Source: Clostridia bacterium (GTDB taxonomy: Bacteria; Bacillota; Clostridia; Christensenellales; Aristaeellaceae). Taken from it: 64,000 nucleotides of DNA. The notes below the pieces were generated by a model. The model worked only from the letters and a program-made list of their open reading frames with translations. It was not told the origin of the DNA and searched no databases. The stretch lies in the NCBI GenBank assembly GCA_017447185.1, contig JAFSOC010000016.1, positions 1 through 64,000 on the forward strand, written 5' to 3'. The position numbers were made by a program, and so were the translations under genes. Positions 1 through 64,000 of the stretch are shown here, piece by piece; position 1 is the first letter of the stretch; each line of letters starts with the position of its first letter.

Positions 1-378
1 AAGCGCCCGGGGAGGAGGCAGAGACACCGGAACCGGAGAACGCGGAGGAACCGGCTGCGGCAGCGCCGGAGACTCCGAAGGAAGAACCTGCGGCAACGCT
101 GCAGACTCCGGCAGAGGAACCGGTGGAAGTGCCCGGGGAGGAGGCAGAGACACCGGAACCGGAGAACGCGGAGGAACCGGCTGCGGCAGCGCCGGAGACT
201 CCGAAGGAAGAACCTGCGGCAACGCTGCAGACTCCGGCAGAGGAACCGGTGGAAGTGCCCGGGGAGGAGCCGGAGACAACGGAACCGGAAAATCCGGAGG
301 AGCTGGCTGCGGAAGAGCCGGAGACCCCGGCGGAAGAACCTGCGGAAGAATCCGGGAATGAGCCGGAAGAGGAAATGA
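1..378 (+). repeat. 126-bp tandem repeat encoding Pro/Glu-rich spacer
   Basis: Copies start at 1, 127 and 253. The first two are nearly identical over 126 bp (42 residues); the third has diverged. Each begins with the codons for E-V/A-P-G-E-E and is rich in PE, EEPA and ETP motifs. The array is cut by the window edge, so the copy number is unknown. The near-identity suggests recent expansion and possible length variation. Such Pro/Glu-rich tracts usually act as extended stalks. Confidence 0.85.
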
Positions 379-3300
379 CGGAAGAGACGGCTCCGGATGA
401 GGATCAGGAGCCCCACATCTTTGAAACAGAGGTCACCGGGGAAGACGGGCAGGTTTACCGGATCACGGTAAAAACCGGTCCCTGTTCCGGCATACCCGCG
501 AAGGCGGTACTTTCTGTGCGCCTGATCCGGAAAGGAAGTCCGGAATATGAGGAAATTTTCGACAAAGCAGGGGAAACCCTGCAGGACGGGCAACAAATGG
601 AGGACTTTTTCGCCTTCGATATCTGCCTGGTGGATCCCGGGGATCCGGAGGTACACTATCAGCCGGTGGATGAGTCTCTGGTTTTCGTGTCCATTACAGT
701 GCCGGACCTGAAGACGGCTGAACAGGATTCGGAGATGCAGGTTTTGCATTTTACGGAAAACCGCCCTGAAGAACCTGAAATTCTGCATACGGAAAGTATT
801 CCGGAGGGAGAGGAAACCCAACGGGTTTCCTTCAGCACCGGAAGCTTTTCCACCTTTGTGGTGATGAAAACCACCGCTGCGGAGGGGACCATTACTGTGG
901 CCTGTGAAGGCGTCAGCGGGGACGTGGAATGTACTTTGCTGACTGCCGACATAGAAACCATCGGAACCGCCGGGCAGGAAACCTGGTTTTCCTTTGAGGA
1001 TGCTCTTACATTCAGCAAAAGGCCGGAGATTCAGGGAACGGTGAACCTGGTGCTCCGAAACGGGAAAACGCTGACCGCTCCGAAAGGAATCAATCTGCTG
1101 GATGGCAGTAAACTGGTGATCCGGCAGGAACAGGGAAAAAGCGGCAGTGCGTTACTGAATGCAGTCGTCACGGACACGACGGTGAAAGACTCCGCCGGAA
1201 TCGGCGGGGACGGGGTCCACCAGAAGGCCGGAAGCCTGGAAATATACGGCGGAACCATCACGGCCCAGGGCGCAAGCTTTGCTGCCGGCATCGGCGGAGG
1301 AAACGGGGGATACAGCGGGGCGATTACCATCCACGGCGGGACGGTCAATGCCACCGGCGGTCACAGTGCAGCCGGCATCGGCGGCGGTGAAGCCGGAAGC
1401 ATGTCCGGAACGCTGACGATCCTTGGCGGTACAGTAAATGCTGCCGGCGGAGATTACGGGGCTGGTATCGGCGGCGGACAGTATTTTTCTGATGACGTTC
1501 AGTGCGAGAAAATGGTGGGCGGAAACGGCGGAAATGTCGTTATTTCCGGCGGAAGCGTTACTGCAAAGGGAGGGTTCGGAGCTTCCGGTATCGGCGGCGG
1601 AGATGCCGGTTCAGGAGGAACCCTGAGCATAAACGGCGCCGCTGTCGTGGCGGCTTCATGCGGAAATGCGGAAGGAGACGCCGCTGCCGGGCCCGAAGCC
1701 ATCGGACGGGGAGACTCCACCATCCGGAATTCAGGCAGCGAGATTTCCTCCGGAAAAATCGTTTTTTCCGGCAGCACCAAAGTTTATACGTCCTGTTCAG
1801 CCGATCCGGAAAAGGATGAACCGGTTGCGCAGGAACAGCGTACGGAAGCCTGCAGAGCCGGAGAAGTAAAGATCGTGTCTTCCGCGGACGCGGAGGAATA
1901 CAATATCATTGCACAACTGATTCACAGCGCAGCCGGTACAGAGGAAGATGAAAAGATATCTGTATTCAATGATACGGGCGAAGCCATCTCCGCGGCAGCG
2001 GCCGGAACCGTATTTACGGTTCAGGTTACCTGCAGAAAGCAGACGCCGGCAATCTCCTGTCAGACAGCTGCTGTTTATACAGAAAAGGACCGGGAGAAGA
2101 ATCTGACGCTTTCCGGACCGGAAGAGACCGAAAAGGACGAAATCCGGACTCTGACTTACACAGGCACCATGCCGGAAGCGGAACTGACGATTTCCGCCAC
2201 GCTGACCCGTAACCAGAAGAATATTACCATTGACAGCTATGATCATACCGTCGGAACCGTCACAGTGAACCCGGAAAAGACAGCGCCCGGAGAACGGCCG
2301 ATTCTTACCTTTGCGGCCAACGAAGGCTATGAGGAGTACTGGCTGAAAACGCTGAAGGTGACAGGCGTATCCAGCCAGACGGTTTACGCGGAAATCAGGG
2401 AAACCGGCATGCCCGAGAATATCACAAACACGGACAGCGACGGGCATAACTGGCAGTTTGTGATGCCGGACGAAGATGTGATTCTTACGGGAATCACCTT
2501 TGGAAGAGGCACGCATTATATTGATCGCAGCGGTGTGCGCACGCCCCGGAGGCAATGCTTTGAGGCGACCGGGGACATGACGGAATGGAATGATAGCGGA
2601 GCAGAAGACGGCTGGTATGTGGTCCGGGGCGAGGTGACCATGAACGGCACGGTTCACATCTGCCGGGAAGTGAATCTTGTTCTGTGCGACGGCGCGAAGA
2701 TGATTGCGCCGAAAGGAATTGTTGTGGACGCGGGCATGGGCGGAGCCCTGTACCTCTGGGCACAGGAAAAGGGAACCGGATGCCTGGAAGCCACCGGTGA
2801 TGAAAAAGCAGCAGGGATCGGCGCCACAAAGAAAATTGAGAGCGGACCGATTCGTATCTTCGGAGGTCAGATCTCCGCATGGGGACAAACGGATGCTGCG
2901 GGAATCGGCGGAGCTTATCAGAGCTATGTGAAAGGTGACGGCATTACGATCGGCGTTCCGGCGGGCTATCCGGATACTTTCACAACTGTGAATGCCTGGG
3001 GCGGAGAGAACGGCTCCGGCATTGGCGAGGGCAACGCGCATAACGGCGGAGGCGTAACCATTACCGGCGGAACCGTCAATGCCTGGGGCGGAGAGGACGG
3101 TGCCGGCATCGGCGCGGGCCAGGATAACGATTTGTTCAGGCCGATTGTGATTACCGGCGGTAACATCCATGCCTACGGCGGAAAGAACGCTGCCGGAATC
3201 GGACTGGGGCCCCGGTACGCAGATCACGGCGGAAACATGCGGAACACCATTGAGATCAGCGGAAAGAACACCTATGTGTATGCGGAAGGCGGATCGGAAG

Positions 3301-6300
3301 ACGGTGCCGGCATCGGTACCGGTGAAAGAGGCAACATGGAGGGTACCATCACGATCCGGGAAGCGACGGTGGAAGCGATAGCTCATGAGGGTGCAGCCGG
3401 AATCGGCGGCGGTTACAAGGGCAGCACCAATAAAGGAACCATTACCATTGAAAGCGGAAACATCACCGTCCGGGTGACGGATGGAAACGGTGCGGGTATC
3501 GGCAGCGGTGAAAAGGACGACTGCGGAACCATCAACATTCAGGGCGGAGTTATTCAGATCTATACCAACGGAAAAGGCGGCAGTCTTGGCGGATCCAAGG
3601 GAGAAGGCAACGGCACCCTGACTCTGAATCCCCATACGCTGGTATCTGCCGGATCCGACGGAAACTATGTACCTGCAGGGGACCGGACAGGAACCTGCTG
3701 GAGCGGGGATGTCAATTACCTGAAAATTGAACCCTGCACGCACCCGGGCGGAACGATCGCTCCGGTAGATCATGTCAATCATGTTGTTACCTGCCAGTGG
3801 TGCGGGTTTAACAATGAGCCGGAAGAGCATTCCTACGGGACCGACCGGAGCCAGGAAAGCTTTTATCGGTGCGCCTGCGGATACAGCCGCAAACGGCTGG
3901 TGACGGGAACAGCGGACCGGGAAGGTTTCGGCAGCGTTACGATGGGTCTTTCCCCTGACAGCATGAAGGAAGAAAAACTGGAAACCATTCCCGGAGAAAC
4001 GGTATATGTCCATCTGGAACCTTCGGCGGGGGCCCGGATTGCCGGGTTCAGCGGAAGCTACTTTGCAGAAGGGGATACGGAACCCCGGGCTTTCGGTGAA
4101 TTCTCGGCATTTCCGGCGGACACCGGGAAAAACTATCAGTTTGCGATGCCGGATCCGGATGACGACAGACCGGAACTGACGCTGACGATGGAAACCCAGG
4201 GCGGTGAAAGCGCCCCGATTCCGGATCTGGATGAATACGGGGTTACCTATCTGTCGGTAAAAACCACAGCGGGAGAAGAATATCTGATTGCCCAGACGGA
4301 AGAGGAAGCTGAGCAAAAAGAAAAAGAACCGGGAAACTGGGTTTCTTCTGATGGGGAAATTCTCGACTTTGAAGGCCTTGAACCCGGGAAGACCTATTTG
4401 ATTTACGGCCGGAACAAAGCTGTCGGGGAGGTTACCGCAGGACCGAAATCCAAGCCTCTCCGGGCTGCAACCGATCAGGAACTGGACAGCCTGCAGCTGT
4501 TCCGGAGGGACGATCTGCGCGTCGGAGAAGTGATTACAGCTCTTCCGATTCCATTCCCGGCCGGAAAGCTGACCTTCCAGTGGTACCGGGATGACGAGGC
4601 GATCAGCAAATACACGAGCGCGTCCTATGTGCTGACAAATGCGGATATCAATCATACTCTGAAGATTCAGGTGACACAGATCATCGACAAAAAAGGAAAC
4701 GTGAAAACCGCGGAGCAGACCGTGAAGTTCAGCCCGTCCGGTTCCGTCTGGCTGGTGTACCAGAGGGCAGACGGCAGCTGGGAAAAAGCGGATACGATTC
4801 CGGCGGATCAGAAGGCGGAAGGAAAATACACCCTTGACGAGGCAGGGCTGAAGAATCATGTGCCGGAAGGAACCGCAGGAGAAGGGTTCCGGCCGGTGGC
4901 CTACAGTTTCGGATACCAGGAAAAGGAAAGCCAGAGAACCGCCATTCCGCAAAACAAGGAAATCCTGATCCCCGAAAGCAACGCACAGCTGTATGTATAC
5001 TTTGAACGGAAAGTGTACGCGCTGAACTTTTACAGCAGCATGGAGGGGAAGGGAATACCGGAAACCTTCAGCGTCCGGTATGGAGCTCCGCTGAATGAAT
5101 TCAGCGGGAAAGCGGTTCTGCAATTCGGCAGCAGCTTTGCAGGGTGGAGCCAGAGCCCCAAACCGAAAGACACGGAATACGGCTACGTGACAGTTTCTCC
5201 GGGCGGCGGGGGAAAACCGAATTTTGTGCTGTTTGATCTGAACAGTGCCACCATGCCTGCCGCCGGAATGAATCTGTATCCCGTACTGATCAAACCCCGG
5301 GTAGAGGTGCGGCTGGATCCCGGCGCTGTGGATGCCAACGGAACCCGGCAGAATATGAACGGGTGGCAGAATCCGGTCGTTTATACGGATCAGACGACGA
5401 AAGCCTATCTGGACGGCGGTCAGTATCGCTGCTTCACCATCGTCAGCGGGGATTCCCTGCCGGCGGATACAATGAAACGGATGGCTGAAGTGACGCGGGA
5501 CGGTTATGAACCGGATGGATGGTATTCCGCCGGCGGCATCCGGTGGAATGAAGATCTGCACGCGCTTCCGGTATTCTGTGATACAACGGTGCCGGAAAAG
5601 AGGGAAGGAACTTCCAGTCTTTATTTTACGCTGACGCTGAAGGCGCGCTGGAAACTCCGGAATGCAATACTGCATTACGATGTGCAGGGACAGCCCTGGA
5701 ACGGAGAGGACCTGAAAGGCATTCGGCCCGGTACAGCAGTGGAGATTTCCAGGGAAACCGTAACGCCTCCGGAGGGAAAGATTTTCCTGGGATGGAAGGA
5801 TCAGAAAGGGAATTTCCATTCGGGCGGCTCCTCCATTCTCTATGATGATCTGGATCTGGTCAGTACCGTTGGAAACGGAGAGAAACCCAACGTCATTACC
5901 CTGGAGGCTGTGTTCTTTGAACATCAGCATATGGTTGCTTTTGATAGCCGGGGAGGCAGCTTTACCGAGCCCGTTCTCCTGAGCGAGGAGGATTATGAGG
6001 CCGGGAAGAGAACCGTCAGCCTGGAAGGAAAGACCTCAGAACGAAAAGGCGGAATCTTCAGGGGCTGGGCGCTGTCCCCCGATGCGGATGAAACGGAAAC
6101 CGTCACGGAGGTTTCCTTCGCAGACGGATCCGCCGTAATATGGGTTTATGCTCTTTGGGAGAACAGAAACTATTCCGTCTACTTCAGCGGAAACGGCGGA
6201 ACCGTGGACGGAAAGGCCATTCTCCGGCGGCAGTATACCTACGGTGAACAGATCAAAAAAGACGAAACGCCGGTTCCGGTCCGCAAGCACTACACGTTTG

Positions 6301-8789
6301 CCGGCTGGCAGCCTGAACTTCCGGTCTTCATGCAGGCAAGGACGCTTTTCGTCAGTGCGGCTTGGGAACCTGCGAATCATACCTGGACCTTTGATCCGGC
6401 AGACGGATCGGCCGTTCAATCCATTACCGCCCGCTATGGGGAACCGGTACAGCATCCTGCGGATCCGGTTCGGGAAGGCTATGTGTTTATCGGCTGGAAG
6501 AGTGAAGGAAAATATGCAGCGGTACCGGACTACATGGATGAGGACCGGAGCTGGACGGCTGGGTGGAATGCGCTGCGCTCCGCACCGGAAGCGCCGGAGA
6601 TTGTTTATGTGACGGCGACGACCGTGGAGGTGCAGGCCCGCCCCGGCGAAGAATACGCCCTGGTTTACGCAGAGGATGATGCCCTGCCGGAGGAGAAAGA
6701 CTGGAAATTGCCGGCAGCGGACGGAACCATGGTTTTCTATCCCTGCAAACCTGCCACATCGTATCTCGTTTATGCCCGGTATTCGCAGACGGAAGGCTTC
6801 GAGGCTTCCGGTCCCTCCGAAGCGGTGCAGACAACAACAAAGAGGCTTTTTCCGATGCCTCCTCTGGTTATCGCGGGATTCCACACCATCTGGATTGTTC
6901 CGTTCGAGGAAGCATATGAACAGATTGTTGAATACAGCATCGACAAAGGAGAAACCTGGTGGAGCGGGCAGGTGATAGCGAACCTGCAGGCGTATACCGT
7001 TTACCGGCTGACGGCCCGGTGGAAAGAACTCCCGGACCAGAAGCAATATCCGGAATCTGCGGAAACAGAGGTTGTAATGGACACGGCTGTAACCGCAACA
7101 AACATCACCGGCGTACTCCGGATCGGGGAAACCCTGAGGGCTTCCGTTGTACCGATGGTCGCTGAAAGGGTAACCTGGCAATGGTACAGGGAGGGGGATA
7201 CCCCGGGAGAGAAGATTCCCATTGAAAATGCCACCGAATCCTCCTATACCATTACGGAAGAGGATGCGGGAAAGAGGCTATGGGTTGTGGCTGTCCAGCA
7301 GTCCCGGCTTCCGGAACTGGAAGAACCTGTTGAGGTGAGTGCCGGAACAGAGCCGGTTCCCGGACCGGGAACGGTAAGCTTTCGGATCAGCAGCCCCGGC
7401 GGAGAGTCGGTACCCGGTATCCAGCTGACCGGGATCGCGGAAGAAATGATTCTGACGGCAGCGGGCGAAGAGGCGAAAACCAGACGGATGAAGGGGGAGG
7501 ATCTTCTCCTGACCGTTACGGTGAACGATATCAGCGGCAGGATCTCTTCCGAAGAGAAGAATCAGATGATCCGGGCACTGAAAAAAGAGGCCTCGGATGC
7601 AGCGGTTATGCAGTACTTTGAACTGTCTGCCGAGCTGAAGATCGGGGAAGATGATCCGATCCCGTTGACGAATCTGCCCGCAAACCGGATTCAGGTGACG
7701 CTGACGGTGCCCCGGAAGCATAATGCTTCAGGGCTGAATATCGACAGAACCTTCTACATTGCCGGGCTGCGCAGCGGCAGAGCAGAGATCCTGGCAAAGG
7801 GAAAGAACATGACGCTTCAGTTTACGACGGATGATCTGTTCTCCCGCTATGCGCTGGCATGCAACGATGTGATTGTCCCGCCATCGGATCCGGGAGGCGG
7901 CGGCGGAAGCGACCCTGCCGAAACAAATCCGGAAGATGTATACCGCTGGCAGGCGGACTTCCGCTTTGAACTGTTCCCGGAGGCAATTCCGGAAACGGAC
8001 CAGGAACGTGCGGCAGGATACAGGGATCTGATCAACGGCCTGGAACTGCAGGCGGATCTCCTCCGGAACGATACAAATAAAGGACTGGACATTTCCGCTG
8101 CCTTCCTGCCGGCCGGCAAACCGGAAGAGGCATTTCTGTTCCGGATCTTCGGAACCCAGGAGCGGCTTTTCATCGAAAGTCCGCTGCCGCAACTCCAGCC
8201 CTACGAGCTGACCGGCATGCAGGAGCTGTCCTCTCCGGAAGCGATTGAGAAAGGCCTTCCGTATATTCTGTACGAGGAAAAGGACGGCAGGGGGAGGTTC
8301 CTTGTCCAATGGATCCGGGACGGCGTAACGCTGCTGGATCTGGAACTGGAGATCAGCGGGATTCCTGCCTTGTTCCCGGGCGAAACCCAGATGGAAGCGG
8401 TCCTCCGCAGCGGCGGGGGAATGCTGCCCCGGATGGAAGGAACGGTCCGGCTGACGATGGATACACAGGGGGAAACAGAACTGATTGTTTTCGTACCGGA
8501 TGAAGAAGGAAATCCGGAGCCTCTGTTCCGGGCATTCGGCGCTGTGACTGCCGTCCAGGCGGACGGGGAGGCGGACAGCATTCCGGATTTCAACAGCCTG
8601 GCAAAGGAAGAAGTTCCCGCCCTGCTGAATACAGAGGGCCGGACACTTCCCGAAGTGCTGAACTTTATGACGCCGGATCTGGCCGAAGAAGTGCTGTTCC
8701 TGCTGATGAGCGTATCTGAACAGGGAACCGTGATTCTGACGGAAGACCTGGAAAACCTTGGGATTTTCATCCGCCCGGAAGAACAGTGA
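1..8789 (+). CDS. Giant secreted repeat protein, 5' partial
   Basis: The reading frame is open from base 3 at the left edge to the TGA at 8787-8789, so the N-terminus, with any signal peptide, lies outside the window. A GTG at 123 is inside the repeats and is not a believable start. The visible part (about 2,900 residues) begins with acidic Pro/Glu-rich 42-residue tandem repeats (1-380). Two blocks of GIGGG-type repeats follow (about 1195-1640 and 2815-3600), predicted to form a right-handed beta-helix. Then come a Cys/His-rich motif (about 3733-3890), Ig-like segments with FQWYR or TWQWYR (about 4495-4720 and 7100-7330), and several InlB/Listeria-Bacteroides-type beta-grasp repeats (about 5000-5300 and 5930-6550). 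A Gly-rich linker (about 7880-7925) precedes a unique C-terminal domain. No LPXTG motif or C-terminal membrane anchor is visible. Surface adhesion is inferred from family knowledge; the ligand is unknown. Confidence 0.85.
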   Translation, partial: APGEEAETPEPENAEEPAAAAPETPKEEPAATLQTPAEEPVEVPGEEAETPEPENAEEPAAAAPETPKEEPAATLQTPAEEPVEVPGEEPETTEPENPEELAAEEPETPAEEPAEESGNEPEEEMTEETAPDEDQEPHIFETEVTGEDGQVYRITVKTGPCSGIPAKAVLSVRLIRKGSPEYEEIFDKAGETLQDGQQMEDFFAFDICLVDPGDPEVHYQPVDESLVFVSITVPDLKTAEQDSEMQVLHFTENRPEEPEILHTESIPEGEETQRVSFSTGSFSTFVVMKTTAAEGTITVACEGVSGDVECTLLTADIETIGTAGQETWFSFEDALTFSKRPEIQGTVNLVLRNGKTLTAPKGINLLDGSKLVIRQEQGKSGSALLNAVVTDTTVKDSAGIGGDGVHQKAGSLEIYGGTITAQGASFAAGIGGGNGGYSGAITIHGGTVNATGGHSAAGIGGGEAGSMSGTLTILGGTVNAAGGDYGAGIGGGQYFSDDVQCEKMVGGNGGNVVISGGSVTAKGGFGASGIGGGDAGSGGTLSINGAAVVAASCGNAEGDAAAGPEAIGRGDSTIRNSGSEISSGKIVFSGSTKVYTSCSADPEKDEPVAQEQRTEACRAGEVKIVSSADAEEYNIIAQLIHSAAGTEEDEKISVFNDTGEAISAAAAGTVFTVQVTCRKQTPAISCQTAAVYTEKDREKNLTLSGPEETEKDEIRTLTYTGTMPEAELTISATLTRNQKNITIDSYDHTVGTVTVNPEKTAPGERPILTFAANEGYEEYWLKTLKVTGVSSQTVYAEIRETGMPENITNTDSDGHNWQFVMPDEDVILTGITFGRGTHYIDRSGVRTPRRQCFEATGDMTEWNDSGAEDGWYVVRGEVTMNGTVHICREVNLVLCDGAKMIAPKGIVVDAGMGGALYLWAQEKGTGCLEATGDEKAAGIGATKKIESGPIRIFGGQISAWGQTDAAGIGGAYQSYVKGDGITIGVPAGYPDTFTTVNAWGGENGSGIGEGNAHNGGGVTITGGTVNAWGGEDGAGIGAGQDNDLFRPIVITGGNIHAYGGKNAAGIGLGPRYADHGGNMRNTIEISGKNTYVYAEGGSEDGAGIGTGERGNMEGTITIREATVEAIAHEGAAGIGGGYKGSTNKGTITIESGNITVRVTDGNGAGIGSGEKDDCGTINIQGGVIQIYTNGKGGSLGGSKGEGNGTLTLNPHTLVSAGSDGNYVPAGDRTGTCWSGDVNYLKIEPCTHPGGTIAPVDHVNHVVTCQWCGFNNEPEEHSYGTDRSQESFYRCACGYSRKRLVTGTADREGFGSVTMGLSPDSMKEEKLETIPGETVYVHLEPSAGARIAGFSGSYFAEGDTEPRAFGEFSAFPADTGKNYQFAMPDPDDDRPELTLTMETQGGESAPIPDLDEYGVTYLSVKTTAGEEYLIAQTEEEAEQKEKEPGNWVSSDGEILDFEGLEPGKTYLIYGRNKAVGEVTAGPKSKPLRAATDQELDSLQLFRRDDLRVGEVITALPIPFPAGKLTFQWYRDDEAISKYTSASYVLTNADINHTLKIQVTQIIDKKGNVKTAEQTVKFSPSGSVWLVYQRADGSWEKADTIPADQKAEGKYTLDEAGLKNHVPEGTAGEGFRPVAYSFGYQEKESQRTAIPQNKEILIPESNAQLYVYFERKVYALNFYSSMEGKGIPETFSVRYGAPLNEFSGKAVLQFGSSFAGWSQSPKPKDTEYGYVTVSPGGGGKPNFVLFDLNSATMPAAGMNLYPVLIKPRVEVRLDPGAVDANGTRQNMNGWQNPVVYTDQTTKAYLDGGQYRCFTIVSGDSLPADTMKRMAEVTRDGYEPDGWYSAGGIRWNEDLHALPVFCDTTVPEKREGTSSLYFTLTLKARWKLRNAILHYDVQGQPWNGEDLKGIRPGTAVEISRETVTPPEGKIFLGWKDQKGNFHSGGSSILYDDLDLVSTVGNGEKPNVITLEAVFFEHQHMVAFDSRGGSFTEPVLLSEEDYEAGKRTVSLEGKTSERKGGIFRGWALSPDADETETVTEVSFADGSAVIWVYALWENRNYSVYFSGNGGTVDGKAILRRQYTYGEQIKKDETPVPVRKHYTFAGWQPELPVFMQARTLFVSAAWEPANHTWTFDPADGSAVQSITARYGEPVQHPADPVREGYVFIGWKSEGKYAAVPDYMDEDRSWTAGWNALRSAPEAPEIVYVTATTVEVQARPGEEYALVYAEDDALPEEKDWKLPAADGTMVFYPCKPATSYLVYARYSQTEGFEASGPSEAVQTTTKRLFPMPPLVIAGFHTIWIVPFEEAYEQIVEYSIDKGETWWSGQVIANLQAYTVYRLTARWKELPDQKQYPESAETEVVMDTAVTATNITGVLRIGETLRASVVPMVAERVTWQWYREGDTPGEKIPIENATESSYTITEEDAGKRLWVVAVQQSRLPELEEPVEVSAGTEPVPGPGTVSFRISSPGGESVPGIQLTGIAEEMILTAAGEEAKTRRMKGEDLLLTVTVNDISGRISSEEKNQMIRALKKEASDAAVMQYFELSAELKIGEDDPIPLTNLPANRIQVTLTVPRKHNASGLNIDRTFYIAGLRSGRAEILAKGKNMTLQFTTDDLFSRYALACNDVIVPPSDPGGGGGSDPAETNPEDVYRWQADFRFELFPEAIPETDQERAAGYRDLINGLELQADLLRNDTNKGLDISAAFLPAGKPEEAFLFRIFGTQERLFIESPLPQLQPYELTGMQELSSPEAIEKGLPYILYEEKDGRGRFLVQWIRDGVTLLDLELEISGIPALFPGETQMEAVLRSGGGMLPRMEGTVRLTMDTQGETELIVFVPDEEGNPEPLFRAFGAVTAVQADGEADSIPDFNSLAKEEVPALLNTEGRTLPEVLNFMTPDLAEEVLFLLMSVSEQGTVILTEDLENLGIFIRPEEQ

Positions 8790-8822
8790 TCACCGGGCCG
8801 GGACCGGAAAGGTCCGGCAGGT

Positions 8823-9030
8823 TATTCAAATTCAATTGCCGCAGCTGCTTTTTCTGCCAGTCAAAGGAATTCATGCAGCATGACCAGGAATGCGCTGGCC
8901 GTGGTGGACGCTGGCAGGCTCGCTCCTGTTATGAAGGAGCCATCGAGCGGGCGCTCGTCGGAGGTTTTCCCAAGAACATGACCCTTAAATATGCCTGCTG
9001 ATAGGACCGGGAGATTTCTTCCAGACACAA
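8823..9030 (-). pseudogene. Possible decayed gene remnant
   Basis: On the minus strand an open stretch without a plausible start runs from about 9030 to a TGA at 8861-8863. It reads ...TSDERPLDGSFITGAS... and ends ...AFLVMLHEFL, which faintly resembles the C-terminus of DJ-1/PfpI-family proteins. In the same frame, after the TGA, twelve more codons end AAAAIEFE and a stop at 8823-8825. This tail resembles the ATIEFE end of the GMP synthase gene at 9258. The DNA TTATTCAAATTC is identical at 8822-8833 and 9256-9267. A relic left by rearrangement is one reading; chance is not excluded. Confidence 0.3.
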
Positions 9031-9036
9031 AAGAAC

Positions 9037-9067
9037 GACTAATTTGGAATTGAATTCCAAATTAGTC
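9037..9067. repeat. 31-bp near-perfect palindrome
   Basis: GACTAATTTGGAATT (9037-9051) and AATTCCAAATTAGTC (9053-9067) are exact reverse complements around a single central G at 9052. It is AT-rich and has no flanking T-run. With a 1-nt centre it is better suited to binding a dimeric protein or forming a cruciform than to being a terminator. No function is known from the sequence. Confidence 0.85.
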
Positions 9068-9131
9068 AGCTAAAATGAACAGCTTATGGATAGTTGAAAG
9101 TCGAAAACTCGATTGAAAATGTTAAAAAAGA

Positions 9132-9162
9132 AAAATGCAGTCTGAGAAAGACTGCATTTTTT
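9132..9162. terminator. Bidirectional hairpin terminator
   Basis: AAAATGCAGTC (9132-9142) pairs with GACTGCATTTT (9150-9160) around a 7-nt loop. A-rich sequence precedes it and T-rich sequence follows, so it can work in both directions. It lies about 95 bp beyond the guaA stop on the minus strand and 340 bp beyond the giant surface gene on the plus strand. Confidence 0.75.
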
Positions 9163-9257
9163 ACATTTTAGGGGGTCGTGAAAGAGAAAATTGCGTCCAT
9201 TTTGCGTTCCACAAAACCATGGAGGCCTTGATATCACTAACTTTTCGGGATATCAGA

Positions 9258-10244
9258 TTATTCAAATTCGATCGTGGCCACAGGTTTCTCGCTGACATCC
9301 CAGAGGACGCGGTTGACACCGTCGACGGTGGAAATGATCCGGTCGCGGATCCGGCAGATCACGGAGAAAGGAATCTCCGGCACGGTGGCGGTGACGGCAT
9401 CCACGGTGTTGACGGCGCGGATGATCACGGCCCAGCCCATGTAGCGGACGCCCTTGCCGTCCACATACTTGATGCCGGTGGACTTGAAGTCCGGCACCAC
9501 GCAGAAGTACTGCCACGGAACCTCGGGCAGGGCGCCGATTTCCTCACGGACGATGGCATCGGCTTCACGCAGCGCTTCCAGCCGGTCGCGGGTGATGGCG
9601 CCGACGCAGCGGACACCCAGGCCGGGGCCGGGGAAGGGCTGGCGGTAAACCATACCGTCCGGAAGGCCCAGGGCCTTGCCGACGACGCGGACTTCGTCCT
9701 TGTAGAGGAGCTTGACGGGCTCCACCAGCTCGAACTGCAGATCGTCCGGCAGGCCGCCTACATTGTGATGCGCCTTGACGCCGACGCTCTCAGTGATATC
9801 AGGATAAATGGTACCCTGGGCCAGGAAGGCGATGTCGTCCTGCTTGCGGGCTTCTTCTTCAAAAACACGGATGAACTCAGCGCCGATGATCTTGCGCTTC
9901 TGCTCCGGATCGCTGACACCGGCCAGCTTGTCCAGGAAACGGTCCACGGCATCCACATAAACCAGGTTGGCTTTCATCTGGTTGCGGAAGACTTCGACCA
10001 CCTGTTCCGGCTCGCCCTTGCGGAGCAGGCCGTGGTTGACGTGCACCGCCACCAGCTGCTGCCCGATGGCCTTGATCAGCAGGGCGGCTACGACAGAACT
10101 GTCCACACCGCCGGAGAGGGCTAGGAGAACCTTTTTGCCGCCCACCTGTTCCCGGATGGCGGCTACCTGCTCGTTAATGAACGCTTCAGCCAGCTCGGGG
10201 GTGGTAATCCGCTGCATGCTTTCCGGACGCTTGTTGTTATCCAT
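9258..10244 (-). CDS. guaA: GMP synthase ATP-pyrophosphatase subunit (no glutaminase domain)
   Basis: Converts XMP to GMP: the adenylating ATP-pyrophosphatase half of GMP synthase followed by the C-terminal dimerisation domain. The PP-loop LLALSGGVDSSVVAALL is near residues 39-55. The GMP_synt_C hallmark YRQPFPGPGLGVRCVG is near residue 205, and the end reads PVATIEFE. At 328 residues it lacks the roughly 190-residue N-terminal class I glutamine amidotransferase present in the usual ~510-residue bacterial GuaA. A full start context is present (GGAGG ribosome binding site, promoter at 10294-10322), so it is not a truncation. Either a separate glutaminase subunit is encoded elsewhere, as in archaea, or ammonia is used directly. 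Monocistronic in this view. Confidence 0.93.
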   Translation of the reverse strand: MDNNKRPESMQRITTPELAEAFINEQVAAIREQVGGKKVLLALSGGVDSSVVAALLIKAIGQQLVAVHVNHGLLRKGEPEQVVEVFRNQMKANLVYVDAVDRFLDKLAGVSDPEQKRKIIGAEFIRVFEEEARKQDDIAFLAQGTIYPDITESVGVKAHHNVGGLPDDLQFELVEPVKLLYKDEVRVVGKALGLPDGMVYRQPFPGPGLGVRCVGAITRDRLEALREADAIVREEIGALPEVPWQYFCVVPDFKSTGIKYVDGKGVRYMGWAVIIRAVNTVDAVTATVPEIPFSVICRIRDRIISTVDGVNRVLWDVSEKPVATIEFE

Positions 10245-10293
10245 CTCTTTTCCTCCAATCCATCCTCACAAATCAAAATGTGATTCACGAAAG

Positions 10294-10322
10294 ATAATAG
10301 GAAAATACAGGGAACCTGTCAA
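10294..10322 (-). promoter_or_regulatory. Sigma-A promoter for guaA
   Basis: On the minus strand, TTGACA (10317-10322) and TATTAT (10294-10299) are separated by 17 bp, 50 bp upstream of the guaA ATG. No purine riboswitch fold is recognisable in the short leader. Confidence 0.8.
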
Positions 10323-10405
10323 TCGAAAAACATGACAGAATTATGAACCCTTTCTTTCGGAAGACCTAATTTTGTCCGGACCGGAAATAAAAGCAGAAAA
10401 GGGGA

Positions 10406-10434
10406 TTGACAAGCGGATGCCGACCGGATAAAAT
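10406..10434 (+). promoter_or_regulatory. Sigma-A promoter for manA and the mannan operon
   Basis: TTGACA (10406-10411) and TAAAAT (10429-10434) are separated by exactly 17 bp. This is a near-consensus promoter 88 bp upstream of the manA ATG. Confidence 0.85.
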
Positions 10435-10448
10435 AACCCCCGAATAGC

Positions 10449-10477
10449 TTAACTGTTAACTTAACAATCTAGTTAAC
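10449..10477 (+). promoter_or_regulatory. Candidate operator of TTAAC repeats
   Basis: Four TTAAC motifs (10449-10453, 10456-10460, 10461-10465, 10473-10477) sit just downstream of the manA promoter start site. GTTAACTTAAC at 10455-10465 is a 5-bp inverted repeat. The core TAACTTAA (10457-10464) recurs at 11534-11541, in the same position relative to the next promoter. The LacI-type regulator in the operon (12767-13765) is the natural candidate to bind it; this is inference. Confidence 0.45.
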
Positions 10478-10522
10478 AAAGAGCAGGAAACCGGATGCGG
10501 TTTTGAGGAAGGCGGGGAGAGC

Positions 10523-11476
10523 ATGAGGACGGATACCTATCCTTTGATCATGAGTCCATATTTCCGGTGCGGGCAGAGCACGCCCTGGGGCGGCTGTGCG
10601 CTGAAGGAGAAATACGGCAAGAATACGCCCGACGAGCCCACCGGGGAGAGCCTGGAGATCTCCGCGCTTCCCGGCCGGGAAAGCCATGTGCTGAACGGCG
10701 CGTACAGGGGAAAAAGCCTGCGGGAAATCTACACCCTGTGGGGAGACCGGCTCACCGGAAAGCGGGGAAAGGATTTCCCGCTGATGCTCAAGCTCCTGGA
10801 CGCCCGCCAGAACCTGTCCGTGCAGGTGCACCCGGACGACGCCTACGCGCAGCTGCATGAGGGGAAAACCGGGAAAAGCGAAGCCTGGTACATCCTGGAC
10901 GCAAAGCCCGGCGCAAAGCTGGTATACGGTGTGGATGTGAAGGACGGGGAGCTGCAGGCCATTGTGGAAGCCGGACAGCTGGAAGAGCACCTGCACTGGG
11001 TGGATGCCCACCCGGGCGACGTGTTTTATATTCCAAGCGGAACGGTGCACGCCCTGGGCTCCGGGATCCAGTGCTATGAAATCCAGCAGTCCAGCGATGT
11101 CACCTACCGCTTCTGGGACTGGAACCGGGTGGGACAGGACGGAAAACCGCGGGAGCTGCATCTCCGGCAGGCCCTGGATGTATCCAGCCCGGACAGCCTG
11201 CCTTCGCCGCGGGAGGAAGAGGAAGTCCCTTTCGAGGGCGGAAAGATGAAGCTGCTGGTCAGCGATCCGCATTTCCGGCTTTACGCGGTGGACCTGGACG
11301 GAACATTCTCCCTTCCTACTGGGGAAATGATGTTTATGACACCGACAGTGGGATGCACCCTGCACTGGGGAGAGGAAAGCCAGGAACTGGCACCCTGGCA
11401 GAGCGTACTGATTCCGGCGGAAATGGGAAAAGCGGAAATATCCGGCAATGGCAGGGTGCTCCTGTCCTGTGCCTGA
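10523..11476 (+). CDS. manA: Mannose-6-phosphate isomerase, class I
   Basis: Interconverts mannose-6-phosphate and fructose-6-phosphate in the cytoplasm. The 317-residue length fits the short class I (zinc cupin) form common in Firmicutes. Metal-site signatures are visible: QVHPDD around residue 95, KSEAWYIL around 115, and GTVHALGSG with the following EIQQSSD stretch around 175-190. It begins with ATG after a GGCGGGGAGA ribosome binding site and is first in the mannan operon, behind its own strong promoter. It provides the glycolytic exit for mannose freed by the downstream enzymes. A phosphomannomutase for mannose-1-phosphate is not in the window. Confidence 0.92.
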   Translation: MRTDTYPLIMSPYFRCGQSTPWGGCALKEKYGKNTPDEPTGESLEISALPGRESHVLNGAYRGKSLREIYTLWGDRLTGKRGKDFPLMLKLLDARQNLSVQVHPDDAYAQLHEGKTGKSEAWYILDAKPGAKLVYGVDVKDGELQAIVEAGQLEEHLHWVDAHPGDVFYIPSGTVHALGSGIQCYEIQQSSDVTYRFWDWNRVGQDGKPRELHLRQALDVSSPDSLPSPREEEEVPFEGGKMKLLVSDPHFRLYAVDLDGTFSLPTGEMMFMTPTVGCTLHWGEESQELAPWQSVLIPAEMGKAEISGNGRVLLSCA

Positions 11477-11488
11477 ATGCAAAGCGGA

Positions 11489-11516
11489 TTGACAATACCG
11501 GAATTCGCGGTACAAT
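11489..11516 (+). promoter_or_regulatory. Internal promoter before cellobiose 2-epimerase
   Basis: TTGACA (11489-11494) and TACAAT (11511-11516) are spaced 16 bp, in the 81-bp gap after manA. A TAACTTAA motif follows at 11534-11541, matching the candidate operator at 10457-10464. This suggests joint control with manA. Confidence 0.75.
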
Positions 11517-11557
11517 GCAGTCAGGTTTACAAATAACTTAATAAAGGGGGGTACAAC

Positions 11558-12730
11558 ATGATGAAGAATGAAATCCGGCAGCAGCTGGAGCTGAAAATCC
11601 TGCCTTTCTGGATGAAACTGAAGGATGAAGCATACGGCGGATTCTACGGATATGTGGATAATGACCTGCAGGTGAACAAAGAGGCTGACAAGGGCTGCAT
11701 CCTGAACAGCCGGATCCTGTGGACCTTTTCCACATCGGCAAGGGTGCTGGCGCGGGAAGACCTGCGCGCCTGTGCGGATCATGCCTATGCGTTCCTGGGG
11801 CGTTTTCTGGATCCGGCAAACGGCGGGGTGTACTGGTCCGTGACCTATGACGGCAAGCCGGCGGATACGACGAAGCATACCTACTGCCAGGCGTTCGCGA
11901 TTTACGGGCTGGCGGCCTATTACCGGCTGACGGGGAAGCAGGAAGCACTGGACCGGGCCATGGGCCTCTTCCGGATTATTGAAAACCGGTGCAAGGACGC
12001 GGGCGGATACCTGGAAGCGCTGAAAGCGGATTTCTCGCCGGAGAGCAATGAAAAGCTGAGCGAGAACGGGATCATGGCCTCCCGCACCATGAATACGCTG
12101 CTGCACGTGGTGGAAGCCTATGCGGAGCTTTACCGGGCCTGCCCGGATCCGGCCGTCGCAACGGCCGCCATTGCCGGCCTGAATCAGTTCCCGGAGAAGA
12201 TTTACAATCCCGGAAAGCGCCGTATGGAAGTGTTCTTTGACGCGGATTTCCGGTCGATCCTGGATATGCAGAGCTACGGTCACGACATCGAAGGCAGCTG
12301 GCTGCTGTTTGACGCTGCGGGCGTGTTCCTGCCGGAGGAGAAGCTGGGATCCTGGCGCAGCATGTGCCTGGACCTGCTGGAGAGCTCCACGGAGCGGGGA
12401 TTTACAGACCGCGGACTGGCCTATGAGATCGTGAACGGCGAGAAAAACACCAACCGGGCCTGGTGGCCCCAGGCGGAAGCTATGCTGGGCTTCGCCTTCG
12501 GCTGGAAGGAAACCGGCGATCCTGTCTGGATCGGGCGGATGCAGACCCAGTGGAAGTACATCTGCGAAGTAACGATCGATCCCCGGGAAGGCAGCGAGTG
12601 GTTCAACGAGCTCCTGGAGGACGGAACGCTCCTGGAGGAAAAGCCTATTGTTGAAGAGTGGAAGTGTCCATACCACAACGGCCGGATGTGCCTGCAGCTG
12701 ATCCAGGCGGACCTGCCGGATGAAGTATAA
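11558..12730 (+). CDS. Cellobiose 2-epimerase (AGE superfamily)
   Basis: Predicted to epimerise the reducing-end sugar of beta-1,4-disaccharides: cellobiose to glucosyl-mannose and, in mannan breakdown, mannobiose to 4-O-beta-mannosyl-glucose. The 390 residues form an (alpha/alpha)6 barrel with the features of the Ruminococcus albus enzyme: N-terminal IRQ..L...ILPFW, GGFYGYV, KGCILNSRILW, GKPADTTKHTYCQAFAIY, SYGHDIEGSW (His242) and CPYHNGRMC (His373). A strong GGGGGG ribosome binding site precedes the ATG; a second ATG follows directly. The neighbouring GH130 mannosylglucose phosphorylase supports this over a GlcNAc 2-epimerase. No signal peptide, so cytoplasmic. Confidence 0.92.
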   Translation: MMKNEIRQQLELKILPFWMKLKDEAYGGFYGYVDNDLQVNKEADKGCILNSRILWTFSTSARVLAREDLRACADHAYAFLGRFLDPANGGVYWSVTYDGKPADTTKHTYCQAFAIYGLAAYYRLTGKQEALDRAMGLFRIIENRCKDAGGYLEALKADFSPESNEKLSENGIMASRTMNTLLHVVEAYAELYRACPDPAVATAAIAGLNQFPEKIYNPGKRRMEVFFDADFRSILDMQSYGHDIEGSWLLFDAAGVFLPEEKLGSWRSMCLDLLESSTERGFTDRGLAYEIVNGEKNTNRAWWPQAEAMLGFAFGWKETGDPVWIGRMQTQWKYICEVTIDPREGSEWFNELLEDGTLLEEKPIVEEWKCPYHNGRMCLQLIQADLPDEV

Positions 12731-12766
12731 GCAAATCCCCTGATTTGAAACCGGAGAGGTGAAATC

Positions 12767-13765
12767 ATGCCACCAAAGAAACCGACCATGCGGGATATTG
12801 CCCGGGAGGTGGGAACCAGCGCGGTGACCGTGTCCAAGGCCATTGCGGGGAAGCCGGGGATGAGCGATGAGCTGCGGGAGATCATCCTGAAGAAAGCTTC
12901 AGAGATGGGGTATGAATACCCCCACGGCAGGCTGCAGCCCCGGGAGCACCTGGAGATCGGGATCCTGATCCCGGACCGGTACTTTGAATCGGATTCCTAC
13001 TATGCGGAGATTTACAAGCGGCTGGTCCGGAAGCTGACGGACCTGGGGCATTTCGGCCTGCTGGAACTGCTGGATGCCCGGGATGAAAAGGAACTGACGC
13101 TTCCCTCGCTGCTGACCACGAAGAAGGTGGACGGGCTGATCCTGCTGGGTGAACCTGTGAAAGCGTATTACCGGAAGGCCGCCCAGGCCGGAACGCCTGT
13201 CGTTTTCCTGGATTTTTATGATGAACAGGCAAACGCGGATGCCGTGGCGGGAGACAACACCTACGGCACCTACCGGCTGACCAGCCACCTGATCCGGAAC
13301 GGTCACCGGAAGATCGGATTTGTCGGAAGCATCAAGGCCACCAGCAGCATTATGGACCGGTTCCTCGGCTACTACCGTGCCATGCTGATGAACGACCTTC
13401 AGGTGCGGGAAGAATGGATCCTGCCGGACCGGGGAGCGACCGGCGGAATTGTGAAACCGGAGCTGCCGGAGGAGGTGCCGACGGCTTTCGTCTGCAACTG
13501 CGATATGACCGCGCGGATGATGATCGACCTGCTGCGGGATAAAGGATACCGGGTGCCGGAAGATATCTCGGTGACCGGTTTCGACGATTATCCCCCGGGC
13601 AGTGAGAACGATATTCCCCTGAGCACCTTCCGGATCGATACGGACGGGATGATTGAACTGGCGGTGAAGACGCTGCTGGATCGCTGCGCGGGAGACCGGA
13701 AGCCCTTCGGGCGGCTGGTGGTCAGCGGGCAGCCGGTGTACCGGGAATCGGAGATTCCGGTTTGA
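12767..13765 (+). CDS. LacI-family transcriptional regulator
   Basis: Has an N-terminal LacI helix-turn-helix (TMRDIAREVGTSAVTVSKAI, residues about 7-26), a hinge around residues 50-60, and a periplasmic-binding-protein-like effector domain ending with the typical TGFDDYPPGSENDIPLST segment. 332 residues, ATG after GGAGAGG. It lies inside the mannan operon, so it probably senses a mannooligosaccharide or mannosyl-glucose and represses the promoters at 10406 and 11489. The proposed binding motif is the TAACTTAA-containing repeats. The effector cannot be read from the sequence. Confidence 0.9.
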   Translation: MPPKKPTMRDIAREVGTSAVTVSKAIAGKPGMSDELREIILKKASEMGYEYPHGRLQPREHLEIGILIPDRYFESDSYYAEIYKRLVRKLTDLGHFGLLELLDARDEKELTLPSLLTTKKVDGLILLGEPVKAYYRKAAQAGTPVVFLDFYDEQANADAVAGDNTYGTYRLTSHLIRNGHRKIGFVGSIKATSSIMDRFLGYYRAMLMNDLQVREEWILPDRGATGGIVKPELPEEVPTAFVCNCDMTARMMIDLLRDKGYRVPEDISVTGFDDYPPGSENDIPLSTFRIDTDGMIELAVKTLLDRCAGDRKPFGRLVVSGQPVYRESEIPV

Positions 13766-13805
13766 TAATTCATAAATATTTTTGGCTGATGAGGAGGATA
13801 AGAAT

Positions 13806-14831
13806 ATGGTTAAGATGATCAATGTGGATGCACTTCCGAATATTCCCTGGCAGGACCGGCCTGCGAACCTGAAGACGGAATCCCCGGTCTGGCGGTATTC
13901 CGAAAACCCGGTGATGGGCCGGAATCCCACGCCGGAGATCGCCCGGATTTTCAACAGCGCGGTGGTTCCGTGGGAAGACGGATATATTGCGGTGCTCCGC
14001 GGGGAGCAGATCAACGGAATTCCCTATGTGTACCTGGGTCATTCGAAGGACGGCATCCACTGGGATGTGGAGCGGGAAAAGGTACCTTTTACCGATGAAA
14101 ACGGGAATCCGAAAATGCCGCATTACGCCTACGATCCGCGGCTGGTGAAGGTGGAGGATACCTACTACATCATCTGGTGCGGTGATTTTTACGGCGCCTC
14201 CATCGGCATGGCGAAGACGAAGGATTTCAAAACCTTCACCCGGATCGAGAACCCTTTCATTCCGTTTAACCGGAACGCAGTGCTGTTCCCCCGGAAGATC
14301 AACGGTACCTACCGGCTGCTGAGCCGGCCCTCCGACAGCGGCCATACACCCTTCGGCGATATCTTTATCAGCGAGAGCCCGGACATGACCTTCTGGGGCA
14401 AACACCGCCATGTGATGGGCAGCGGCGGGGAATGGTGGGAGAGCGTGAAGATCGGCGCCGGCGCGGCTCCGATTGAGACCAGTGAAGGCTGGCTGATGTT
14501 CTACCACGGCGTGGCCACCACCTGCAACGGATTTGTGTATTCCATGGGCGGCGCCATCCTGGATATCAACGAGCCCAGCAAGGTGCTGTACCGCTGCGCG
14601 AATCACCTGCTGACGCCGGAAGAGAACTATGAGGTGACCGGCTTTGTGCCGAACGTGATCTTCCCCTGCGCGACGCTGCAGGACGGGGAGACGGGAAGGA
14701 TTGCGATTTATTACGGTGCGGCGGATACTCACGTGGGACTGGCTTTTACCACGGTGGACAGCGTTGTCAGCTACATCAAGGAGCACAGCGTGCTGCACGG
14801 CGGAGACGACGAGGCGGTCCATAACTATTGA
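13806..14831 (+). CDS. GH130 beta-1,4-mannooligosaccharide phosphorylase
   Basis: Predicted to phosphorolyse the non-reducing-end mannose of beta-1,4-mannooligosaccharides to mannose-1-phosphate. 341 residues with a five-bladed beta-propeller GH130 pattern: NPVMGRNPTPEIARIFNSAV, HYAYDPRLVKVEDTYYIIWC (catalytic Asp in DPRL), WWESVKIGAGAAPIETSEGW and FYHGV. The start is the ATG at 13806 behind GAGGAGG (13790-13796); the upstream in-frame TTG at 13782 lies before that site. It looks like the GH130_2 subgroup (RaMP2-like) and is clearly different from the next gene. Exact chain-length preference is inferred. Confidence 0.85.
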   Translation: MVKMINVDALPNIPWQDRPANLKTESPVWRYSENPVMGRNPTPEIARIFNSAVVPWEDGYIAVLRGEQINGIPYVYLGHSKDGIHWDVEREKVPFTDENGNPKMPHYAYDPRLVKVEDTYYIIWCGDFYGASIGMAKTKDFKTFTRIENPFIPFNRNAVLFPRKINGTYRLLSRPSDSGHTPFGDIFISESPDMTFWGKHRHVMGSGGEWWESVKIGAGAAPIETSEGWLMFYHGVATTCNGFVYSMGGAILDINEPSKVLYRCANHLLTPEENYEVTGFVPNVIFPCATLQDGETGRIAIYYGAADTHVGLAFTTVDSVVSYIKEHSVLHGGDDEAVHNY

Positions 14832-14867
14832 TTCGGAATTCAAAATGAACAGAACGGGGATACAACG

Positions 14868-16046
14868 ATGCGGGTAAAGAGTTTTGAGACACTGATGGAG
14901 GAATATGAGCGGATTCTGGCGCGGCCGAATCCTCCGGACGAACATTTTTACAACGGGCTTTTTACGCGGTACAGGAATCCGGTGCTGACGCGGGAGCATA
15001 TCCCTCCTTTCTGGATGTATGATGCGAATCCGGCTGCGAATCCCTTCATGATGCAGCGGCTGGGCGTGAACGCCACGCTGAACAGCGGCGCCATCAGGCT
15101 GGGAAACAAATACTGTCTGGTGGTACGGGTGGAAGGCATGGACCGGAAGAGCTTCTTCGCTGTGGCGGAGAGCGACTGCCCCACGGAGGGATTCCGGTTC
15201 CGGAATTACCCGGTGATCCTGCCGGACACGGAAAAACAGGAAACCAACGTTTACGACATGCGCCTGACGCAGCATGAGGACGGATGGATTTACGGCGTAT
15301 TCTGCTCCGAAAGCAAGGATGAACAGAGCGCGGACCTGTCCGCGGCAGTGGCCGCAGCCGGCATCGTGCGGACGAAGGATCTGGAGAATTGGGAACGTCT
15401 GCCGAACCTGGTGACGCTCCGTTCTCCCCAGCAGCGGAATGTGGCGCTGCATCCGGAATTTGTGGATGGAAAGTACGCCTTCTATACCCGGCCCATGGAC
15501 GATTTTATTGAAACCGGCAGCGGCGGGGGCATCGGTTTCGGACTGTGCGACGATATTCTGCATCCGGTGATCGGGGAGGAGAAGATTATCTCCCGGCGGA
15601 AATACCATACGATCACGGAGGCCAAGAACGGCGAAGGCGCGGTGCCGATCAAAACGGACAAAGGCTGGATTCACCTGGCTCACGGCGTGCGCAATACGGC
15701 AGCCGGCCTGCGGTATGTGCTGTACGCGTTTGCCACGGACCTGCAGGATCCGTCGAAGCTGATCGCGGAGCCTTCCGGCATGCTGCTCGGACCGCTGGGA
15801 CGGGAGAGAACCGGCGACGTCAGCAACGTGGTGTTCACCAACGGCGCCATCGCGGATGACGACGGAAAGGTATATCTGTACTATGCTTCCTCCGATACCC
15901 GGATGCACGTGGCGGAAACGGATATCGAACGGCTGAAGGACTATGTGTTCAATACGCCGGAGGATCCGCTGCGCAGTCCTGACTGCGTACGGCAGCGGGC
16001 GGAGCTGATCCGCCGCAACCTTGAATTCCTGAACGAAAGAAGGTAA
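14868..16046 (+). CDS. GH130 4-O-beta-mannosyl-glucose phosphorylase
   Basis: Predicted to convert 4-O-beta-D-mannosyl-D-glucose and phosphate to mannose-1-phosphate and glucose. The 392 residues match the GH130_1 mannosylglucose phosphorylase pattern very well: [68 protein letters not shown] (catalytic Asp), [25 protein letters not shown] and [14 protein letters not shown]. It works with the 2-epimerase at 11558, the established two-step mannobiose route in Bacteroides and Ruminococcus. ATG follows ACGGGGAT; the next gene starts 4 bp after its stop. Confidence 0.93.
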
Positions 16047-16050
16047 GGAT

Positions 16051-17553
16051 ATGCTGCAGCCGGCATCCCTGTTTACAGACGGCGCGGTCCTTTGCAGAGA
16101 CCGGGAGATCCGGATTTTCGGACGTGCGGAAAGCGGAAAAACCGTGACGGTACAGCTGCGGGACGCGAGGGGAAGCCTGCTGGCAGAGGAAAGCGGAACC
16201 TCCCGGAACGGGCGGTTTGAAATCCCGCTGCCGCCCCAGCGCGCGCAGGCGGGATGCACGCTGACCGTCAGCACGGAAGGAGAACGGGTAACGGCGGAGG
16301 ATGTTGCCGTCGGCGACGTTTACCTTGCCGGCGGGCAGAGCAATATGGAACTGGAGCTGCGCAACAGCGCGGGCGGGGCCGGACAGGTCCGGGACGATCC
16401 GCTGCTGCGCTTCTTCAACGTGCCGCGAAAAGCTTTTGTCTGTGAGGAACAGCAGCGGGCGGTCCGGGAAACCCGATGGAATCCGGTAAACCGGGAAACA
16501 GCCGGTTACAACAGTGCGGTGGCTTCCATTTTCGGCCAGATCGTGCGGACGAGGCATCCGGAAATCCCGGTGGGCATTATCGGATGCTACTGGGGCGGAA
16601 CTTCCGTTACCTGCTGGATGGACGACGAAACCCTTGGCTCCCTGAGCGAGGGGATCCGCTACCGTCAGGCATACCAGGCCCTGTGCGGCGGAAAAACAAT
16701 GGAGCAGTATCTCGCGGAGGAAGCCGCGTTCAACGCATACTGCGAAGACTGGAACACGAAGGCGGACGCTTACCGGGCGGGGCACCCGGACGCGGGCTGG
16801 GAGGAAGTCCAGGAAACCGTCGGCCGGTTTGAATGGAATCCGCCGGCCGGGCCGGGATCCCCCTACCGTCCGGCCGGACTTGCGGACAGCATGCTGGCGG
16901 AGATCGCGCCGGTTTCGCTGACCGCGGTGCTGTTTTACCAGGGAGAGGAAGACGCGTCGCGGACAGACTGCTATGACGTGCTGATGACCGCGATGATCCG
17001 GTATTGGCGGAGCATCTTCCGCAACGCGGAGCTGCCGTTCCTCTTTGTCCAGCTGCCGATGTGGCTGGACAACGGCGCGGAGGATACCTTCCAGTGGCCG
17101 AAAACCCGGCTGGCGCAGGCTGCCGTGCGCGACAGCGTGCGGAATACAGGAATGATCTGCCTGCTGGACGAGGGAGAATACGGTAACATTCATCCTGTGA
17201 ACAAACAGCCCGTTGGAATCCGGCTGGCGGAACTGGCGGAACGGATGATCTACCACGGAACGGGGGAAGTGTCCCCGCACGCCGTGGGACGCTTTGTGCG
17301 CGGAAATACCATGATTGTCGTGATGAGCGCGAAGGTGCGGACGAAGGACGGCGAAGCGCCGCGCCTGCTGGAAATCGCCGGAGAAGACGGCAGGTTTGTG
17401 CCGGCGGAAGGCGAAGTGGAGGAAGGAGTTCTCCGGATCCGCGCGGAACAGGTGAAACATCCCGCGGCGGTACGGTACGCCTGGTGCGACTGGTCGGACC
17501 GGGTGAACCTGACCGGGGAGAACGGACTGCCGCTGGAGCCTTTTGCACTGTAA
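16051..17553 (+). CDS. SGNH-family acetylesterase, probable mannan deacetylase
   Basis: Belongs to the sialate O-acetylesterase-like SGNH hydrolases (500 residues). An N-terminal beta-rich region (residues about 1-85) precedes the nucleophile motif GGQSNME (Ser97). The oxyanion-region motif GCYWGGTSVTCW is near residue 180, FYQGEED is near 295, and the catalytic Asp/His segment DEGEYGNIHP has His381. There is no signal peptide, so it acts on imported sugars. The start lies 4 bp after the GH130 stop, indicating translational coupling. In this setting removal of acetyl groups from mannooligosaccharides is more likely than sialic acid chemistry; this is inferred from context. Confidence 0.8.
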   Translation: MLQPASLFTDGAVLCRDREIRIFGRAESGKTVTVQLRDARGSLLAEESGTSRNGRFEIPLPPQRAQAGCTLTVSTEGERVTAEDVAVGDVYLAGGQSNMELELRNSAGGAGQVRDDPLLRFFNVPRKAFVCEEQQRAVRETRWNPVNRETAGYNSAVASIFGQIVRTRHPEIPVGIIGCYWGGTSVTCWMDDETLGSLSEGIRYRQAYQALCGGKTMEQYLAEEAAFNAYCEDWNTKADAYRAGHPDAGWEEVQETVGRFEWNPPAGPGSPYRPAGLADSMLAEIAPVSLTAVLFYQGEEDASRTDCYDVLMTAMIRYWRSIFRNAELPFLFVQLPMWLDNGAEDTFQWPKTRLAQAAVRDSVRNTGMICLLDEGEYGNIHPVNKQPVGIRLAELAERMIYHGTGEVSPHAVGRFVRGNTMIVVMSAKVRTKDGEAPRLLEIAGEDGRFVPAEGEVEEGVLRIRAEQVKHPAAVRYAWCDWSDRVNLTGENGLPLEPFAL

Positions 17554-17586
17554 GAAAACCGACCCATACTGTGGGGGTATATTCAC

Positions 17587-19965
17587 TTGAAAAAACTGAA
17601 TCTTTGCGGAACATGGACCATGACCGGAGAGGACGGACGCAGCTTTCCGTCGGAAGTTCCGGGCAGCGTGCTGAAGACGCTGCTGGACCGGAAAGCCATA
17701 CCGGATCCGTTTGACGGAATGAACGAATACGCCGCCTGCGCGGAGACACGGCACAGATGGCATTTTGAGCGTGCCTTCACGGTTTCCGGCGAAGACCTGG
17801 AGCACAGCGCCGCAGACCTTGTGTTTGAAGGACTGGATACGCTGGCGGCCGTGGAACTGAACGGACAGACCGCCGCCCGGACGGACAACATGCACCGCAC
17901 CTGGCGGATTCCGGTGAAGCAGATGCTGCATCCCGGTGAAAACCGGCTCCGCGTCACCTTTGATCCGGCGATGACGTATGTGGAGAAGGCGGCGGAAAAG
18001 AACCCGGAAGTATCCTACGACGGCGGCAGCGAACTGAAAGGAACCGGCTTCCTGCGAAAGGCGCACTATATGTTCGGCTGGGACTGGGGCCCGAGGCTCC
18101 CGGATGCCGGAATCTGGCGCGGGGTACGGATCGAGTTCTTTGACAGCCGGCTGGAGGAAATCCGGATTCACCAGGACCATAAACCGGACCGGGTCGAACT
18201 GGAAATCCGGATCCGTACCGGCGCGGAGCAGGCTGCCGTGGAACTGACGGATCCGGACGGCAAGGCGATCGCGGAAGGGAAAGGAGAAGCGGAAAGCCCG
18301 GTCCGCCTGTGCGTAAAAGAGCCGAGGCTGTGGTGGCCGAACGGCCTGGGGGACCAGCCGCTTTACACCCTGAAGATCGAAGCCCGCAGCGGCGGCAGAA
18401 CCGAAGACGAAAAAACGCTGCGGATCGGACTGCGGACAATGACTGTTTCCCGGAAACCGGACGCATGGGGGGAAAGCTTTGCCCTGTGCTGCAACGGTAC
18501 GGATTTTTTCGCGATGGGCGGGGATTATATTCCGGAGGATAACCTGCTGACCCGGATGAACCGGGAAAAGACGCGCCGGCTGCTGCAGGACTGCAGGGAC
18601 TGTCATTTCAACACGGTCCGGGTCTGGGGCGGAGGCATCTATCCGGATGACGATTTCTATGACCTGTGCGACGAGATGGGCCTGGTGGTCTGGCAGGATC
18701 TGATGTTCGCCTGCAACACCTACAAGCTGACGGATTCCTTCCGGGAGAGCATCGTGCGGGAAGCGGAGGACAACCTCCGCAGGATCCGGCATCACGCGTC
18801 CCTCGGACTGGTCTGCGGGAACAACGAGATGGAAACGGCCTGGCTGGGGTGGGGCGGCGTAATGAACCAGCCGGAAAGCCTGAAACAGGATTATCTGGAG
18901 CAGTTTGAACACCTGCTGAAGGATGTCTGTCAGCGGGAGGCGCCGGACAGCTTCTACTGGCCTTCCTCACCGTCCTCCGGCGGCGGGTTTGACGATCCGA
19001 ACAGCCTGGACCGGGGCGACGTGCACGACTGGTCTGTATGGCACGGACGGAGGCCTTTTTCCGACTTTACGGAACGGTATCCGAGGTTCTGCTCCGAATT
19101 CGGGTTTGAATCCTTTCCCTGTATGGATACGCTGCGGACCTTTGTGCATGAGGAAAGGGAAATGAATCCTTTCTCCCGGGTCATGGAGAATCACCAGAAA
19201 TGCCTGTCCGGGAACGCGACGACGCTGTATTACATCAGCCAGACGCTGCGTTATCCGTTCTCGATGGAGAAACTGGTGCACGCGAGCCAGTGGCTGCAGG
19301 CGGAGGCCGTAAAGGCCGGCGTGGAGCACTGGAGAAGAAACCGGGGGCGCTGCATGGGCGCCGTCTACTGGCAGATCAACGACTGCTGGCCGGTGGCAAG
19401 CTGGGCCGGAATCGACTCATCCGGAAGGTGGAAAGCGCTGCAGTACCGGGCGCGGCATTTCTTCGCGCCGGTGGCGGTGAGCCTGCGCCGGGAGGAAAAG
19501 GGATACAGCGTCCACGTGGTAAACGAACGGCGTGAACCCTTCCGGGGGACGGCAGCGTGCACCGTCCGGGATGAAAAGGGCGGAGCGGTGCGGAAACTGA
19601 CTCTGGATGTTCGCTGCCCGGCGCTGAGCAGCGTGAACGCCGGGACGGTTCTGCCGGCGGACGGGGAGGAAATGAAAATCGTACAGTGCGTGCTGCGGGA
19701 TGAGGCGGGCAGCACCGTCAGCGAATGCGAGGAACTGTACACGCTGCCGAAATACTTCCCGTTTGAAAAACCGGAAATCCGTATCACCTGCAGGGGAAAC
19801 AGCATTACGCTGGAGACGGATACCTTCTGCACCGGGGTGGAACTGCAGGCCGGGGACGCGCGGTTTTCCGACAACTGGGTAACGCTGTATCCCGGCGAGA
19901 AAAAGGAACTGACGTCGGACCGCGAACTCCGCGCGGAGGAACTGCGGGTGCTGTGGCTTGAATAA
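17587..19965 (+). CDS. GH2 beta-mannosidase
   Basis: Hydrolyses terminal beta-1,4-linked mannose. 792 residues with GH2 architecture: N-terminal sugar-binding jelly roll (LNLCGTWTM to about 165), immunoglobulin-like domain with the RLWWPNGLGDQPLY landmark, TIM barrel with acid/base Glu414 in CGNNE, nucleophile Glu504 in CSEFGFESFP, and C-terminal beta domains. The WGGGIYPDDDFYDLCDEMG stretch is typical of the mannosidase branch. The start is a TTG behind GTGGGGGT; the next ATG would cut the first strand. No signal peptide. Last gene of the mannan operon; no hairpin terminator is evident after it. Confidence 0.88.
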   Translation: MKKLNLCGTWTMTGEDGRSFPSEVPGSVLKTLLDRKAIPDPFDGMNEYAACAETRHRWHFERAFTVSGEDLEHSAADLVFEGLDTLAAVELNGQTAARTDNMHRTWRIPVKQMLHPGENRLRVTFDPAMTYVEKAAEKNPEVSYDGGSELKGTGFLRKAHYMFGWDWGPRLPDAGIWRGVRIEFFDSRLEEIRIHQDHKPDRVELEIRIRTGAEQAAVELTDPDGKAIAEGKGEAESPVRLCVKEPRLWWPNGLGDQPLYTLKIEARSGGRTEDEKTLRIGLRTMTVSRKPDAWGESFALCCNGTDFFAMGGDYIPEDNLLTRMNREKTRRLLQDCRDCHFNTVRVWGGGIYPDDDFYDLCDEMGLVVWQDLMFACNTYKLTDSFRESIVREAEDNLRRIRHHASLGLVCGNNEMETAWLGWGGVMNQPESLKQDYLEQFEHLLKDVCQREAPDSFYWPSSPSSGGGFDDPNSLDRGDVHDWSVWHGRRPFSDFTERYPRFCSEFGFESFPCMDTLRTFVHEEREMNPFSRVMENHQKCLSGNATTLYYISQTLRYPFSMEKLVHASQWLQAEAVKAGVEHWRRNRGRCMGAVYWQINDCWPVASWAGIDSSGRWKALQYRARHFFAPVAVSLRREEKGYSVHVVNERREPFRGTAACTVRDEKGGAVRKLTLDVRCPALSSVNAGTVLPADGEEMKIVQCVLRDEAGSTVSECEELYTLPKYFPFEKPEIRITCRGNSITLETDTFCTGVELQAGDARFSDNWVTLYPGEKKELTSDRELRAEELRVLWLE

Positions 19966-19998
19966 TCAGACGGAACGAATAAAAAACAGACAAAAACG

Positions 19999-20027
19999 TT
20001 GACAAGCCGCATGGAAAAGCGTAAACT
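19999..20027 (+). promoter_or_regulatory. Sigma-A promoter of the T-box transcript
   Basis: TTGACA (19999-20004) and TAAACT (20022-20027) are spaced 17 bp. The inferred start is near 20034, just before stem I of the T-box leader. Confidence 0.75.
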
Positions 20028-20034
20028 CCCGTTA

Positions 20035-20300
20035 AAGGCCTTGAAGGAGAGGGTTACGGAACCTCGGCAATCAGAGACGCGGCGGTTGGTGCGAGCCGCG
20101 GGAAGAGTCCGTCAGCTGTCACTCCGGAGCCGGAAGGAAGAAAGCGGAAGCAAGTAGAACCTTCCCGAATCTGCCGCGTAAGGGCAAAGGGCTTCACGGG
20201 AGCCTGAAGGGGCGGTGTTTCACCGCAATTTGAGTGGTACCGCGGGTGTGTGTTCATGCTCGTCTCAAAGAATGATCATTTGAGACGGGCATTTTGTTTT
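20035..20300 (+). promoter_or_regulatory. T-box riboswitch leader
   Basis: Senses uncharged tRNA and controls the downstream gene by antitermination. Stem I: GGAG (20046-20049) pairs with CTCC (20122-20125). Above the specifier loop CGGA-C (20057-20062) pairs with GTCCG (20107-20111). The distal arm GCGGC...GCCGC carries the conserved GGTGCGAG element (20088-20095). The T-box core GAGTGGTACCGCGGGT is at 20232-20247. A terminator follows, with CGTCTCAAA (20261-20269) pairing with TTTGAGACG (20279-20287). The specifier loop 3' strand is 20112-20121; by position before the closing stem the specifier is GTC (20118-20120), a valine codon. The class is certain; the specifier is tentative. Confidence 0.93.
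20259..20300 (+). terminator. T-box regulated terminator
   Basis: A 9-bp stem, CGTCTCAAA with TTTGAGACG (extendable by CT/GGC mismatched pairs), is followed by ATTTTGTTTT. It overlaps the region that would otherwise pair with the T-box sequence as antiterminator. It ends 24 bp before the ATG at 20324. Confidence 0.88.
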
Positions 20301-20323
20301 ATCAGAGGGAAGGAAGTAAGACT

Positions 20324-22621
20324 ATGGCACAGATGACGGGACTGAATTACAAGATTCAGGAGATGGCTCACCGGATTCGGGAACTTCGGGAGATTGAAAA
20401 CTTCACCATCGCGGAGATGGCGATGAAGACCGGGGTTACGGAGCAGGAGTACATTGACTGCGAAATGGGGCGGAGCGACCTGAACTTCGCTTTCCTTTAC
20501 CGCTGCGCTTTGGCTTTCGGCGTCGACGTCGGGGATATCATCGAAGGTTCCAGCCCGAACCTGAATTCCTTTACCGTCACCCGGAAGGGCGAAGGCCAGC
20601 GGATTGAGGAAGCCCACGATATGGTGTATTTCAACATGGCATCCTCCTTCCGGAACCGGATCGCCGAGCCCCTGTACGTGCAGGCGGCCTACAGCGCGGA
20701 CGCGGAGAAGGAAGATATCAAGCTGACTACCCATGAGGGCCAGGAATGTGATATCGTCATCGAAGGCCAGCTGAAGGTCCAGGTGGGCGAGCATATCAGC
20801 GTGCTGAACCCCGGGGACAGTATCTACTATGATTCCGGTACGCCCCACGGCATGATCGCCGTGGGCGGCAAAGACTGCCTTTTCTACGCGATCGTCCTCA
20901 ATCCCACCGGTGCCCCGATTCCGGAGCTGACGCCGGAAAAGGTGCTGCCCGGTATGGCACTGCAGGAATTCCCGGCGGAGAACGGCCGGACCCGCGTCTG
21001 GCACCGCTATGCGGATGTGGAGAAGGACGAGAACGGCACGCCGGTGAAGATCACCTTCAAGAACACCGAAAAGTTCAACTTCGCCTTTGACGTGATCGAC
21101 GCGATCGCGGACGAAATCCCGAACAAGCTGGCGATGCTCCACCTGGACAAGGATAAGAACGAGCACCGTTTCACCTTCAACGACCTGAAGCGGGCTTCCA
21201 ACCGCTGCGCCAACTATTTCAAGTCCCTGGGCATCAAAAAGGGCGACCGGGTCATGCTGGTGCTGAAGCGGCACTACCAGTTCTGGTTCTCCATCCTGGC
21301 GCTGGAGAAGATCGGCGCCATCGCGATTCCGGCGGTGGCCCAGCTGCAGGAGCACGACTTTGAATACCGGTTCAACGCCGCCGGCGTGAAGGCCATCATC
21401 TGCACCGCGGACGGGGACACCGCCCACCAGGCGGACCTGGCCGCGAAGGATGCGCCGAGCCTGGAACTGAAGCTGATTGTGAACGGAACCCGGGAAGGCT
21501 GGCATAACTTCGACGAGGAATACCAGATGTATTCCACCCACTATAACCGCACGGAAGATACGCCCTGCGGCGATGACCTGATGCTGATGTATTTCACCTC
21601 CGGCACTACCGGTTATCCGAAGATCGCGGCCCACAGCTACAAGCATCCCCTGGGTCACCTGCATACCGCCAAGTACTGGCACTGCGTCAATCCCAACGGC
21701 CTGCACCTGACCATCTCCGATACCGGCTGGGCGAAGGCCGGCTGGGGTAAAATCTACGGCCAGTGGCTGTGCGAAGCGGCCATCTTCGTCTACGACTTTG
21801 ACCGCTTTGACGCGGCAGACATCCTGCCGCTGTTTGCGAAGTACCATATCACCACCTTCTGCGCACCGCCCACCATGTACCGGATGCTGATCAAGCAGGA
21901 CCTGAGCAAGTACGACCTGTCCTCCGTGACCCATGCCTCCAGCGCCGGCGAAGCGCTGAACCCGGAAGTTTACCGCCAGATCGAGCTGCAGACCGGCCTG
22001 CAGGTCATGGAAGGCTTCGGCCAGACCGAAAGCACCATGATCATCGGCAACCTGGCCGGTGCGGACCACAAGTTGGGTTCCATGGGAAAGGTAGCCCCGA
22101 TCTACAACGTGGCACTGCTGGATCCGGAAGGCAATCCCGTGCCTGCCGGTACCTCGGGCGAAATCTGCGTGGACATCTCCAGGGGCATCCCGATCGGCCT
22201 GTTCCAGATGTATTACAAGGATGAGGAAAAGACCCGGGAAGTCATGCATGACGGCTGGTACCACACCGGCGACCTGGCCTGGTGCGACGAGGACGGGTTC
22301 TACTGGTACGTGGGCCGGGCGGACGACGTGATCAAGTCCAGCGGCTACCGGATCGGACCGTTCGAAATCGAGAGCGTGATCATGGAGCTGCCCTACGTGC
22401 TGGAATGCGGCATCAGCGCCGCGCCGGACGAGGTGCGCGGCCAGGTGGTCAAGGCCAGCATCGTGCTGACCAAGGGCACGGAACCCACGGATGCGCTGAA
22501 AAAGGAAATCCAGGAATATGTCAAGCAGCACACGGCACCCTACAAGTATCCCCGGATCGTTGTTTTCCGGGACGAGCTGCCCAAGACCGTCAGCGGAAAG
22601 ATCCAGCGGGCGCTGCTGTAA
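20324..22621 (+). CDS. HTH-cupin-acyl-CoA synthetase fusion
   Basis: 765 residues in three parts: an XRE-type helix-turn-helix (about 10-70), a cupin domain (about 120-195, with GQECDIVIEGQLKVQVG and SGTPHGM), and an AMP-forming acyl-CoA synthetase (about 250-765). The synthetase has the P-loop YFTSGTTGYPK (near 422), the adenylation motif YHTGDLAW (near 645), GYRIGPFEIES and the catalytic-lysine tail KTVSGKIQRALL. It most resembles medium-chain/branched acyl-CoA synthetases. The start is the ATG at 20324 behind GAGGGAAGGAAG; an upstream in-frame TTG lies inside the terminator. The T-box implies induction by amino-acid starvation. The acid substrate is unknown; short branched or aryl acids used as amino-acid precursors are plausible. 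Confidence 0.88.
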   Translation: MAQMTGLNYKIQEMAHRIRELREIENFTIAEMAMKTGVTEQEYIDCEMGRSDLNFAFLYRCALAFGVDVGDIIEGSSPNLNSFTVTRKGEGQRIEEAHDMVYFNMASSFRNRIAEPLYVQAAYSADAEKEDIKLTTHEGQECDIVIEGQLKVQVGEHISVLNPGDSIYYDSGTPHGMIAVGGKDCLFYAIVLNPTGAPIPELTPEKVLPGMALQEFPAENGRTRVWHRYADVEKDENGTPVKITFKNTEKFNFAFDVIDAIADEIPNKLAMLHLDKDKNEHRFTFNDLKRASNRCANYFKSLGIKKGDRVMLVLKRHYQFWFSILALEKIGAIAIPAVAQLQEHDFEYRFNAAGVKAIICTADGDTAHQADLAAKDAPSLELKLIVNGTREGWHNFDEEYQMYSTHYNRTEDTPCGDDLMLMYFTSGTTGYPKIAAHSYKHPLGHLHTAKYWHCVNPNGLHLTISDTGWAKAGWGKIYGQWLCEAAIFVYDFDRFDAADILPLFAKYHITTFCAPPTMYRMLIKQDLSKYDLSSVTHASSAGEALNPEVYRQIELQTGLQVMEGFGQTESTMIIGNLAGADHKLGSMGKVAPIYNVALLDPEGNPVPAGTSGEICVDISRGIPIGLFQMYYKDEEKTREVMHDGWYHTGDLAWCDEDGFYWYVGRADDVIKSSGYRIGPFEIESVIMELPYVLECGISAAPDEVRGQVVKASIVLTKGTEPTDALKKEIQEYVKQHTAPYKYPRIVVFRDELPKTVSGKIQRALL

Positions 22622-22641
22622 AAAAGTTTTCAAAATCCGAA

Positions 22642-22676
22642 GGAAAGCAGGAAGGATATTCCTGCTTTCCGCGTTT
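22642..22676 (+). terminator. Terminator after the acyl-CoA synthetase gene
   Basis: A perfect 12-bp stem, GGAAAGCAGGAA (22642-22653) with TTCCTGCTTTCC (22659-22670), has a 5-nt loop and is followed by a short GCGTTTT tract. It lies 20 bp after the stop. The weak T-run may allow some readthrough into the next gene. Confidence 0.65.
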
Positions 22677-22701
22677 TATGGGCAGAAAGGGGAGAAAAAC
22701 C

Positions 22702-23901
22702 ATGAAATTCAAGAGGATTCTTTGCCTGGCGGCTGCGCTTTGCCTCCTGTGGAGCATCGCAATTGCGGACGGCCAGTATAACGGCGGCGCCCTGGTGAAT
22801 ATCTATGAAAAGGCCGTGATGCCTTACAACTGGACGACCCAGGAACCGAAGGAAACTGCGAACGTCAAATACCTGCTGGACGGAAACCGGAGCACGGGCT
22901 TCCGCCATGTGTGCTGGGATGCGCTGGCGAAGGACGAGATTCCGGAGATCACCTACTATTTCTCCGGCTCCACCATCAAGGACATCTGGATCCGGAACGG
23001 CTGGGAATCCTCCCGGTATCCCTACACGGCGCACGCGCGCATTTCCGTCATCCGGGTGGTGGTCTGGGTGGGAGAGCAGTCCTACGGCTCCTACCGGTAT
23101 GACCTGGAGGATACCAACGATCCCTATGTCTATACCCCGGACATGTACGACGGATACCAGCGCCTGTCCCTGCCGAAGAAGTTCGAGAACGTGACGCAGG
23201 TGGATATCTACATTAAAGGCTGGGCCTACACCGGCGATACCTATCCCTATGTCTCCTATATGTCCGACATGATCTTCCTGCCGGATACGCTGAGCAACCT
23301 GTACGGCAACTGGATCTTCGACGGCGGAACGCCCTACGTGCCCACCCCCACGGCCACCCCGATGCCCACCTGGGCACCGTATCCCACCTGGGCGCCGGCT
23401 CCCACCGCCACCCCGCAGCCGGTGATCACGGAAGCGCCCTATAACGGGCTGTATGTGACCACCAACCAGCGTCTGGCCACCCGCTCCGGCCCCGGAACCA
23501 CCTACACGGAATCCGGATCCTATTACCAGGCGGGCACCCGGGTCAAGGCCCTTACCGCCGCCTATGACGACCGGAACGGTATCTGGTGGATCCAGGTGGA
23601 GCTGAGCTACGCCGGAGAACTCCGCAGGGTCTATACGGGCGTCAAACGGCTGAATATGCAGGCGGGGGATGTGCCCGTGGAGGAGGTGCAGACCAGCGCG
23701 GTGCTGACCCGTTCGGTCTACGCCTACTGGGGCCCGGGATACGGCTACGCCATGTACAAGAACGCGATTTCCGCCGGTACGTCCGGAACGGTTTATGCCT
23801 GGGAAAACGCGTACGCCCAGTTTGAATACTATGACACCGAAGCGGGACATACCCGCCGGGTATGGGTTCCGTCGGGGGCCCTGGAGGCCGGGAACGGCTG
23901 A
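22702..23901 (+). CDS. Secreted protein with discoidin-like and SH3 domains
   Basis: 399 residues. A signal peptide (MKFKRILCLAAALCLLWSIA, cleavage near 22-24) precedes a discoidin/NADase-type glycan-binding-like domain (about 25-200, with LLDGNRSTGF and ITYYFSGSTIKDIWIRNGW). A Thr/Pro/Ala/Trp-rich linker (about 212-240, repeated PTATP and PTWAP) follows, then one or two bacterial SH3-like domains (about 245-395; RLATRSGPGTTYTESGSYY). Starts at the ATG behind AAAGGGGAG. Probably an envelope or cell-wall binding protein; ligand unknown. It stands alone between two terminators. Confidence 0.8.
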   Translation: MKFKRILCLAAALCLLWSIAIADGQYNGGALVNIYEKAVMPYNWTTQEPKETANVKYLLDGNRSTGFRHVCWDALAKDEIPEITYYFSGSTIKDIWIRNGWESSRYPYTAHARISVIRVVVWVGEQSYGSYRYDLEDTNDPYVYTPDMYDGYQRLSLPKKFENVTQVDIYIKGWAYTGDTYPYVSYMSDMIFLPDTLSNLYGNWIFDGGTPYVPTPTATPMPTWAPYPTWAPAPTATPQPVITEAPYNGLYVTTNQRLATRSGPGTTYTESGSYYQAGTRVKALTAAYDDRNGIWWIQVELSYAGELRRVYTGVKRLNMQAGDVPVEEVQTSAVLTRSVYAYWGPGYGYAMYKNAISAGTSGTVYAWENAYAQFEYYDTEAGHTRRVWVPSGALEAGNG

Positions 23902-23914
23902 CAGGCGTTTTCGG

Positions 23915-23956
23915 GAACGGAAAGGGAATGGCTTTGAAAGAAGCCGTTCTTTTTTT
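23915..23956 (+). terminator. Terminator after SH3 protein gene
   Basis: GAACGG (23915-23920) and GGCTT (23930-23934) pair with the AAGCCGTTC segment (23941-23949) in an imperfect hairpin, followed by seven T residues (23950-23956). Confidence 0.65.
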
Positions 23957-24019
23957 ACAAAGTTTAAACTATTCTTAACAATTTTATGAATAAATGGGGT
24001 GGCAGTACATAAAAAAATG

Positions 24020-24028
24020 TGATATGAT
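24020..24028 (+). promoter_or_regulatory. Extended -10 promoter candidate for rnjA
   Basis: TGATATGAT: a TGn extension before TATGAT (24023-24028), with no good -35 box. It would give a 5' leader of about 105 nt containing small hairpins (for example GACT...AGTC near 24070 and TGCGC...GCGCA near 24088-24116). The leader might take part in control of RNase J, but nothing recognisable is present. Confidence 0.5.
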
Positions 24029-24140
24029 ATTTGTACGTATGAGTTGCACATAAAAAATCGGAATAGGTTTGACTGGGGGAAGTCTGCGCTCTCATCCGGT
24101 TTAATGATGCGCATAAGCGCGAAATGAAAGGCAAGTTACA

Positions 24141-25826
24141 GTGAGTACGAAAGCACAGAAAGCAAAAGAACAGGAAGTTGGCCGCCTGCGGATCGTGTCC
24201 CTGGGCGGTGTGGACGAAATCGGAAAGAACATGTATGTGTTCGAGTACGGGGAGGATATTGTTGTCGTCGACTGCGGCAGCGTGTTCCCGAAGGAAGACA
24301 TGCTGGGTGTGGACCTGGTGATCCCGGATATCAGCTACCTGCTGGCAAAGCAGGATCACATCCGGGGCTACCTGTTTACCCACGGCCATGAAGACCATAT
24401 CGGCGCGACACCCTATATCCTGAAACAGGCGCCGGCCCATATCTACGGGACCAAGCTGACCCTGGCCCTGGTGGACCTGAAGCTGAAGGAATACCGCGTG
24501 GACGGGATTCCGATGCATGTGGTGGAGCCGCGGGATACGGTGCAGCTGGGCTGTTTCACCTGCCAGTTTATTCATGTGAGCCACTCCATCGCGGGCGCCT
24601 GCGCCATCGCGATTACCTGTCCTGCGGGTACCGTCATCTGCAGCGGCGACTTTAAGGTGGACTATACCCCTATCGACGGGCAGGTGACAGACCTGCAGAC
24701 CTTCGCCGAATACGGGGAGCGGGGCGTGCTGGCCCTCCTGTGCGAATCCACCAACGTGGAGCGCCCGGGATATACCATGAGCGAACTGAAGGTCGGCGAG
24801 ACCTTTGAGAAGATGTTCGGCCAGGCGGAAGGCCGCGTGATCGTGGCCATGTTCGCCAGCAATATTCACCGGATGCAGATGATCATCGACAGCGCCATCC
24901 GTTACGGGCGGCGGGTATGCTTTATCGGTCGCAGCATGGTGAACGTCAGCCGTGTGGCCATGAGTATCGGTGAACTGCAGATTCCCGAAGGCTGGCTGAT
25001 TGACATGGACGTGCTGGACCAGTATCCGGACAATGAGATCCTGGTCATGACCACCGGCAGCCAGGGCGAGCCCATGGCGGGCCTGACCCGGATGGCCTAC
25101 GCGGAACACCGGAAGCTGCAGATCCGCCAGAGCGACATGGTCATAATCTCCGCCACGCCGATTCCCGGCAACGAGAAATTCATCTCCCGCGTGATCAACC
25201 AGCTGTACCGGCTGGGCGCGCAGGTGGTATACAGCGCCATGGCCGAAGTGCACGTTTCCGGCCATGCCTGCCAGGAAGAACTGAAACTGATCCATTCCCT
25301 GATCCGGCCGAAGTACTTCATTCCGGTGCACGGCGAATACCGGATGATGTGGCAGCACGCGATCCTGGCGGAATCCATGGGTATTCCCAGCCAGAATATC
25401 GTGATTCCCGAGCTGGGCCAGGTGATCGAGATGAACCAGGACACCCTGGCCCTGGGCGAACAGGTGCCCGTGGGCGGCGTGCTGGTGGACGGCCTGGGCG
25501 TGGGCGACGTGGGCAACATCGTGCTGCGTGACCGGAAGCACCTGAGCCAGGACGGCCTGCTGATCGTGGCCATGGCGGTGAACCGGGACGAGGAGAAACT
25601 GGTCAGCGGTCCGGATATCGTGAGCCGCGGCTTCATCTACGTGAAGGATAACGAGGACATCATCGATGAGACCCTGAACCTGGTGCGCGAGATCCTGGCG
25701 AACAACAGCCTGGCCGGCGACAACTGGCCGGACCTCAAGAACATCATCAAGGATGAAGTGCATCAGTTCGTTTTCGAGAAGATCAAGCGGAACCCGATGA
25801 TCCTGCCGATCATCCTGGACGTCTGA
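24141..25826 (+). CDS. rnj: Ribonuclease J
   Basis: A metallo-beta-lactamase/beta-CASP nuclease for RNA processing and decay, with 5'-to-3' exonuclease and endonuclease activity. 561 residues, the usual length. The metal site THGHEDHIGA lies near residues 80-89, followed by GDFKVDYTPIDG, the beta-CASP region (FASNIHRMQMIIDSA, TTGSQGEPMAGLTRMA), HVSGHA and the C-terminal RNase J domain. GTG start behind GAAAGGCAAG. A strong protein match; J1 versus J2 cannot be assigned, as many Clostridia have only one. The next gene lies beyond a terminator. Confidence 0.95.
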   Translation: MSTKAQKAKEQEVGRLRIVSLGGVDEIGKNMYVFEYGEDIVVVDCGSVFPKEDMLGVDLVIPDISYLLAKQDHIRGYLFTHGHEDHIGATPYILKQAPAHIYGTKLTLALVDLKLKEYRVDGIPMHVVEPRDTVQLGCFTCQFIHVSHSIAGACAIAITCPAGTVICSGDFKVDYTPIDGQVTDLQTFAEYGERGVLALLCESTNVERPGYTMSELKVGETFEKMFGQAEGRVIVAMFASNIHRMQMIIDSAIRYGRRVCFIGRSMVNVSRVAMSIGELQIPEGWLIDMDVLDQYPDNEILVMTTGSQGEPMAGLTRMAYAEHRKLQIRQSDMVIISATPIPGNEKFISRVINQLYRLGAQVVYSAMAEVHVSGHACQEELKLIHSLIRPKYFIPVHGEYRMMWQHAILAESMGIPSQNIVIPELGQVIEMNQDTLALGEQVPVGGVLVDGLGVGDVGNIVLRDRKHLSQDGLLIVAMAVNRDEEKLVSGPDIVSRGFIYVKDNEDIIDETLNLVREILANNSLAGDNWPDLKNIIKDEVHQFVFEKIKRNPMILPIILDV

Positions 25827-25833
25827 GTCAACG

Positions 25834-25863
25834 TTGCGCGGAAAGCGCTGAATCTGCTATAAT
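25834..25863 (+). promoter_or_regulatory. Promoter-like element just before a terminator
   Basis: TTGCGC (25834-25839) and a perfect TATAAT (25858-25863) are spaced 18 bp. The hairpin terminator starts within 5 bp, so a transcript from here would be only about 40 nt unless it reads through to ylbF. May be chance. Confidence 0.4.
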
Positions 25864-25864
25864 A

Positions 25865-25908
25865 CGGGTCGGAAGGGGAAGGAATGATCCCTTCTGACCG
25901 TTTTTTTA
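25865..25908 (+). terminator. Terminator after rnj
   Basis: GGGTCGGAAGGG (25866-25877) pairs with CCCTTCTGACC (25889-25899, one G-U pair), followed by TTTTTTTATT. It lies 38 bp beyond the rnj stop and 19 bp before ylbF. Confidence 0.8.
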
Positions 25909-25927
25909 TTGTAAGGAGGCGGAACGC

Positions 25928-26278
25928 GTGGATTATTCATCGACGTACAGGCTCGCGCAGGATATCCGCGAGAGCGAGGAGTACAAAACCTATCATGAGC
26001 TGAAGGACTCCGTGATGGGGGATGAAACGACGGCCGCACTGATCAAGGAATACCGGAAACTGCAGATGACGATCCAGATGGCCGCTGTCAGCGGACAGGC
26101 CGCGGATACGGAGGATATGCAGCGCTTCTCCGGCATTTCCACGCTGCTGTTTTCCAAGCAGGAGGTCAGCAATTTCCTGCTGGCCGAGATGCGGCTGCAG
26201 CAGATGATGGCTGATATTTTCAAGATCGTGACGGAAGCCGCCGATGTGGATATCTCCATTCCCGGATTAGAGGGGTAA
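25928..26278 (+). CDS. YlbF/YmcA family protein
   Basis: A small alpha-helical cytoplasmic protein of 116 residues in the Com_YlbF family. In Bacillus subtilis, YlbF and its paralogues form a complex that modulates RNase Y activity, competence and sporulation. Visible: the LAQDIRESEEYKTYHELKDSV start typical of the family and long amphipathic helices. GTG start behind AAGGAGGCGG. Its stop lies 3 bp before the mltG start, so the two are co-translated. Placement right after RNase J is consistent with an RNA-decay role but is not proof. Confidence 0.85.
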   Translation: MDYSSTYRLAQDIRESEEYKTYHELKDSVMGDETTAALIKEYRKLQMTIQMAAVSGQAADTEDMQRFSGISTLLFSKQEVSNFLLAEMRLQQMMADIFKIVTEAADVDISIPGLEG

Positions 26279-26281
26279 GCA

Positions 26282-27463
26282 TTGAAGGATACGAAGGAAT
26301 ACACGTATCGGAGCATACGTGACGAGCGCCAGTACAGCTTTTCCTGGTACAACGGCCTGTGGAAGGTCCTGCGGCCGGTGCTGGTGACAGTTACGGTGCT
26401 GGTACTGGTGACGGGAATCTGCATGACCGTATGGAACAAGCTGTACGGTGAGTTTGCTGCGCCCGTGGACACGAATAACGGTACGGAGTATGTCTTCGAG
26501 ATTACTTCCGGCCAGAGCCTGAACCGGGTTTCGGCCAACCTGGAGGACGCGGGGCTGATCCGCAACAAAACCATTTTCAAATATTACTGCGACTTTGCCG
26601 GCATGGGCCAGAAGATCCAGGTCGGCACCTATACGCTGCGCAAGGATATGACCATCCAGGAGATTGCGGAGCAACTGACCGCCGGCGACGGCAACCCGCT
26701 GGTGCGGAACCTGACGCTGATCCCCGGCGAGACCGTGGAGGATTTTGCGGCCAAGCTGGTGAAAAACGGCGTGTTCGAAAACGCGGACTATTTCCTGGAG
26801 CTGTGCCGGACCGGTACGGCATTCAAGGATTATTACTATATCGCGGACGTGCTTTCCGGCGGGAATGCGGCGGCCCGCAAATATGTGCTGGAAGGTTACC
26901 TGGCGCCGAACACCTATGAGGTCTATACCAACGCGACGGAGGAGGAAATCATCCGGAAGCTGCTGAGCCAGACGGAAGCCGCCTTCCCGGAGGATTACCA
27001 GGACCAGGCGGAAGCCCTGGGCATGAGCATGGATGAAATCCTGACCCTGGCCAGCCTGATCGAGAAGGAAGCCAAGGAATCGGACTTTGCCCGGGTCAGC
27101 GCGGTGTTCCACAACCGCCTGAAGGCCGGCATGAAGCTGGAGAGCGACGTAACGATCCATTACATCACCGGCATCCGCAGGATGGCGCTGACGGAATCGG
27201 ACCTGAAGCAGAACAGTCCCTACAATACCTACCAGAACCGGGGACTTCCGCCGGGGCCGATCTGCAATCCTTCCCCCAAGGCGATCCGGGCGGCCCTCTA
27301 TCCGGACGAAACCCTGACAGCCGGGAAGTACCTGTACTTCTGCGCCAAGGAGCCGGAAAGCGGGGAACTCTACTTCTCCCGGACACTGGAAGAGCATGAG
27401 CGCGCTGTGGCGGTCTATTCGCCGCTGTGGCAGAAGTACGATCAGACCAGGGGATTGGAATGA
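26282..27463 (+). CDS. mltG: Endolytic murein transglycosylase MltG
   Basis: Cleaves nascent glycan strands at the membrane, setting strand length in peptidoglycan synthesis. 393 residues: a short cytoplasmic N-terminus, one transmembrane helix (about 36-57), a LysM-like region (YVFEITSGQSLNRVSANLEDAGLIRN) and the YceG catalytic domain with the Glu motif LASLIEKEAK and the following VFHNRLKAGMKLESD, then YNTY..GLPPGPICNPS. TTG start behind GAGGGG overlapping the ylbF stop. It overlaps the downstream U32 gene by 4 bp (ATGA), as in the B. subtilis mltG-yrr neighbourhood. Confidence 0.93.
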   Translation: MKDTKEYTYRSIRDERQYSFSWYNGLWKVLRPVLVTVTVLVLVTGICMTVWNKLYGEFAAPVDTNNGTEYVFEITSGQSLNRVSANLEDAGLIRNKTIFKYYCDFAGMGQKIQVGTYTLRKDMTIQEIAEQLTAGDGNPLVRNLTLIPGETVEDFAAKLVKNGVFENADYFLELCRTGTAFKDYYYIADVLSGGNAAARKYVLEGYLAPNTYEVYTNATEEEIIRKLLSQTEAAFPEDYQDQAEALGMSMDEILTLASLIEKEAKESDFARVSAVFHNRLKAGMKLESDVTIHYITGIRRMALTESDLKQNSPYNTYQNRGLPPGPICNPSPKAIRAALYPDETLTAGKYLYFCAKEPESGELYFSRTLEEHERAVAVYSPLWQKYDQTRGLE

Positions 27464-28692
27464 TGAAGATACCGGAGCTGCTGTGCCCGGCCGGAAGCCG
27501 CGAATCGCTGGAGGCGGCGCTGCATTTCGGCGCGGATGCTGTATACGGCGGAATGAAACAGTACGGGCTGCGGGCGTATGCCGGCACCTTTGACGGAGAC
27601 GGGCTGCGGGACGCAGTCCGCCTTGCGCATGACGCGAATGCCCGGTTTTATGTAACCATGAACATCTATCCCTTTGACGACGAGCTGGAGGGATTCCTGG
27701 AAGCCGCCCGGAATGCGGAAGCGGCCGGGGTGGACGCGGTGATCGTCAGCGATCCCGGGGCCATCCGCCTGCTGCGCAGGGAGGTGCCGGGGCTGCCGGT
27801 GCACGTCAGCACCCAGGCAAACACCGTGAATACGCCGGCGGTTGAAATGTACCGGGAAATGGGCTGCGAGCGGGTGATCCTGGCCCGGGAAGTCAGCCTG
27901 GAACGGATCCGGAAGATGAAGCAGGCGCTGGGGGACAGCATCCAGCTGGAAACCTTTGTGCACGGCGCCAGCTGCATGGCCTACTCCGGCCGGTGCATGC
28001 TGTCCGCCTACCTGACGGGGCGGAGCGGCAACCGGGGAGAATGCGCCCAGCCCTGCCGGTGGCAGTACGCGGTTATGGAGGAGAAACGGCCCGGGGAATA
28101 TTTCCCGGTGGCGGAGGACGAGCGGGGAACCTACCTGTTTTCCGCCCGGGACCTGTGCCTGATGCCAATCCTGCCGGACCTGTGCGCGGCCGGCGTATCC
28201 AGCCTGAAGATCGAAGGCCGGATGAAGACGGAATATTATGTGGCGGTGGTGACCGGCGCGTACCGGCGGGCGCTGGACCTGCTCACGGAAAGCCGGGAGG
28301 CCTTTGACCGGGAGCTGCCGGAGCTGATGCAGGAATTGCAGTGTGCCAGCCACCGGGACAGCGATACGGGATTCCTCCTGGGGAATCCGGAAACGCCCGG
28401 GGAGGCGGAGGGCTTCCACCAGGAGCGGGAATACACCGCACGGGTGCTGGGAAAGGACGAAGCCACCGGGAAAACGCGGCTGCTGCTGAAGAACCGCTTT
28501 TTCGCCGGGGAAACGCTGGAGCTCATGACGCCGGAAGGCGTGCGGCCGGTGACGGCCTCCCGGCTGATCCGGGAGAAGACCGGCGAGGAACTGGATACGC
28601 TGGGTATCGCAGGGGAAACGATCCTGATGGATCTGCCTGCCTGCAGCGCGGGGGATATCCTGCGCGGACCGGTGCGGAACCACCGGAAATAA
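27460..28692 (+). CDS. U32 family protein, probable tRNA uridine hydroxylase
   Basis: 410 residues of the peptidase U32 family. Family members with mltG synteny in Firmicutes (TrhP/YrrO type) take part in prephenate-dependent 5-hydroxyuridine formation at tRNA position 34 rather than proteolysis. Visible: ELLCPAGSRESLEAALHFGADAVYGG compatible start, STQANTVN, and the cysteine cluster CMAYSGRCMLSAY...GECAQPCRW (around residues 170-205) expected to hold an Fe-S cluster. It ends with a small beta-barrel domain. The start is the ATG overlapping the mltG stop; a second ATG follows. Assignment to TrhP is inferred from context. Confidence 0.82.
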   Translation: MMKIPELLCPAGSRESLEAALHFGADAVYGGMKQYGLRAYAGTFDGDGLRDAVRLAHDANARFYVTMNIYPFDDELEGFLEAARNAEAAGVDAVIVSDPGAIRLLRREVPGLPVHVSTQANTVNTPAVEMYREMGCERVILAREVSLERIRKMKQALGDSIQLETFVHGASCMAYSGRCMLSAYLTGRSGNRGECAQPCRWQYAVMEEKRPGEYFPVAEDERGTYLFSARDLCLMPILPDLCAAGVSSLKIEGRMKTEYYVAVVTGAYRRALDLLTESREAFDRELPELMQELQCASHRDSDTGFLLGNPETPGEAEGFHQEREYTARVLGKDEATGKTRLLLKNRFFAGETLELMTPEGVRPVTASRLIREKTGEELDTLGIAGETILMDLPACSAGDILRGPVRNHRK

Positions 28693-28708
28693 GGAACAGG
28701 GGAAGAAC

Positions 28709-30454
28709 ATGGCCAGACTGAAGAGATACGAGCTGTATGAAGGGGACGGGGAGATCATTCCCGAAGAGTACACGCCCCCGGAAGAGCGGGAAAAGAAGGA
28801 GCCGGAGAGGAAGCCTGTGCGGAATCCGGCCCAGCAGCCGCGGAACCGCTATTTCGCCCGGAATGAAGACGACGGGCTGGGCACGGTTTCGCCGCTGTTT
28901 GACGATTTTGACCGCTTCAACAACCAGCGCGATCCGGATGAACGGAAAATGGTAAAAAAGAAGCCGCCGAAGCACTACAACGGCGGTTGGATCGCGACGA
29001 TTGTGGTCTGCCTGGTGCTCCTGGTGGGCCTGGCGGTGCTGATGGTTCCCCAGCTGACCGGTGTCCGCTACAAGTTCCTGCCGAATATCGGCTTCATGAA
29101 CGGAACGATCATTTCCCTGGACGCGAAGCGGGAAGAGATCCACGACAAATGCCGGGACGAGATCTACACGGACCGGATTTACCAGGGCATCTATATCGAC
29201 AATATCCACGTGGGCGGCATGACCCGGGACCAGGCCGTCCGGACCCTGGAGGAAGCCAACGGGGCGGTGGACGCCTCCTTTGACCTGGTGGTTTCCATCG
29301 GCAACGAAAGCTGGCATGTGAACAGCGAACGGGTGCCTATCTCCCGGAATACCCGGGAAGTGGTGGACAAGGCCTGGGCCTTCGGCCGGAGCAATTCCTC
29401 CGCCAACCGGGGCAGCGGCCGGACGCCCTTTGAGGAGCGAGTGAGTAATGCGACGGATCTGCGCGCCTACCCGCAGACCTATGTGACGAAACAGGATTAC
29501 GACCACCAGGCCCTGCGAAACCTGACGGACGGCATCGTGAACTATGTGGATCGGGAGCCGGTGAACAGCCAGGTGGAAAGCTTCAACTTCTCCACAAAGA
29601 CCTTCACCTTCACGGAGGACCGCCCCGGGGCCAAGGTGGACCCGGAAGACCTGTATACCCGGCTGACAACGCTCCTGGACAGCGGCGTGACCAATACCAC
29701 GGTGCGGGTGGTGCCGCAGCGGATTGAGGCGGAGAAGACGAAAGCGGAGCTGATGAACCAGTTTGGCCTGATTTCCGCCTATACCACGAATACCACCAAC
29801 AACAAGAACCGGAACACCAATATCCAGCTGAGCGCCGCGGCCATCAACGGCATCACGGTGCTGCCGGGGGAGATCTTCTCCTTCAACGGGGCCACCGGCG
29901 AACGGACGGCTGAAAAGGGCTACAAGGAAGCCGCGGCCATCTCCGGCGGACAGAGCAAGGACGAGATCGGCGGCGGCGTCTGCCAGACCAGCTCCACCCT
30001 GTTCAACGCGGTGGCGCGGGCGGACCTGGAGATTATCGAGCGCAATCCCCATGCCTGGCCGTCGAACTATGTGGAGAAGGGCTTTGACGCCACGGTGAAC
30101 TGGCCGGGGCTGGACTTCAAATTCCGGAACAACACGGAGTGGCCGATCTTCATCATCGCCGGATACAGCAAGCAGAAGGTGACCGTGAATATCTACGGTA
30201 TGAGCCTGGGGGCCGGCGTAAAGATTGACCTGGAAAGCGACGTGGTCCGCACCATCGACCAGCCGGAAGGCATCAATTATGTGCTCAATACGAACCTGGC
30301 GCCGGGGGAGAGCAAGAAGACCATTACCGGGCGCAAGGGATACGAGGTGCAGACCTGGAAGGTCTGGTATCAGGGGAACAAGGAGATCAAACGGGAGATC
30401 CTGTTCAAGACCACTTACAAGGCTTATCAGGAGACGGTGGAGTACAATAACTGA
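28709..30454 (+). CDS. VanW-family membrane protein
   Basis: 581 residues. A charged Pro-rich cytoplasmic N-terminus (about 1-90, many E/R/P and KKKPPK) precedes one transmembrane helix (about 94-115). Then come a peptidoglycan-binding-4 type domain (about 150-370) and a VanW domain (about 370-480; LPGEIFSFNGATGERTAEKG, GGGVCQTSSTLFNA), followed by a G5-like tail. Members occur near cell-wall genes but their activity is not established. It ends the ylbF-mltG-U32 operon, with a shared terminator after it. ATG behind AACAGGGGAAG. Confidence 0.85.
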   Translation: MARLKRYELYEGDGEIIPEEYTPPEEREKKEPERKPVRNPAQQPRNRYFARNEDDGLGTVSPLFDDFDRFNNQRDPDERKMVKKKPPKHYNGGWIATIVVCLVLLVGLAVLMVPQLTGVRYKFLPNIGFMNGTIISLDAKREEIHDKCRDEIYTDRIYQGIYIDNIHVGGMTRDQAVRTLEEANGAVDASFDLVVSIGNESWHVNSERVPISRNTREVVDKAWAFGRSNSSANRGSGRTPFEERVSNATDLRAYPQTYVTKQDYDHQALRNLTDGIVNYVDREPVNSQVESFNFSTKTFTFTEDRPGAKVDPEDLYTRLTTLLDSGVTNTTVRVVPQRIEAEKTKAELMNQFGLISAYTTNTTNNKNRNTNIQLSAAAINGITVLPGEIFSFNGATGERTAEKGYKEAAAISGGQSKDEIGGGVCQTSSTLFNAVARADLEIIERNPHAWPSNYVEKGFDATVNWPGLDFKFRNNTEWPIFIIAGYSKQKVTVNIYGMSLGAGVKIDLESDVVRTIDQPEGINYVLNTNLAPGESKKTITGRKGYEVQTWKVWYQGNKEIKREILFKTTYKAYQETVEYNN

Positions 30455-30485
30455 AAAAAGGCACCCGAGGGTGCCTTTTTCAGTT
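30449..30485. terminator. Bidirectional terminator between VanW and murG
   Basis: AACTGAAAAA-GGCACCC (from 30449) and GGGTGCCTTTTTCAGTT (30469-30485) form a long perfect stem with a GAG loop. It serves the convergent genes, whose stop codons (30452-30454 and 30484-30486) both lie in or next to the stem. Confidence 0.93.
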
Positions 30486-31554
30486 ATTTCTTTTTCTGCA
30501 CTTCTTCTATCAATTCGAGAACCCGATTTGTTCCGTCGGCGGGCGGGGCATTCCGCAGGGCTTCTTTGAGGATATCACGGTCGGACCAGGTCTTTTGGAT
30601 GGCTTCCGTGAGGGTTTCCTCGGTCATGTTTTCCTGCAGGAGGACCCGGCAGAGGCCGCGCTTTTCCAGGCTTTGGGCGTTGAGGATCTGGTCGCCCCGG
30701 CTGGCGCCCTTCGGATAGGGAATCAGCAGCATCGGCCGGCCGAGGGCCTGGAATTCACACAGGGCGTTGGCGCCGGCGCGGCTGAGTACCAGGTCGGTGC
30801 AGGCCAGCACATCCGACAGATCCGCATCCAGGAATTCGATCTGGCGGTAGCCGGGCGTCCCTTCCAGCGCAGCGTCCAGGTTGCCCTTGCCGCAGATGTG
30901 TGCCACGTCAAAGTCTTTGGTCAGGGCGGGGAGACACTTGCGCAGGCAGGCGTTCACGCTCTGGGCGCCGGAGGAGCCGCCCATCATGAGCAGCACCGGC
31001 TTGCTTCCGTCAAAGCCCAGCAGGGACAGGCCCTTTTCCCGGGAACCGGTGAAAAGCTCCGGCCGCAGGGGCGTCCCGGTCATTTCCGCTTTCTTTCCCA
31101 GCGCTTCGGCGCATTCGGGGAAGGTGGTGGCAAAGCGCTTCGCAAAGGGCTTGCACAGCTTGTTGGCCAGGCCGGGGGTCAGGTCGCTTTCATGGCAGAG
31201 GACGGGAATCCGGTGCAGCCAGGCACCGCAGACCACGGGCACCGCTACGAAGCCGCCCTTGGAGAAGACCACATCCGGCTTCAGCTTGCCCATCAGGTGG
31301 GCGGACTGGAAGGCACCGGCCACGACCCGGAAGGGGTCGGTGAAATTCTGCCAGGAGAAATAGCGGCGCAGCTTGCCGCTTTTGACCGCGTGATAGGTGA
31401 TGCCGGGCACGGAACGCATTTTCGGGGCTTCCATGCCGTTTTCCGTGCCGATATAGTGAATGTCGTATCCTTTTTCCTGCAGGCGGGGAATCAGCGCCAG
31501 ATGGGGCGTTACATGGCCCAGGGTGCCGCCGCCGGTGAGTACGATCCGTTTCAA
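30484..31554 (-). CDS. murG: UDP-GlcNAc undecaprenol-PP-MurNAc-pentapeptide transferase
   Basis: Adds GlcNAc to lipid I, forming lipid II on the inner membrane face. About 356 residues, GT28 fold. Visible: N-terminal loop TGGGTLGHVTPHLALIP (the TGGGTxGHVTP variant seen in one Firmicute MurG branch), SKGGFVAVPV, MMGGSSGAQSVN and the donor-site SRAGANALCEFQALGRPMLL. A likely start is TTG at 31552-31554, 8 nt after AAAGGAAG; the adjacent TTG at 31555-31557 is possible, while the upstream in-frame ATG at 31591 lies before the ribosome binding site. It is isolated from any dcw cluster. Confidence 0.9.
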   Translation of the reverse strand: MKRIVLTGGGTLGHVTPHLALIPRLQEKGYDIHYIGTENGMEAPKMRSVPGITYHAVKSGKLRRYFSWQNFTDPFRVVAGAFQSAHLMGKLKPDVVFSKGGFVAVPVVCGAWLHRIPVLCHESDLTPGLANKLCKPFAKRFATTFPECAEALGKKAEMTGTPLRPELFTGSREKGLSLLGFDGSKPVLLMMGGSSGAQSVNACLRKCLPALTKDFDVAHICGKGNLDAALEGTPGYRQIEFLDADLSDVLACTDLVLSRAGANALCEFQALGRPMLLIPYPKGASRGDQILNAQSLEKRGLCRVLLQENMTEETLTEAIQKTWSDRDILKEALRNAPPADGTNRVLELIEEVQKKK

Positions 31555-31627
31555 CAATGCCACTTCCTTTATGCTCCGCTTCCGGATGCGCAATATGATT
31601 AAATTCTCCGGATGGCAGGCCGATTCC

Positions 31628-31656
31628 TTGTCAAGGTTTCCGGAATATGGTATAAT
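31628..31656 (+). promoter_or_regulatory. Promoter of tRNA-Leu
   Basis: TTGTCA (31628-31633) and a perfect TATAAT (31651-31656) with 17-bp spacing, 11 bp before the tRNA. Confidence 0.85.
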
Positions 31657-31667
31657 CCCTCCTGCGC

Positions 31668-31750
<83 letters not shown>

Positions 31751-31751
31751 C

Positions 31752-31784
31752 GAAAAAAGACCTGAATGATCAGGTCTTTTTTCA
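31752..31784. terminator. Terminator shared by tRNA-Leu and Re-citrate synthase
   Basis: GAAAAAAGACCTGA (31752-31765) pairs with TCAGGTCTTTTTTC around a 4-nt ATGA loop. Poly-A and poly-T on either side make it usable in both directions. The citrate synthase stop lies 8 bp beyond it. Confidence 0.93.
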
Positions 31785-31791
31785 TTTCGGT

Positions 31792-33186
31792 TTATTTGCT
31801 GCGGTGGAAGAGCAGGCGCTCGTAGCGCTCCACGTTGGCCCGGCGGACCATAACTTCCAGTTCTTCGTCGCCCATGACGGTGTTGCGGCCTTCGGCGTAC
31901 AGCGCATCCACCCAGGTGCGGATTTCCAGCACCAGGGGATCGCCCTTTTCGATCATATCGTCGCCGGTGAGGCGGAAGTAGGAATTGATCCAGTGGGCGA
32001 TGGAGGCGGTGCCGCCGCGGCTGTCCACGGCCACGGAGGCCGGACGGTTCAGGATCTTCGCGGTATCGAAGATGTTGTAGATCTCCTCGTCCTTCAGCAT
32101 GCCGTCGGCATGGATGCCGGCGCGGGTCACGTTGAAGTGGCGGCCGACGAAGGGCTGGCGGGGGCTGATTTCAATGCCGATTTCCCGCTCCATGAAGTCC
32201 GCGATCTCGGTGATGGCGGTCAGGTCCATGCCATTGGTCTCGCCGCGGAGGGATTCGTATTCGATGGCCATGGCTTCCAGCGGGCAGTTGCCGGTGCGCT
32301 CGCCGATACCCAGCAGGCTGCAGTTGATGCTGGAGCAGCCGTAGAGCCAGGCGGTGGCGGCGTTGGAAACCACCTTGTAGAAGTCGTTATGGCCATGCCA
32401 CTCCAGCAGGGAGGAGGGCACATCCGCGTAATGCCGCAGGCCGTAGATGATGCCGGGGACGCTGCGGGGCAGGGCCGCGCCGGGATAGCTGACGCCGTAG
32501 CCCATGGTGTCGCAGGCACGGATCTTGATGGGGGTACCGCTTTCCTTGAAGAGCTTCATAAGCTCGGTGGCAAAGGGAACCACGAAACCGTAGAAATCCG
32601 CCCGGGTGATATCCTCAAAGTGGCAGCGGGGACGGATGCCGTAGCTCAGTGCGGTCTTCACGATGCCCAGGTACTTGTCCATTGCCTGCGCGCGGGTCAG
32701 GTGCATCTTGTTGAAAATATGGTAGTCGCTGCAGGAAACCAGGATGCCGGTCTCCCGGACGCCCGCCTGCTTTACCAGCTCAAAATCCTTCTCGTTGGCC
32801 CGGATCCAGGTGGTGATTTCCGGATAGTGGAGCCCCGCGTCCTGGCAGAGGTGGAGGGCCTTCTGGTCGTTGGCGGTGTAGAGGAAGAACTCGCTCTGGC
32901 GGATCATGCCGTTGGGGCCGCCCAGGCGGGCCATCAGCTTATAGAGATGCAGGATCTGTTCGGGCGTAAACGGGCTTACAGACTGCTGCCCGTCCCGGAA
33001 CGTGGTATCAGTCATCCAGATCTGGTCAGGCATCTGCATGGGCACGTGACGCATGTTAAACGCGACCTTCGGCACATGGGAGTAGTCATAGATCTCCCGG
33101 TAGAGGTTCGGTTCCTCCACATCCTGCAGGGTGTATTGGTATTTGGCCTGCATCAGCAGGTTGGTTGTCTTGTCAAAACTCAGCAT
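31792..33186 (-). CDS. (Re)-citrate synthase
   Basis: Condenses oxaloacetate and acetyl-CoA to citrate with Re-face stereochemistry. It is unrelated to normal GltA and belongs to the DRE-TIM metallolyase family (isopropylmalate/homocitrate synthase-like). 464 residues. Landmarks: WMTDTTFRDGQQS, RQSEFFLYTANDQKAL, CHFEDITRADFYGF, EWHGHNDFYK (metal HxH), LLGIGERTGNCPLEAM. These agree with the Clostridium kluyveri-type Re-citrate synthase group rather than LeuA or NifV. It lies 33 bp after the aspartate aminotransferase gene, probably one operon. No gltA, aconitase or isocitrate dehydrogenase is in view. Confidence 0.88.
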   Translation of the reverse strand: MLSFDKTTNLLMQAKYQYTLQDVEEPNLYREIYDYSHVPKVAFNMRHVPMQMPDQIWMTDTTFRDGQQSVSPFTPEQILHLYKLMARLGGPNGMIRQSEFFLYTANDQKALHLCQDAGLHYPEITTWIRANEKDFELVKQAGVRETGILVSCSDYHIFNKMHLTRAQAMDKYLGIVKTALSYGIRPRCHFEDITRADFYGFVVPFATELMKLFKESGTPIKIRACDTMGYGVSYPGAALPRSVPGIIYGLRHYADVPSSLLEWHGHNDFYKVVSNAATAWLYGCSSINCSLLGIGERTGNCPLEAMAIEYESLRGETNGMDLTAITEIADFMEREIGIEISPRQPFVGRHFNVTRAGIHADGMLKDEEIYNIFDTAKILNRPASVAVDSRGGTASIAHWINSYFRLTGDDMIEKGDPLVLEIRTWVDALYAEGRNTVMGDEELEVMVRRANVERYERLLFHRSK

Positions 33187-33219
33187 GAATCCGGCTCCTT
33201 TGCCATTCGTTGATGGTGA

Positions 33220-34419
<1,200 letters not shown>

Positions 34420-34453
34420 GGGAAAAACCCTCCATTCATATGCGAATGTCCGT

Positions 34454-34482
34454 ATTATAACGGGGGCAGGGGGAAAAGGCAA
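34454..34482 (-). promoter_or_regulatory. Promoter for aminotransferase/Re-citrate synthase operon
   Basis: On the minus strand TTGCCT (34477-34482) and TATAAT (34454-34459) are spaced 17 bp, 35 bp upstream of the ATG. Confidence 0.78.
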
Positions 34483-34492
34483 GGAGAAAACG

Positions 34493-34532
34493 AAAATAGT
34501 GCATTTTTTGAATGAATAAAATGCACTATTTT
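34493..34532. repeat. 15-bp perfect inverted repeat
   Basis: AAAATAGTGCATTTT (34493-34507) and AAAATGCACTATTTT (34518-34532) are exact reverse complements with a 10-nt loop. It lies 58 bp after the DUF975 stop and 11 bp upstream of the aminotransferase -35 box. It could be a weak AT-rich bidirectional terminator or a protein-binding site. Confidence 0.8.
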
Positions 34533-34590
34533 CCCAATTGGCCGTTATATGCAGGTCAAAAATGCAATAAGTGAATAAAAACTTGCAAAA

Positions 34591-35493
34591 TCACATTTCT
34601 TCCGGTACCTGCTGCGCCGGCGCGAGGCGGAGGGCCTCATAGAAGACGGCCTGCGTCGCCAGCATATATACGCTCAGGAACAGGCCGCCCAGCATCTGGA
34701 TCACCAGGGCGACGACGGTCCCGACCATGCCCTCCAGCATGGCGGAGGCAAAGGAGATCAGCAGGAACAGCAGCACAAAGCTGAGCAGCAGGGTCATCAG
34801 CACCATCCGGCGGCCCTTCATCATTTCCCGGCTGCGGCGTGCGCAGGAGAGCACCCGCTCTCCGGGCTCATCCGCCAGGATGAAATCTGCCTGGGCGTAA
34901 TACAGGTAACCCATGATGCCGAGCACCATCATGACCATCATACCGAAATACATCAGGTTCATGCTCCAGGCAGCTGCGCCGGCCAGCTCTGCGCCCGTCT
35001 TGCCCCTGGCGTTCAGGGTGGGAATCAGCGACAGCAGGGAAACCGCCAGGCCGGGCAGCGTCCACAGGAAGATCTTCCATACGAGGAACAGCCGCAGCCC
35101 GATGCCCTTATGCAGGATCTTCAGGCGGCTGAAGACGGCGGAAACCGGCTCCTCCTGTCCGCGGATCCGGTCCAGCATCCAGTGGTTCATGCCCATGGAA
35201 AGCGCCGGCGTGACCAGCCAGACCAACACCGTGAGACCGGTGATGACCAGAATCCCGGTTTCCGAGAACAGCTTCATGATGTCGTCCTGCAGCGAATTCA
35301 TGGCAATCTGGCTGGAATAGGCGCGGATCATGAGCTCCTGGGCCCGGGCCAGCGGGTCGTTATGGGTGAAGGCGGCCACGCCCTGCACCAGCAGGGAAGG
35401 CAGGTTCACGATCAGAGCGATCAGCAGCGCGGTCTGCCAGTGCTGTTTAAGCGCTGCGCGGGCTTTGGCCTTGAAGGCGGCGGAAAAAAACAT
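34591..35493 (-). CDS. DUF975 family membrane protein
   Basis: 300 residues, polytopic, with about five to six hydrophobic segments (for example around LLIALIVNLPSLLVQG, GILVITGLTVLVWLV, LFLVWKIFLWTLPGLAVSL and VLMTLLLSFVLLFLLI). It begins with the AAFKAKARAALKQHWQTA pattern of the DUF975 family, whose function is unknown. Start is the ATG at 35491-35493 behind AAGGAGA. It lies 64 bp after the foldase gene, separated by a strong terminator, so it may depend on readthrough or a weak promoter. Confidence 0.8.
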   Translation of the reverse strand: MFFSAAFKAKARAALKQHWQTALLIALIVNLPSLLVQGVAAFTHNDPLARAQELMIRAYSSQIAMNSLQDDIMKLFSETGILVITGLTVLVWLVTPALSMGMNHWMLDRIRGQEEPVSAVFSRLKILHKGIGLRLFLVWKIFLWTLPGLAVSLLSLIPTLNARGKTGAELAGAAAWSMNLMYFGMMVMMVLGIMGYLYYAQADFILADEPGERVLSCARRSREMMKGRRMVLMTLLLSFVLLFLLISFASAMLEGMVGTVVALVIQMLGGLFLSVYMLATQAVFYEALRLAPAQQVPEEM

Positions 35494-35512
35494 GTTGCAG
35501 TCTCCTTCATAC

Positions 35513-35546
35513 AAAAAAGGGGGACGCCGCGCGCGGCATCCCTCCC
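35513..35546 (-). terminator. Terminator after the foldase gene
   Basis: On the minus strand GGGATGCCGCG and CGGCGTCCC form a GC-rich stem followed by a run of T residues (A-run at 35513-35518). It separates the parvulin gene from the DUF975 gene. Confidence 0.85.
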
Positions 35547-35557
35547 GGAAGTACAGG

Positions 35558-36919
35558 TCAGTTCTTCAGGGCGCCCAGGTCTTCCTTGATCCCGGCATCC
35601 TTGATCCACTGCTCGAGGACTTCGGTATACACGGTATCCTGCTTGGTGCTCAGCACGCCGCTCTTCACGGTTTCCTTGACGGATTCGTAATCCGCGGGGC
35701 CTTCGGTTTCGTCGCTGACGTACTTGATGATGTAGTAGCCGTAGGCTTCACCCTTCACCTTGCCGGAAACGTCGCCCACGGACTTGAGGGCCATGGCGGC
35801 ATCCACAAAGGCGGAGTCGAAAGAGGCCAGGCCTTCGCAGATGGCGTAGCCCTTCTCCGCGTTCGGGGCACCGGCCTGCAGGCCGGTATCCTCGTTCTTT
35901 TCTTCCATGAGCTTGTCCCAGCTGTCGGGATTTTCGGCCAGGGCGGCCAGGATGGCGTCGGCATCTTCGTCCAGGTTGGCGAAGCCGGTGTTCCGGGCTT
36001 CTTCCAGTGCCTTTTTGGCGGCTTCGAGATCCGCGTTCGCGGCATCCAGGTCCGCCTGGGCGGTGGCCTTCTCCTCTTCGGAGGCGTCCGCGTTGTCCAG
36101 GATCTTCTGGGCATCGGAAATCTTTTTGTTGATTTCGGTCACCTTGGACTGGGCTTCGTCAATCGCGGTCTGGTCGTCCGCCTTGTACTTGAGCAGGATC
36201 TGCTTCACGCGGCGGATGCCGGCGGGGGTGTAGTACAGGGTGGTGGCGGAGGTGCTGTTGCTCGCGGAAACCCAGGAAGAGGGGTTTTCCTTGTACTTTT
36301 CCTCATCGGCGGCCACCTTGGCGTCGTATTCGGCCTTGATTTCGTCTTCCGAAACGGTAACGTCCTTCACGGCGTATTCTTTCACCTTTTTGTCCACAAG
36401 GGTGTCCCGGGCGGCTTTTTCATAACTCTCGTAGGAGACACCCAGAGCGTCCAGTCCCTTCTGAACGGCGGCATCCAGCTCTTCGCCTTCCAGGTTCCGC
36501 TCGTCTTCGCTCAGCATGTAGAGCTTCACATAGGTTTTGGCGTATTCGTAGCTGTCGTCCGCGTTTTTCTTCGCTTCGGCGAGATCTTCCTCGGTCAGCT
36601 GGTCGAGGCCCAGCTCCGCAGCCTTGGCACGGATGGTCATATCCTGCTTCAGGTTCTTGATCGCGGTTTCCTGCGCGGAAGCGATCACGGAAGCGTTGGT
36701 GATATCCAGCTCGGTGCCGTAGGTGTTGTAGGTGCTCTGGTACATCTGGTACAGCACGTCATCCACGTAGGTCTGCACCTGCGCCTTGGTATATTCTTTG
36801 TCGCCCAGCTTCAGGATCACGGTTGCCGCGTCCACCGCCGCATCCTTCTTGATGAGGGCGCAGGAGGACAGCAGCAGGGTCATCACCAGCAGCATGGCGA
36901 GTAAAGCTTTCTTCTTCAT
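35558..36919 (-). CDS. PrsA/SurA-like parvulin foldase lipoprotein
   Basis: Extracytoplasmic folding helper anchored as a lipoprotein: signal peptide with lipobox LLSSC (Cys about 20). 453 residues. An N-terminal SurA_N-like helical region (about 30-225) is followed by a peptidyl-prolyl isomerase region of parvulin type (about 230-400). The parvulin fold seems split: strand VKQILLKY is followed by a predicted coiled coil of about 57 residues (about 250-306, heptads in EAQSKVTEINKKISDAQKIL onwards), and the rest of the domain, SWDKLMEEKNEDTG...YYIIKYVSD, comes after it. ATG at 36917-36919. Confidence 0.85.
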   Translation of the reverse strand: MKKKALLAMLLVMTLLLSSCALIKKDAAVDAATVILKLGDKEYTKAQVQTYVDDVLYQMYQSTYNTYGTELDITNASVIASAQETAIKNLKQDMTIRAKAAELGLDQLTEEDLAEAKKNADDSYEYAKTYVKLYMLSEDERNLEGEELDAAVQKGLDALGVSYESYEKAARDTLVDKKVKEYAVKDVTVSEDEIKAEYDAKVAADEEKYKENPSSWVSASNSTSATTLYYTPAGIRRVKQILLKYKADDQTAIDEAQSKVTEINKKISDAQKILDNADASEEEKATAQADLDAANADLEAAKKALEEARNTGFANLDEDADAILAALAENPDSWDKLMEEKNEDTGLQAGAPNAEKGYAICEGLASFDSAFVDAAMALKSVGDVSGKVKGEAYGYYIIKYVSDETEGPADYESVKETVKSGVLSTKQDTVYTEVLEQWIKDAGIKEDLGALKN

Positions 36920-36959
36920 GGGAATCTCTCCGTTCGTAAAGTATTGGAACACTTTTGCC

Positions 36960-36988
36960 ATTATATCAAACACGCGGGGGAAGGGCAA
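36960..36988 (-). promoter_or_regulatory. Promoter for the foldase gene
   Basis: Minus strand TTGCCC (36983-36988) and TATAAT (36960-36965), spacing 17 bp, 40 bp before the ATG. Confidence 0.8.
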
Positions 36989-37003
36989 GGGAAAATCAGC
37001 CCG

Positions 37004-38326
37004 TCAGTCCTGCGCGAGATAATCGTAATACTCCTGGCGGGCTTCATTCATGTCCGCCTCGTGATCCCCGCCGGGGGCGTATACCGCGTTGATGGCGGCG
37101 ATTTCCGCTTCCCGGAGCGGGGGCGTGCAGTATTCACAGCGCTGCAGTTTCCCAAAGTCGCCCGTATCCAGCTCGGAATAGGAGAAGGCGGTAAAGGTGA
37201 TGCCTTTCTTTGTGCTGCTGCAGTGATCCTGGCTGTGGTAATACTGGCCCTTGTTAGGATTGTAATACACCTGGGTGTCCGGATCCGGAACGGGAATCTG
37301 GCGGCCCTGCCAGTCTTCCCAGATCACGATCTTGACTTTGCCCTTCAGGCTGTTCTTCTTGATGAAATTGTAGATCCATGCCATGTTGATGCCATCGGGA
37401 TTGGAAAGGCGCTGCACCCGGATGCAGCCGTGGCTCCGCTTGGTTCCCAGGTTCTTTTCCCGTTGGGCGTAGACCTTCTTGCCGTCCCGTTTGTCCACCT
37501 GGTGGGGGACTTCGTGGATTTCATCCCCGGAATTGAAGCGCATGGCGTAGTCGCAGATCAGGTTATCACTTGTCAGGGCGCCGGTCATATGGATGATCAG
37601 GAATTCGCCGGAGCGGGTCTCGTTATAGGGCTGGAGCTTTTTGCTGTCCTTCTGGTCGATCAGACCGGTGGAGCACAGCAGCTCGGCCACCATCTTTCCC
37701 TGCTGGAACACATAGAGGCGCTGGGTCAGCTTGTCCACCACCAGGGCGATCCTGTCCGTGGGCTGGACCTGCTTCAGGTATTTGCTCTCCACATAGCCGT
37801 GGACCAGGATGTTCCAGGCCTTGATTTTCGTGGCGGGCTTGGAGGCGAAGGAGCTGGAGTAGCATTCCACCAGCGCCCAGCCGTTGTCCAGCTGCTCGAT
37901 AACCCGCAGGCCCTGGGACAGATTGGTGATTTCCCCGACGATCTTGGAACTCTTGTCAGGCTCCCGGTACATGTAGATATTCAGCTTGGTGAGCTGGGAG
38001 GCGTTTTTCCCCTTGACGTTGCCCAGGTCCAGCACGGTGATGGGCTCCATCAGCATGTTCCAGACGGCTTCCTCATCCCGGATGTCCATGGGCGTGTTCC
38101 AGTAGGCGGAACCCTGCCCCTCCTGGTACGGGCTGCCGTGGGAAGGGGTAAAAACTTCTTCCTGCTCCCGGACAACTTCCGGCTCCTCAGGGACGGAGCC
38201 ATCCCCATCGTCCAGGACGATTTCCTCAATCTCCGGCGCAGCGTCCTCCCCGAAGGCGGCGGGGACGGCGGAGAAGAGCAGGAGGATAGCGGCGAAAAGC
38301 GCCGCGGCACAGCGGAATCTGATCAT
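37004..38326 (-). CDS. Secreted L,D-transpeptidase (YkuD) with SH3 domain
   Basis: 440 residues. Signal peptide (residues 1-26, cleavage after AFG), an acidic stretch (about 27-60), a bacterial SH3-like domain (about 100-180), then a YkuD catalytic domain (about 190-330). The active-site motif is SHGCIRVQR, preceded by a GEFLIIHMTGAL segment. The C-terminal about 100 residues form an extra module with cysteines (DHCSS, CEYC). It would form 3-3 crosslinks or attach proteins to peptidoglycan. Own promoter at 38379-38407; ATG behind AAAGGAG. Confidence 0.9.
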   Translation of the reverse strand: MIRFRCAAALFAAILLLFSAVPAAFGEDAAPEIEEIVLDDGDGSVPEEPEVVREQEEVFTPSHGSPYQEGQGSAYWNTPMDIRDEEAVWNMLMEPITVLDLGNVKGKNASQLTKLNIYMYREPDKSSKIVGEITNLSQGLRVIEQLDNGWALVECYSSSFASKPATKIKAWNILVHGYVESKYLKQVQPTDRIALVVDKLTQRLYVFQQGKMVAELLCSTGLIDQKDSKKLQPYNETRSGEFLIIHMTGALTSDNLICDYAMRFNSGDEIHEVPHQVDKRDGKKVYAQREKNLGTKRSHGCIRVQRLSNPDGINMAWIYNFIKKNSLKGKVKIVIWEDWQGRQIPVPDPDTQVYYNPNKGQYYHSQDHCSSTKKGITFTAFSYSELDTGDFGKLQRCEYCTPPLREAEIAAINAVYAPGGDHEADMNEARQEYYDYLAQD

Positions 38327-38378
38327 GGATAAACTCCTTTATTTCCGGCATTCAGCGCTGCGGAACGCAGCACCCTTT

Positions 38379-38407
38379 ATTATATATCCGGAGGGGAATG
38401 AATTCAA
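38379..38407 (-). promoter_or_regulatory. Promoter for the L,D-transpeptidase gene
   Basis: Minus strand TTGAAT (38402-38407) and TATAAT (38379-38384), spacing 17 bp. The leader contains a small GCTGCG...CGCAGC hairpin. Confidence 0.8.
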
Positions 38408-38423
38408 CCCGGCCGCGGGGAAA

Positions 38424-38448
38424 TAAAAACACCCGCCGGAGCGGGTGA
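38424..38448 (-). terminator. Terminator after BspA-like gene
   Basis: Minus strand CACCCGC-TCCG-GCGGGTG followed by TTTTTATT. It sits 22 bp past the stop of the leucine-rich repeat gene. Confidence 0.88.
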
Positions 38449-38469
38449 AAACGGAGAAGAATTGCAATT

Positions 38470-39897
38470 TTATTCGTCCTCCCAGAGGACCAGGTCGGAA
38501 AGGTCCGGCAGCGTCGCCTGCACGGGGCAGAGGTCAAACGCGTTGGGCGCCACATAGGTCAGGGAATCCGGCAGGTCCACTTCCTCCAGCATCACGCAGC
38601 TGTAGAACGCCCGGTCGCCGATGGTGGTGACCTTGCCCGGGATCTCGATGGAGGTCAGGTTCCGGCAGGCCAGGAAGGCCTGGTCCCCGATGGCGGTGAT
38701 CCGGGAGGGAAGCTCCAGCTCGGAGAAGGCGCAGCCATAGAAGAGGCCGGGATTGATCGTATTGAGCATGGTCGGCAGGGTCAGCTCCTCCAGGGCAACG
38801 CAGCCGTAGAAGGCATAGGAACCGATATAGAAGCAGGAATCGGGAAGCTCCAGGGAGGTAAGCCCACTGCAGCCGCGGAACGCGTTGCTGCCGATGTAGC
38901 TTACATCCTCCGGAATTTCAATTTCCTTCAGTTCGATACAATCCTGGAAGGCACCGCCGCCGATGTAGGTCACATCTTCCGGAATTTCGATTTCCACCAG
39001 GTTCTTGCAGCCGGCAAAGGTGTTCTGCCCGATGGAGGAGATGCCTTCCGGCAGCTCGATGGAGGTCAGGCTGGAACAGTCGCAGAAGGCCCGGTCGCCG
39101 ATGCTGGTCGCATCCTCGGGAAGGATCAGCTCCGACAGGCTCCGGCAGCCCTCAAAGGCGCTGATGCCGATTTCCGTAACGGTATCGGGGCAGCGGATGG
39201 AGGTCAGGTTGCTGCAGCCGTTGAAGGCGCCGTCCCCCAGGTAGGAAATGCTGTCCGGCAGGTTGATGCTCTTGAGCCGGTGGCACTGGTAGAACGCTTT
39301 CTTACCGATGGAGGTGACGCTGTCCGGCAGGGTCAGCTCGGAAAGGCCGTCACAGGTGTAGAAGGCGGAAGCGCCGATGATGCGCGTCCCTTCCGGCACC
39401 TCATAGGCACCCTGCAGCTGCATGGAATAGTAGACCAGCCGCTGATCGGGCCTGCTGAAAAGTACGCCGTTCTCCATGTAAAGAAGGGCATGCTCTTTGG
39501 AAAGATCGATATCCGACAGGCTGGCGCAGCCGGCGAAGGGATTCCGCCCGATGCGCTTGACCGCGTCGGGAATGTTGATCCACATCAGGTTGCCGCAGGC
39601 CATGAAAGCGGAATCGCCGATCTCCTTGATGGATTCCGGCAAAGTCACATACATCAGGGAATTCTTGCTCTTGAAGGCTTCCGGCCCGATGATGGTGACC
39701 GGAACCCCGTCCAGCTCCGAAGGGATGAACAGATCTTCATGGTCGCCCTTGTAGCGGGTGATCATGGCGGTTCCGTCCGCCTGGATGCGGTAGAGGTAAT
39801 CGCCGCTCTTCAGGTCTGCATCGCCTTCCGCCCCGGCGGAAAAAAGGCACAGAAATACCAGAACCAATGCCAGCAAACCGGCCGGGATTCGTTTCAT
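38470..39897 (-). CDS. Secreted BspA-like leucine-rich repeat protein
   Basis: 475 residues. A signal peptide (MKRIPAGLLALVLVFLCLFS, cleavage about 23) and a short N-terminal domain precede about 15 BspA-type LRR_5 repeats of 22-24 residues with consensus AF.GC..L..I.LP..V..IG. Such proteins bind host or partner-cell surfaces in oral and gut bacteria. No C-terminal anchor is visible. ATG at 39895-39897 behind GCGAGGTGA. It resembles the larger protein at 40964-42955, divergently encoded, which suggests local duplication. Confidence 0.88.
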   Translation of the reverse strand: MKRIPAGLLALVLVFLCLFSAGAEGDADLKSGDYLYRIQADGTAMITRYKGDHEDLFIPSELDGVPVTIIGPEAFKSKNSLMYVTLPESIKEIGDSAFMACGNLMWINIPDAVKRIGRNPFAGCASLSDIDLSKEHALLYMENGVLFSRPDQRLVYYSMQLQGAYEVPEGTRIIGASAFYTCDGLSELTLPDSVTSIGKKAFYQCHRLKSINLPDSISYLGDGAFNGCSNLTSIRCPDTVTEIGISAFEGCRSLSELILPEDATSIGDRAFCDCSSLTSIELPEGISSIGQNTFAGCKNLVEIEIPEDVTYIGGGAFQDCIELKEIEIPEDVSYIGSNAFRGCSGLTSLELPDSCFYIGSYAFYGCVALEELTLPTMLNTINPGLFYGCAFSELELPSRITAIGDQAFLACRNLTSIEIPGKVTTIGDRAFYSCVMLEEVDLPDSLTYVAPNAFDLCPVQATLPDLSDLVLWEDE

Positions 39898-39928
39898 TTC
39901 TGTGTCACCTCGCTTATTCTGTCTCCTT

Positions 39929-39957
39929 ATCATATCGCCTTTTGCCCGATGCGTCAA
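39929..39957 (-). promoter_or_regulatory. Promoter for the minus-strand BspA-like gene
   Basis: Minus strand TTGACG (39952-39957) and TATGAT (39929-39934), spacing 17 bp. It lies back to back with the plus-strand promoter at 39966. Confidence 0.82.
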
Positions 39958-39965
39958 ATGATTTT

Positions 39966-39994
39966 TTGTGTGGAAATCATTGAAAAAGTATGAT
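39966..39994 (+). promoter_or_regulatory. Promoter for the exported protein gene at 40090
   Basis: TTGTGT (39966-39971) and TATGAT (39989-39994), spacing 17 bp. The two divergent promoters are only 8 bp apart, which allows shared control of the LRR genes on both sides. Confidence 0.7.
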
Positions 39995-40089
39995 ATACTT
40001 CCTCTGTTAAGAGTAATACAATCTGAAAGACAACTGTCCCGCTTCCTTTCCGGGAGCGGCGGCATGGACTACGGAGAGGGGACCGTCCG

Positions 40090-40908
40090 ATGAAAAACAA
40101 CCGAGCCGCCCTGCGGCGGGGATCCGTGAGAGCCTTCTGCATCCTGGCTGCAGCCCTGATGCTGTGTTTGTGCACCGGTGCATTTGCGGTGGATGACAGC
40201 GAACTGGTCCTGATTACACCGGAACTGATCCTTGCGCGGGATGCCGCGGTGCGGATGAACCTCAAGGGCCCGGACGGGAACACGCTGCAGGTGCGCAGCA
40301 GCCCCAACACGCCGGGGCGCGGCAATGCGGATGCGGAGGGAAAGGCGCCGGAATACATCGGCGAGATCGGCTTTGCGGCGCTGCCGAACGATCCGGAAAT
40401 GAGCAAGTTCTCCGTCTTTGACAAAGCCTACTGGGTGGTGCCGGAGTATGAGCTCCGGGAGGGGAACCTGGTGCAGACCGGGTCCATTCCCCACAAAACG
40501 CCCCTGGTGGTGACGGAACAGAAACTGGAGCCGGACGGAAACGGCAACTACACCGGCCTGCTGCGGGTGGTCCGGCTGGATATGGCCCGGGAGTGCGTGA
40601 TCGACGCGTCCTGTTTTGTCACCCTGCCGTACTGGTCCCTGCCGATCCGGGAAGTTTCGGAATACGGCTGCTGCATCGCCGTCTACCGGGAGACTCCCGG
40701 TGAAGGCCCCCGGGATGAGAACGGGAACGCCTTTGTGATCCGGGACGGCACCCGGGTGCTGATTCCCTTCGACAACGGGGAAAGCACGAACAGCCTTTCG
40801 GACGCGGTGCTGAACGTCTGGGGCGTGGTGTTCCGGGAGGCGGAGGACGGGACGGTGGCTCCCGTGAATGTCTGCTTCCGGGAAGCGGACCTGATCCTGA
40901 ATTACTGA
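40090..40908 (+). CDS. Exported protein of unknown function
   Basis: 272 residues. A signal peptide (about 1-33, with a long hydrophobic core AFCILAAALMLCLCTGAFA) leads a mature part of mixed beta character with no recognised family. Possible SH3-like beta segments occur around VRSSPNTPGRG (residues about 68-78). Two cysteines in the YGCCIAVY segment and several others may form disulfides. ATG behind GGAGAGGGG. It is 55 bp upstream of the large LRR gene and probably co-transcribed. Confidence 0.65.
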   Translation: MKNNRAALRRGSVRAFCILAAALMLCLCTGAFAVDDSELVLITPELILARDAAVRMNLKGPDGNTLQVRSSPNTPGRGNADAEGKAPEYIGEIGFAALPNDPEMSKFSVFDKAYWVVPEYELREGNLVQTGSIPHKTPLVVTEQKLEPDGNGNYTGLLRVVRLDMARECVIDASCFVTLPYWSLPIREVSEYGCCIAVYRETPGEGPRDENGNAFVIRDGTRVLIPFDNGESTNSLSDAVLNVWGVVFREAEDGTVAPVNVCFREADLILNY

Positions 40909-40963
40909 TGAGCGGTTGATCATCTGATAAAAGACAGGTATTGAACCTGGAGGATGTGGCAAA

Positions 40964-42955
40964 ATGACAAAGAAACACCTGTGGGTCGCACTGGCGGTTC
41001 TGCTGGCGCTGCTGGCAGCCGTCTCCTTTTCCAGCGCTGAAACGAAGAAATATGGTTCCTACGAGCTGGAAATCATCGATGAGGATGCCAACACGGTCCG
41101 GATCACCAAGTGGTCTGTTCCCAGCAGCCTGAAGGACGAGGAAACCATCGACCTGACGATCGAAGCCGAAATGGACGGCTACACGGTCGTGGAGATCGGC
41201 GACAGCGCGTTCAACAAAAAGGAGCAGCTGCATTCCGTCATCATTCCGGAAGGGATTGTGTCCATCGGTGTCAACGCTTTCAGCAACTGCGACGGGATTG
41301 TGCAGATCCGGTTCCCGAAGTCCCTGGAATCCATCGGGACCAAGGCGTTTTCCAACTGCAAGAAGCTGACCAAGCTGAAGATCCCCGGAACCATCCAGAA
41401 GTTCGGGGACAACCCCTTTGCCCGGTGCGACAACCTGAAGGAAATCGTGCTGGACGGCGATTCCGACCTTTTCGAGTTCCGGGACGGCATGCTGATCAGC
41501 AAGGAAGACCACAAGCTGATCGCCTACATGCAGGAATCCCACGGCAGCGCCTTCGCCGTGCCGGATGACATCAAAATCATCGGACGGGACGCCTTCTGGG
41601 AATGCCAGGAGCTGGAGAGCATCACCCTGCCGGAAGGCCTGGAGATCATCGGTGAAAGCGCGTTCAACTCCTGCACGGCCATCCTGAGCGTGGAGCTTCC
41701 GGCCAGCGTGCATACGATTGAAAACAAATCCTTCGCCAACTGCACGGCGCTGACGGAGTTCATCATTCCGGACAGCCTGATCGACGTGAAGGGCAACCCC
41801 TTCGTGGGCTGCAAGAACCTGGCGGAGATCGTGCTCAGCGAGCAGCACCCCACCCTGATGATCCGGGACGGCGTGCTGATGGACAAGCGGACCCTGACGC
41901 TGCTGTGCTATCCCTGGATCCGGTCGGATCTGGAATACCGGGCGCCGGAAGGCACGCTGGCCATCGGAATGAGCGCCTTCGAATCCACCGGCAAACAGCG
42001 GGACGCCGGCGCGGACAAGCTGAAGATCATCCTGCCGGATACGGTGACGGCCATCGGCAGCTACGCGTTCAACGACTGCCAGATGTCGGAGATCCGGCTG
42101 CCGGCGAACCTGACGCAGATCGGCGACCACGCCTTTGAATACTGCTACTTCCTCACGGAGATCACGCTGCCGGACAGCCTGGAGGAGATCCCGACAGCTG
42201 CGTTCGACTTCTGCACGGTGCTGACGGAGATTCATTTCCCGCAGTCCCTGAAGTCCATCGGGGAGCATGCCTTCTCCGGCTGCAGCAAGCTGAACCGGCC
42301 GGAACTGCCGGATTCCCTGGAGAAAATCGGCAGCCGGGCCTTTGAAAACTGCGAAGCCATGGAGAGCATCCGGATCCCGGATTCCGTGACGGAAATGGGC
42401 GCCGCGGTGTTCAACGGCTGCACGAACCTGCAGGAAGTGCACCTGCCGGCCCGGATGCGCGTGCTGCCCAGCATGACCTTCCGCTACTGCAGCAGCCTGA
42501 AGACGCTGGAGCTGCCGGATACGCTGCTGGCGGTTTCCGATATGGCCTTTGTGGGCTGCAGCTCCCTGGAGATGCTGGAGATCCCGGCAAAGACAACCCG
42601 TATCAGCAACAACGCTTTCCAGGACTGCAGGAACCTGAAAGAGATTGTGATGCCGGCCAGCCTGCAGTCCCTGGGCGAACAGGCCTTCCTGAACTGCACC
42701 GGCCTCACGGGCATTGCGGTGCCCAACGGGACGACCCGGATCGGCAAGAAAGCCTTCCAGGGCTGCACGAACCTGACCAACGTGGTGATTCCCGAGACCG
42801 TGGAGCGGATCGAATCCCTGATCTTTATGGACTGCAGCCTGGATATGAGGGTCTGGGTGGAGAAGGGAAGCAAGGCGGAGGAATGGTGCCGGGAGAACGG
42901 ATATTCCATCGTGTATATGGACGGATCCGTTCCGCCGGACCAGGAGGATTTCTGA
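40964..42955 (+). CDS. Large secreted BspA-like leucine-rich repeat protein
   Basis: 663 residues. Signal peptide (about 1-24, MTKKHLWVALAVLLALLAAV), a short N-terminal beta domain (YGSYELEIIDEDANTVRITKW), then roughly 22 LRR_5 repeats of BspA type (SAFNSCTAILSVELPASVHT, AFQDCRNLKEIVMPASLQSL). The C-terminal tail, VWVEKGSKAEEWCRENGY, is often seen at the end of such arrays. No LPXTG or transmembrane anchor. Function inferred: binding to surfaces, other cells or polymers. ATG behind CTGGAGGATG. Confidence 0.9.
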   Translation: MTKKHLWVALAVLLALLAAVSFSSAETKKYGSYELEIIDEDANTVRITKWSVPSSLKDEETIDLTIEAEMDGYTVVEIGDSAFNKKEQLHSVIIPEGIVSIGVNAFSNCDGIVQIRFPKSLESIGTKAFSNCKKLTKLKIPGTIQKFGDNPFARCDNLKEIVLDGDSDLFEFRDGMLISKEDHKLIAYMQESHGSAFAVPDDIKIIGRDAFWECQELESITLPEGLEIIGESAFNSCTAILSVELPASVHTIENKSFANCTALTEFIIPDSLIDVKGNPFVGCKNLAEIVLSEQHPTLMIRDGVLMDKRTLTLLCYPWIRSDLEYRAPEGTLAIGMSAFESTGKQRDAGADKLKIILPDTVTAIGSYAFNDCQMSEIRLPANLTQIGDHAFEYCYFLTEITLPDSLEEIPTAAFDFCTVLTEIHFPQSLKSIGEHAFSGCSKLNRPELPDSLEKIGSRAFENCEAMESIRIPDSVTEMGAAVFNGCTNLQEVHLPARMRVLPSMTFRYCSSLKTLELPDTLLAVSDMAFVGCSSLEMLEIPAKTTRISNNAFQDCRNLKEIVMPASLQSLGEQAFLNCTGLTGIAVPNGTTRIGKKAFQGCTNLTNVVIPETVERIESLIFMDCSLDMRVWVEKGSKAEEWCRENGYSIVYMDGSVPPDQEDF

Positions 42956-42981
42956 TTCCGCCAATGACATAAGACCTGCCG

Positions 42982-43010
42982 GAAGGAGCCTGCGCGGCTC
43001 CTTCTTTTTT
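42982..43010 (+). terminator. Terminator after large BspA-like gene
   Basis: AAGGAGCC (42983-42990) and GGCTCCTT (42996-43003) with a TGCGC loop, followed by CTTTTTT. Confidence 0.92.
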
Positions 43011-43045
43011 ACTGTCCGGAAGCTGCTTTTTTGATCCCGGGTTCA

Positions 43046-43074
43046 TTGCATTTTACCGCGTTTGGGGATACACT
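43046..43074 (+). promoter_or_regulatory. Promoter for the Mrp operon
   Basis: TTGCAT (43046-43051) and TACACT (43069-43074), spacing 17 bp, 38 bp before the first ATG. Confidence 0.6.
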
Positions 43075-43112
43075 TACGAAGGAAACGAACCGAGATCGGG
43101 GAGGAAGAGGAA

Positions 43113-43589
43113 ATGTTTGTTCTTTGCCTGCTGCTGTGGATGATACTGAACGGGAGAATCACCTGGGAAATCGCCGGGTTCGGGATTGCGGTTTCCGCGG
43201 CGGTGACTTTCGCAGCCAGGAAACTGACGGGGCAGACCCGGCAGAAGGAATGGGCGGTGATCCGGAAGTTTCCCGGCGTACTGTGTTACGGAATGACGCT
43301 GCTGTGGGAAATCATCCGGGCAAATTTCGCGGTGATCCGCATGGTTTACCGGAAAGCAAAACCCGATCCGTGCCTGAAACAATTTTCCGCGCCCCTGCGG
43401 ACGACAGCGGCGCGGGTTGTCCTGGCGGACAGCATTACGCTGACCCCAGGGACCATCACCGCGGAACAGGACGGTCCCCTGTTCACCGTACACTGCCTGG
43501 ACCGGTCAATGTCGGAAGGACTGGAGCAGAGCTGTTTTGTCCGGCGGCTGCAATCCTTGGAAAAGCAGGAGGGATCCCATGAAGTATGA
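43113..43589 (+). CDS. mrpE: Mrp antiporter subunit E
   Basis: 158 residues of the MnhE/MrpE family, a small membrane subunit. Two or three N-terminal helices (FVLCLLLWMILNGRITWEI, AGFGIAVSAAVTF) are followed by a cytoplasmic domain ending in the SITLTPGTITAEQDG and VHCLDRS motifs typical of MrpE. ATG behind GAGGAAGAGG. It opens a nine-gene operon in which nearly every gene overlaps or abuts the next; it overlaps mrpF by 11 bp. Confidence 0.9.
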   Translation: MFVLCLLLWMILNGRITWEIAGFGIAVSAAVTFAARKLTGQTRQKEWAVIRKFPGVLCYGMTLLWEIIRANFAVIRMVYRKAKPDPCLKQFSAPLRTTAARVVLADSITLTPGTITAEQDGPLFTVHCLDRSMSEGLEQSCFVRRLQSLEKQEGSHEV

Positions 43590-43863
43590 CGCGGCGGTAC
43601 AGACGCTGCTGACCATCAGCATGGTGGTGCTGTCAGCGGGCGTGTTGGCATGCCTGATCCGGGCGATCATCGGGCCTACCCACGCGGACCGGCTGATTGC
43701 CGCGAATATGACCGGAACCCAGGTGATCTGCCTGATCTGCATTGTTGCTGCCCGTACGGGAGAGCATGCCTTCACGGATGTGGCGCTGATTTTTGCCATG
43801 TTCAGTTTCCTGGCGGCGGCGGTGTTTGTCCGAATTGTGACGGAAAGGAGAAAGGACAGATGA
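43579..43863 (+). CDS. mrpF: Mrp antiporter subunit F
   Basis: 94 residues, three transmembrane helices, MrpF/PhaF family. Visible: RAIIGPTHADRLIAANMTGTQ, the family hallmark around residues 28-47. ATG behind GGAGGGA, inside the end of mrpE. Confidence 0.9.
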   Translation: MKYDAAVQTLLTISMVVLSAGVLACLIRAIIGPTHADRLIAANMTGTQVICLICIVAARTGEHAFTDVALIFAMFSFLAAAVFVRIVTERRKDR

Positions 43864-44183
43864 CGTTTGCGGAAGGAGTAAGGCTGGCGATTGGCGGAAT
43901 CCTGATGCTGGGCGGGCTGTTCGTTTTTGTTTCGTCTGTGATCGGGAACTTCCGTTTTCCGGACGCGGCGACGCGGATGCACTCCGCTGCCCTGGGGGAT
44001 ACGCTGGGGATCCTGCTGGCTTTTGCCGGACTGGCGGTACTGTGTTTCTCAGCAGGCCTTTTGCTGAAGCTGGGGATCATTCTCCTGATGATGTGGGTCG
44101 CGGGGCCGGCCTGTTCCCACCTGATCGCAGGGATGCTCGCGGGGAAAGAACCGGAGAAGAAAGAGGAGAAGCGGAAAAAATGA
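43860..44183 (+). CDS. mrpG: Mrp antiporter subunit G
   Basis: 107 residues, three transmembrane helices, MrpG/PhaG family. Visible: GNFRFPDAATRMHSAALGDTLG (the motif R-x-P-D-x-x-x-R-x-H around residues 31-40). The C-terminus is highly charged. Overlaps mrpF by 4 bp. Confidence 0.9.
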   Translation: MTFAEGVRLAIGGILMLGGLFVFVSSVIGNFRFPDAATRMHSAALGDTLGILLAFAGLAVLCFSAGLLLKLGIILLMMWVAGPACSHLIAGMLAGKEPEKKEEKRKK

Positions 44184-44449
44184 CGGTTGCGGTTGGATTG
44201 TTGCTGGGGGTTCTGGTGATCTGCGCGCTGGCGGTGGCCATCATAAAAGATCCGGTGGCGGCAGTGCTGGTCCAGCTTGGATTCAGTACGGTGATGGCAG
44301 TGATCTGGCTGATCATTGAATCACCGGACCTGGCGGTCACGGAGGCAGCGGTGGGCACCGGTGTGACGGGCGTGCTGTTTTTCTTCGCGTTTCGCAGGAT
44401 CGGCCTGATCGGGGCGAAGGGGGCAAAGAAGAATGAAACAGAAACATGA
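44180..44449 (+). CDS. DUF4040 (MrpA C-terminal-like / MbhD-like) subunit
   Basis: 89 residues, three predicted helices. Carries the KDPVAAVLVQLGFSTVMAV and ESPDLAVTEAAVGTGVTG motifs of the DUF4040 domain, which in canonical Mrp is part of the large MrpA protein. As a free small gene it matches the arrangement of archaeal membrane-bound hydrogenase (Mbh) modules. Overlaps its neighbours on both sides. Confidence 0.85.
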   Translation: MTVAVGLLLGVLVICALAVAIIKDPVAAVLVQLGFSTVMAVIWLIIESPDLAVTEAAVGTGVTGVLFFFAFRRIGLIGAKGAKKNETET

Positions 44450-45230
44450 CGGACAGCGTACCCTTCGCACCGCCTACCGGATCATGTCGGTGGCGGTATG
44501 CCTGACGCTGATTACGGTGCTGCTGATTGTGGTATCCTGGATGCCCCAGTTCGGCGGCGGGGAAAACCCGGCGGAAAACGAAGTTTACAAACGGTATGTG
44601 GAAAGCGGAACCAGCGAAGGCGGCGCGGTGAACACGGTGGCGGACATGATCCTGGACTACCGGGCCTTTGACACTCTCGGCGAATCCAACGTCCTGTTCA
44701 CGGCAGCCTGCATCGTGCTGATCCTGCTGCGGGCGGACAAGGATCCCAAAGACGGAAGGCTCCTGATCCCGGAACTGCAGGCGGAACCCCTGCACGGAAA
44801 GAAGGACAGCATCCTGCGGGGAACGGCCATGATCCTGCTGCCGGCGGGGCTGCTTTTCGGCGTCTGCATCGTCCTGAACGGACATCTGTCCGCCGGCGGC
44901 GGCTTTTCCGGCGGCGCCATTATCGGCGCGGCGCTGATCCTGTTCGCCATGGCATACGGACCGGAGAAGCTGGAGCGAACCCTGAACCGGAAAACCTGGA
45001 GCTGGCTTGTCTGGTCGGCACTGCTGGTCTACACGCTGCTGAAAACCTATTCCTTCTACACCGGCGCAAACGGAATAGAAAGCATTATTCCCCTGGGAGA
45101 ACCCGGAAGGATTCTCTCCGGCGGAATGATCCTTCCGCTGAATATCTGCGTCGGGGTTGTGGTGGCCTGTACCATGTACGCGTTTTACGCGCTGTTCAGC
45201 AAAGGGGGGATCGGCAGTGGTGGGAAGTAA
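44433..45230 (+). CDS. mrpB: Mrp antiporter subunit B (MnhB domain)
   Basis: 265 residues. An N-terminal helix (MSVAVCLTLITVLLIVVSW), a soluble stretch, then the MnhB-domain core LNGHLSAGGGFSGGAIIGAA and several helices. Longer than typical MrpB (about 140), probably including the MbhE-like part. Overlaps the DUF4040 gene by 17 bp. Confidence 0.87.
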   Translation: MKQKHDGQRTLRTAYRIMSVAVCLTLITVLLIVVSWMPQFGGGENPAENEVYKRYVESGTSEGGAVNTVADMILDYRAFDTLGESNVLFTAACIVLILLRADKDPKDGRLLIPELQAEPLHGKKDSILRGTAMILLPAGLLFGVCIVLNGHLSAGGGFSGGAIIGAALILFAMAYGPEKLERTLNRKTWSWLVWSALLVYTLLKTYSFYTGANGIESIIPLGEPGRILSGGMILPLNICVGVVVACTMYAFYALFSKGGIGSGGK

Positions 45231-45597
45231 CCTCCGTTTCAATAATTTCATGGTGGCAGCCGTGATTATTTTCGGAATCGGGTTCACGATGCTGTTCCTG
45301 AACCGGAACCTGGTGAAGAAAATTATCGGATTCAACTTCATGGACAGTGGGATTTTCCTGTTCCTGGCCTCCAACGGCTATATCGAGGACCGGATCAGCC
45401 CCATCATCCAGGGAGGGGAAGTATCTGTTTCCAATTACATCAATCCGATCCCGGCGGGCCTGGTGCTGACGGGAATCGTGGTTTCGGTCAGTGTTACCGC
45501 GGTGCTGCTGGCCCTGACGGTGCGGCTGTACCTGCGGTACCACACGCTGGAACTGGATGAGATTATCGCGAAAGCCCGGACGGAGGATGAAAAATGA
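45217..45597 (+). CDS. mrpC: Mrp antiporter subunit C (NuoK-like)
   Basis: 126 residues, three transmembrane helices, NuoK/MrpC family. It includes NLVKKIIGFNFMDSGIFLFL and the helix IPAGLVLTGIVVSVSVTAVL. Start is GTG at 45217 (or the next GTG) behind AAAGGGGGG, overlapping mrpB by 14 bp. Confidence 0.88.
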   Translation: MVGSNLRFNNFMVAAVIIFGIGFTMLFLNRNLVKKIIGFNFMDSGIFLFLASNGYIEDRISPIIQGGEVSVSNYINPIPAGLVLTGIVVSVSVTAVLLALTVRLYLRYHTLELDEIIAKARTEDEK

Positions 45598-47090
45598 CGC
45601 TGGTACAGAATTTTCCGTTCGCGGCCATTATGATGTGCCTGGCCGGCGGGGTGACCTGTGTGGTGCTGCGGCCCCGGGCGGCGAGGGCATTTGCCGTTCT
45701 GCTGAACGCGGTGATCGCGGGGATGATGACGGCGGTGCTGCTGTTCACCATCCGCACAGGGGAGAGCTATGTCTACCTGATGGGGCATTTTCCGGCCCCC
45801 TGGGGAAATGAGATCCGGATCGGCCCGCTGGAAGCGCTGATGGCGCTGATGTTCTCCCTGGTGACGACAGTGATCCTGGCAGGCGGAATGCAGAACATCT
45901 GTGAGGATGTGGAACCCGACAAGACGAAGCTGTACTCCGCCGTGATCTGCCTGATGACAGCGTCCCTGCTGGCGCTGACCTTTACGAACGACCTGTTCAC
46001 CGCGTATGTGTTTGTGGAAATCAACACCCTGACCTCCTGCGCGCTGGTGATGCTGCGCTACCGGAGCGGAATGGCGCTTTCCGCGTCTATCCGCTACCTG
46101 ATCATGAGCCTGCTGGGATCCGGCCTGTTCCTGATCGGTGTGGTGATCCTGTACAATATTACAGGGCACCTGCTGATGGAGCCCATCGGCGCGGCGGTCC
46201 GGAACCTGGCCGCCACCGGGGAATACGCTTTCCCGCTGACCATTACCCTGGGCCTGTTCGCGGTGGGGCTCGCGCTGAAAAGCGCCCTGTGGCCCTTCAG
46301 CTCCTGGCTTCCGGACGCGCATGCCAGCGCCACAACCGCCTCCAGCGGGATCCTTTCCGGCCTGGTGCTGAAGGGATATATCATCCTGCTGATCAAGATC
46401 ATCTACCGGATGATCGGACCGGAGGTCGTGGCGGCGGAGGGCGTGCTGAACGTCCTGTTCGGACTGGGAACCGGCGCCATCATCGCCGGATCCCTGTACG
46501 CGCTGCGGGAGAAGGATAGCAAGCGGATGCTGGCCTACTCCTCCATTGCGCAGATCGGGTATATCTTCGCCGGGATCGGGCTGGGAACGGAAACCGGCAT
46601 GATCTGTGCCTGCATCCAGATCCTGGCGCACGCCGTGACCAAACCCATGCTCTTCTGCGCGGCGGGGAACATGGCCTCCGAAGCGGGGGGCCACCGGTTC
46701 GACCAGCTGCGGGGAATGGGCCGGCGGAGGCCGCTGCTGGGGATTGCCTTCGCGGCAGGGGCCCTTTCCATGATCGGCATTCCGCTGTTTGCGGGATTTG
46801 CCACAAAGTATTTCCTGTGCAAGGCGGCCATCGGCGCCGCCGGATGGAAGGGCATTGTGGCACTGGCGGCGGTGGTTGTCAGTACCGTGCTGAACGCCCT
46901 TTACTACCTCCCGGCGATCCAGATCCTGTTTGACCGGGAGCCGGATACGAAAACAGGACAGGCCGCCGGCCGCGGTTCCGTCCTGGCCGCCGCGGCTATC
47001 GCCGTTTTCCTGGTCCTCCAGTTCGGACTTGGCTTTTTCTTCAGCCGGATCGCTGAAATTATCAGGACCGGCCTGAATACTCTGGCATGA
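45594..47090 (+). CDS. mrpD: Mrp antiporter large subunit D, copy 1
   Basis: 498 residues, about 14 transmembrane helices, proton-conducting membrane transporter family (NuoL/M/N, MrpA/D). Key residues retained: TM5 Glu in YVFVEINTLTSC, TM7 Lys in GLALKSALWPF followed by SWLPDAHASA, and the MrpD-like SKRMLAYSSIAQIGYIF. Overlaps mrpC by 4 bp. First of four consecutive paralogues. Confidence 0.9.
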   Translation: MTLVQNFPFAAIMMCLAGGVTCVVLRPRAARAFAVLLNAVIAGMMTAVLLFTIRTGESYVYLMGHFPAPWGNEIRIGPLEALMALMFSLVTTVILAGGMQNICEDVEPDKTKLYSAVICLMTASLLALTFTNDLFTAYVFVEINTLTSCALVMLRYRSGMALSASIRYLIMSLLGSGLFLIGVVILYNITGHLLMEPIGAAVRNLAATGEYAFPLTITLGLFAVGLALKSALWPFSSWLPDAHASATTASSGILSGLVLKGYIILLIKIIYRMIGPEVVAAEGVLNVLFGLGTGAIIAGSLYALREKDSKRMLAYSSIAQIGYIFAGIGLGTETGMICACIQILAHAVTKPMLFCAAGNMASEAGGHRFDQLRGMGRRRPLLGIAFAAGALSMIGIPLFAGFATKYFLCKAAIGAAGWKGIVALAAVVVSTVLNALYYLPAIQILFDREPDTKTGQAAGRGSVLAAAAIAVFLVLQFGLGFFFSRIAEIIRTGLNTLA

Positions 47091-47101
47091 GGTGAAGAAC
47101 G

Positions 47102-48577
47102 ATGAGATCATCTGTAATGTTGCTGCTTCCGATCCTGCTTCCGACGATCTGCGGAATCATCGCGGGACTGGTTCCCGCGTTCAAAAAGGATGAAACCCGG
47201 CGCGTGCTGGTGCTGGCGGCGCTGGCCGGCACGCTGGGGGTGACCGCCTGGCAGATTTTCACGGAGGGTTCCGCCCTTGCGCTGCTGACGATTGCCCCGG
47301 GGATGGAACTGCGGCTGGCGGTGGATGATGTGACCCGGGTGTTCGCGTCGCTGATTGCCGTGATGTGGCTGCTGAGCGGGATTTTCTCCCGGGAGTACAT
47401 GAAGCACGAAGGCCACAGGAGCCGGTATGACTGCTTCTTCCTGATGAGCGAAGGCGCCATGCTGGGTGTTGCCATGGCCGGTAACTACATTACGATGTAC
47501 CTGTTCTTTGAGTGGATGACGCTGCTGTCCCTGCCCATGGTGCTGCACAGCCAGACAAAGGACGCGATCCGGGCGGGCATCAAATACCTGCTGTATTCCT
47601 TTGCCGGAGCTTTCGCCGGACTGCTGGGCATCCCGTTCCTGCTGAAGTACGGGACGACCTTGAACTTTATCCCCGGCGGCGTGCTGGATCCGGCGCTGAC
47701 GGAAGGGCATGAGGGCCTGCTGCTGGGAGTGGCCTTCGCGGTGATCCTTGGATTCGGCGCGAAAGCCGGCATCTATCCGCTGCACGCCTGGCTGCCGGCG
47801 GCGCATCCTGAAGCGCCTGCCCCTGCGTCGGCCATCCTGTCCGGTGTGATTACCAAGGCCGGCGTCATCGCGATTATCCGGGTGGTGTACTACCAGTTCG
47901 GGACCGGATTCCTGTCCGGAACCTGGGTGCAGACGGTACTGCTTTCCATTACCCTGCTGACCATCCTGATGGGATCCGCCATGGCCTTCCAGGAGAAACT
48001 GCTGAAAAAACGGCTGGCGTATTCCACGGTCAGCCAGGTCAGCTATATCCTTTTCGGGCTGCTGCTGATGAACACACAGGCCCTGACCGGTTCCTTCCTG
48101 CATATCCTGTGCCACAGCATCGCCAAGGACGGGCTCTTCCTGTGCGCCGGCGCGATTATTTACAAAACCGGCCGGAAGAATGTGGACGAGCTGACGGGAA
48201 TCGGGAAGGAAATGCCCGTTGTCCTGTGGTGCTTCACTCTCTGCTCCCTGGCGCTGATCGGTATCCCGCCCATGTGCGGATTTATGAGCAAGTGGTACCT
48301 GGCCATCGGTTCCCTGGACAGCGCCATCCCGGTGATCAGCTGGCTGGGACCGGTGATCCTGCTGATTTCAGCGCTGCTGACAGCGGGATACCTGCTGCCG
48401 GTGGTGATTCACGGTTTCTTCCCGGGCGAGGGATTTGATTACTCCAAACTGCAGAAGCGGGAACCGAACTGGTGGATACTGGTGCCGGTGATTCTGCTGG
48501 CAGCGCTGGCGGCCTTCACCATCTGGCCGCAGCCGCTGACGGACCTGGCAAAACGCGTGGCAGACGCCCTGATGTGA
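47102..48577 (+). CDS. Mrp antiporter large subunit, copy 2
   Basis: 491 residues of the same family, about 14 helices. TM5 Glu in LFFEWMTLLSLPM, TM7 Lys in GFGAKAGIYPLHAWLPAAHP, then APASAILSGVITKAG. MrpD/NuoM-like. Starts 11 bp after copy 1 behind GAGGTGAAG. It clearly differs in sequence from copy 1, so this is an old paralogue rather than a recent duplication. Confidence 0.9.
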   Translation: MRSSVMLLLPILLPTICGIIAGLVPAFKKDETRRVLVLAALAGTLGVTAWQIFTEGSALALLTIAPGMELRLAVDDVTRVFASLIAVMWLLSGIFSREYMKHEGHRSRYDCFFLMSEGAMLGVAMAGNYITMYLFFEWMTLLSLPMVLHSQTKDAIRAGIKYLLYSFAGAFAGLLGIPFLLKYGTTLNFIPGGVLDPALTEGHEGLLLGVAFAVILGFGAKAGIYPLHAWLPAAHPEAPAPASAILSGVITKAGVIAIIRVVYYQFGTGFLSGTWVQTVLLSITLLTILMGSAMAFQEKLLKKRLAYSTVSQVSYILFGLLLMNTQALTGSFLHILCHSIAKDGLFLCAGAIIYKTGRKNVDELTGIGKEMPVVLWCFTLCSLALIGIPPMCGFMSKWYLAIGSLDSAIPVISWLGPVILLISALLTAGYLLPVVIHGFFPGEGFDYSKLQKREPNWWILVPVILLAALAAFTIWPQPLTDLAKRVADALM

Positions 48578-48593
48578 TACGGAGGGAAATGCC

Positions 48594-50072
48594 ATGAGCT
48601 TCATTTTACTGCTGCCGGTACTGCTGCCGGTGCTGGCGGGGGCGGGCGTGATGCTGCTTCCATTCCGGACGCAGCAGGGCCGGAACCGGTGGACGCTGGC
48701 AACGGTGACGGGCTGCTCCCTGGTCAACGCCTGGCTGATCGGAACCCGGCCTGCCGCTGTCTTCACGCTGGCGGAACTGACGCCGGAAATTTCCATTGCC
48801 TTCCGGCTGGACGGAATCGGCGTGATTTTCCTGGCGCTGATTTCCTTCCTCTGGCCCCTGGCCTCGCTGTATTCCTTTGAATACATGGAAAAAGAGGAGC
48901 ACCGGGCCCGGTTCTTCGGATGCTACACCATCTGCTACGGCGTTACAGCCGGTGTCGCGCTGAGCGCGAACATGATCACCATGTACCTGTTCGTGGAGCT
49001 GCTGACGTTGATTACAGTGCCGCTGGTGGCTCATCACGGGGACCGGAAGTCCATGCGGGCAGCCCGGATGTATATGGTTTATTCCATCAGCGGCGCCGCC
49101 CTTTCCCTGATCGGGATCATGCTGCTGATCAGCCGGACCGGACGCGCGGACTTTGTATTCGGTGGAGCGGCGGCCGCCGCCGCGAATGAGGACGGACTGC
49201 TGACCGCGGCCTGGATGATGACTTTCCTGGGATTCGGCGTGAAAGCGGCCATCGTGCCCTTCCATGCCTGGCTGCCGAAGGCCGGTGTGGCGCCGACGCC
49301 TGTGACAGCGCTGCTGCACGCGGTGGCGGTGGTGAAGAGCGGTGTTTTCGCGGTGATCCGGAGCACCTATTTTGCCTTCGGGACGGCGATGCTGGCCGGG
49401 ACCTGGGGACAGAAAACCGCGCTGGCGATCACGGTGGTGACCATCCTGTACGGATCCGTTACCGCCTTCCGGGAACAGCATATCAAGCGCCGCCTGGCGT
49501 ATTCGACCATCAGCAACCTGAGCTATATCCTCTTTGGTGCCATGCTGATGACAACCGCCGGACTAACGGCTGCCATGAGCCATTTCCTGTTCCACGGCGT
49601 CATCAAGATTACCTTGTTCTTCTGCGCCGGTGCGGTGATTACCCGGACCGGACGGGAGTATATGATCCGGATGAGCGGACTGGGGCGCAGGATGCCCCGG
49701 ACCTATGCCGCCTACACCATGGGTGCCCTGGCCCTGACCGGAGTGCCCCTGCTCCCCGGGTTTGTCAGCAAGATGAACCTGATCCGCGCGGCGGGGGAGA
49801 CCGGCGGTGTATACGCATTTTTCGGAATCGGCGCGCTGCTGCTTTCCGCGCTGCTGATGGCGGGATACCTGATTCTGCCCTCCGTCCGCGCCTGGATTAT
49901 GCCAGAGGACGCGCATCAGCTGTTTACAGAGAAGGATCGTGATCCGGACTGGAGGATCCTGGCGGTGCTGGCGGTACTGTGCATTACGATGCTGGCCCTG
50001 GGCTGCTGCTCCGTGCCGGTGATGAACGCGCTGGAGGCCCTGGTGGCCGGGACGGGAGGTGGACCGGTATGA
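48594..50072 (+). CDS. Mrp antiporter large subunit, copy 3
   Basis: 492 residues, about 14 helices. TM5 Glu in LFVELLTLITVPLV, TM7 Lys in GFGVKAAIVPFHAWLPKAG, followed by APTPVTALLHAVAVVKSGVF. This is closer to the NuoL/MrpA-N pattern than copies 2 and 4. ATG behind ACGGAGGG; 16 bp after copy 2, and it overlaps copy 4 by 4 bp. Confidence 0.9.
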   Translation: MSFILLLPVLLPVLAGAGVMLLPFRTQQGRNRWTLATVTGCSLVNAWLIGTRPAAVFTLAELTPEISIAFRLDGIGVIFLALISFLWPLASLYSFEYMEKEEHRARFFGCYTICYGVTAGVALSANMITMYLFVELLTLITVPLVAHHGDRKSMRAARMYMVYSISGAALSLIGIMLLISRTGRADFVFGGAAAAAANEDGLLTAAWMMTFLGFGVKAAIVPFHAWLPKAGVAPTPVTALLHAVAVVKSGVFAVIRSTYFAFGTAMLAGTWGQKTALAITVVTILYGSVTAFREQHIKRRLAYSTISNLSYILFGAMLMTTAGLTAAMSHFLFHGVIKITLFFCAGAVITRTGREYMIRMSGLGRRMPRTYAAYTMGALALTGVPLLPGFVSKMNLIRAAGETGGVYAFFGIGALLLSALLMAGYLILPSVRAWIMPEDAHQLFTEKDRDPDWRILAVLAVLCITMLALGCCSVPVMNALEALVAGTGGGPV

Positions 50073-52222
50073 CAGGAACCATTCTTCTGCCTGTACTGGT
50101 GCTGCTGCCCATGGCCGGCGCGCTGCTGTCCTACCTGGTGGGCCGGAGGAACAAGGAGGCACGGAACCGTTTTGCCCTGCTGGTGACCGTGGCGGAAGCC
50201 GTGCTGGTGGCCCTGGCGCTGGTCCGGGTCTGCAACGGGGAGGAACCCTTCTGCGAACTGCCGGAGCTGCTGGGAGGCATCCGCTTTGAGACAGACGGAT
50301 TCCAGGGTGTCTATACCGCTGTGGCGGCCCTGATGTGGATGATGACCAGCCTGTTTTCAGCGGAATACCTGCATCATTACCGGAACCGGAACCGCTACTG
50401 GTTCTTCACGCTGCTGACCTTCGGAGCCACAGTGGGCGTGTTCCTGGCGGCGGACCTGATGACGGCCTTCATCTTCTTTGAAATCATGTCCTTCACCTCC
50501 TGGGTGATGGTGGTGCACGACGAAAACCCGGCGGCCATGCGGGCGGGACAGACGTATCTCGCGGTGGCCGTCCTCGGCGGCATGGTGATGCTGATGGGCC
50601 TGTTCCTGCTCAGCAACCTGACGGGTACCCTGCGCATTTCAGAGCTGCGGGCTGCCTGCGCCGCGGTTCCGGCGGAGCGGCGGACGGAGCTGTACCTGGC
50701 GGGAGCACTGATCCTGTTCGGATACGGCGCCAAGGCGGGTATGTTCCCGCTGCATATCTGGCTGCCCAAAGCGCATCCGGCCGCGCCGGCCCCGGCATCC
50801 GCCCTGCTGTCCGGTATCCTGACCAAGGCCGGTATTTTCGGCGTGCTGGTGCTGTCCGCCCGGGTGTTCCTGCATGACGGAGGCTGGGGAACGGCCCTGC
50901 TGGCCCTGGGGGAAATGACCATGCTGCTGGGGGCCGTGCTGGCGGTTTTCTCCGTCAACCTGAAGAAAACCCTGGCCTGTTCCTCCGTATCACAGATCGG
51001 GTTTATCCTGACGGGGATCGGGATGCAATGCCTGCTGGGCGAGGAAAACGGACTGGCGGTCTGGGGCACGGAACTGCACATGATCAACCATTCCATGTTC
51101 AAACTGGTGCTGTTCATGTGCGCCGGCGCCGTCTATATGAACACCCACAAGCTGAACCTGAACGATATCCGGGGCTTCGGCCGGGGAAAGCCCGTGCTGA
51201 CGGCGGCCTTCCTGTGCGGATGCCTGGGAATTGCCGGCGTTCCGTTCTTCAGCGGATACATCAGCAAAACCCTGCTGCATGAAAGCATTGTGGAATACAC
51301 GGAAGTGCTGGCGGAGACGGGAAGCTCCGTGCTGCTGATGAAGGGTGCGGAATGGGTGTTCCTGCTGAGCGGCGGGCTGACGGCCGCCTACATGACGAAA
51401 CTGTTTGTGGCGGTATTTGTGGAAAAGAACGCGGACCCGGCGGTGCAGGCGCGGTATGACGGCCTGAACCGGAAATACATGAACCGCTTCAGCGCGGCGG
51501 CCCTGCTGATTCCGGCGGCCCTGCTGCCGCTGATGGGCACGACGCCCTCCGCCACCATGGCGCGGATCGCGGAGATGGGCCAGGAATTCATGAACGGGGA
51601 AGGGGTACACCATGCGATCCACTGGTTCTCCCTGGAAAACCTGAAGGGCGCCGGCATCTCCCTGGCCATCGGGGCAATTGTTTACTTCGGTGTCATCCGT
51701 CCGCTGCTGATGCGGAAAAAGCAAAACGGAATCCGGGAATACACGGACCGCTGGCCCACCTGGCTGGACCTGGAGGAGGCGGTATACCGGCCCCTGGTAT
51801 CCGGCGTGACCTGGCTGACGACCCGGATCTGCGGCGGGATCAACACCTTCGGCAGCAAAATCCTGCCGGCGGCCTGCCGGTTCCTGATGGAGAAACCCAT
51901 CCGGCTGCTGGCTTCGGTTCCCGACGCCCTGACGGATGAGGAAGACCGCCGGCCGCTGGCGCGGGGTATCCGCGGGGCTGTGCGGAACGTGATCCGCGGA
52001 ATCGCGCTGATTCCGGACGCGGCGGCGGACCTGGCGGAGAAGAGCATTCTCCGCAGGATTCCGATTCCCGCGATTAAGCCCGGGGACAGCCAGCCGGACG
52101 ACCTGTCGGTGCCGGATGTGGTACCGAAAAAAGCTGTCAACATCGTCAACAGCTTTTCGTATGGTCTGATTCTGTTTGGTGCCGGATTGATCGCGGTGTT
52201 ACTGTACCTGATTTTCAACTGA
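50069..52222 (+). CDS. Mrp antiporter large subunit, copy 4, long
   Basis: 717 residues: a NuoL/M-like core with TM5 Glu in FIFFEIMSFTSW and TM7 Lys in GYGAKAGMFPLHIWLPKAHP. A C-terminal extension of about 200 residues includes another transmembrane segment (ISLAIGAIVYFGVI), an amphipathic region and a final helix (SYGLILFGAGLIAVLLYLIF). Such an extension recalls NuoL or MrpA lateral helices. ATG at 50069 behind GGGAGGTGG. Last gene of the operon. Its 3' end carries an inverted repeat that may terminate the convergent metY transcript. Confidence 0.88.
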   Translation: MTGTILLPVLVLLPMAGALLSYLVGRRNKEARNRFALLVTVAEAVLVALALVRVCNGEEPFCELPELLGGIRFETDGFQGVYTAVAALMWMMTSLFSAEYLHHYRNRNRYWFFTLLTFGATVGVFLAADLMTAFIFFEIMSFTSWVMVVHDENPAAMRAGQTYLAVAVLGGMVMLMGLFLLSNLTGTLRISELRAACAAVPAERRTELYLAGALILFGYGAKAGMFPLHIWLPKAHPAAPAPASALLSGILTKAGIFGVLVLSARVFLHDGGWGTALLALGEMTMLLGAVLAVFSVNLKKTLACSSVSQIGFILTGIGMQCLLGEENGLAVWGTELHMINHSMFKLVLFMCAGAVYMNTHKLNLNDIRGFGRGKPVLTAAFLCGCLGIAGVPFFSGYISKTLLHESIVEYTEVLAETGSSVLLMKGAEWVFLLSGGLTAAYMTKLFVAVFVEKNADPAVQARYDGLNRKYMNRFSAAALLIPAALLPLMGTTPSATMARIAEMGQEFMNGEGVHHAIHWFSLENLKGAGISLAIGAIVYFGVIRPLLMRKKQNGIREYTDRWPTWLDLEEAVYRPLVSGVTWLTTRICGGINTFGSKILPAACRFLMEKPIRLLASVPDALTDEEDRRPLARGIRGAVRNVIRGIALIPDAAADLAEKSILRRIPIPAIKPGDSQPDDLSVPDVVPKKAVNIVNSFSYGLILFGAGLIAVLLYLIFN
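52126..52157 (-). terminator. Possible metY terminator inside the Mrp coding region
   Basis: AAAAGCTGT (52129-52137) and ACAGCTTTT (52149-52157) form a 9-bp stem with an 11-nt loop. Read on the minus strand it is followed by TTTTTT (A-run 52127-52132). It lies 80 bp past the metY stop, within the last codons of the convergent antiporter gene. Confidence 0.5.
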
Positions 52223-52237
52223 CAGCGGGGGCAAACC

Positions 52238-53515
52238 TCAGCTGTTTTCGAGGGCCTGCGCCAGATCGGCGATCAGGTCCTCTTTGCTTTCCAGGCCCAC
52301 GCTGAGGCGCACCAGGTCCGGCGAGACGCCGGCAGCCAGCAGTTCCTCATCGTTCATCTGCCGGTGGGTGGCGCTGGCGGGATGGAGGCAGCAGGAGCGG
52401 GCATCCGCCACATGGGTTTCGATGGCGGCGATCTTCAGCTTTTTCATGAAGGCTTCAGCCGCTTTCCGGCCGCCCTTGACGCCGAAGGAGACGACGCCGC
52501 AGGAGCCGTTCGGCAGGTACTTCTGCGCCCGGGTATAGTACTTGTCGCCGGGGAGGCCGCAGTAGCTGACCCAGGCAACCTTGTCGCTGGCGGCAAGGAA
52601 TTCCGCCACGGCCTGGGCGTTCTCGCAGTGGCGCTTCATGCGGACATGCAGGCTTTCCAGCCCCAGGTTCAGCAGGAAGGCGCTCTGGGGGCTCTGGACG
52701 GAACCGAAGTCCCGCATCAGCTGGCTGGTGGCCTTGGTGATGAAAGCACCGGCCAGGCCGAACTTCTCGGCGTAGATAATGCCGTGGTAGCTTTCGTCGG
52801 GGGTGGTGAGGCCGGGGAATTTCTCCGGGTTGGCCAGCCAGTCAAACTTGCCGCTGTCCACGATGCAGCCGCCTACGGCGCTGCCGTGGCCGTCCATATA
52901 CTTGGTGGTGGAATGGGTGACGATATCGGCACCCCATTCGATGGGACGGCAGTTGACGGGGGTGGCGAAGGTGTTGTCTACAATCAGCGGAACGCCGTGC
53001 TTGTGCGCGGCTTTGGCAAACATCTCAATGTCCAGCACGCACAGGGCCGGGTTGGCGATGGTTTCGCCGAAGACGGCCTTCGTGTTCGGCCGGAAGGCCG
53101 CGTCCAGTTCCTCCGCCGTGCAGTCCGGGGAGACGAAGGTGAAATCGATGCCCATCTTCTTCATGGTGACGGCGAAGAGGTTGTAGGTGCCGCCGTAGAT
53201 GGCGGAGCAGGCCACCACATGGTCGCCCACGTTGGCGATATTGAACACCGCGTAGAAATTGGCGGCCTGGCCGGAACCGGTCAGCATGGCGGCGGTGCCG
53301 CCTTCCAGGGCGCAGATTTTCGCGGCGACGGTGTCGCAGGTGGGATTCTGCAGGCGGGAATAGAAATATCCGGAGGCCTCCAGGTCAAACAGCTTGCCCA
53401 TATCCTCGCTGGTGTCGTACTTGAAGGTGGTGGACTGGATGATCGGAACCTGTCGGGGTTCGCCGTTCTTCGGGGTGTAGCCGCCCTGGACGCAGAGGGT
53501 TTCAATGCCTGGCAT
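52238..53515 (-). CDS. metY: O-acetylhomoserine sulfhydrylase
   Basis: Makes homocysteine from O-acetylhomoserine and sulfide. 425 residues, Cys/Met-metabolism PLP family. Visible: QSTTFKYDTSEDMGKLFDLE, YSRLQNPT, the PLP lysine in THSTTKYMDGHGSAVGG, and the C-terminal HVADARSCCLHPASATHRQM segment typical of MetY rather than MetB or MetC. ATG at 53513-53515 behind AAGGAA. It follows an exported LRR gene after 22 bp, with no terminator or S-box between them. Confidence 0.92.
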   Translation of the reverse strand: MPGIETLCVQGGYTPKNGEPRQVPIIQSTTFKYDTSEDMGKLFDLEASGYFYSRLQNPTCDTVAAKICALEGGTAAMLTGSGQAANFYAVFNIANVGDHVVACSAIYGGTYNLFAVTMKKMGIDFTFVSPDCTAEELDAAFRPNTKAVFGETIANPALCVLDIEMFAKAAHKHGVPLIVDNTFATPVNCRPIEWGADIVTHSTTKYMDGHGSAVGGCIVDSGKFDWLANPEKFPGLTTPDESYHGIIYAEKFGLAGAFITKATSQLMRDFGSVQSPQSAFLLNLGLESLHVRMKRHCENAQAVAEFLAASDKVAWVSYCGLPGDKYYTRAQKYLPNGSCGVVSFGVKGGRKAAEAFMKKLKIAAIETHVADARSCCLHPASATHRQMNDEELLAAGVSPDLVRLSVGLESKEDLIADLAQALENS

Positions 53516-53537
53516 GGGAAATTCCTTCTTTCGTGTG

Positions 53538-54512
53538 TTATTCATAACTGCCGGATGGCAGTTCGTCCTCATCAATGTCTTCCGGGATAATGAAATCGTT
53601 GTCCTGCGGGGGCAGGTCGCCGGAATCCGCAAAGGGGATATAGGCGCTGCCGGAGTTGAACATCTCGTAAATCACTTCATAGTGCGGGTCCTTGACGCCG
53701 GTGGCCGGATCCTCTCGCCAGCCGTTGTCCGTGGGCTGGCCCAGGTATTCGATCCGGGTGTTGGGAAGGGCTTCCTCCAGCTCCTGCCGCTCCGCCGCCG
53801 TCAGCTCCATCTTTTCCATCCTGCCGCGGCACATGCCGGAGATCCAGAGCCTCTTCAGCCACTTCATCTCCTTCAGGGGACGCCAGTCCTTCACGGCATT
53901 GTTGGCCAGGTTCAGATCCATGAGGTTCGTCAGCTTCGTAAGGGGGGAGATGTCGGTAATGCCGCAGGAGAAAAGCTCCAGGTATTCCAGCTCCTTCATC
54001 TCTCCGACGACTTCGATATTCTTCAGGCGGTTGTTGTCCCCCAGGATCAGCACCCGCAGGTCGGGCATGTTCAGCAGGAAGGAGATATCCGTCAGGTTGT
54101 TGTGCCCCAGGTCCAGGGCTTTGAGCTTTTTGCAGTATTTCAGCAGGACAAACTCGGAGCTCTTGTGTTTCGGGTGTAAACCGTGCAGGGTGGAATAGGC
54201 TTCGGCGTCGGAACGGATGATGTGGTAGTACATCATCTTCAGCGTCCAGCCAAACTCAATCTGCGGGAAGGCCCTGACCAGCTTCTCCACCCGGGAGGCG
54301 TCCACCGTGGTGGCAAACATGTCCACCTTTTTCAGGTTCGGGAATTTCTTCAGGAAGGAACTGAAACCGTTCCAGTCCCGGACCGTCTGCTCCCCGAGGT
54401 CGATAGTTTCGGCATCCCTGTCGAAGGAAACGCTGCCGAAAGAGACCTGCTCCGCCAGGGCTGTCCCGCACAGCAGCAGGAGAGCCATCAGGAGGGCGGA
54501 AAACTTTTTCAT
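53538..54512 (-). CDS. Exported leucine-rich repeat protein
   Basis: 324 residues. Signal peptide (about 1-20, MKKFSALLMALLLLCGTALA). About six LRRs of the internalin-like type follow (LKALDLGHNNLTDISFLLNM, LEYLELFSCGITDISPLTKL, LMDLNLANNAVKDWRPLKEM), then an acidic Pro-rich tail (PPQDNDFIIPEDIDEDELP). Different repeat class from the BspA-like proteins. No anchor is visible. It has its own promoter (54559-54587) and is probably transcribed with metY. Confidence 0.82.
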   Translation of the reverse strand: MKKFSALLMALLLLCGTALAEQVSFGSVSFDRDAETIDLGEQTVRDWNGFSSFLKKFPNLKKVDMFATTVDASRVEKLVRAFPQIEFGWTLKMMYYHIIRSDAEAYSTLHGLHPKHKSSEFVLLKYCKKLKALDLGHNNLTDISFLLNMPDLRVLILGDNNRLKNIEVVGEMKELEYLELFSCGITDISPLTKLTNLMDLNLANNAVKDWRPLKEMKWLKRLWISGMCRGRMEKMELTAAERQELEEALPNTRIEYLGQPTDNGWREDPATGVKDPHYEVIYEMFNSGSAYIPFADSGDLPPQDNDFIIPEDIDEDELPSGSYE

Positions 54513-54558
54513 CTCTGCAGATCCTTTCTTGCGTCATTCGTAAAAACAACCAAAAAAT

Positions 54559-54587
54559 ATTTTACCATGGTGGGAAGCGGCGGACAA
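54559..54587 (-). promoter_or_regulatory. Promoter for LRR-metY transcript
   Basis: Minus strand TTGTCC (54582-54587) and TAAAAT (54559-54564), spacing 17 bp. No SAM riboswitch or T-box is seen in the short leader. Confidence 0.75.
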
Positions 54588-54634
54588 GGGAAGGCCCGGA
54601 AAAAACCGAATGAAAAACAGGCCCCGGACCGGCA

Positions 54635-54663
54635 TTGAAGTTCCGCCGCCGGTATGGTAAAAT
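54635..54663 (+). promoter_or_regulatory. Promoter for the ABC exporter genes
   Basis: TTGAAG (54635-54640) and TAAAAT (54658-54663), spacing 17 bp, 52 bp before the first ATG. Confidence 0.75.
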
Positions 54664-54715
54664 CAAACAGTTACGTATTTAAGGAAACGAGTCAGAAAGT
54701 GAGGACCGGAACGGT

Positions 54716-56479
54716 ATGATCAAAAAACTGTTGGCCAGCGTCCGGGAGTATAAGAAGCAGACCATTGCGACCCCGCTGTTCATGGTGGGGGAAGTGGCAA
54801 TGGAAGCGCTGATCCCGATGATCATGGCCATGCTGATTGACCGGGGCATCGGGACGGACGACCGGCCCGGCAGCCTGGGGCAGATTTTCCTCTACGGCGG
54901 GATTCTGCTGGCTGCGGCGGTGATTTCGCTGATCTCCGGCGTGATGAGCGGGCGGATGGCAGCGGTGTCCTCCGCCGGTTTCGCGCGGAACCTGCGGCAT
55001 GACATGTACTACCGGATTCAGGAGTTTTCCTTTTCCAACATCGACAAGTTCAGCACGTCCTCGATTATCACGCGGCTGACCACGGACGTGACCAACGTGC
55101 AGAACAGCTTCCAGATGATCCTGCGGATGGCGGTGCGCGCCCCGCTGATGCTGCTGTTCTCCCTGATCATGGCCATGACGATCAACGCGCGGATTTCGCT
55201 GGTGTTCGTGTTCACCCTGCCGGTGCTGGCGCTGGGCATCTACCTGATCATGAGCCGGACGCACCCGATTTTCCGCCGGGTGTTCCAGACTTATGACAAG
55301 CTGAACAATGTGGTGCAGGAGAACGTCCGCGGCATCCGGGTGGTCAAGAGCTTCGTGCGCGAGGATTACGAAACGGAAAAGTTCACGGGTATTTCCGGAT
55401 CTATCTATAAGGATTTCGTCAAAGCGGAGCGGAACATTGCCTTCATGTCCCCGCTGATGATGACCTGCATCTACGCCTGCACGCTGGTGATCTCCTGGCT
55501 GGGCGCCAAGGCGATCATCGCCTCCGGCAATGATCCAGCCGCGGGCCTGACCACCGGCCAGCTGATGAGCCTGATCGCCTACGTGATCCAGATCCTGTCC
55601 AGTCTGATGATGCTTTCCTTCACCTTCATGATGATCACCATGAGCCGGGCCTCCGCCCAGCGCATTGTGGAAGTGCTCAGCGAGGAGCCGGACATCACTT
55701 CCCCCGCCAACGCGGTGACTGACGTGAAGGACGGATCCATCGACTTTGACCATGTTTCCTTCAGCTACGCGAAAGACAGCGAGCGGGAAACGCTGACGGA
55801 TATCGACCTGCATATTCCCTCCGGGGCGGTGGTCGGTATCCTGGGCGGCACCGGCAGCGGCAAGAGCTCCCTGGTGCAGCTGATTCCCCGGCTGTACGAC
55901 GCCACGAAGGGCGCTGTGCGGATCGGCGGCGTGGACGCGAAGGAATACGACCTGACGGCCCTGCGGGAAGGCGTGGCCATGGTGCTGCAGAAGAACGAAC
56001 TGTTCAGCGGCACGATCAAGGATAACCTGCGCTGGGGTAATGAAAACGCGACGGACGCGGAAATCGAAGAGGCCTGCCGTCTGGCCCAGGCGGATCCCTT
56101 TATCCAGGATTTCCCCGACAAGTACGATACCTGGATTGAACAGGGCGGCACCAACGTCTCCGGCGGCCAGAAGCAGCGGCTGTGTATTGCAAGGGCGCTG
56201 CTGAAAAAGCCGAAGATCCTGATCCTGGACGACTCCACCAGCGCCGTCGATACCCGGACAGACGCGCAGATCCGCGCAGGCTTCCGTTCCTTCATTCCCG
56301 AAACAACGAAACTGATCATCGCGCAGCGGGTGGCTTCCGTGAAGGATGCCGACCTGATTGTTGTGCTGGATAACGGAAAGATCGCGGACGTCGGCACCCA
56401 TGACGAGCTGATGGCCCGGTGCGAGATCTACCGCGAAGTCCATGATTCCCAGACGAAGGGAGGCGAGGACGATGAGTGA
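54716..56479 (+). CDS. ABC exporter half-transporter, degenerate-site partner
   Basis: 587 residues: a six-helix exporter transmembrane domain (about 15-310) and a nucleotide-binding domain (about 340-585). Walker A is GGTGSGKSS and the signature NVSGGQKQRL. In Walker B, ILILDDSTSAVD has Asp506 where the catalytic Glu normally stands, as in the degenerate half of heterodimeric exporters. The last His is replaced (Gln in IIAQRV). ATG follows GGACCGG only weakly. Overlaps the next gene by 8 bp, so the two form a pair. Substrate unknown. Confidence 0.9.
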   Translation: MIKKLLASVREYKKQTIATPLFMVGEVAMEALIPMIMAMLIDRGIGTDDRPGSLGQIFLYGGILLAAAVISLISGVMSGRMAAVSSAGFARNLRHDMYYRIQEFSFSNIDKFSTSSIITRLTTDVTNVQNSFQMILRMAVRAPLMLLFSLIMAMTINARISLVFVFTLPVLALGIYLIMSRTHPIFRRVFQTYDKLNNVVQENVRGIRVVKSFVREDYETEKFTGISGSIYKDFVKAERNIAFMSPLMMTCIYACTLVISWLGAKAIIASGNDPAAGLTTGQLMSLIAYVIQILSSLMMLSFTFMMITMSRASAQRIVEVLSEEPDITSPANAVTDVKDGSIDFDHVSFSYAKDSERETLTDIDLHIPSGAVVGILGGTGSGKSSLVQLIPRLYDATKGAVRIGGVDAKEYDLTALREGVAMVLQKNELFSGTIKDNLRWGNENATDAEIEEACRLAQADPFIQDFPDKYDTWIEQGGTNVSGGQKQRLCIARALLKKPKILILDDSTSAVDTRTDAQIRAGFRSFIPETTKLIIAQRVASVKDADLIVVLDNGKIADVGTHDELMARCEIYREVHDSQTKGGEDDE

Positions 56480-58445
56480 GCGCGAACGCAAAGGACCCGC
56501 TCCGAAGGAACCGGCGCCTTCCGCCGGCGGTGGCCCCCGCGGGCCCCGGTCTTTCGGTCCCCGCCAGCCCCTGGACAAGAAATCCCTGGTCCGCCTGCTG
56601 GGCTACCTGAAACCCTACTGGCCCCGGCTGATCATCGTCCTGCTGTGCATCGTGCTGAACGCGGTGGCGACCGCCGCGGCAGCCACGTTCCTGGGCGAAG
56701 TGATCGATAACCATATCATGCCGATGCTCTCCCAGGCAGCGCCGGACTTCAGCGGATTGCTGAGCGCAATCCTGCGGATGGCAGCCCTGTATGTCCTGGC
56801 CATCGTGGCCACCTTCGCCCAGGCGCGGGTTATGGCGGTCATCAGCCAGAGCGTGCTGCGCAAGGTGCGGGATGAAATGTTCACCCATATGCAGACCCTG
56901 CCGATTCGGTACTTTGACTCCCACACCCACGGCGAGGTCATGAGCCACTACACCAACGATGCGGACACCCTGCGCCAGCTGATGAGCCAGGTGCTGCCCC
57001 AGACGGTTTCCTCCGTGATCACACTGACGGTGGTCTTCATCTCCATGCTGGGCTGCAGCGTATGGCTGACCCTGGTGATGGTGCTGGGTACGTTCTTCAT
57101 GCTGAAGGCGACGGTGAAGATCGGCGGCGGCAGCGCGAAATTCTTCGGGAAACAGCAGAAATCCCTGGCTTCCCTGAACGGATACGTGGAAGAGATGATC
57201 AACGGCCAAAAGGTGGTCAAGGTCTTCAACCACGAGCCGGAAGCGAAGGCGGAATTCGACGCCCGGAACGATGAGCTGACCGAAAACATGACCGAGGCTA
57301 ACAAGCTGGGCAACATCCTGGGCCCGGTGAACAACAACATGGGCCACCTGCTGTACGTGATCCTGGCGATCGTGGGCGGCGCCCTGGCCATCGGAAACGT
57401 GACCAACGTGAGCCTGACCGGGATCGGAACGCTGACCCTGGGCAATATTGCCGCGTTCCTGACCCTGAGCCGCAACTTCATGATGCCCATCAACCAGATG
57501 GCGCAGCAGATCAGCTTCATCGCCATGGCCATCGCCGGCGCGGGCCGGATCTTCGCCCTGATGGACGAGCAGCCGGAAGCGGACGACGGCTATGTGCACC
57601 TGGTGAACGCCAGGGAAGTGAACGGCGAGCTGGTGGAGACGGAAGAACACACCGGCCTGTGGGCCTGGAAGCATCCCCACAGCGCGGACGGCACCGTCAC
57701 CTATACGAAGCTGGCCGGCGACGTGGTGATGCAGGATGTGGACTTCGCCTACGACCCGGAGAAGCCGGTGCTGCATGACATCTCCCTCTTCGCGAAGCCG
57801 GGCCAGAAGGTGGCCTTCGTGGGCGCCACCGGCGCCGGCAAGACCACCATCACCAACCTGATCAACCGCTTCTACGACATCGCGGACGGCAAGATCCGCT
57901 ATGACGGCATCAATATCAACAAGATCTGCAAGACAGACCTGCGGAAGTCCCTGGGCGTGGTGCTGCAGGACGTGAACCTGTTCACCGGCACCGTGATGGA
58001 CAACATCCGCTACGGCAAGCTGGACGCCACGGACGAGGAATGCATCGCCGCCGCGAAGCTGGCCAATGCCGACGATTTCATCACCCGCCTGCCGGACGGT
58101 TACCAGACGGTGCTCAAGGGTGACGGCAGCGGCCTGAGCCAGGGCCAGCGCCAGCTGATCTCCATCGCCCGGGCGGCGGTGGCGGATCCGCCGGTCATGA
58201 TTCTGGACGAGGCCACCTCCTCCATCGACACGCGGACCGAGGCCCTGGTGCAGAAGGGCATGGACAAGCTGATGGAAGGCCGCACAGTGTTTGTCATCGC
58301 GCACCGGCTGTCCACGGTACAGAACAGCGACGTGATCATGGTGCTGGACCACGGACGGATTATCGAGCGCGGCAGCCACGATCAGCTGATCGCCGAAAAG
58401 GGACAGTATTACCAGCTGTACACCGGCGCTTTCGAACTGGAATAA
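56472..58445 (+). CDS. ABC exporter half-transporter, catalytic partner
   Basis: 657 residues. A Pro/Gly/Arg-rich cytoplasmic N-terminus (about 1-40), a six-helix transmembrane domain, a linker insertion of about 35 residues before the nucleotide-binding domain (ends TGLWAWKHPH), then Walker A GATGAGKTT, signature LSQGQRQL, Walker B VMILDEATSSID with Glu580, and His in FVIAHRLST. The intact Glu/His complement the degenerate site of the partner, the pattern of TmrAB/BmrCD/LmrCD-type exporters. Substrate (drug, lipid or peptide) unknown. Confidence 0.9.
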   Translation: MSERERKGPAPKEPAPSAGGGPRGPRSFGPRQPLDKKSLVRLLGYLKPYWPRLIIVLLCIVLNAVATAAAATFLGEVIDNHIMPMLSQAAPDFSGLLSAILRMAALYVLAIVATFAQARVMAVISQSVLRKVRDEMFTHMQTLPIRYFDSHTHGEVMSHYTNDADTLRQLMSQVLPQTVSSVITLTVVFISMLGCSVWLTLVMVLGTFFMLKATVKIGGGSAKFFGKQQKSLASLNGYVEEMINGQKVVKVFNHEPEAKAEFDARNDELTENMTEANKLGNILGPVNNNMGHLLYVILAIVGGALAIGNVTNVSLTGIGTLTLGNIAAFLTLSRNFMMPINQMAQQISFIAMAIAGAGRIFALMDEQPEADDGYVHLVNAREVNGELVETEEHTGLWAWKHPHSADGTVTYTKLAGDVVMQDVDFAYDPEKPVLHDISLFAKPGQKVAFVGATGAGKTTITNLINRFYDIADGKIRYDGININKICKTDLRKSLGVVLQDVNLFTGTVMDNIRYGKLDATDEECIAAAKLANADDFITRLPDGYQTVLKGDGSGLSQGQRQLISIARAAVADPPVMILDEATSSIDTRTEALVQKGMDKLMEGRTVFVIAHRLSTVQNSDVIMVLDHGRIIERGSHDQLIAEKGQYYQLYTGAFELE

Positions 58446-58462
58446 GATTTAAAGGGTACATG

Positions 58463-58504
58463 AAGATGCCCGGAGGAAGTGAAAATCCTCCGGGCATCTT
58501 TTTC
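58463..58504. terminator. Bidirectional terminator between ABC and VanY genes
   Basis: AAGATGCCCGGAGGA (58463-58477) and TCCTCCGGGCATCTT (58486-58500) form a perfect 15-bp stem with an 8-nt loop, followed by TTT. It serves both convergent genes. Confidence 0.92.
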
Positions 58505-59267
58505 ATTCGTCTTCCGGATCCTCCGGGTTGAAATCTTCAATTTCCATCCGACCGACGGCTTCCGCATTCGGAAGGGTGGCCAGGTATTCCTCCAGGCAGA
58601 GGTCCTTGTCCCGCATGATGAGGGCGTGCTCCACGCCCACGTAGCGGATGTGCCATTCTTCGGCAGCAATGCCGGTGATGGCCTGCTTGCCCTCCTGGTA
58701 GCGGATGATGAACCCGTACTCCCAGCAGTGGGCGTGCAGCCACTTGCATTGTTTCGTGCCCTTGAAGGCGGAGGCGCCCTTCGCCGTGATGTCAATGGCC
58801 AGGCCCAGGTGATGCTCGCTGCAGCAGGGTTCCGCCACGGTGTTCAGCGCCCGGGTGCGGGCCTTGGAGCGGCTCCAGCCCGGATGATCCTTCAGGATGG
58901 CGCTGATCTTGTTGTTCAGCACCCGCTCCTGTTCGCGGATGCTGCGGTAGGCCGCATTGATCTTCCAGTTTTTGATGCCGTCGGCCGCGGCAGCGTCCAG
59001 CATTTCATTCAGGGCGTCCACCGCCTCGCGGACGGCCGTCAGGTCCTTGTATTTCAGGGTGACCAGCTTCGGATTCACATTCTCCTTCAGGGAGACCAGG
59101 TCCGCCGGGACAAACTCCGCTTCCACCGGATGATCCTTGTTGACCAGGAAGGGAACATCGCCGGACAGCACATCCACGGTCACTTCCGCCCCGGCCGGGA
59201 AACAGGCACCCAAAAGCAGCGCCCACAGCAGGGCGAACAGGATCAGCGAAAAGCACTTTTTCTGCAT
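58503..59267 (-). CDS. VanY-type D-alanyl-D-alanine carboxypeptidase
   Basis: 254 residues: signal peptide (about 1-27), then a VanY/peptidase M15 domain with zinc ligands in SEHHLGLAIDIT (HxxxxxxD) and EEWHIRYVG, plus AAYRSIREQERV. It trims terminal D-Ala from peptidoglycan stems or precursors. Nothing around it suggests a glycopeptide-resistance cluster, so housekeeping wall turnover is likely. ATG at 59265-59267 behind GGAGACC. Confidence 0.9.
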   Translation of the reverse strand: MQKKCFSLILFALLWALLLGACFPAGAEVTVDVLSGDVPFLVNKDHPVEAEFVPADLVSLKENVNPKLVTLKYKDLTAVREAVDALNEMLDAAAADGIKNWKINAAYRSIREQERVLNNKISAILKDHPGWSRSKARTRALNTVAEPCCSEHHLGLAIDITAKGASAFKGTKQCKWLHAHCWEYGFIIRYQEGKQAITGIAAEEWHIRYVGVEHALIMRDKDLCLEEYLATLPNAEAVGRMEIEDFNPEDPEDE

Positions 59268-59312
59268 GCGCGGGGTCTCCTTCCGTATTTTTCTGCACAG
59301 GATGTCCTCCAA

Positions 59313-59341
59313 AGTATAGCACAGAATGCAGGAAGGCACAA
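59313..59341 (-). promoter_or_regulatory. Promoter for the VanY-type gene
   Basis: Minus strand TTGTGC (59336-59341) and TATACT (59313-59318), spacing 17 bp. Confidence 0.72.
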
Positions 59342-59360
59342 ACCGGGCGGCTCCGGGCGC

Positions 59361-59389
59361 TTGTTGCTAAAGTGAAAAAATGGTATACT
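59361..59389 (+). promoter_or_regulatory. Promoter for the phospholipase C-like gene
   Basis: TTGTTG (59361-59366) and TATACT (59384-59389), spacing 17 bp. The start site would be near 59396, which argues against the GTG at 59395 as start codon and for the ATG at 59425. Confidence 0.65.
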
Positions 59390-59424
59390 GACCTGTGAAA
59401 ACAAAAGGGGAGGAAACAGCGGAA

Positions 59425-60375
59425 ATGCCGGATGTAGCCTTGCATGCCGTGTTCGGGCGGGAGGTCCGGGCGGAGATGGACAGCACCCTCGCGGAGCATA
59501 TCCGGGAGGTTCCGTATACCTTCGCGCTGTTCGGGCCGGATCTCTGGTTCATGTACCAGCCCTGGAAGCGGCGGGAAGGCCGCGGCCGCCGGATGCACAC
59601 CACCCGCACCGGGGAATTTCTGATGACGCTGGCAAAGCGGGCGAAGGAAAGCGCCCATCCCGACGAGCTGTTTTCCTATCTGGCCGGGTTCCTGTGCCAC
59701 TACGCACTGGATGCAACGACCCATCCCTATATCATTCACATGACCGAAGAAAAAACGAAGATTCCCCGGGGGCACATGAGCTTTGAGCATACGCTGGACC
59801 GGCTGGAAATGGAGCGGGCCGGCGTATGGGGCGAGAAGCACCCGGTGACGGATCATTATTTCCCGAAACTGAAGCTGCCGCAATGTATGAAAGAGGATAT
59901 CGACACGGTTTTCCGGGAGGTGTACGGCTGGGACCACTGCTGGAAGGCACTGAACACGTCCGCACCGCGGTACCGGCTGTGTTACCGGGTGCTGGAGAAT
60001 CCCCAGGGCATGTTCACCCGCATGGCGGGGCGGAGCCGCAAGGCAGCCCTGAAATCCATGACTTATATCCATTCCCACTTCGAGGGAACGGACGTGGAAA
60101 ACCTGGCGAAGGCCATCTGGACCCACAGCCATGAAGCGTCCGAGCAGTCCACTGCGGATTTCAACGAGCTGAAGGACATTGCCCGCCGGGAGGCGGGGGA
60201 GATGATCCGGGCTGCCTACCGCTATATCTACCTGTCGGAGATTTCTTTTGAAGAACTGAAGGAACGCATCGGAAACCGCTCCTACCTGAGCGGCCTGCCG
60301 GTGGACGACCCGCGGAATACGGCGGTTTCCTTCCTGCTGCCGCCGCGGAAAGAGGAAAGGAAGGGCCGCAAATGA
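59425..60375 (+). CDS. Zinc-dependent phospholipase C-like protein
   Basis: 316 residues, Zn_dep_PLPC family, an all-helical fold. Histidine/aspartate ligands are visible in MPDVALHAVFG, FGPDLWFMY, LAGFLCHYALDATTHPYI and FEHTLDRLEMERAG. No signal peptide, unlike secreted phospholipase C toxins, so it acts in the cytoplasm; substrate unknown. ATG at 59425 behind AAGGGGAGGA. Overlaps the VanZ fusion gene by 4 bp, so the two are coupled. Confidence 0.8.
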   Translation: MPDVALHAVFGREVRAEMDSTLAEHIREVPYTFALFGPDLWFMYQPWKRREGRGRRMHTTRTGEFLMTLAKRAKESAHPDELFSYLAGFLCHYALDATTHPYIIHMTEEKTKIPRGHMSFEHTLDRLEMERAGVWGEKHPVTDHYFPKLKLPQCMKEDIDTVFREVYGWDHCWKALNTSAPRYRLCYRVLENPQGMFTRMAGRSRKAALKSMTYIHSHFEGTDVENLAKAIWTHSHEASEQSTADFNELKDIARREAGEMIRAAYRYIYLSEISFEELKERIGNRSYLSGLPVDDPRNTAVSFLLPPRKEERKGRK

Positions 60376-61457
60376 CGCTGGATGCAAACAGCCTGTCCAC
60401 CAATATCCTGGTGACGGTCATGGTGGCGCTGCTGGTGATCGTGCTGCCCTGGGCGGACCGGAAGATCTGCGCGAAGCTGGGGGTCAACCTCCACGGAGGA
60501 CTGAGCACGAATCCCCAGGCGGATAAAATCCTGAGGATCCGCCAGTGCATCCTGACCTGCGGCCTTCTGGTCTACCTGTTCATCTATTTCTGGCTGACCT
60601 TCCTTTCCCGCTCCGCCATGGATACCTACGCGGTGCATGTGGCGCCGCTGGAGGACCTGAAAAACGCCTTCGAGACGGAGCACGGCTTCTCGGATGTGCT
60701 CCGGCGCCTGTTTTCGGAAGGGTTCGCTGTCTTCAAAAACGTCAAACTGGTGCGGCCGGAGGATATTGCCCAGTTCTATATGAACATGATGGTCTTTGTG
60801 CCCCTGGGCTATCTGCTGCCGTATACCTTCCGGTGGTTCCGGGAGCGGGTGCGGACCCGTCCGGTGGGCGTCTGCTTCCTGATCTCCTTCTTTACGGAAA
60901 ACATGCAGCTGATGACCCAGCGGGGCCTGTACGACCTGGATGACCTGATTTCCAACACCCTGGGCGGATTCATCGGCCAAATGCTGTATATCGCCTTCGC
61001 CTACATGCTGACCCATCCGGACTGGCGGAAGGATCTGCAGAGCCGCCGCAGGTGGAAGAAAAAAGGCGGAAAGCGGGCACTGTATCCCAGCCGCCGGCGG
61101 ATCTACGCCAACTGCACCTACCTGCGGGCCAATAACCGGGAGGAAGTCTGGAACTTCTATGTACGGAAGCTGGGCTACCGGCCCGTGCCCCGCAGCGGCC
61201 CCGCGGCGCAGGAGGAGAACGTGCTGCTTCTGTCCCTGGGACGCAGCCGGATCCGCATCTGCTGCGACGGAAACGGGGAACCGCTGCCGCCCCAGATGCT
61301 CCGCATCAGCGCCTACGGGCTTTCCCTGATCCGGCAGAACCTGCTGGAGCAGGGGATCGATCCCGGCGAATACAAGGAAGACCCGTATACCGGGCAGCGG
61401 GAGCTGCGGTTTACGGGTCCGGATGATGTACAGATTACGATTACCGAAGTGGAATAA
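60372..61457 (+). CDS. VanZ-like membrane protein with extra C-terminal domain
   Basis: 361 residues. VanZ-like N-terminal part (about 1-225) with transmembrane helices around LVTVMVALLVIVLPW, CILTCGLLVYLFIYFWLTFL, MNMMVFVPLGYLLPY and LGGFIGQMLYIAFAYML, including the family's QLMTQRGLYDLDDLISNTLGG compatible stretch. A basic linker (RRRWKKKGGKRALYPSRRR) leads to a cytoplasmic C-terminal domain (about 245-361). This reads like a glyoxalase/VOC-type fold (YLRANNREEVWNFYVRKLGY, ending FTGPDDVQITITEVE). This pairing is unusual. Role unknown; VanZ gives low-level teicoplanin resistance in enterococci. Confidence 0.78.
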   Translation: MTLDANSLSTNILVTVMVALLVIVLPWADRKICAKLGVNLHGGLSTNPQADKILRIRQCILTCGLLVYLFIYFWLTFLSRSAMDTYAVHVAPLEDLKNAFETEHGFSDVLRRLFSEGFAVFKNVKLVRPEDIAQFYMNMMVFVPLGYLLPYTFRWFRERVRTRPVGVCFLISFFTENMQLMTQRGLYDLDDLISNTLGGFIGQMLYIAFAYMLTHPDWRKDLQSRRRWKKKGGKRALYPSRRRIYANCTYLRANNREEVWNFYVRKLGYRPVPRSGPAAQEENVLLLSLGRSRIRICCDGNGEPLPPQMLRISAYGLSLIRQNLLEQGIDPGEYKEDPYTGQRELRFTGPDDVQITITEVE

Positions 61458-61460
61458 CGG

Positions 61461-62051
61461 TTATTTTTCCGCGGCTGCCAGCTGCTTGTAAATGCCGGTG
61501 GAACGCAGCGCCGGGAGCACCGCATGGTAGAACAGCGGGGCCACCACGACGGCGAAGGCGGCGTTGATCAGCGAGGGAACCAGCTTGGCGACCAGCACGG
61601 TGGGAATCGTATCCACGGGTACCGGCTCCACCCACATCTTGAAGATCCAGGTTTTCAGCATATACAGGGCCACGTAGGTCAGGGACCCGGCGATGCAGCT
61701 GAGGAACAGCGGCGGCAGGGTGGCGCCCAGGGCGACATCCTCATGCTTCCGCTTCCAGGCCCGGTAGATCATGGCGGTGACCCAGGCCATGGCGAACTTG
61801 CTGACGAAGGTGATCGCGGCGTTCAGGAAATCGTATCCGCCGAAAAGCACGTCATACAGCGCGGAACCCAGGCCGGCGGAAAGGCCGCCGGTCACCGGCC
61901 CCAGCAGCAGGCCCGCCAGCAGGCACATGGCGTTGGCAAAGTGCACCTTGGACTGCCCCAGCGGGATCCGGAACAGCGTAATCACGCAGATAATGGCAGC
62001 CATTACGGCGCCGAAGACAATTCTCGTTAACTGGCTCTTGTTCTGGTTCAT
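61461..62051 (-). CDS. ECF transporter S component
   Basis: 196 residues, six predicted helices, ECF vitamin-uptake substrate-binding subunit of the ribofla_trS/DUF1393 type. It includes HFANAMCLLAGLLLGPVTGGLSAGLGSALYD and a final helix. Start is the ATG at 62051 (9 nt after GGGGAG) rather than the one at 62057. Energising EcfA/A'/T subunits are not in the window, so it is probably a group II component. Its substrate cannot be told; divergence from a MocR-like regulator makes a B6 vitamer or related compound possible. Converges with the VanZ gene with a 3-bp gap. Confidence 0.82.
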   Translation of the reverse strand: MNQNKSQLTRIVFGAVMAAIICVITLFRIPLGQSKVHFANAMCLLAGLLLGPVTGGLSAGLGSALYDVLFGGYDFLNAAITFVSKFAMAWVTAMIYRAWKRKHEDVALGATLPPLFLSCIAGSLTYVALYMLKTWIFKMWVEPVPVDTIPTVLVAKLVPSLINAAFAVVVAPLFYHAVLPALRSTGIYKQLAAAEK

Positions 62052-62115
62052 TTCCATCCTCTCCCCTTGACTTTCGATGACAGGAAGTATATGCTTCATT
62101 TGGCAATATGAAAAG

Positions 62116-62145
62116 TACCAGAAAAGGAGAAAAATATAATACCAG
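62116..62145 (+). promoter_or_regulatory. Divergent control region with TACCAG direct repeats
   Basis: TACCAG occurs at 62116-62121 and 62140-62145, 24 bp apart in direct orientation, flanking TATAAT (62135-62140). MocR-type regulators often bind direct repeats, so this may be the autoregulatory site of the gene at 62146. TATAAT is only 5 bp from that ATG. Confidence 0.4.
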
Positions 62146-63222
62146 ATGAGAGACAGCAAACCGGCCTACCTGGCCTTGTATGAATCCCTGCGGGAGGAGA
62201 TCCTGGCGGGCATCCGGCCCTGCGGGAGCCGGCTGCCGTCCCGCCGCTCCCTGGCGCGGGACCGGGGCATCAGCGAAATCACGGTGGATCACGGGATTGA
62301 GCTTTTGTGCGAGGAGGGCTATGCCGAGGCGCGGCCCCGCAGCGGAATCTACGTGACCTACCGGGCGGGGGACGGGTTTTCCCTGCCTGTAAGCTCACCC
62401 CGGCCGGTTCCCCCGGCCCTGCCGGAAAGCGCCCTGCGGACAGAGAACCGGGAATCCTTTCCGTTTCCGACCCTGGCCCGGGTGATGCGCCGGGTGATCA
62501 CCGACTACGCGGAGGCGCTGCTGGTGAAGCCGCCGAATACCGGGTGTGACGCCCTGCGGGAGGCGCTCAGCGCCTACCTGGCCCGCAACCGGGGCATCCG
62601 GGCGGGGAAGGACCAGATCGTTATCGGCGCCGGCGCGGAATACCTGTACGGCCTGGTGGTGGAGATGCTGGGCCGGGACCGGATCTGGGGCCTGGAATCC
62701 CCCTCCTATGAAAAAATCGAGCGGGTGTACCGCTCGAGGGGAGTCGTATGTGATCTGCTGCCCCTGGGAAAGGACGGCATCGTCTCTGAAGCGCTGCAGG
62801 GTACGCAGGCCTCCGTGCTGCATATTACGCCCTTCCGCTCGTTTCCGACGGGCATTACGGCCTCCGCCTCCAAACGGCAGGAATACCTGCGCTGGGTTTC
62901 CGCGCCGGACCGGTATATCGTCGAGGACGACTACGAATCGGAATTCTCGCTGCTGCGCAAGCCGGAGGAAACGGTTTTCGCTGCCACAAGGCTGCAGAAC
63001 GTGATCTACCTGAATACCTTCTCCCGCACCATATCCCCCTCCATGCGGGTGGGCTACATGGTGCTGCCGGAGAAGATGGTGCCCCTGTTCCGGGAAAAGG
63101 TGGGATTCTATTCCTGTTCGGTGCCCGCCTTTGAACAGTATGTACTGGCGGAACTGCTGAAAAACGGGGAGTTTGAGCGCCACATCAACCGGGTGCGCCG
63201 GCGGGAGCGCCGGGCGCCTTAA
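62146..63222 (+). CDS. MocR/GntR-like regulator, truncated, PLP lysine replaced
   Basis: 358 residues. N-terminal GntR winged helix (about 1-75; SRLPSRRSLARDRGISEITV) is fused to an aminotransferase-like domain (GAGAEYLYGLVVEMLG, IVEDDYESEF, YLNTFSRTISPSMRVGYMVLP). Arg294 stands in the SFSKTLSP-type motif where MocR proteins normally have the PLP-binding Lys. The protein ends RRRERRAP, about 90 residues before the usual C-terminus, exactly where the convergent YitT gene ends (4-bp tail overlap). Likely a PLP-independent or degraded regulator. The start has no close Shine-Dalgarno sequence (AAGGAG is 17 nt away). Confidence 0.8.
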   Translation: MRDSKPAYLALYESLREEILAGIRPCGSRLPSRRSLARDRGISEITVDHGIELLCEEGYAEARPRSGIYVTYRAGDGFSLPVSSPRPVPPALPESALRTENRESFPFPTLARVMRRVITDYAEALLVKPPNTGCDALREALSAYLARNRGIRAGKDQIVIGAGAEYLYGLVVEMLGRDRIWGLESPSYEKIERVYRSRGVVCDLLPLGKDGIVSEALQGTQASVLHITPFRSFPTGITASASKRQEYLRWVSAPDRYIVEDDYESEFSLLRKPEETVFAATRLQNVIYLNTFSRTISPSMRVGYMVLPEKMVPLFREKVGFYSCSVPAFEQYVLAELLKNGEFERHINRVRRRERRAP

Positions 63223-64000
63223 TCCTCGCCGTCGAGGCGGGAGAATCCTTCGCCCAGGGCCTCGTGGGCGTCGGTAATGAACATAAAGGCCTTTTCGTCC
63301 TCCTCCTGCACGATGCGCTTGACCGCCATGATTTCCTGCCGGGCGGCCACGCACAGCACCACGGGCTGCTGCTTCCCGGTATAGGCGCCTTTCGCCTCCA
63401 GGTGGGTGACGCCGCGGCCCACCTCCTCCATGAGGCGGTCCGTGATCTTTTCCCAGTTGGCTGTCATGATGAAGCAGGCCTTGTTGCCGCCAAAGCCCAT
63501 CATCACCGCGTCAATGACCTTGGAGCACACATAGATGGAGATAAAGGCGTAAAGCGCCTGTTCCGTACCGATGGCGACCGCGGCGGCCAGGACCACCGCG
63601 CAGTCCAGCGCGAAGAGGAACATGCCCATGGAAATAAAGGGCAGGCGCCGGTGCACCATCCGTGCGATCATATCCGTGCCGCCGGTGGTGGCGCCGCCCC
63701 GCAGGATGAGTCCCAGGCCGGCGCCCACCGTCACGCCGCCGAAAAGCGTCCCCAGCAGGGGATCGGTGCTCACGGGGCGGATGGGCAGTACGTCGATGAG
63801 GACGGAGAAAAGCAGCGTAGCCACAAGGCTCCGGAAAGCGAAAATCTTCCCCATGGAGCGGTAGCCGATCAGGAACAGCGGAATATTCAGCAACAGGGAA
63901 ACGGTACCCACCGGCCAGTGGAACAGGAAATTCAGGATGGTTGCCACACCGGTCAGGCCGCCGGGTGCGATATTGTTGGGTACAAGAAAGGCGGGATAGG
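63219..64000 (-). CDS. YitT family membrane protein, 5' partial
   Basis: The N-terminus runs off the right edge: the frame is open to 64000 and reads PAFLVPNNIAPGGLTGVATIL, a typical YitT sequence, so the ATG at 63947 is internal. The rest has several helices and a C-terminal DUF2179 cytoplasmic domain (CFIMTANWEKITDRLMEEVGRG, MAVKRIVQEEDEKAFMFITDAHEALGEGF). Function unknown. It ends tail to tail with the MocR-like gene, sharing a 4-bp TTAA. Confidence 0.88.
   Translation of the reverse strand, partial: YPAFLVPNNIAPGGLTGVATILNFLFHWPVGTVSLLLNIPLFLIGYRSMGKIFAFRSLVATLLFSVLIDVLPIRPVSTDPLLGTLFGGVTVGAGLGLILRGGATTGGTDMIARMVHRRLPFISMGMFLFALDCAVVLAAAVAIGTEQALYAFISIYVCSKVIDAVMMGFGGNKACFIMTANWEKITDRLMEEVGRGVTHLEAKGAYTGKQQPVVLCVAARQEIMAVKRIVQEEDEKAFMFITDAHEALGEGFSRLDGED

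Follow-up and report, generated by a model that had tools for sequence, protein, structure and literature searches.

T-box leaders and the control of amino-acid supply

Class I transcriptional T-boxes (RF00230) control amino-acid supply, and so, we propose, does the leader described here; unlike T-boxes in general, however, it stands before a gene for an acyl-CoA synthetase that would act on a carboxylic acid. Which acid does the enzyme activate, and which amino acid is the switch sensing? The locus lies in a 64,000-nucleotide stretch from a gut bacterium of the class Clostridia (contig JAFSOC010000016.1, hereafter the window). The words CoA and acyl are absent from the main text of two T-box papers (PMC7778990, PMC2494555), and no report of a T-box with an acyl-CoA synthetase target was found in the literature searched (a 2008 comparative study in RNA, the journal, lay outside this scope and may mention one). 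For T-box together with isobutyrate, the matches listed included one paper, and its accessible portion describes a predicted leucine T-box on leuA of Geobacter metallireducens (PMC2700814). That case likewise places branched-chain amino acid synthesis under T-box control, but the target is a standard biosynthetic enzyme and an acid-activating ligase is not named in that portion. The leader in the window has the following features.

19999-20027, + strand: sigma-70-like promoter TTGACA-17-TAAACT (pattern scan, 10/12 positions matching; one site against 0.9 expected by chance)
20032-20270, + strand: T-box leader, RF00230 (cmscan 83.2 bits, E 1.3e-18, full model 1-219)
20046-20049, + strand: 5' strand of lower stem I, GGAG, pairing with 20122-20125
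20088-20095, + strand: distal stem I element GGTGCGAG / GGUGCGAG (from sequence, aligned to the RF00230 consensus)
20118-20120, + strand: specifier codon GUC (valine), placed from the lower stem I pairing by a codon-blind rule
20122-20125, + strand: 3' strand of lower stem I, CTCC (CUCC), pairing with 20046-20049
20229-20269, + strand: antiterminator with T-box bulge (-13.8 kcal/mol; 0/200 shuffles as good)
20235-20244, + strand: T-box core TGGTACCGCG / UGGUACCGCG (from sequence), whose UGGU is complementary to the ACCA tail of tRNA
20256-20292, + strand: intrinsic terminator hairpin competing with the antiterminator (-20.6 kcal/mol; 0/200 shuffles as good)

The T-box claimed in the preliminary description is confirmed by the covariance-model match, although this falls below the Rfam gathering score of 93; the leader is therefore missing from a gathering-level scan and surfaced only in an E-value scan. 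It has the class I architecture of a stem I with specifier loop and distal element, a UGGN bulge and an antiterminator/terminator pair. The segment CTCGTCTCAAA belongs to both of the latter, so that the two folds are mutually exclusive, and a T-rich tail runs 3' of the hairpin to about 20302. A simple terminator pattern scan did not list this terminator, though folding shows the hairpin. Because GGAG pairs with CTCC, GUC falls at the specifier position. The genome contains a matching tRNA-Val(GAC) whose discriminator base, read as A, fits the UGGU bulge. Neither the whole 286-nt leader (z -1.2; 23/200 as good) nor its stem I part taken by itself (20032-20130; z 0.72) folds better than shuffled sequences. 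What argues for a T-box is the covariance-model match, together with the conserved motifs and the comparative evidence. The promoter-like site is suggestive only.

The ligase and its paralogue

20324-22621, + strand: HTH-cupin-acyl-CoA synthetase, 765 aa, predicted isobutyryl-CoA synthetase (Pfam domains)
21731-21733, + strand: codon (GCG) of Ala470, a predicted acyl-pocket position that is Ala with GUN and Gly with AUC specifiers
22642-22670, + strand: terminator-like hairpin 3' of the ligase gene (pattern scan; 3 found, 3.3 expected by chance)

The gene starts with ATG at 20324. Its Pfam domains (HTH_19 / HTH_3, Cupin_2, AMP-binding and AMP-binding_C) bear out the HTH-cupin-AMP-forming fusion that had been proposed to follow the leader. 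The fused HTH-cupin part may provide a second, protein-level control, and the downstream hairpin suggests that the transcript here consists of the ligase gene alone. The best NCBIfam model is MbcS (NF047394), at 440.7 bits against a cut-off of 850. Staphylococcus aureus MbcS uses isobutyrate and 2-methylbutyrate according to the accessible part of PMC10026030, where it is a single enzyme for branched fatty acids, unlike the pair of ligases described below; the main text mentions neither T-box nor ferredoxin. In the PDB the closest sequence to the ligase part is 3etc (749 bits; next best about 436), the medium-chain acyl-CoA synthetase MacsMa of Methanosarcina acetivorans, for which the accessible part of PMC10455477 gives a preference for 2-methylbutyrate. 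Since the alignment of the 580-residue 3etc chain does not begin until profile position 206, MacsMa lacks a counterpart of the HTH-cupin part.

The same genome has one close paralogue of the ligase, 61% identical and behind a T-box of its own with the isoleucine specifier AUC. A search of all 43 tRNA places in the assembly, which is 88.7% complete, did not turn up its partner, tRNA-Ile(GAU). There is also a third T-box, of leucine type, resembling the leucine T-box on leuA. In the class-wide reading proposed below, a leucine-codon branch would control a LeuA-like enzyme and a TIM-barrel-ligase fusion.

Specifiers in homologous leaders

T-box leaders upstream of orthologues, which the preliminary description had suggested seeking, were found. 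Ten genomes were chosen for a covariance-model check, and every one of the 19 leaders that precede fused ligase genes in them matches RF00230 (E 8e-11 or better), three above the gathering score. The first collection comprised 172 fused genes at named and family loci, all with 53% identity or more; a core was recognised before 160 of them. The other 12 include one variant core TGGTTCCGCG with AUC, one cut off by a contig end, nine genes directly after another ligase CDS (mostly tandem second genes) and one real absence, in a member of the same genus (G026, L013). Counting the variant core and excluding shortened leaders, 159 were submitted to the codon-blind rule; 153 could be read and six could not. 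Val or Ile codons were obtained in 151 of the 153 (AUC 86, GUA 50, GUC 12, GUG 3), and in the remaining two the rule picked the wrong stem, inspection by eye giving GUA and AUC. Lower stem I co-varies among the 153 (GAAG:CUUC 113, GGAG:CUCC 23, GAAA:UUUC 4, GAGG:CCUC 4, GGAA:UUCC 2, others 7), with the caveat that the reading rule itself demands pairing.

A second collection, drawn class-wide, had 80 rows after removal of five exact duplicates of first-set leaders, and a Val or Ile specifier is kept in all 64 leaders read. The 16 rows with no blind reading are six full-length genes that lack a T-box, four ligases lacking both the fused N-terminal part and the core, four whose core is variant or whose upstream DNA is too short, and two gene pieces. 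Among the six full-length T-box-less relatives, L292, L294, L297, L298 (genus g72) and L313 have Gly470 and L287 has Ala470.

Residue 470 follows the specifier

Residue 470 aligns with Gly255 of MacsMa, beside Lys256 and four residues before the pocket residue Trp259. The latter two are conserved in the window ligase and as K471 and W474 in 160/160 rows each (71 Val-clade, 87 Ile-type, 2 switched). At position 470 itself the Ile-type copies share the Gly of MacsMa, whereas the Val-type copy in the window has Ala. This difference tracks the specifier in 204/204 blind-read cases, GUN going with Ala and AUC with Gly: 140/140 in the first collection (AUC with Gly 80/80, GUN with Ala 60/60) and 64/64 in the second (Gly 47/47, Ala 17/17). 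The 140-row cross-table used a slightly changed picking rule. Outside it, from the 160, are 11 genes that are partial and nine whose leaders are odd or could not be read; all nine of the latter have the residue expected for their clade. The second set is partly dependent on the first, 39 of its 64 proteins being less than 90% identical to any first-collection protein (25 at 90-98%, 8 at 80-90% and 31 below 80%). Since the Val specifier has only two independent origins, the 204 cases are far from independent.

The second of these origins lies inside the Ile clade (L060 and L061). Both rows have Ala470 and their Ile sister has Gly470; by one criterion they are Val-like at 14 columns (including 470, 487, 568 and 573) and Ile-like at 28, of which 26 precede residue 228. 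The specifier tree behind this placement is a quick one with no bootstrap, in which seven Val labels were assigned by eye; its label count gives seven Val changes because coreless rows inside the clade are counted as another group. Ala470 also occurs in 26/31 of the short and split relatives that lack a T-box, so that this residue alone is no marker of Val control.

VOR and the undetected ilv genes

Do genomes with the ligase have the rest of a route to valine? Genes for 2-oxoisovalerate:ferredoxin oxidoreductase (VOR), one of the 2-oxoacid:ferredoxin oxidoreductases that the preliminary description proposed to look for elsewhere in the genome, are indeed there. VorB matches model NF005507 with 565 bits (cut-off 399), and the adjoining genes for the beta and gamma subunits score below the cut-offs of the related models that they match. 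In this genome VOR neither adjoins the ligase gene nor stands behind a detected T-box. Among the 38 family genomes with the ligase gene, the VOR genes lie about 1 kb downstream of it on the same strand in 10 and are divergent neighbours in five (14 of these 15 loci were checked by tblastn); in the other 23 VOR is not a neighbour. One VOR operon (G047, L223) is itself preceded by a T-box, whose specifier, read by hand with low confidence, is GAA (AAT in the next frame).

VorB is present in 37/38 family genomes with the ligase gene versus 37/82 of those that lack it. The pattern for ilvC is the reverse, with matches over cut-off in 3/38 versus 38/82; the ligase gene and ilvC occur together in four family genomes, the three just counted and G095, where ilvC is a fragment. 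Neither ilvC nor ilvD was found in the genome of the window (88.7% complete), nor was ilvC found in four congeners (96-99% complete). The reductive route to valine would not, strictly speaking, demand that the standard ilv route be missing.

Predicted pathway and alternatives

We accordingly favor, with a probability of roughly 0.8, a model in which valine starvation induces the activation of isobutyrate for valine synthesis through a tRNA-Val T-box, the Ile copy doing likewise with 2-methylbutyrate. When valine is short, uncharged tRNA-Val would bind the leader at two sites, its anticodon pairing with GUC at the specifier position and its ACCA tail pairing with UGGU in the bulge; the antiterminator would then form and the ligase gene be transcribed. 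The ligase would convert isobutyrate, a fermentation acid, to isobutyryl-CoA, VOR would carboxylate this reductively to 2-oxoisovalerate, and an aminotransferase would yield valine. By the same route the paralogue with the AUC specifier would lead from 2-methylbutyrate, its predicted substrate, to isoleucine. We infer the substrates, the direction of VOR and the tRNA-dependent readthrough from sequence; given a Val specifier, isobutyrate is the most likely natural substrate. The proposal that uncharged tRNA governs the activation of an acid from which reductive carboxylation leads to an amino acid thus gains support at this level, and from the candidates first named (isobutyryl-, 2-methylbutyryl- and phenylacetyl-CoA) the specifier points to isobutyrate, with a sister system for isoleucine and 2-methylbutyrate. 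The specifier, the Val/Ile pair, the operon link and the residue match go beyond that description.

Could the ligase instead supply primers for FabH? Isobutyryl-CoA and 2-methylbutyryl-CoA both prime branched-chain fatty acid synthesis, and the T-box might merely sense starvation for the shared precursors. The best model is after all MbcS, and the accessible part of PMC10026030 describes purified S. aureus MbcS as selectively activating 2-methylbutyrate and isobutyrate and feeding fatty acid synthesis. The MbcS cut-off is clearly missed, however (441 vs 850), the specifiers divide by amino acid, the enzyme encoded about 1 kb downstream in 10/38 genomes acts on 2-oxoacids, and 35/38 genomes with the gene have no ilvC over cut-off, all of which makes this explanation improbable. 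The two uses could coexist, because the acyl-CoA is common to both. The reactions of VOR and of acid ligases are in principle reversible, so a catabolic system is conceivable, in which VOR oxidizes branched 2-oxoacids and the ligase gains ATP from the acyl-CoA. We give this very little credence: a T-box activates genes at amino-acid shortage, which fits synthesis and not breakdown, and with ilvC and ilvD undetected another source of valine is needed.

There is a small but real chance that the acids are wrongly assigned, the Val and Ile copies being broad and overlapping and residue 470 recording history rather than acyl choice. MacsMa and MbcS each take several acids in the accessible parts of PMC10455477 and PMC10026030, the residue shows only two transitions and is fixed within each of two clades, and its Ala form is frequent in T-box-less relatives too; against this, L060 and L061 combine Ala470 with a Val specifier inside the Ile clade. 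Lastly, the score below gathering and the shuffle-like folding of the whole leader would fit a decayed or chance T-box with no function. But a Val or Ile specifier is kept in 151/153 leaders, among which the lower stem changes in a compensatory way, and in 64/64 class-wide, and on this conservation among homologues we reject that explanation as scarcely credible.

Implications for branched-chain acid nutrition

For bacteria of the rumen, isobutyrate and 2-methylbutyrate act as growth factors. Allison and Peel (in 1971) and Robinson and Allison reportedly found that rumen bacteria form valine from isobutyrate and isoleucine from 2-methylbutyrate. The accessible part of PMC7356843 likewise has rumen microbes making these two amino acids from these two acids, the same pairs as in the system proposed for the window. 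The physiology is thus known, but the genes and a tRNA-responsive control are not described in the literature found. Across the class Clostridia, Ala470 goes with valine codons and Gly470 with AUC, including at the independent switch, and we think it rather probable that the T-box codon names the amino acid whose precursor acid each paralogous ligase activates, pocket and codon having co-evolved. If so, T-box codons would point directly to what unknown acyl-CoA synthetases act on and to the gut bacteria that make their living from branched-chain fermentation acids, and carboxylic-acid activation would be added to the steps under T-box control. The pair of Val and Ile switches would link the classic nutritional physiology of the rumen with a circuit of gene control: given candidate genes, the signal that controls them and a rule for predicting the acid of each enzyme from sequence (T-box codon and residue 470), the nutritional question becomes one at the level of genes, testable by simple assays.

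T-box leader and specifier codon

The preliminary description placed a T-box leader, with distal element, core and overlapping terminator, before an HTH-cupin-AMP-forming acyl-CoA synthetase gene (the ligase), and all of these parts are present.

20032-20270, + strand: T-box leader; whole Rfam T-box model, 83.2 bits, E 1.3e-18
Within the leader, visible in the sequence: distal element GGUGCGAG
Within the leader, visible in the sequence: T-box core UGGUACCGCG
Start 20324: ligase gene, 765 residues; HTH, cupin, AMP-binding and AMP-binding C-terminal domains

The Rfam match spans the full model, but its score is under the curated 93-bit cut-off, and a first Rfam scan therefore did not return it. 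Folding gives -13.8 kcal/mol for the antiterminator and -20.6 kcal/mol for the terminator, the segment CUCGUCUCAAA being common to both. Upstream lies a glycoside cluster (14868-19965) encoding a GH130-like phosphorylase, a SASA esterase and a GH2 protein with mannosidase Ig domains.

In lower stem I, GGAG (20046) pairs with CUCC (20122), so that GUC, a valine codon, occupies the specifier place. To avoid choosing codons that favored the idea, we adopted a codon-blind rule whose only inputs are the lower-stem pairing and the spacing to the following GAG. It was readable in 153 of 159 leaders tested and gave AUC (86), GUA (50), GUC (12) or GUG (3) in 151; the other two readings are wrong stem picks. 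Compensating lower-stem changes occur across leaders (GAAG:CUUC, GGAG:CUCC, GAAA:UUUC, GAGG:CCUC, GGAA:UUCC). Applied by hand to the source genome, the rule gives UGG at the T-box of a TrpB-like gene and, provided the stem has five pairs, ACC at the threonyl-tRNA synthetase leader. For valine, this genome encodes a GAC-anticodon tRNA whose discriminator base is A. A search of its 43 tRNA places yielded no tRNA-Ile(GAU), a result that does not establish absence in a genome 88.7% complete.

Distribution of T-box-ligase genes

The source genome has one other match to the ligase at E <= 1e-100, a 61% identical paralog behind a T-box (G000:C39, 68 bits) with specifier AUC. Matches at this level occur in 72 of 120 family genomes, and the gene at 53% identity or more in 38 (in G070 as a fragment truncated by the contig end). 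Leaders on orthologs, which the preliminary description had suggested looking for, are frequent: a recognized core precedes 160 of 172 fused genes in the first collection (named and family loci at least 53% identical). None precedes any of a more distant set of 31 relatives, which are split or lack the HTH-cupin part (27 searched over 700 nt, the others over less). In a class-wide draw, 70 of 291 genomes, spread over many families, match at E <= 1e-230. Among the named loci (best 80 of 594), all titles indicate metagenome-assembled genomes and 45 mention feces or a site in an animal gut.

Loci L292, L294, L297 and L298 (family f20, genus g72; four of the seven matching genomes of this genus were looked at) have full-length Ile-type synthetases with Gly470 and no T-box. 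In its place, inspection by eye shows TTGACA-like promoter sequences a short way upstream. Relatives at L068-L083 (42-48% identical) lack T-box cores; in several, the alignment runs through in-frame stops, as though the HTH-cupin and ligase parts were encoded separately.

Residue 470 and specifier type

In a quick protein tree, Val-type genes (GUN specifier, predicted substrate isobutyrate) form one clade with SH-aLRT 100, comprising 63 with Val leaders and eight without a core. Two loci of one genus, L060 and L061, have Val leaders yet fall within the Ile-type part (AUC, predicted substrate 2-methylbutyrate), implying a second change of specifier. One column, residue 470, separates the types fully: Ala in 71/71 Val-clade rows, Gly in 87/87 Ile-type rows. 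Ala470 is also found in both switched rows, Gly470 in their Ile sister. Blind codon and residue agree throughout (AUC with Gly, 80/80; GUN with Ala, 60/60), and again in a second collection, assembled from other families once the residue-470 rule was known (47/47 and 17/17; 39 of these 64 proteins are <90% identical to any in the first). Since rows are related, the independent evidence amounts to two matched changes. Residue 573 splits similarly but less strictly, most Val-type copies being bulky and most Ile-type small; the switched rows have Ile there. On one criterion, they are Val-like at 14 columns, including 470, 487, 568 and 573, and Ile-like at 28, of which 26 precede residue 228.

The nearest match to the ligase part is 3etc (749 bits; next best about 436), a Methanosarcina acetivorans enzyme. 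By alignment, along which 3etc residues were counted, residue 470 corresponds to Gly255, adjoining Lys256 and four before Trp259. Lys256 is presumably linked to Cys298 in 3etc. The archaeal enzyme thus has Gly at this site, as Ile-type copies do, whereas Val-type copies carry one extra methyl (Ala). According to passages in PMC10455477, the preferred acid of the archaeal enzyme is 2-methylbutyrate and its Trp259 is critical in substrate binding. The extra methyl of Val-type copies would fit an acid shorter by one carbon.

VOR and ilv genes

The 2-oxoacid:ferredoxin oxidoreductase genes that the preliminary description proposed to seek elsewhere in the genome were found, as a 2-oxoisovalerate:ferredoxin oxidoreductase (VOR) cluster, with VorB above its curated cut-off and the beta and gamma subunits below theirs, and an indolepyruvate oxidoreductase. 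ilvC and ilvD were not detected in this genome; one Aminotran_4 protein is present. Family-wide, 37/38 genomes with the ligase gene have VorB (E <= 1e-70), against 37/82 others (Fisher p 4e-9), and 3/38 versus 38/82 have ilvC above cut-off (p 2e-5), p values that are too small because the genomes are related. The three ilvC-bearing genomes fall in two of 14 genera; in a fourth, G095, an ilvC fragment scores below cut-off.

Ten of the 38 genomes have VOR genes about 0.9-1.4 kb downstream of the ligase, on its strand, and in five they are its divergent neighbors (14 of these 15 cases were checked; the remaining one, G083, is from coordinates only). They do not adjoin it in the other 23, among them the source genome. 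In G011 the ligase is followed, in this order, by P-loop NTPase, two-cluster ferredoxin, VorB, VorA and gamma subunit, with the gene immediately after it overlapping its stop. The VOR operon of G047 (NTPase, ferredoxin, VorB, VorA, gamma) has its own T-box, without a confident specifier reading:

L223, oriented 3347 (G047:C112:18118-18377): T-box, 63.7 bits

In the four loci read, a small P-loop NTPase precedes the VOR ferredoxin (L052, 5495-6163, CbiA/ParA-like by Pfam; L222, L223 and L229, the same by eye).

Other T-box and ligase loci

The source genome has a third T-box operon (L233, G000:C10:236500-246500, reverse strand; reversed-locus coordinates):

859-1089: T-box, specifier CUG (leucine) read by hand
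1134-2555: LeuA-like enzyme (HMGL-like and LeuA_dimer)
2552-5068: 838-aa protein, by eye resembling the AP_endonuc_2 - AMP-binding fusion of L046

tRNA-Leu(CAG) is present in this genome, and L046 and L048 have the same gene pair behind a T-box with CUC, read by hand. At L187 (G000:C21:28000-37000, 1501-5517) an AMP-forming acyl-CoA ligase lies directly 5' of indolepyruvate:ferredoxin oxidoreductase alpha and beta, a set that might make an aromatic amino acid from an arylacetate; the own-genome T-box scan gave no match in this region. Another T-box (L002, G000:C1, 54453-54687; UAC, tyrosine, by hand) precedes a sodium/solute symporter whose best-scoring model, below cut-off, is the proline symporter PutP.

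Proposed control circuit

No acyl-CoA synthetase was found as a T-box target in the literature searched, which included two T-box papers, one main older survey being outside this scope. Several observations argue against or limit a circuit in which the leader controls a route to valine or isoleucine. One same-genus member has the gene without a T-box, as do six full-length relatives in the second collection; Ala470 is also frequent among T-box-less short and split relatives (26/31); and the VOR of the source genome is neither adjacent to the ligase nor behind a detected T-box. According to part of PMC7356843, citing older references, isobutyrate is a valine precursor and 2-methylbutyrate an isoleucine precursor in rumen fermentation. 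Most simply, uncharged tRNA-Val would signal a lack of valine and open the isobutyrate route to valine, and isoleucine shortage would likewise open the 2-methylbutyrate route.
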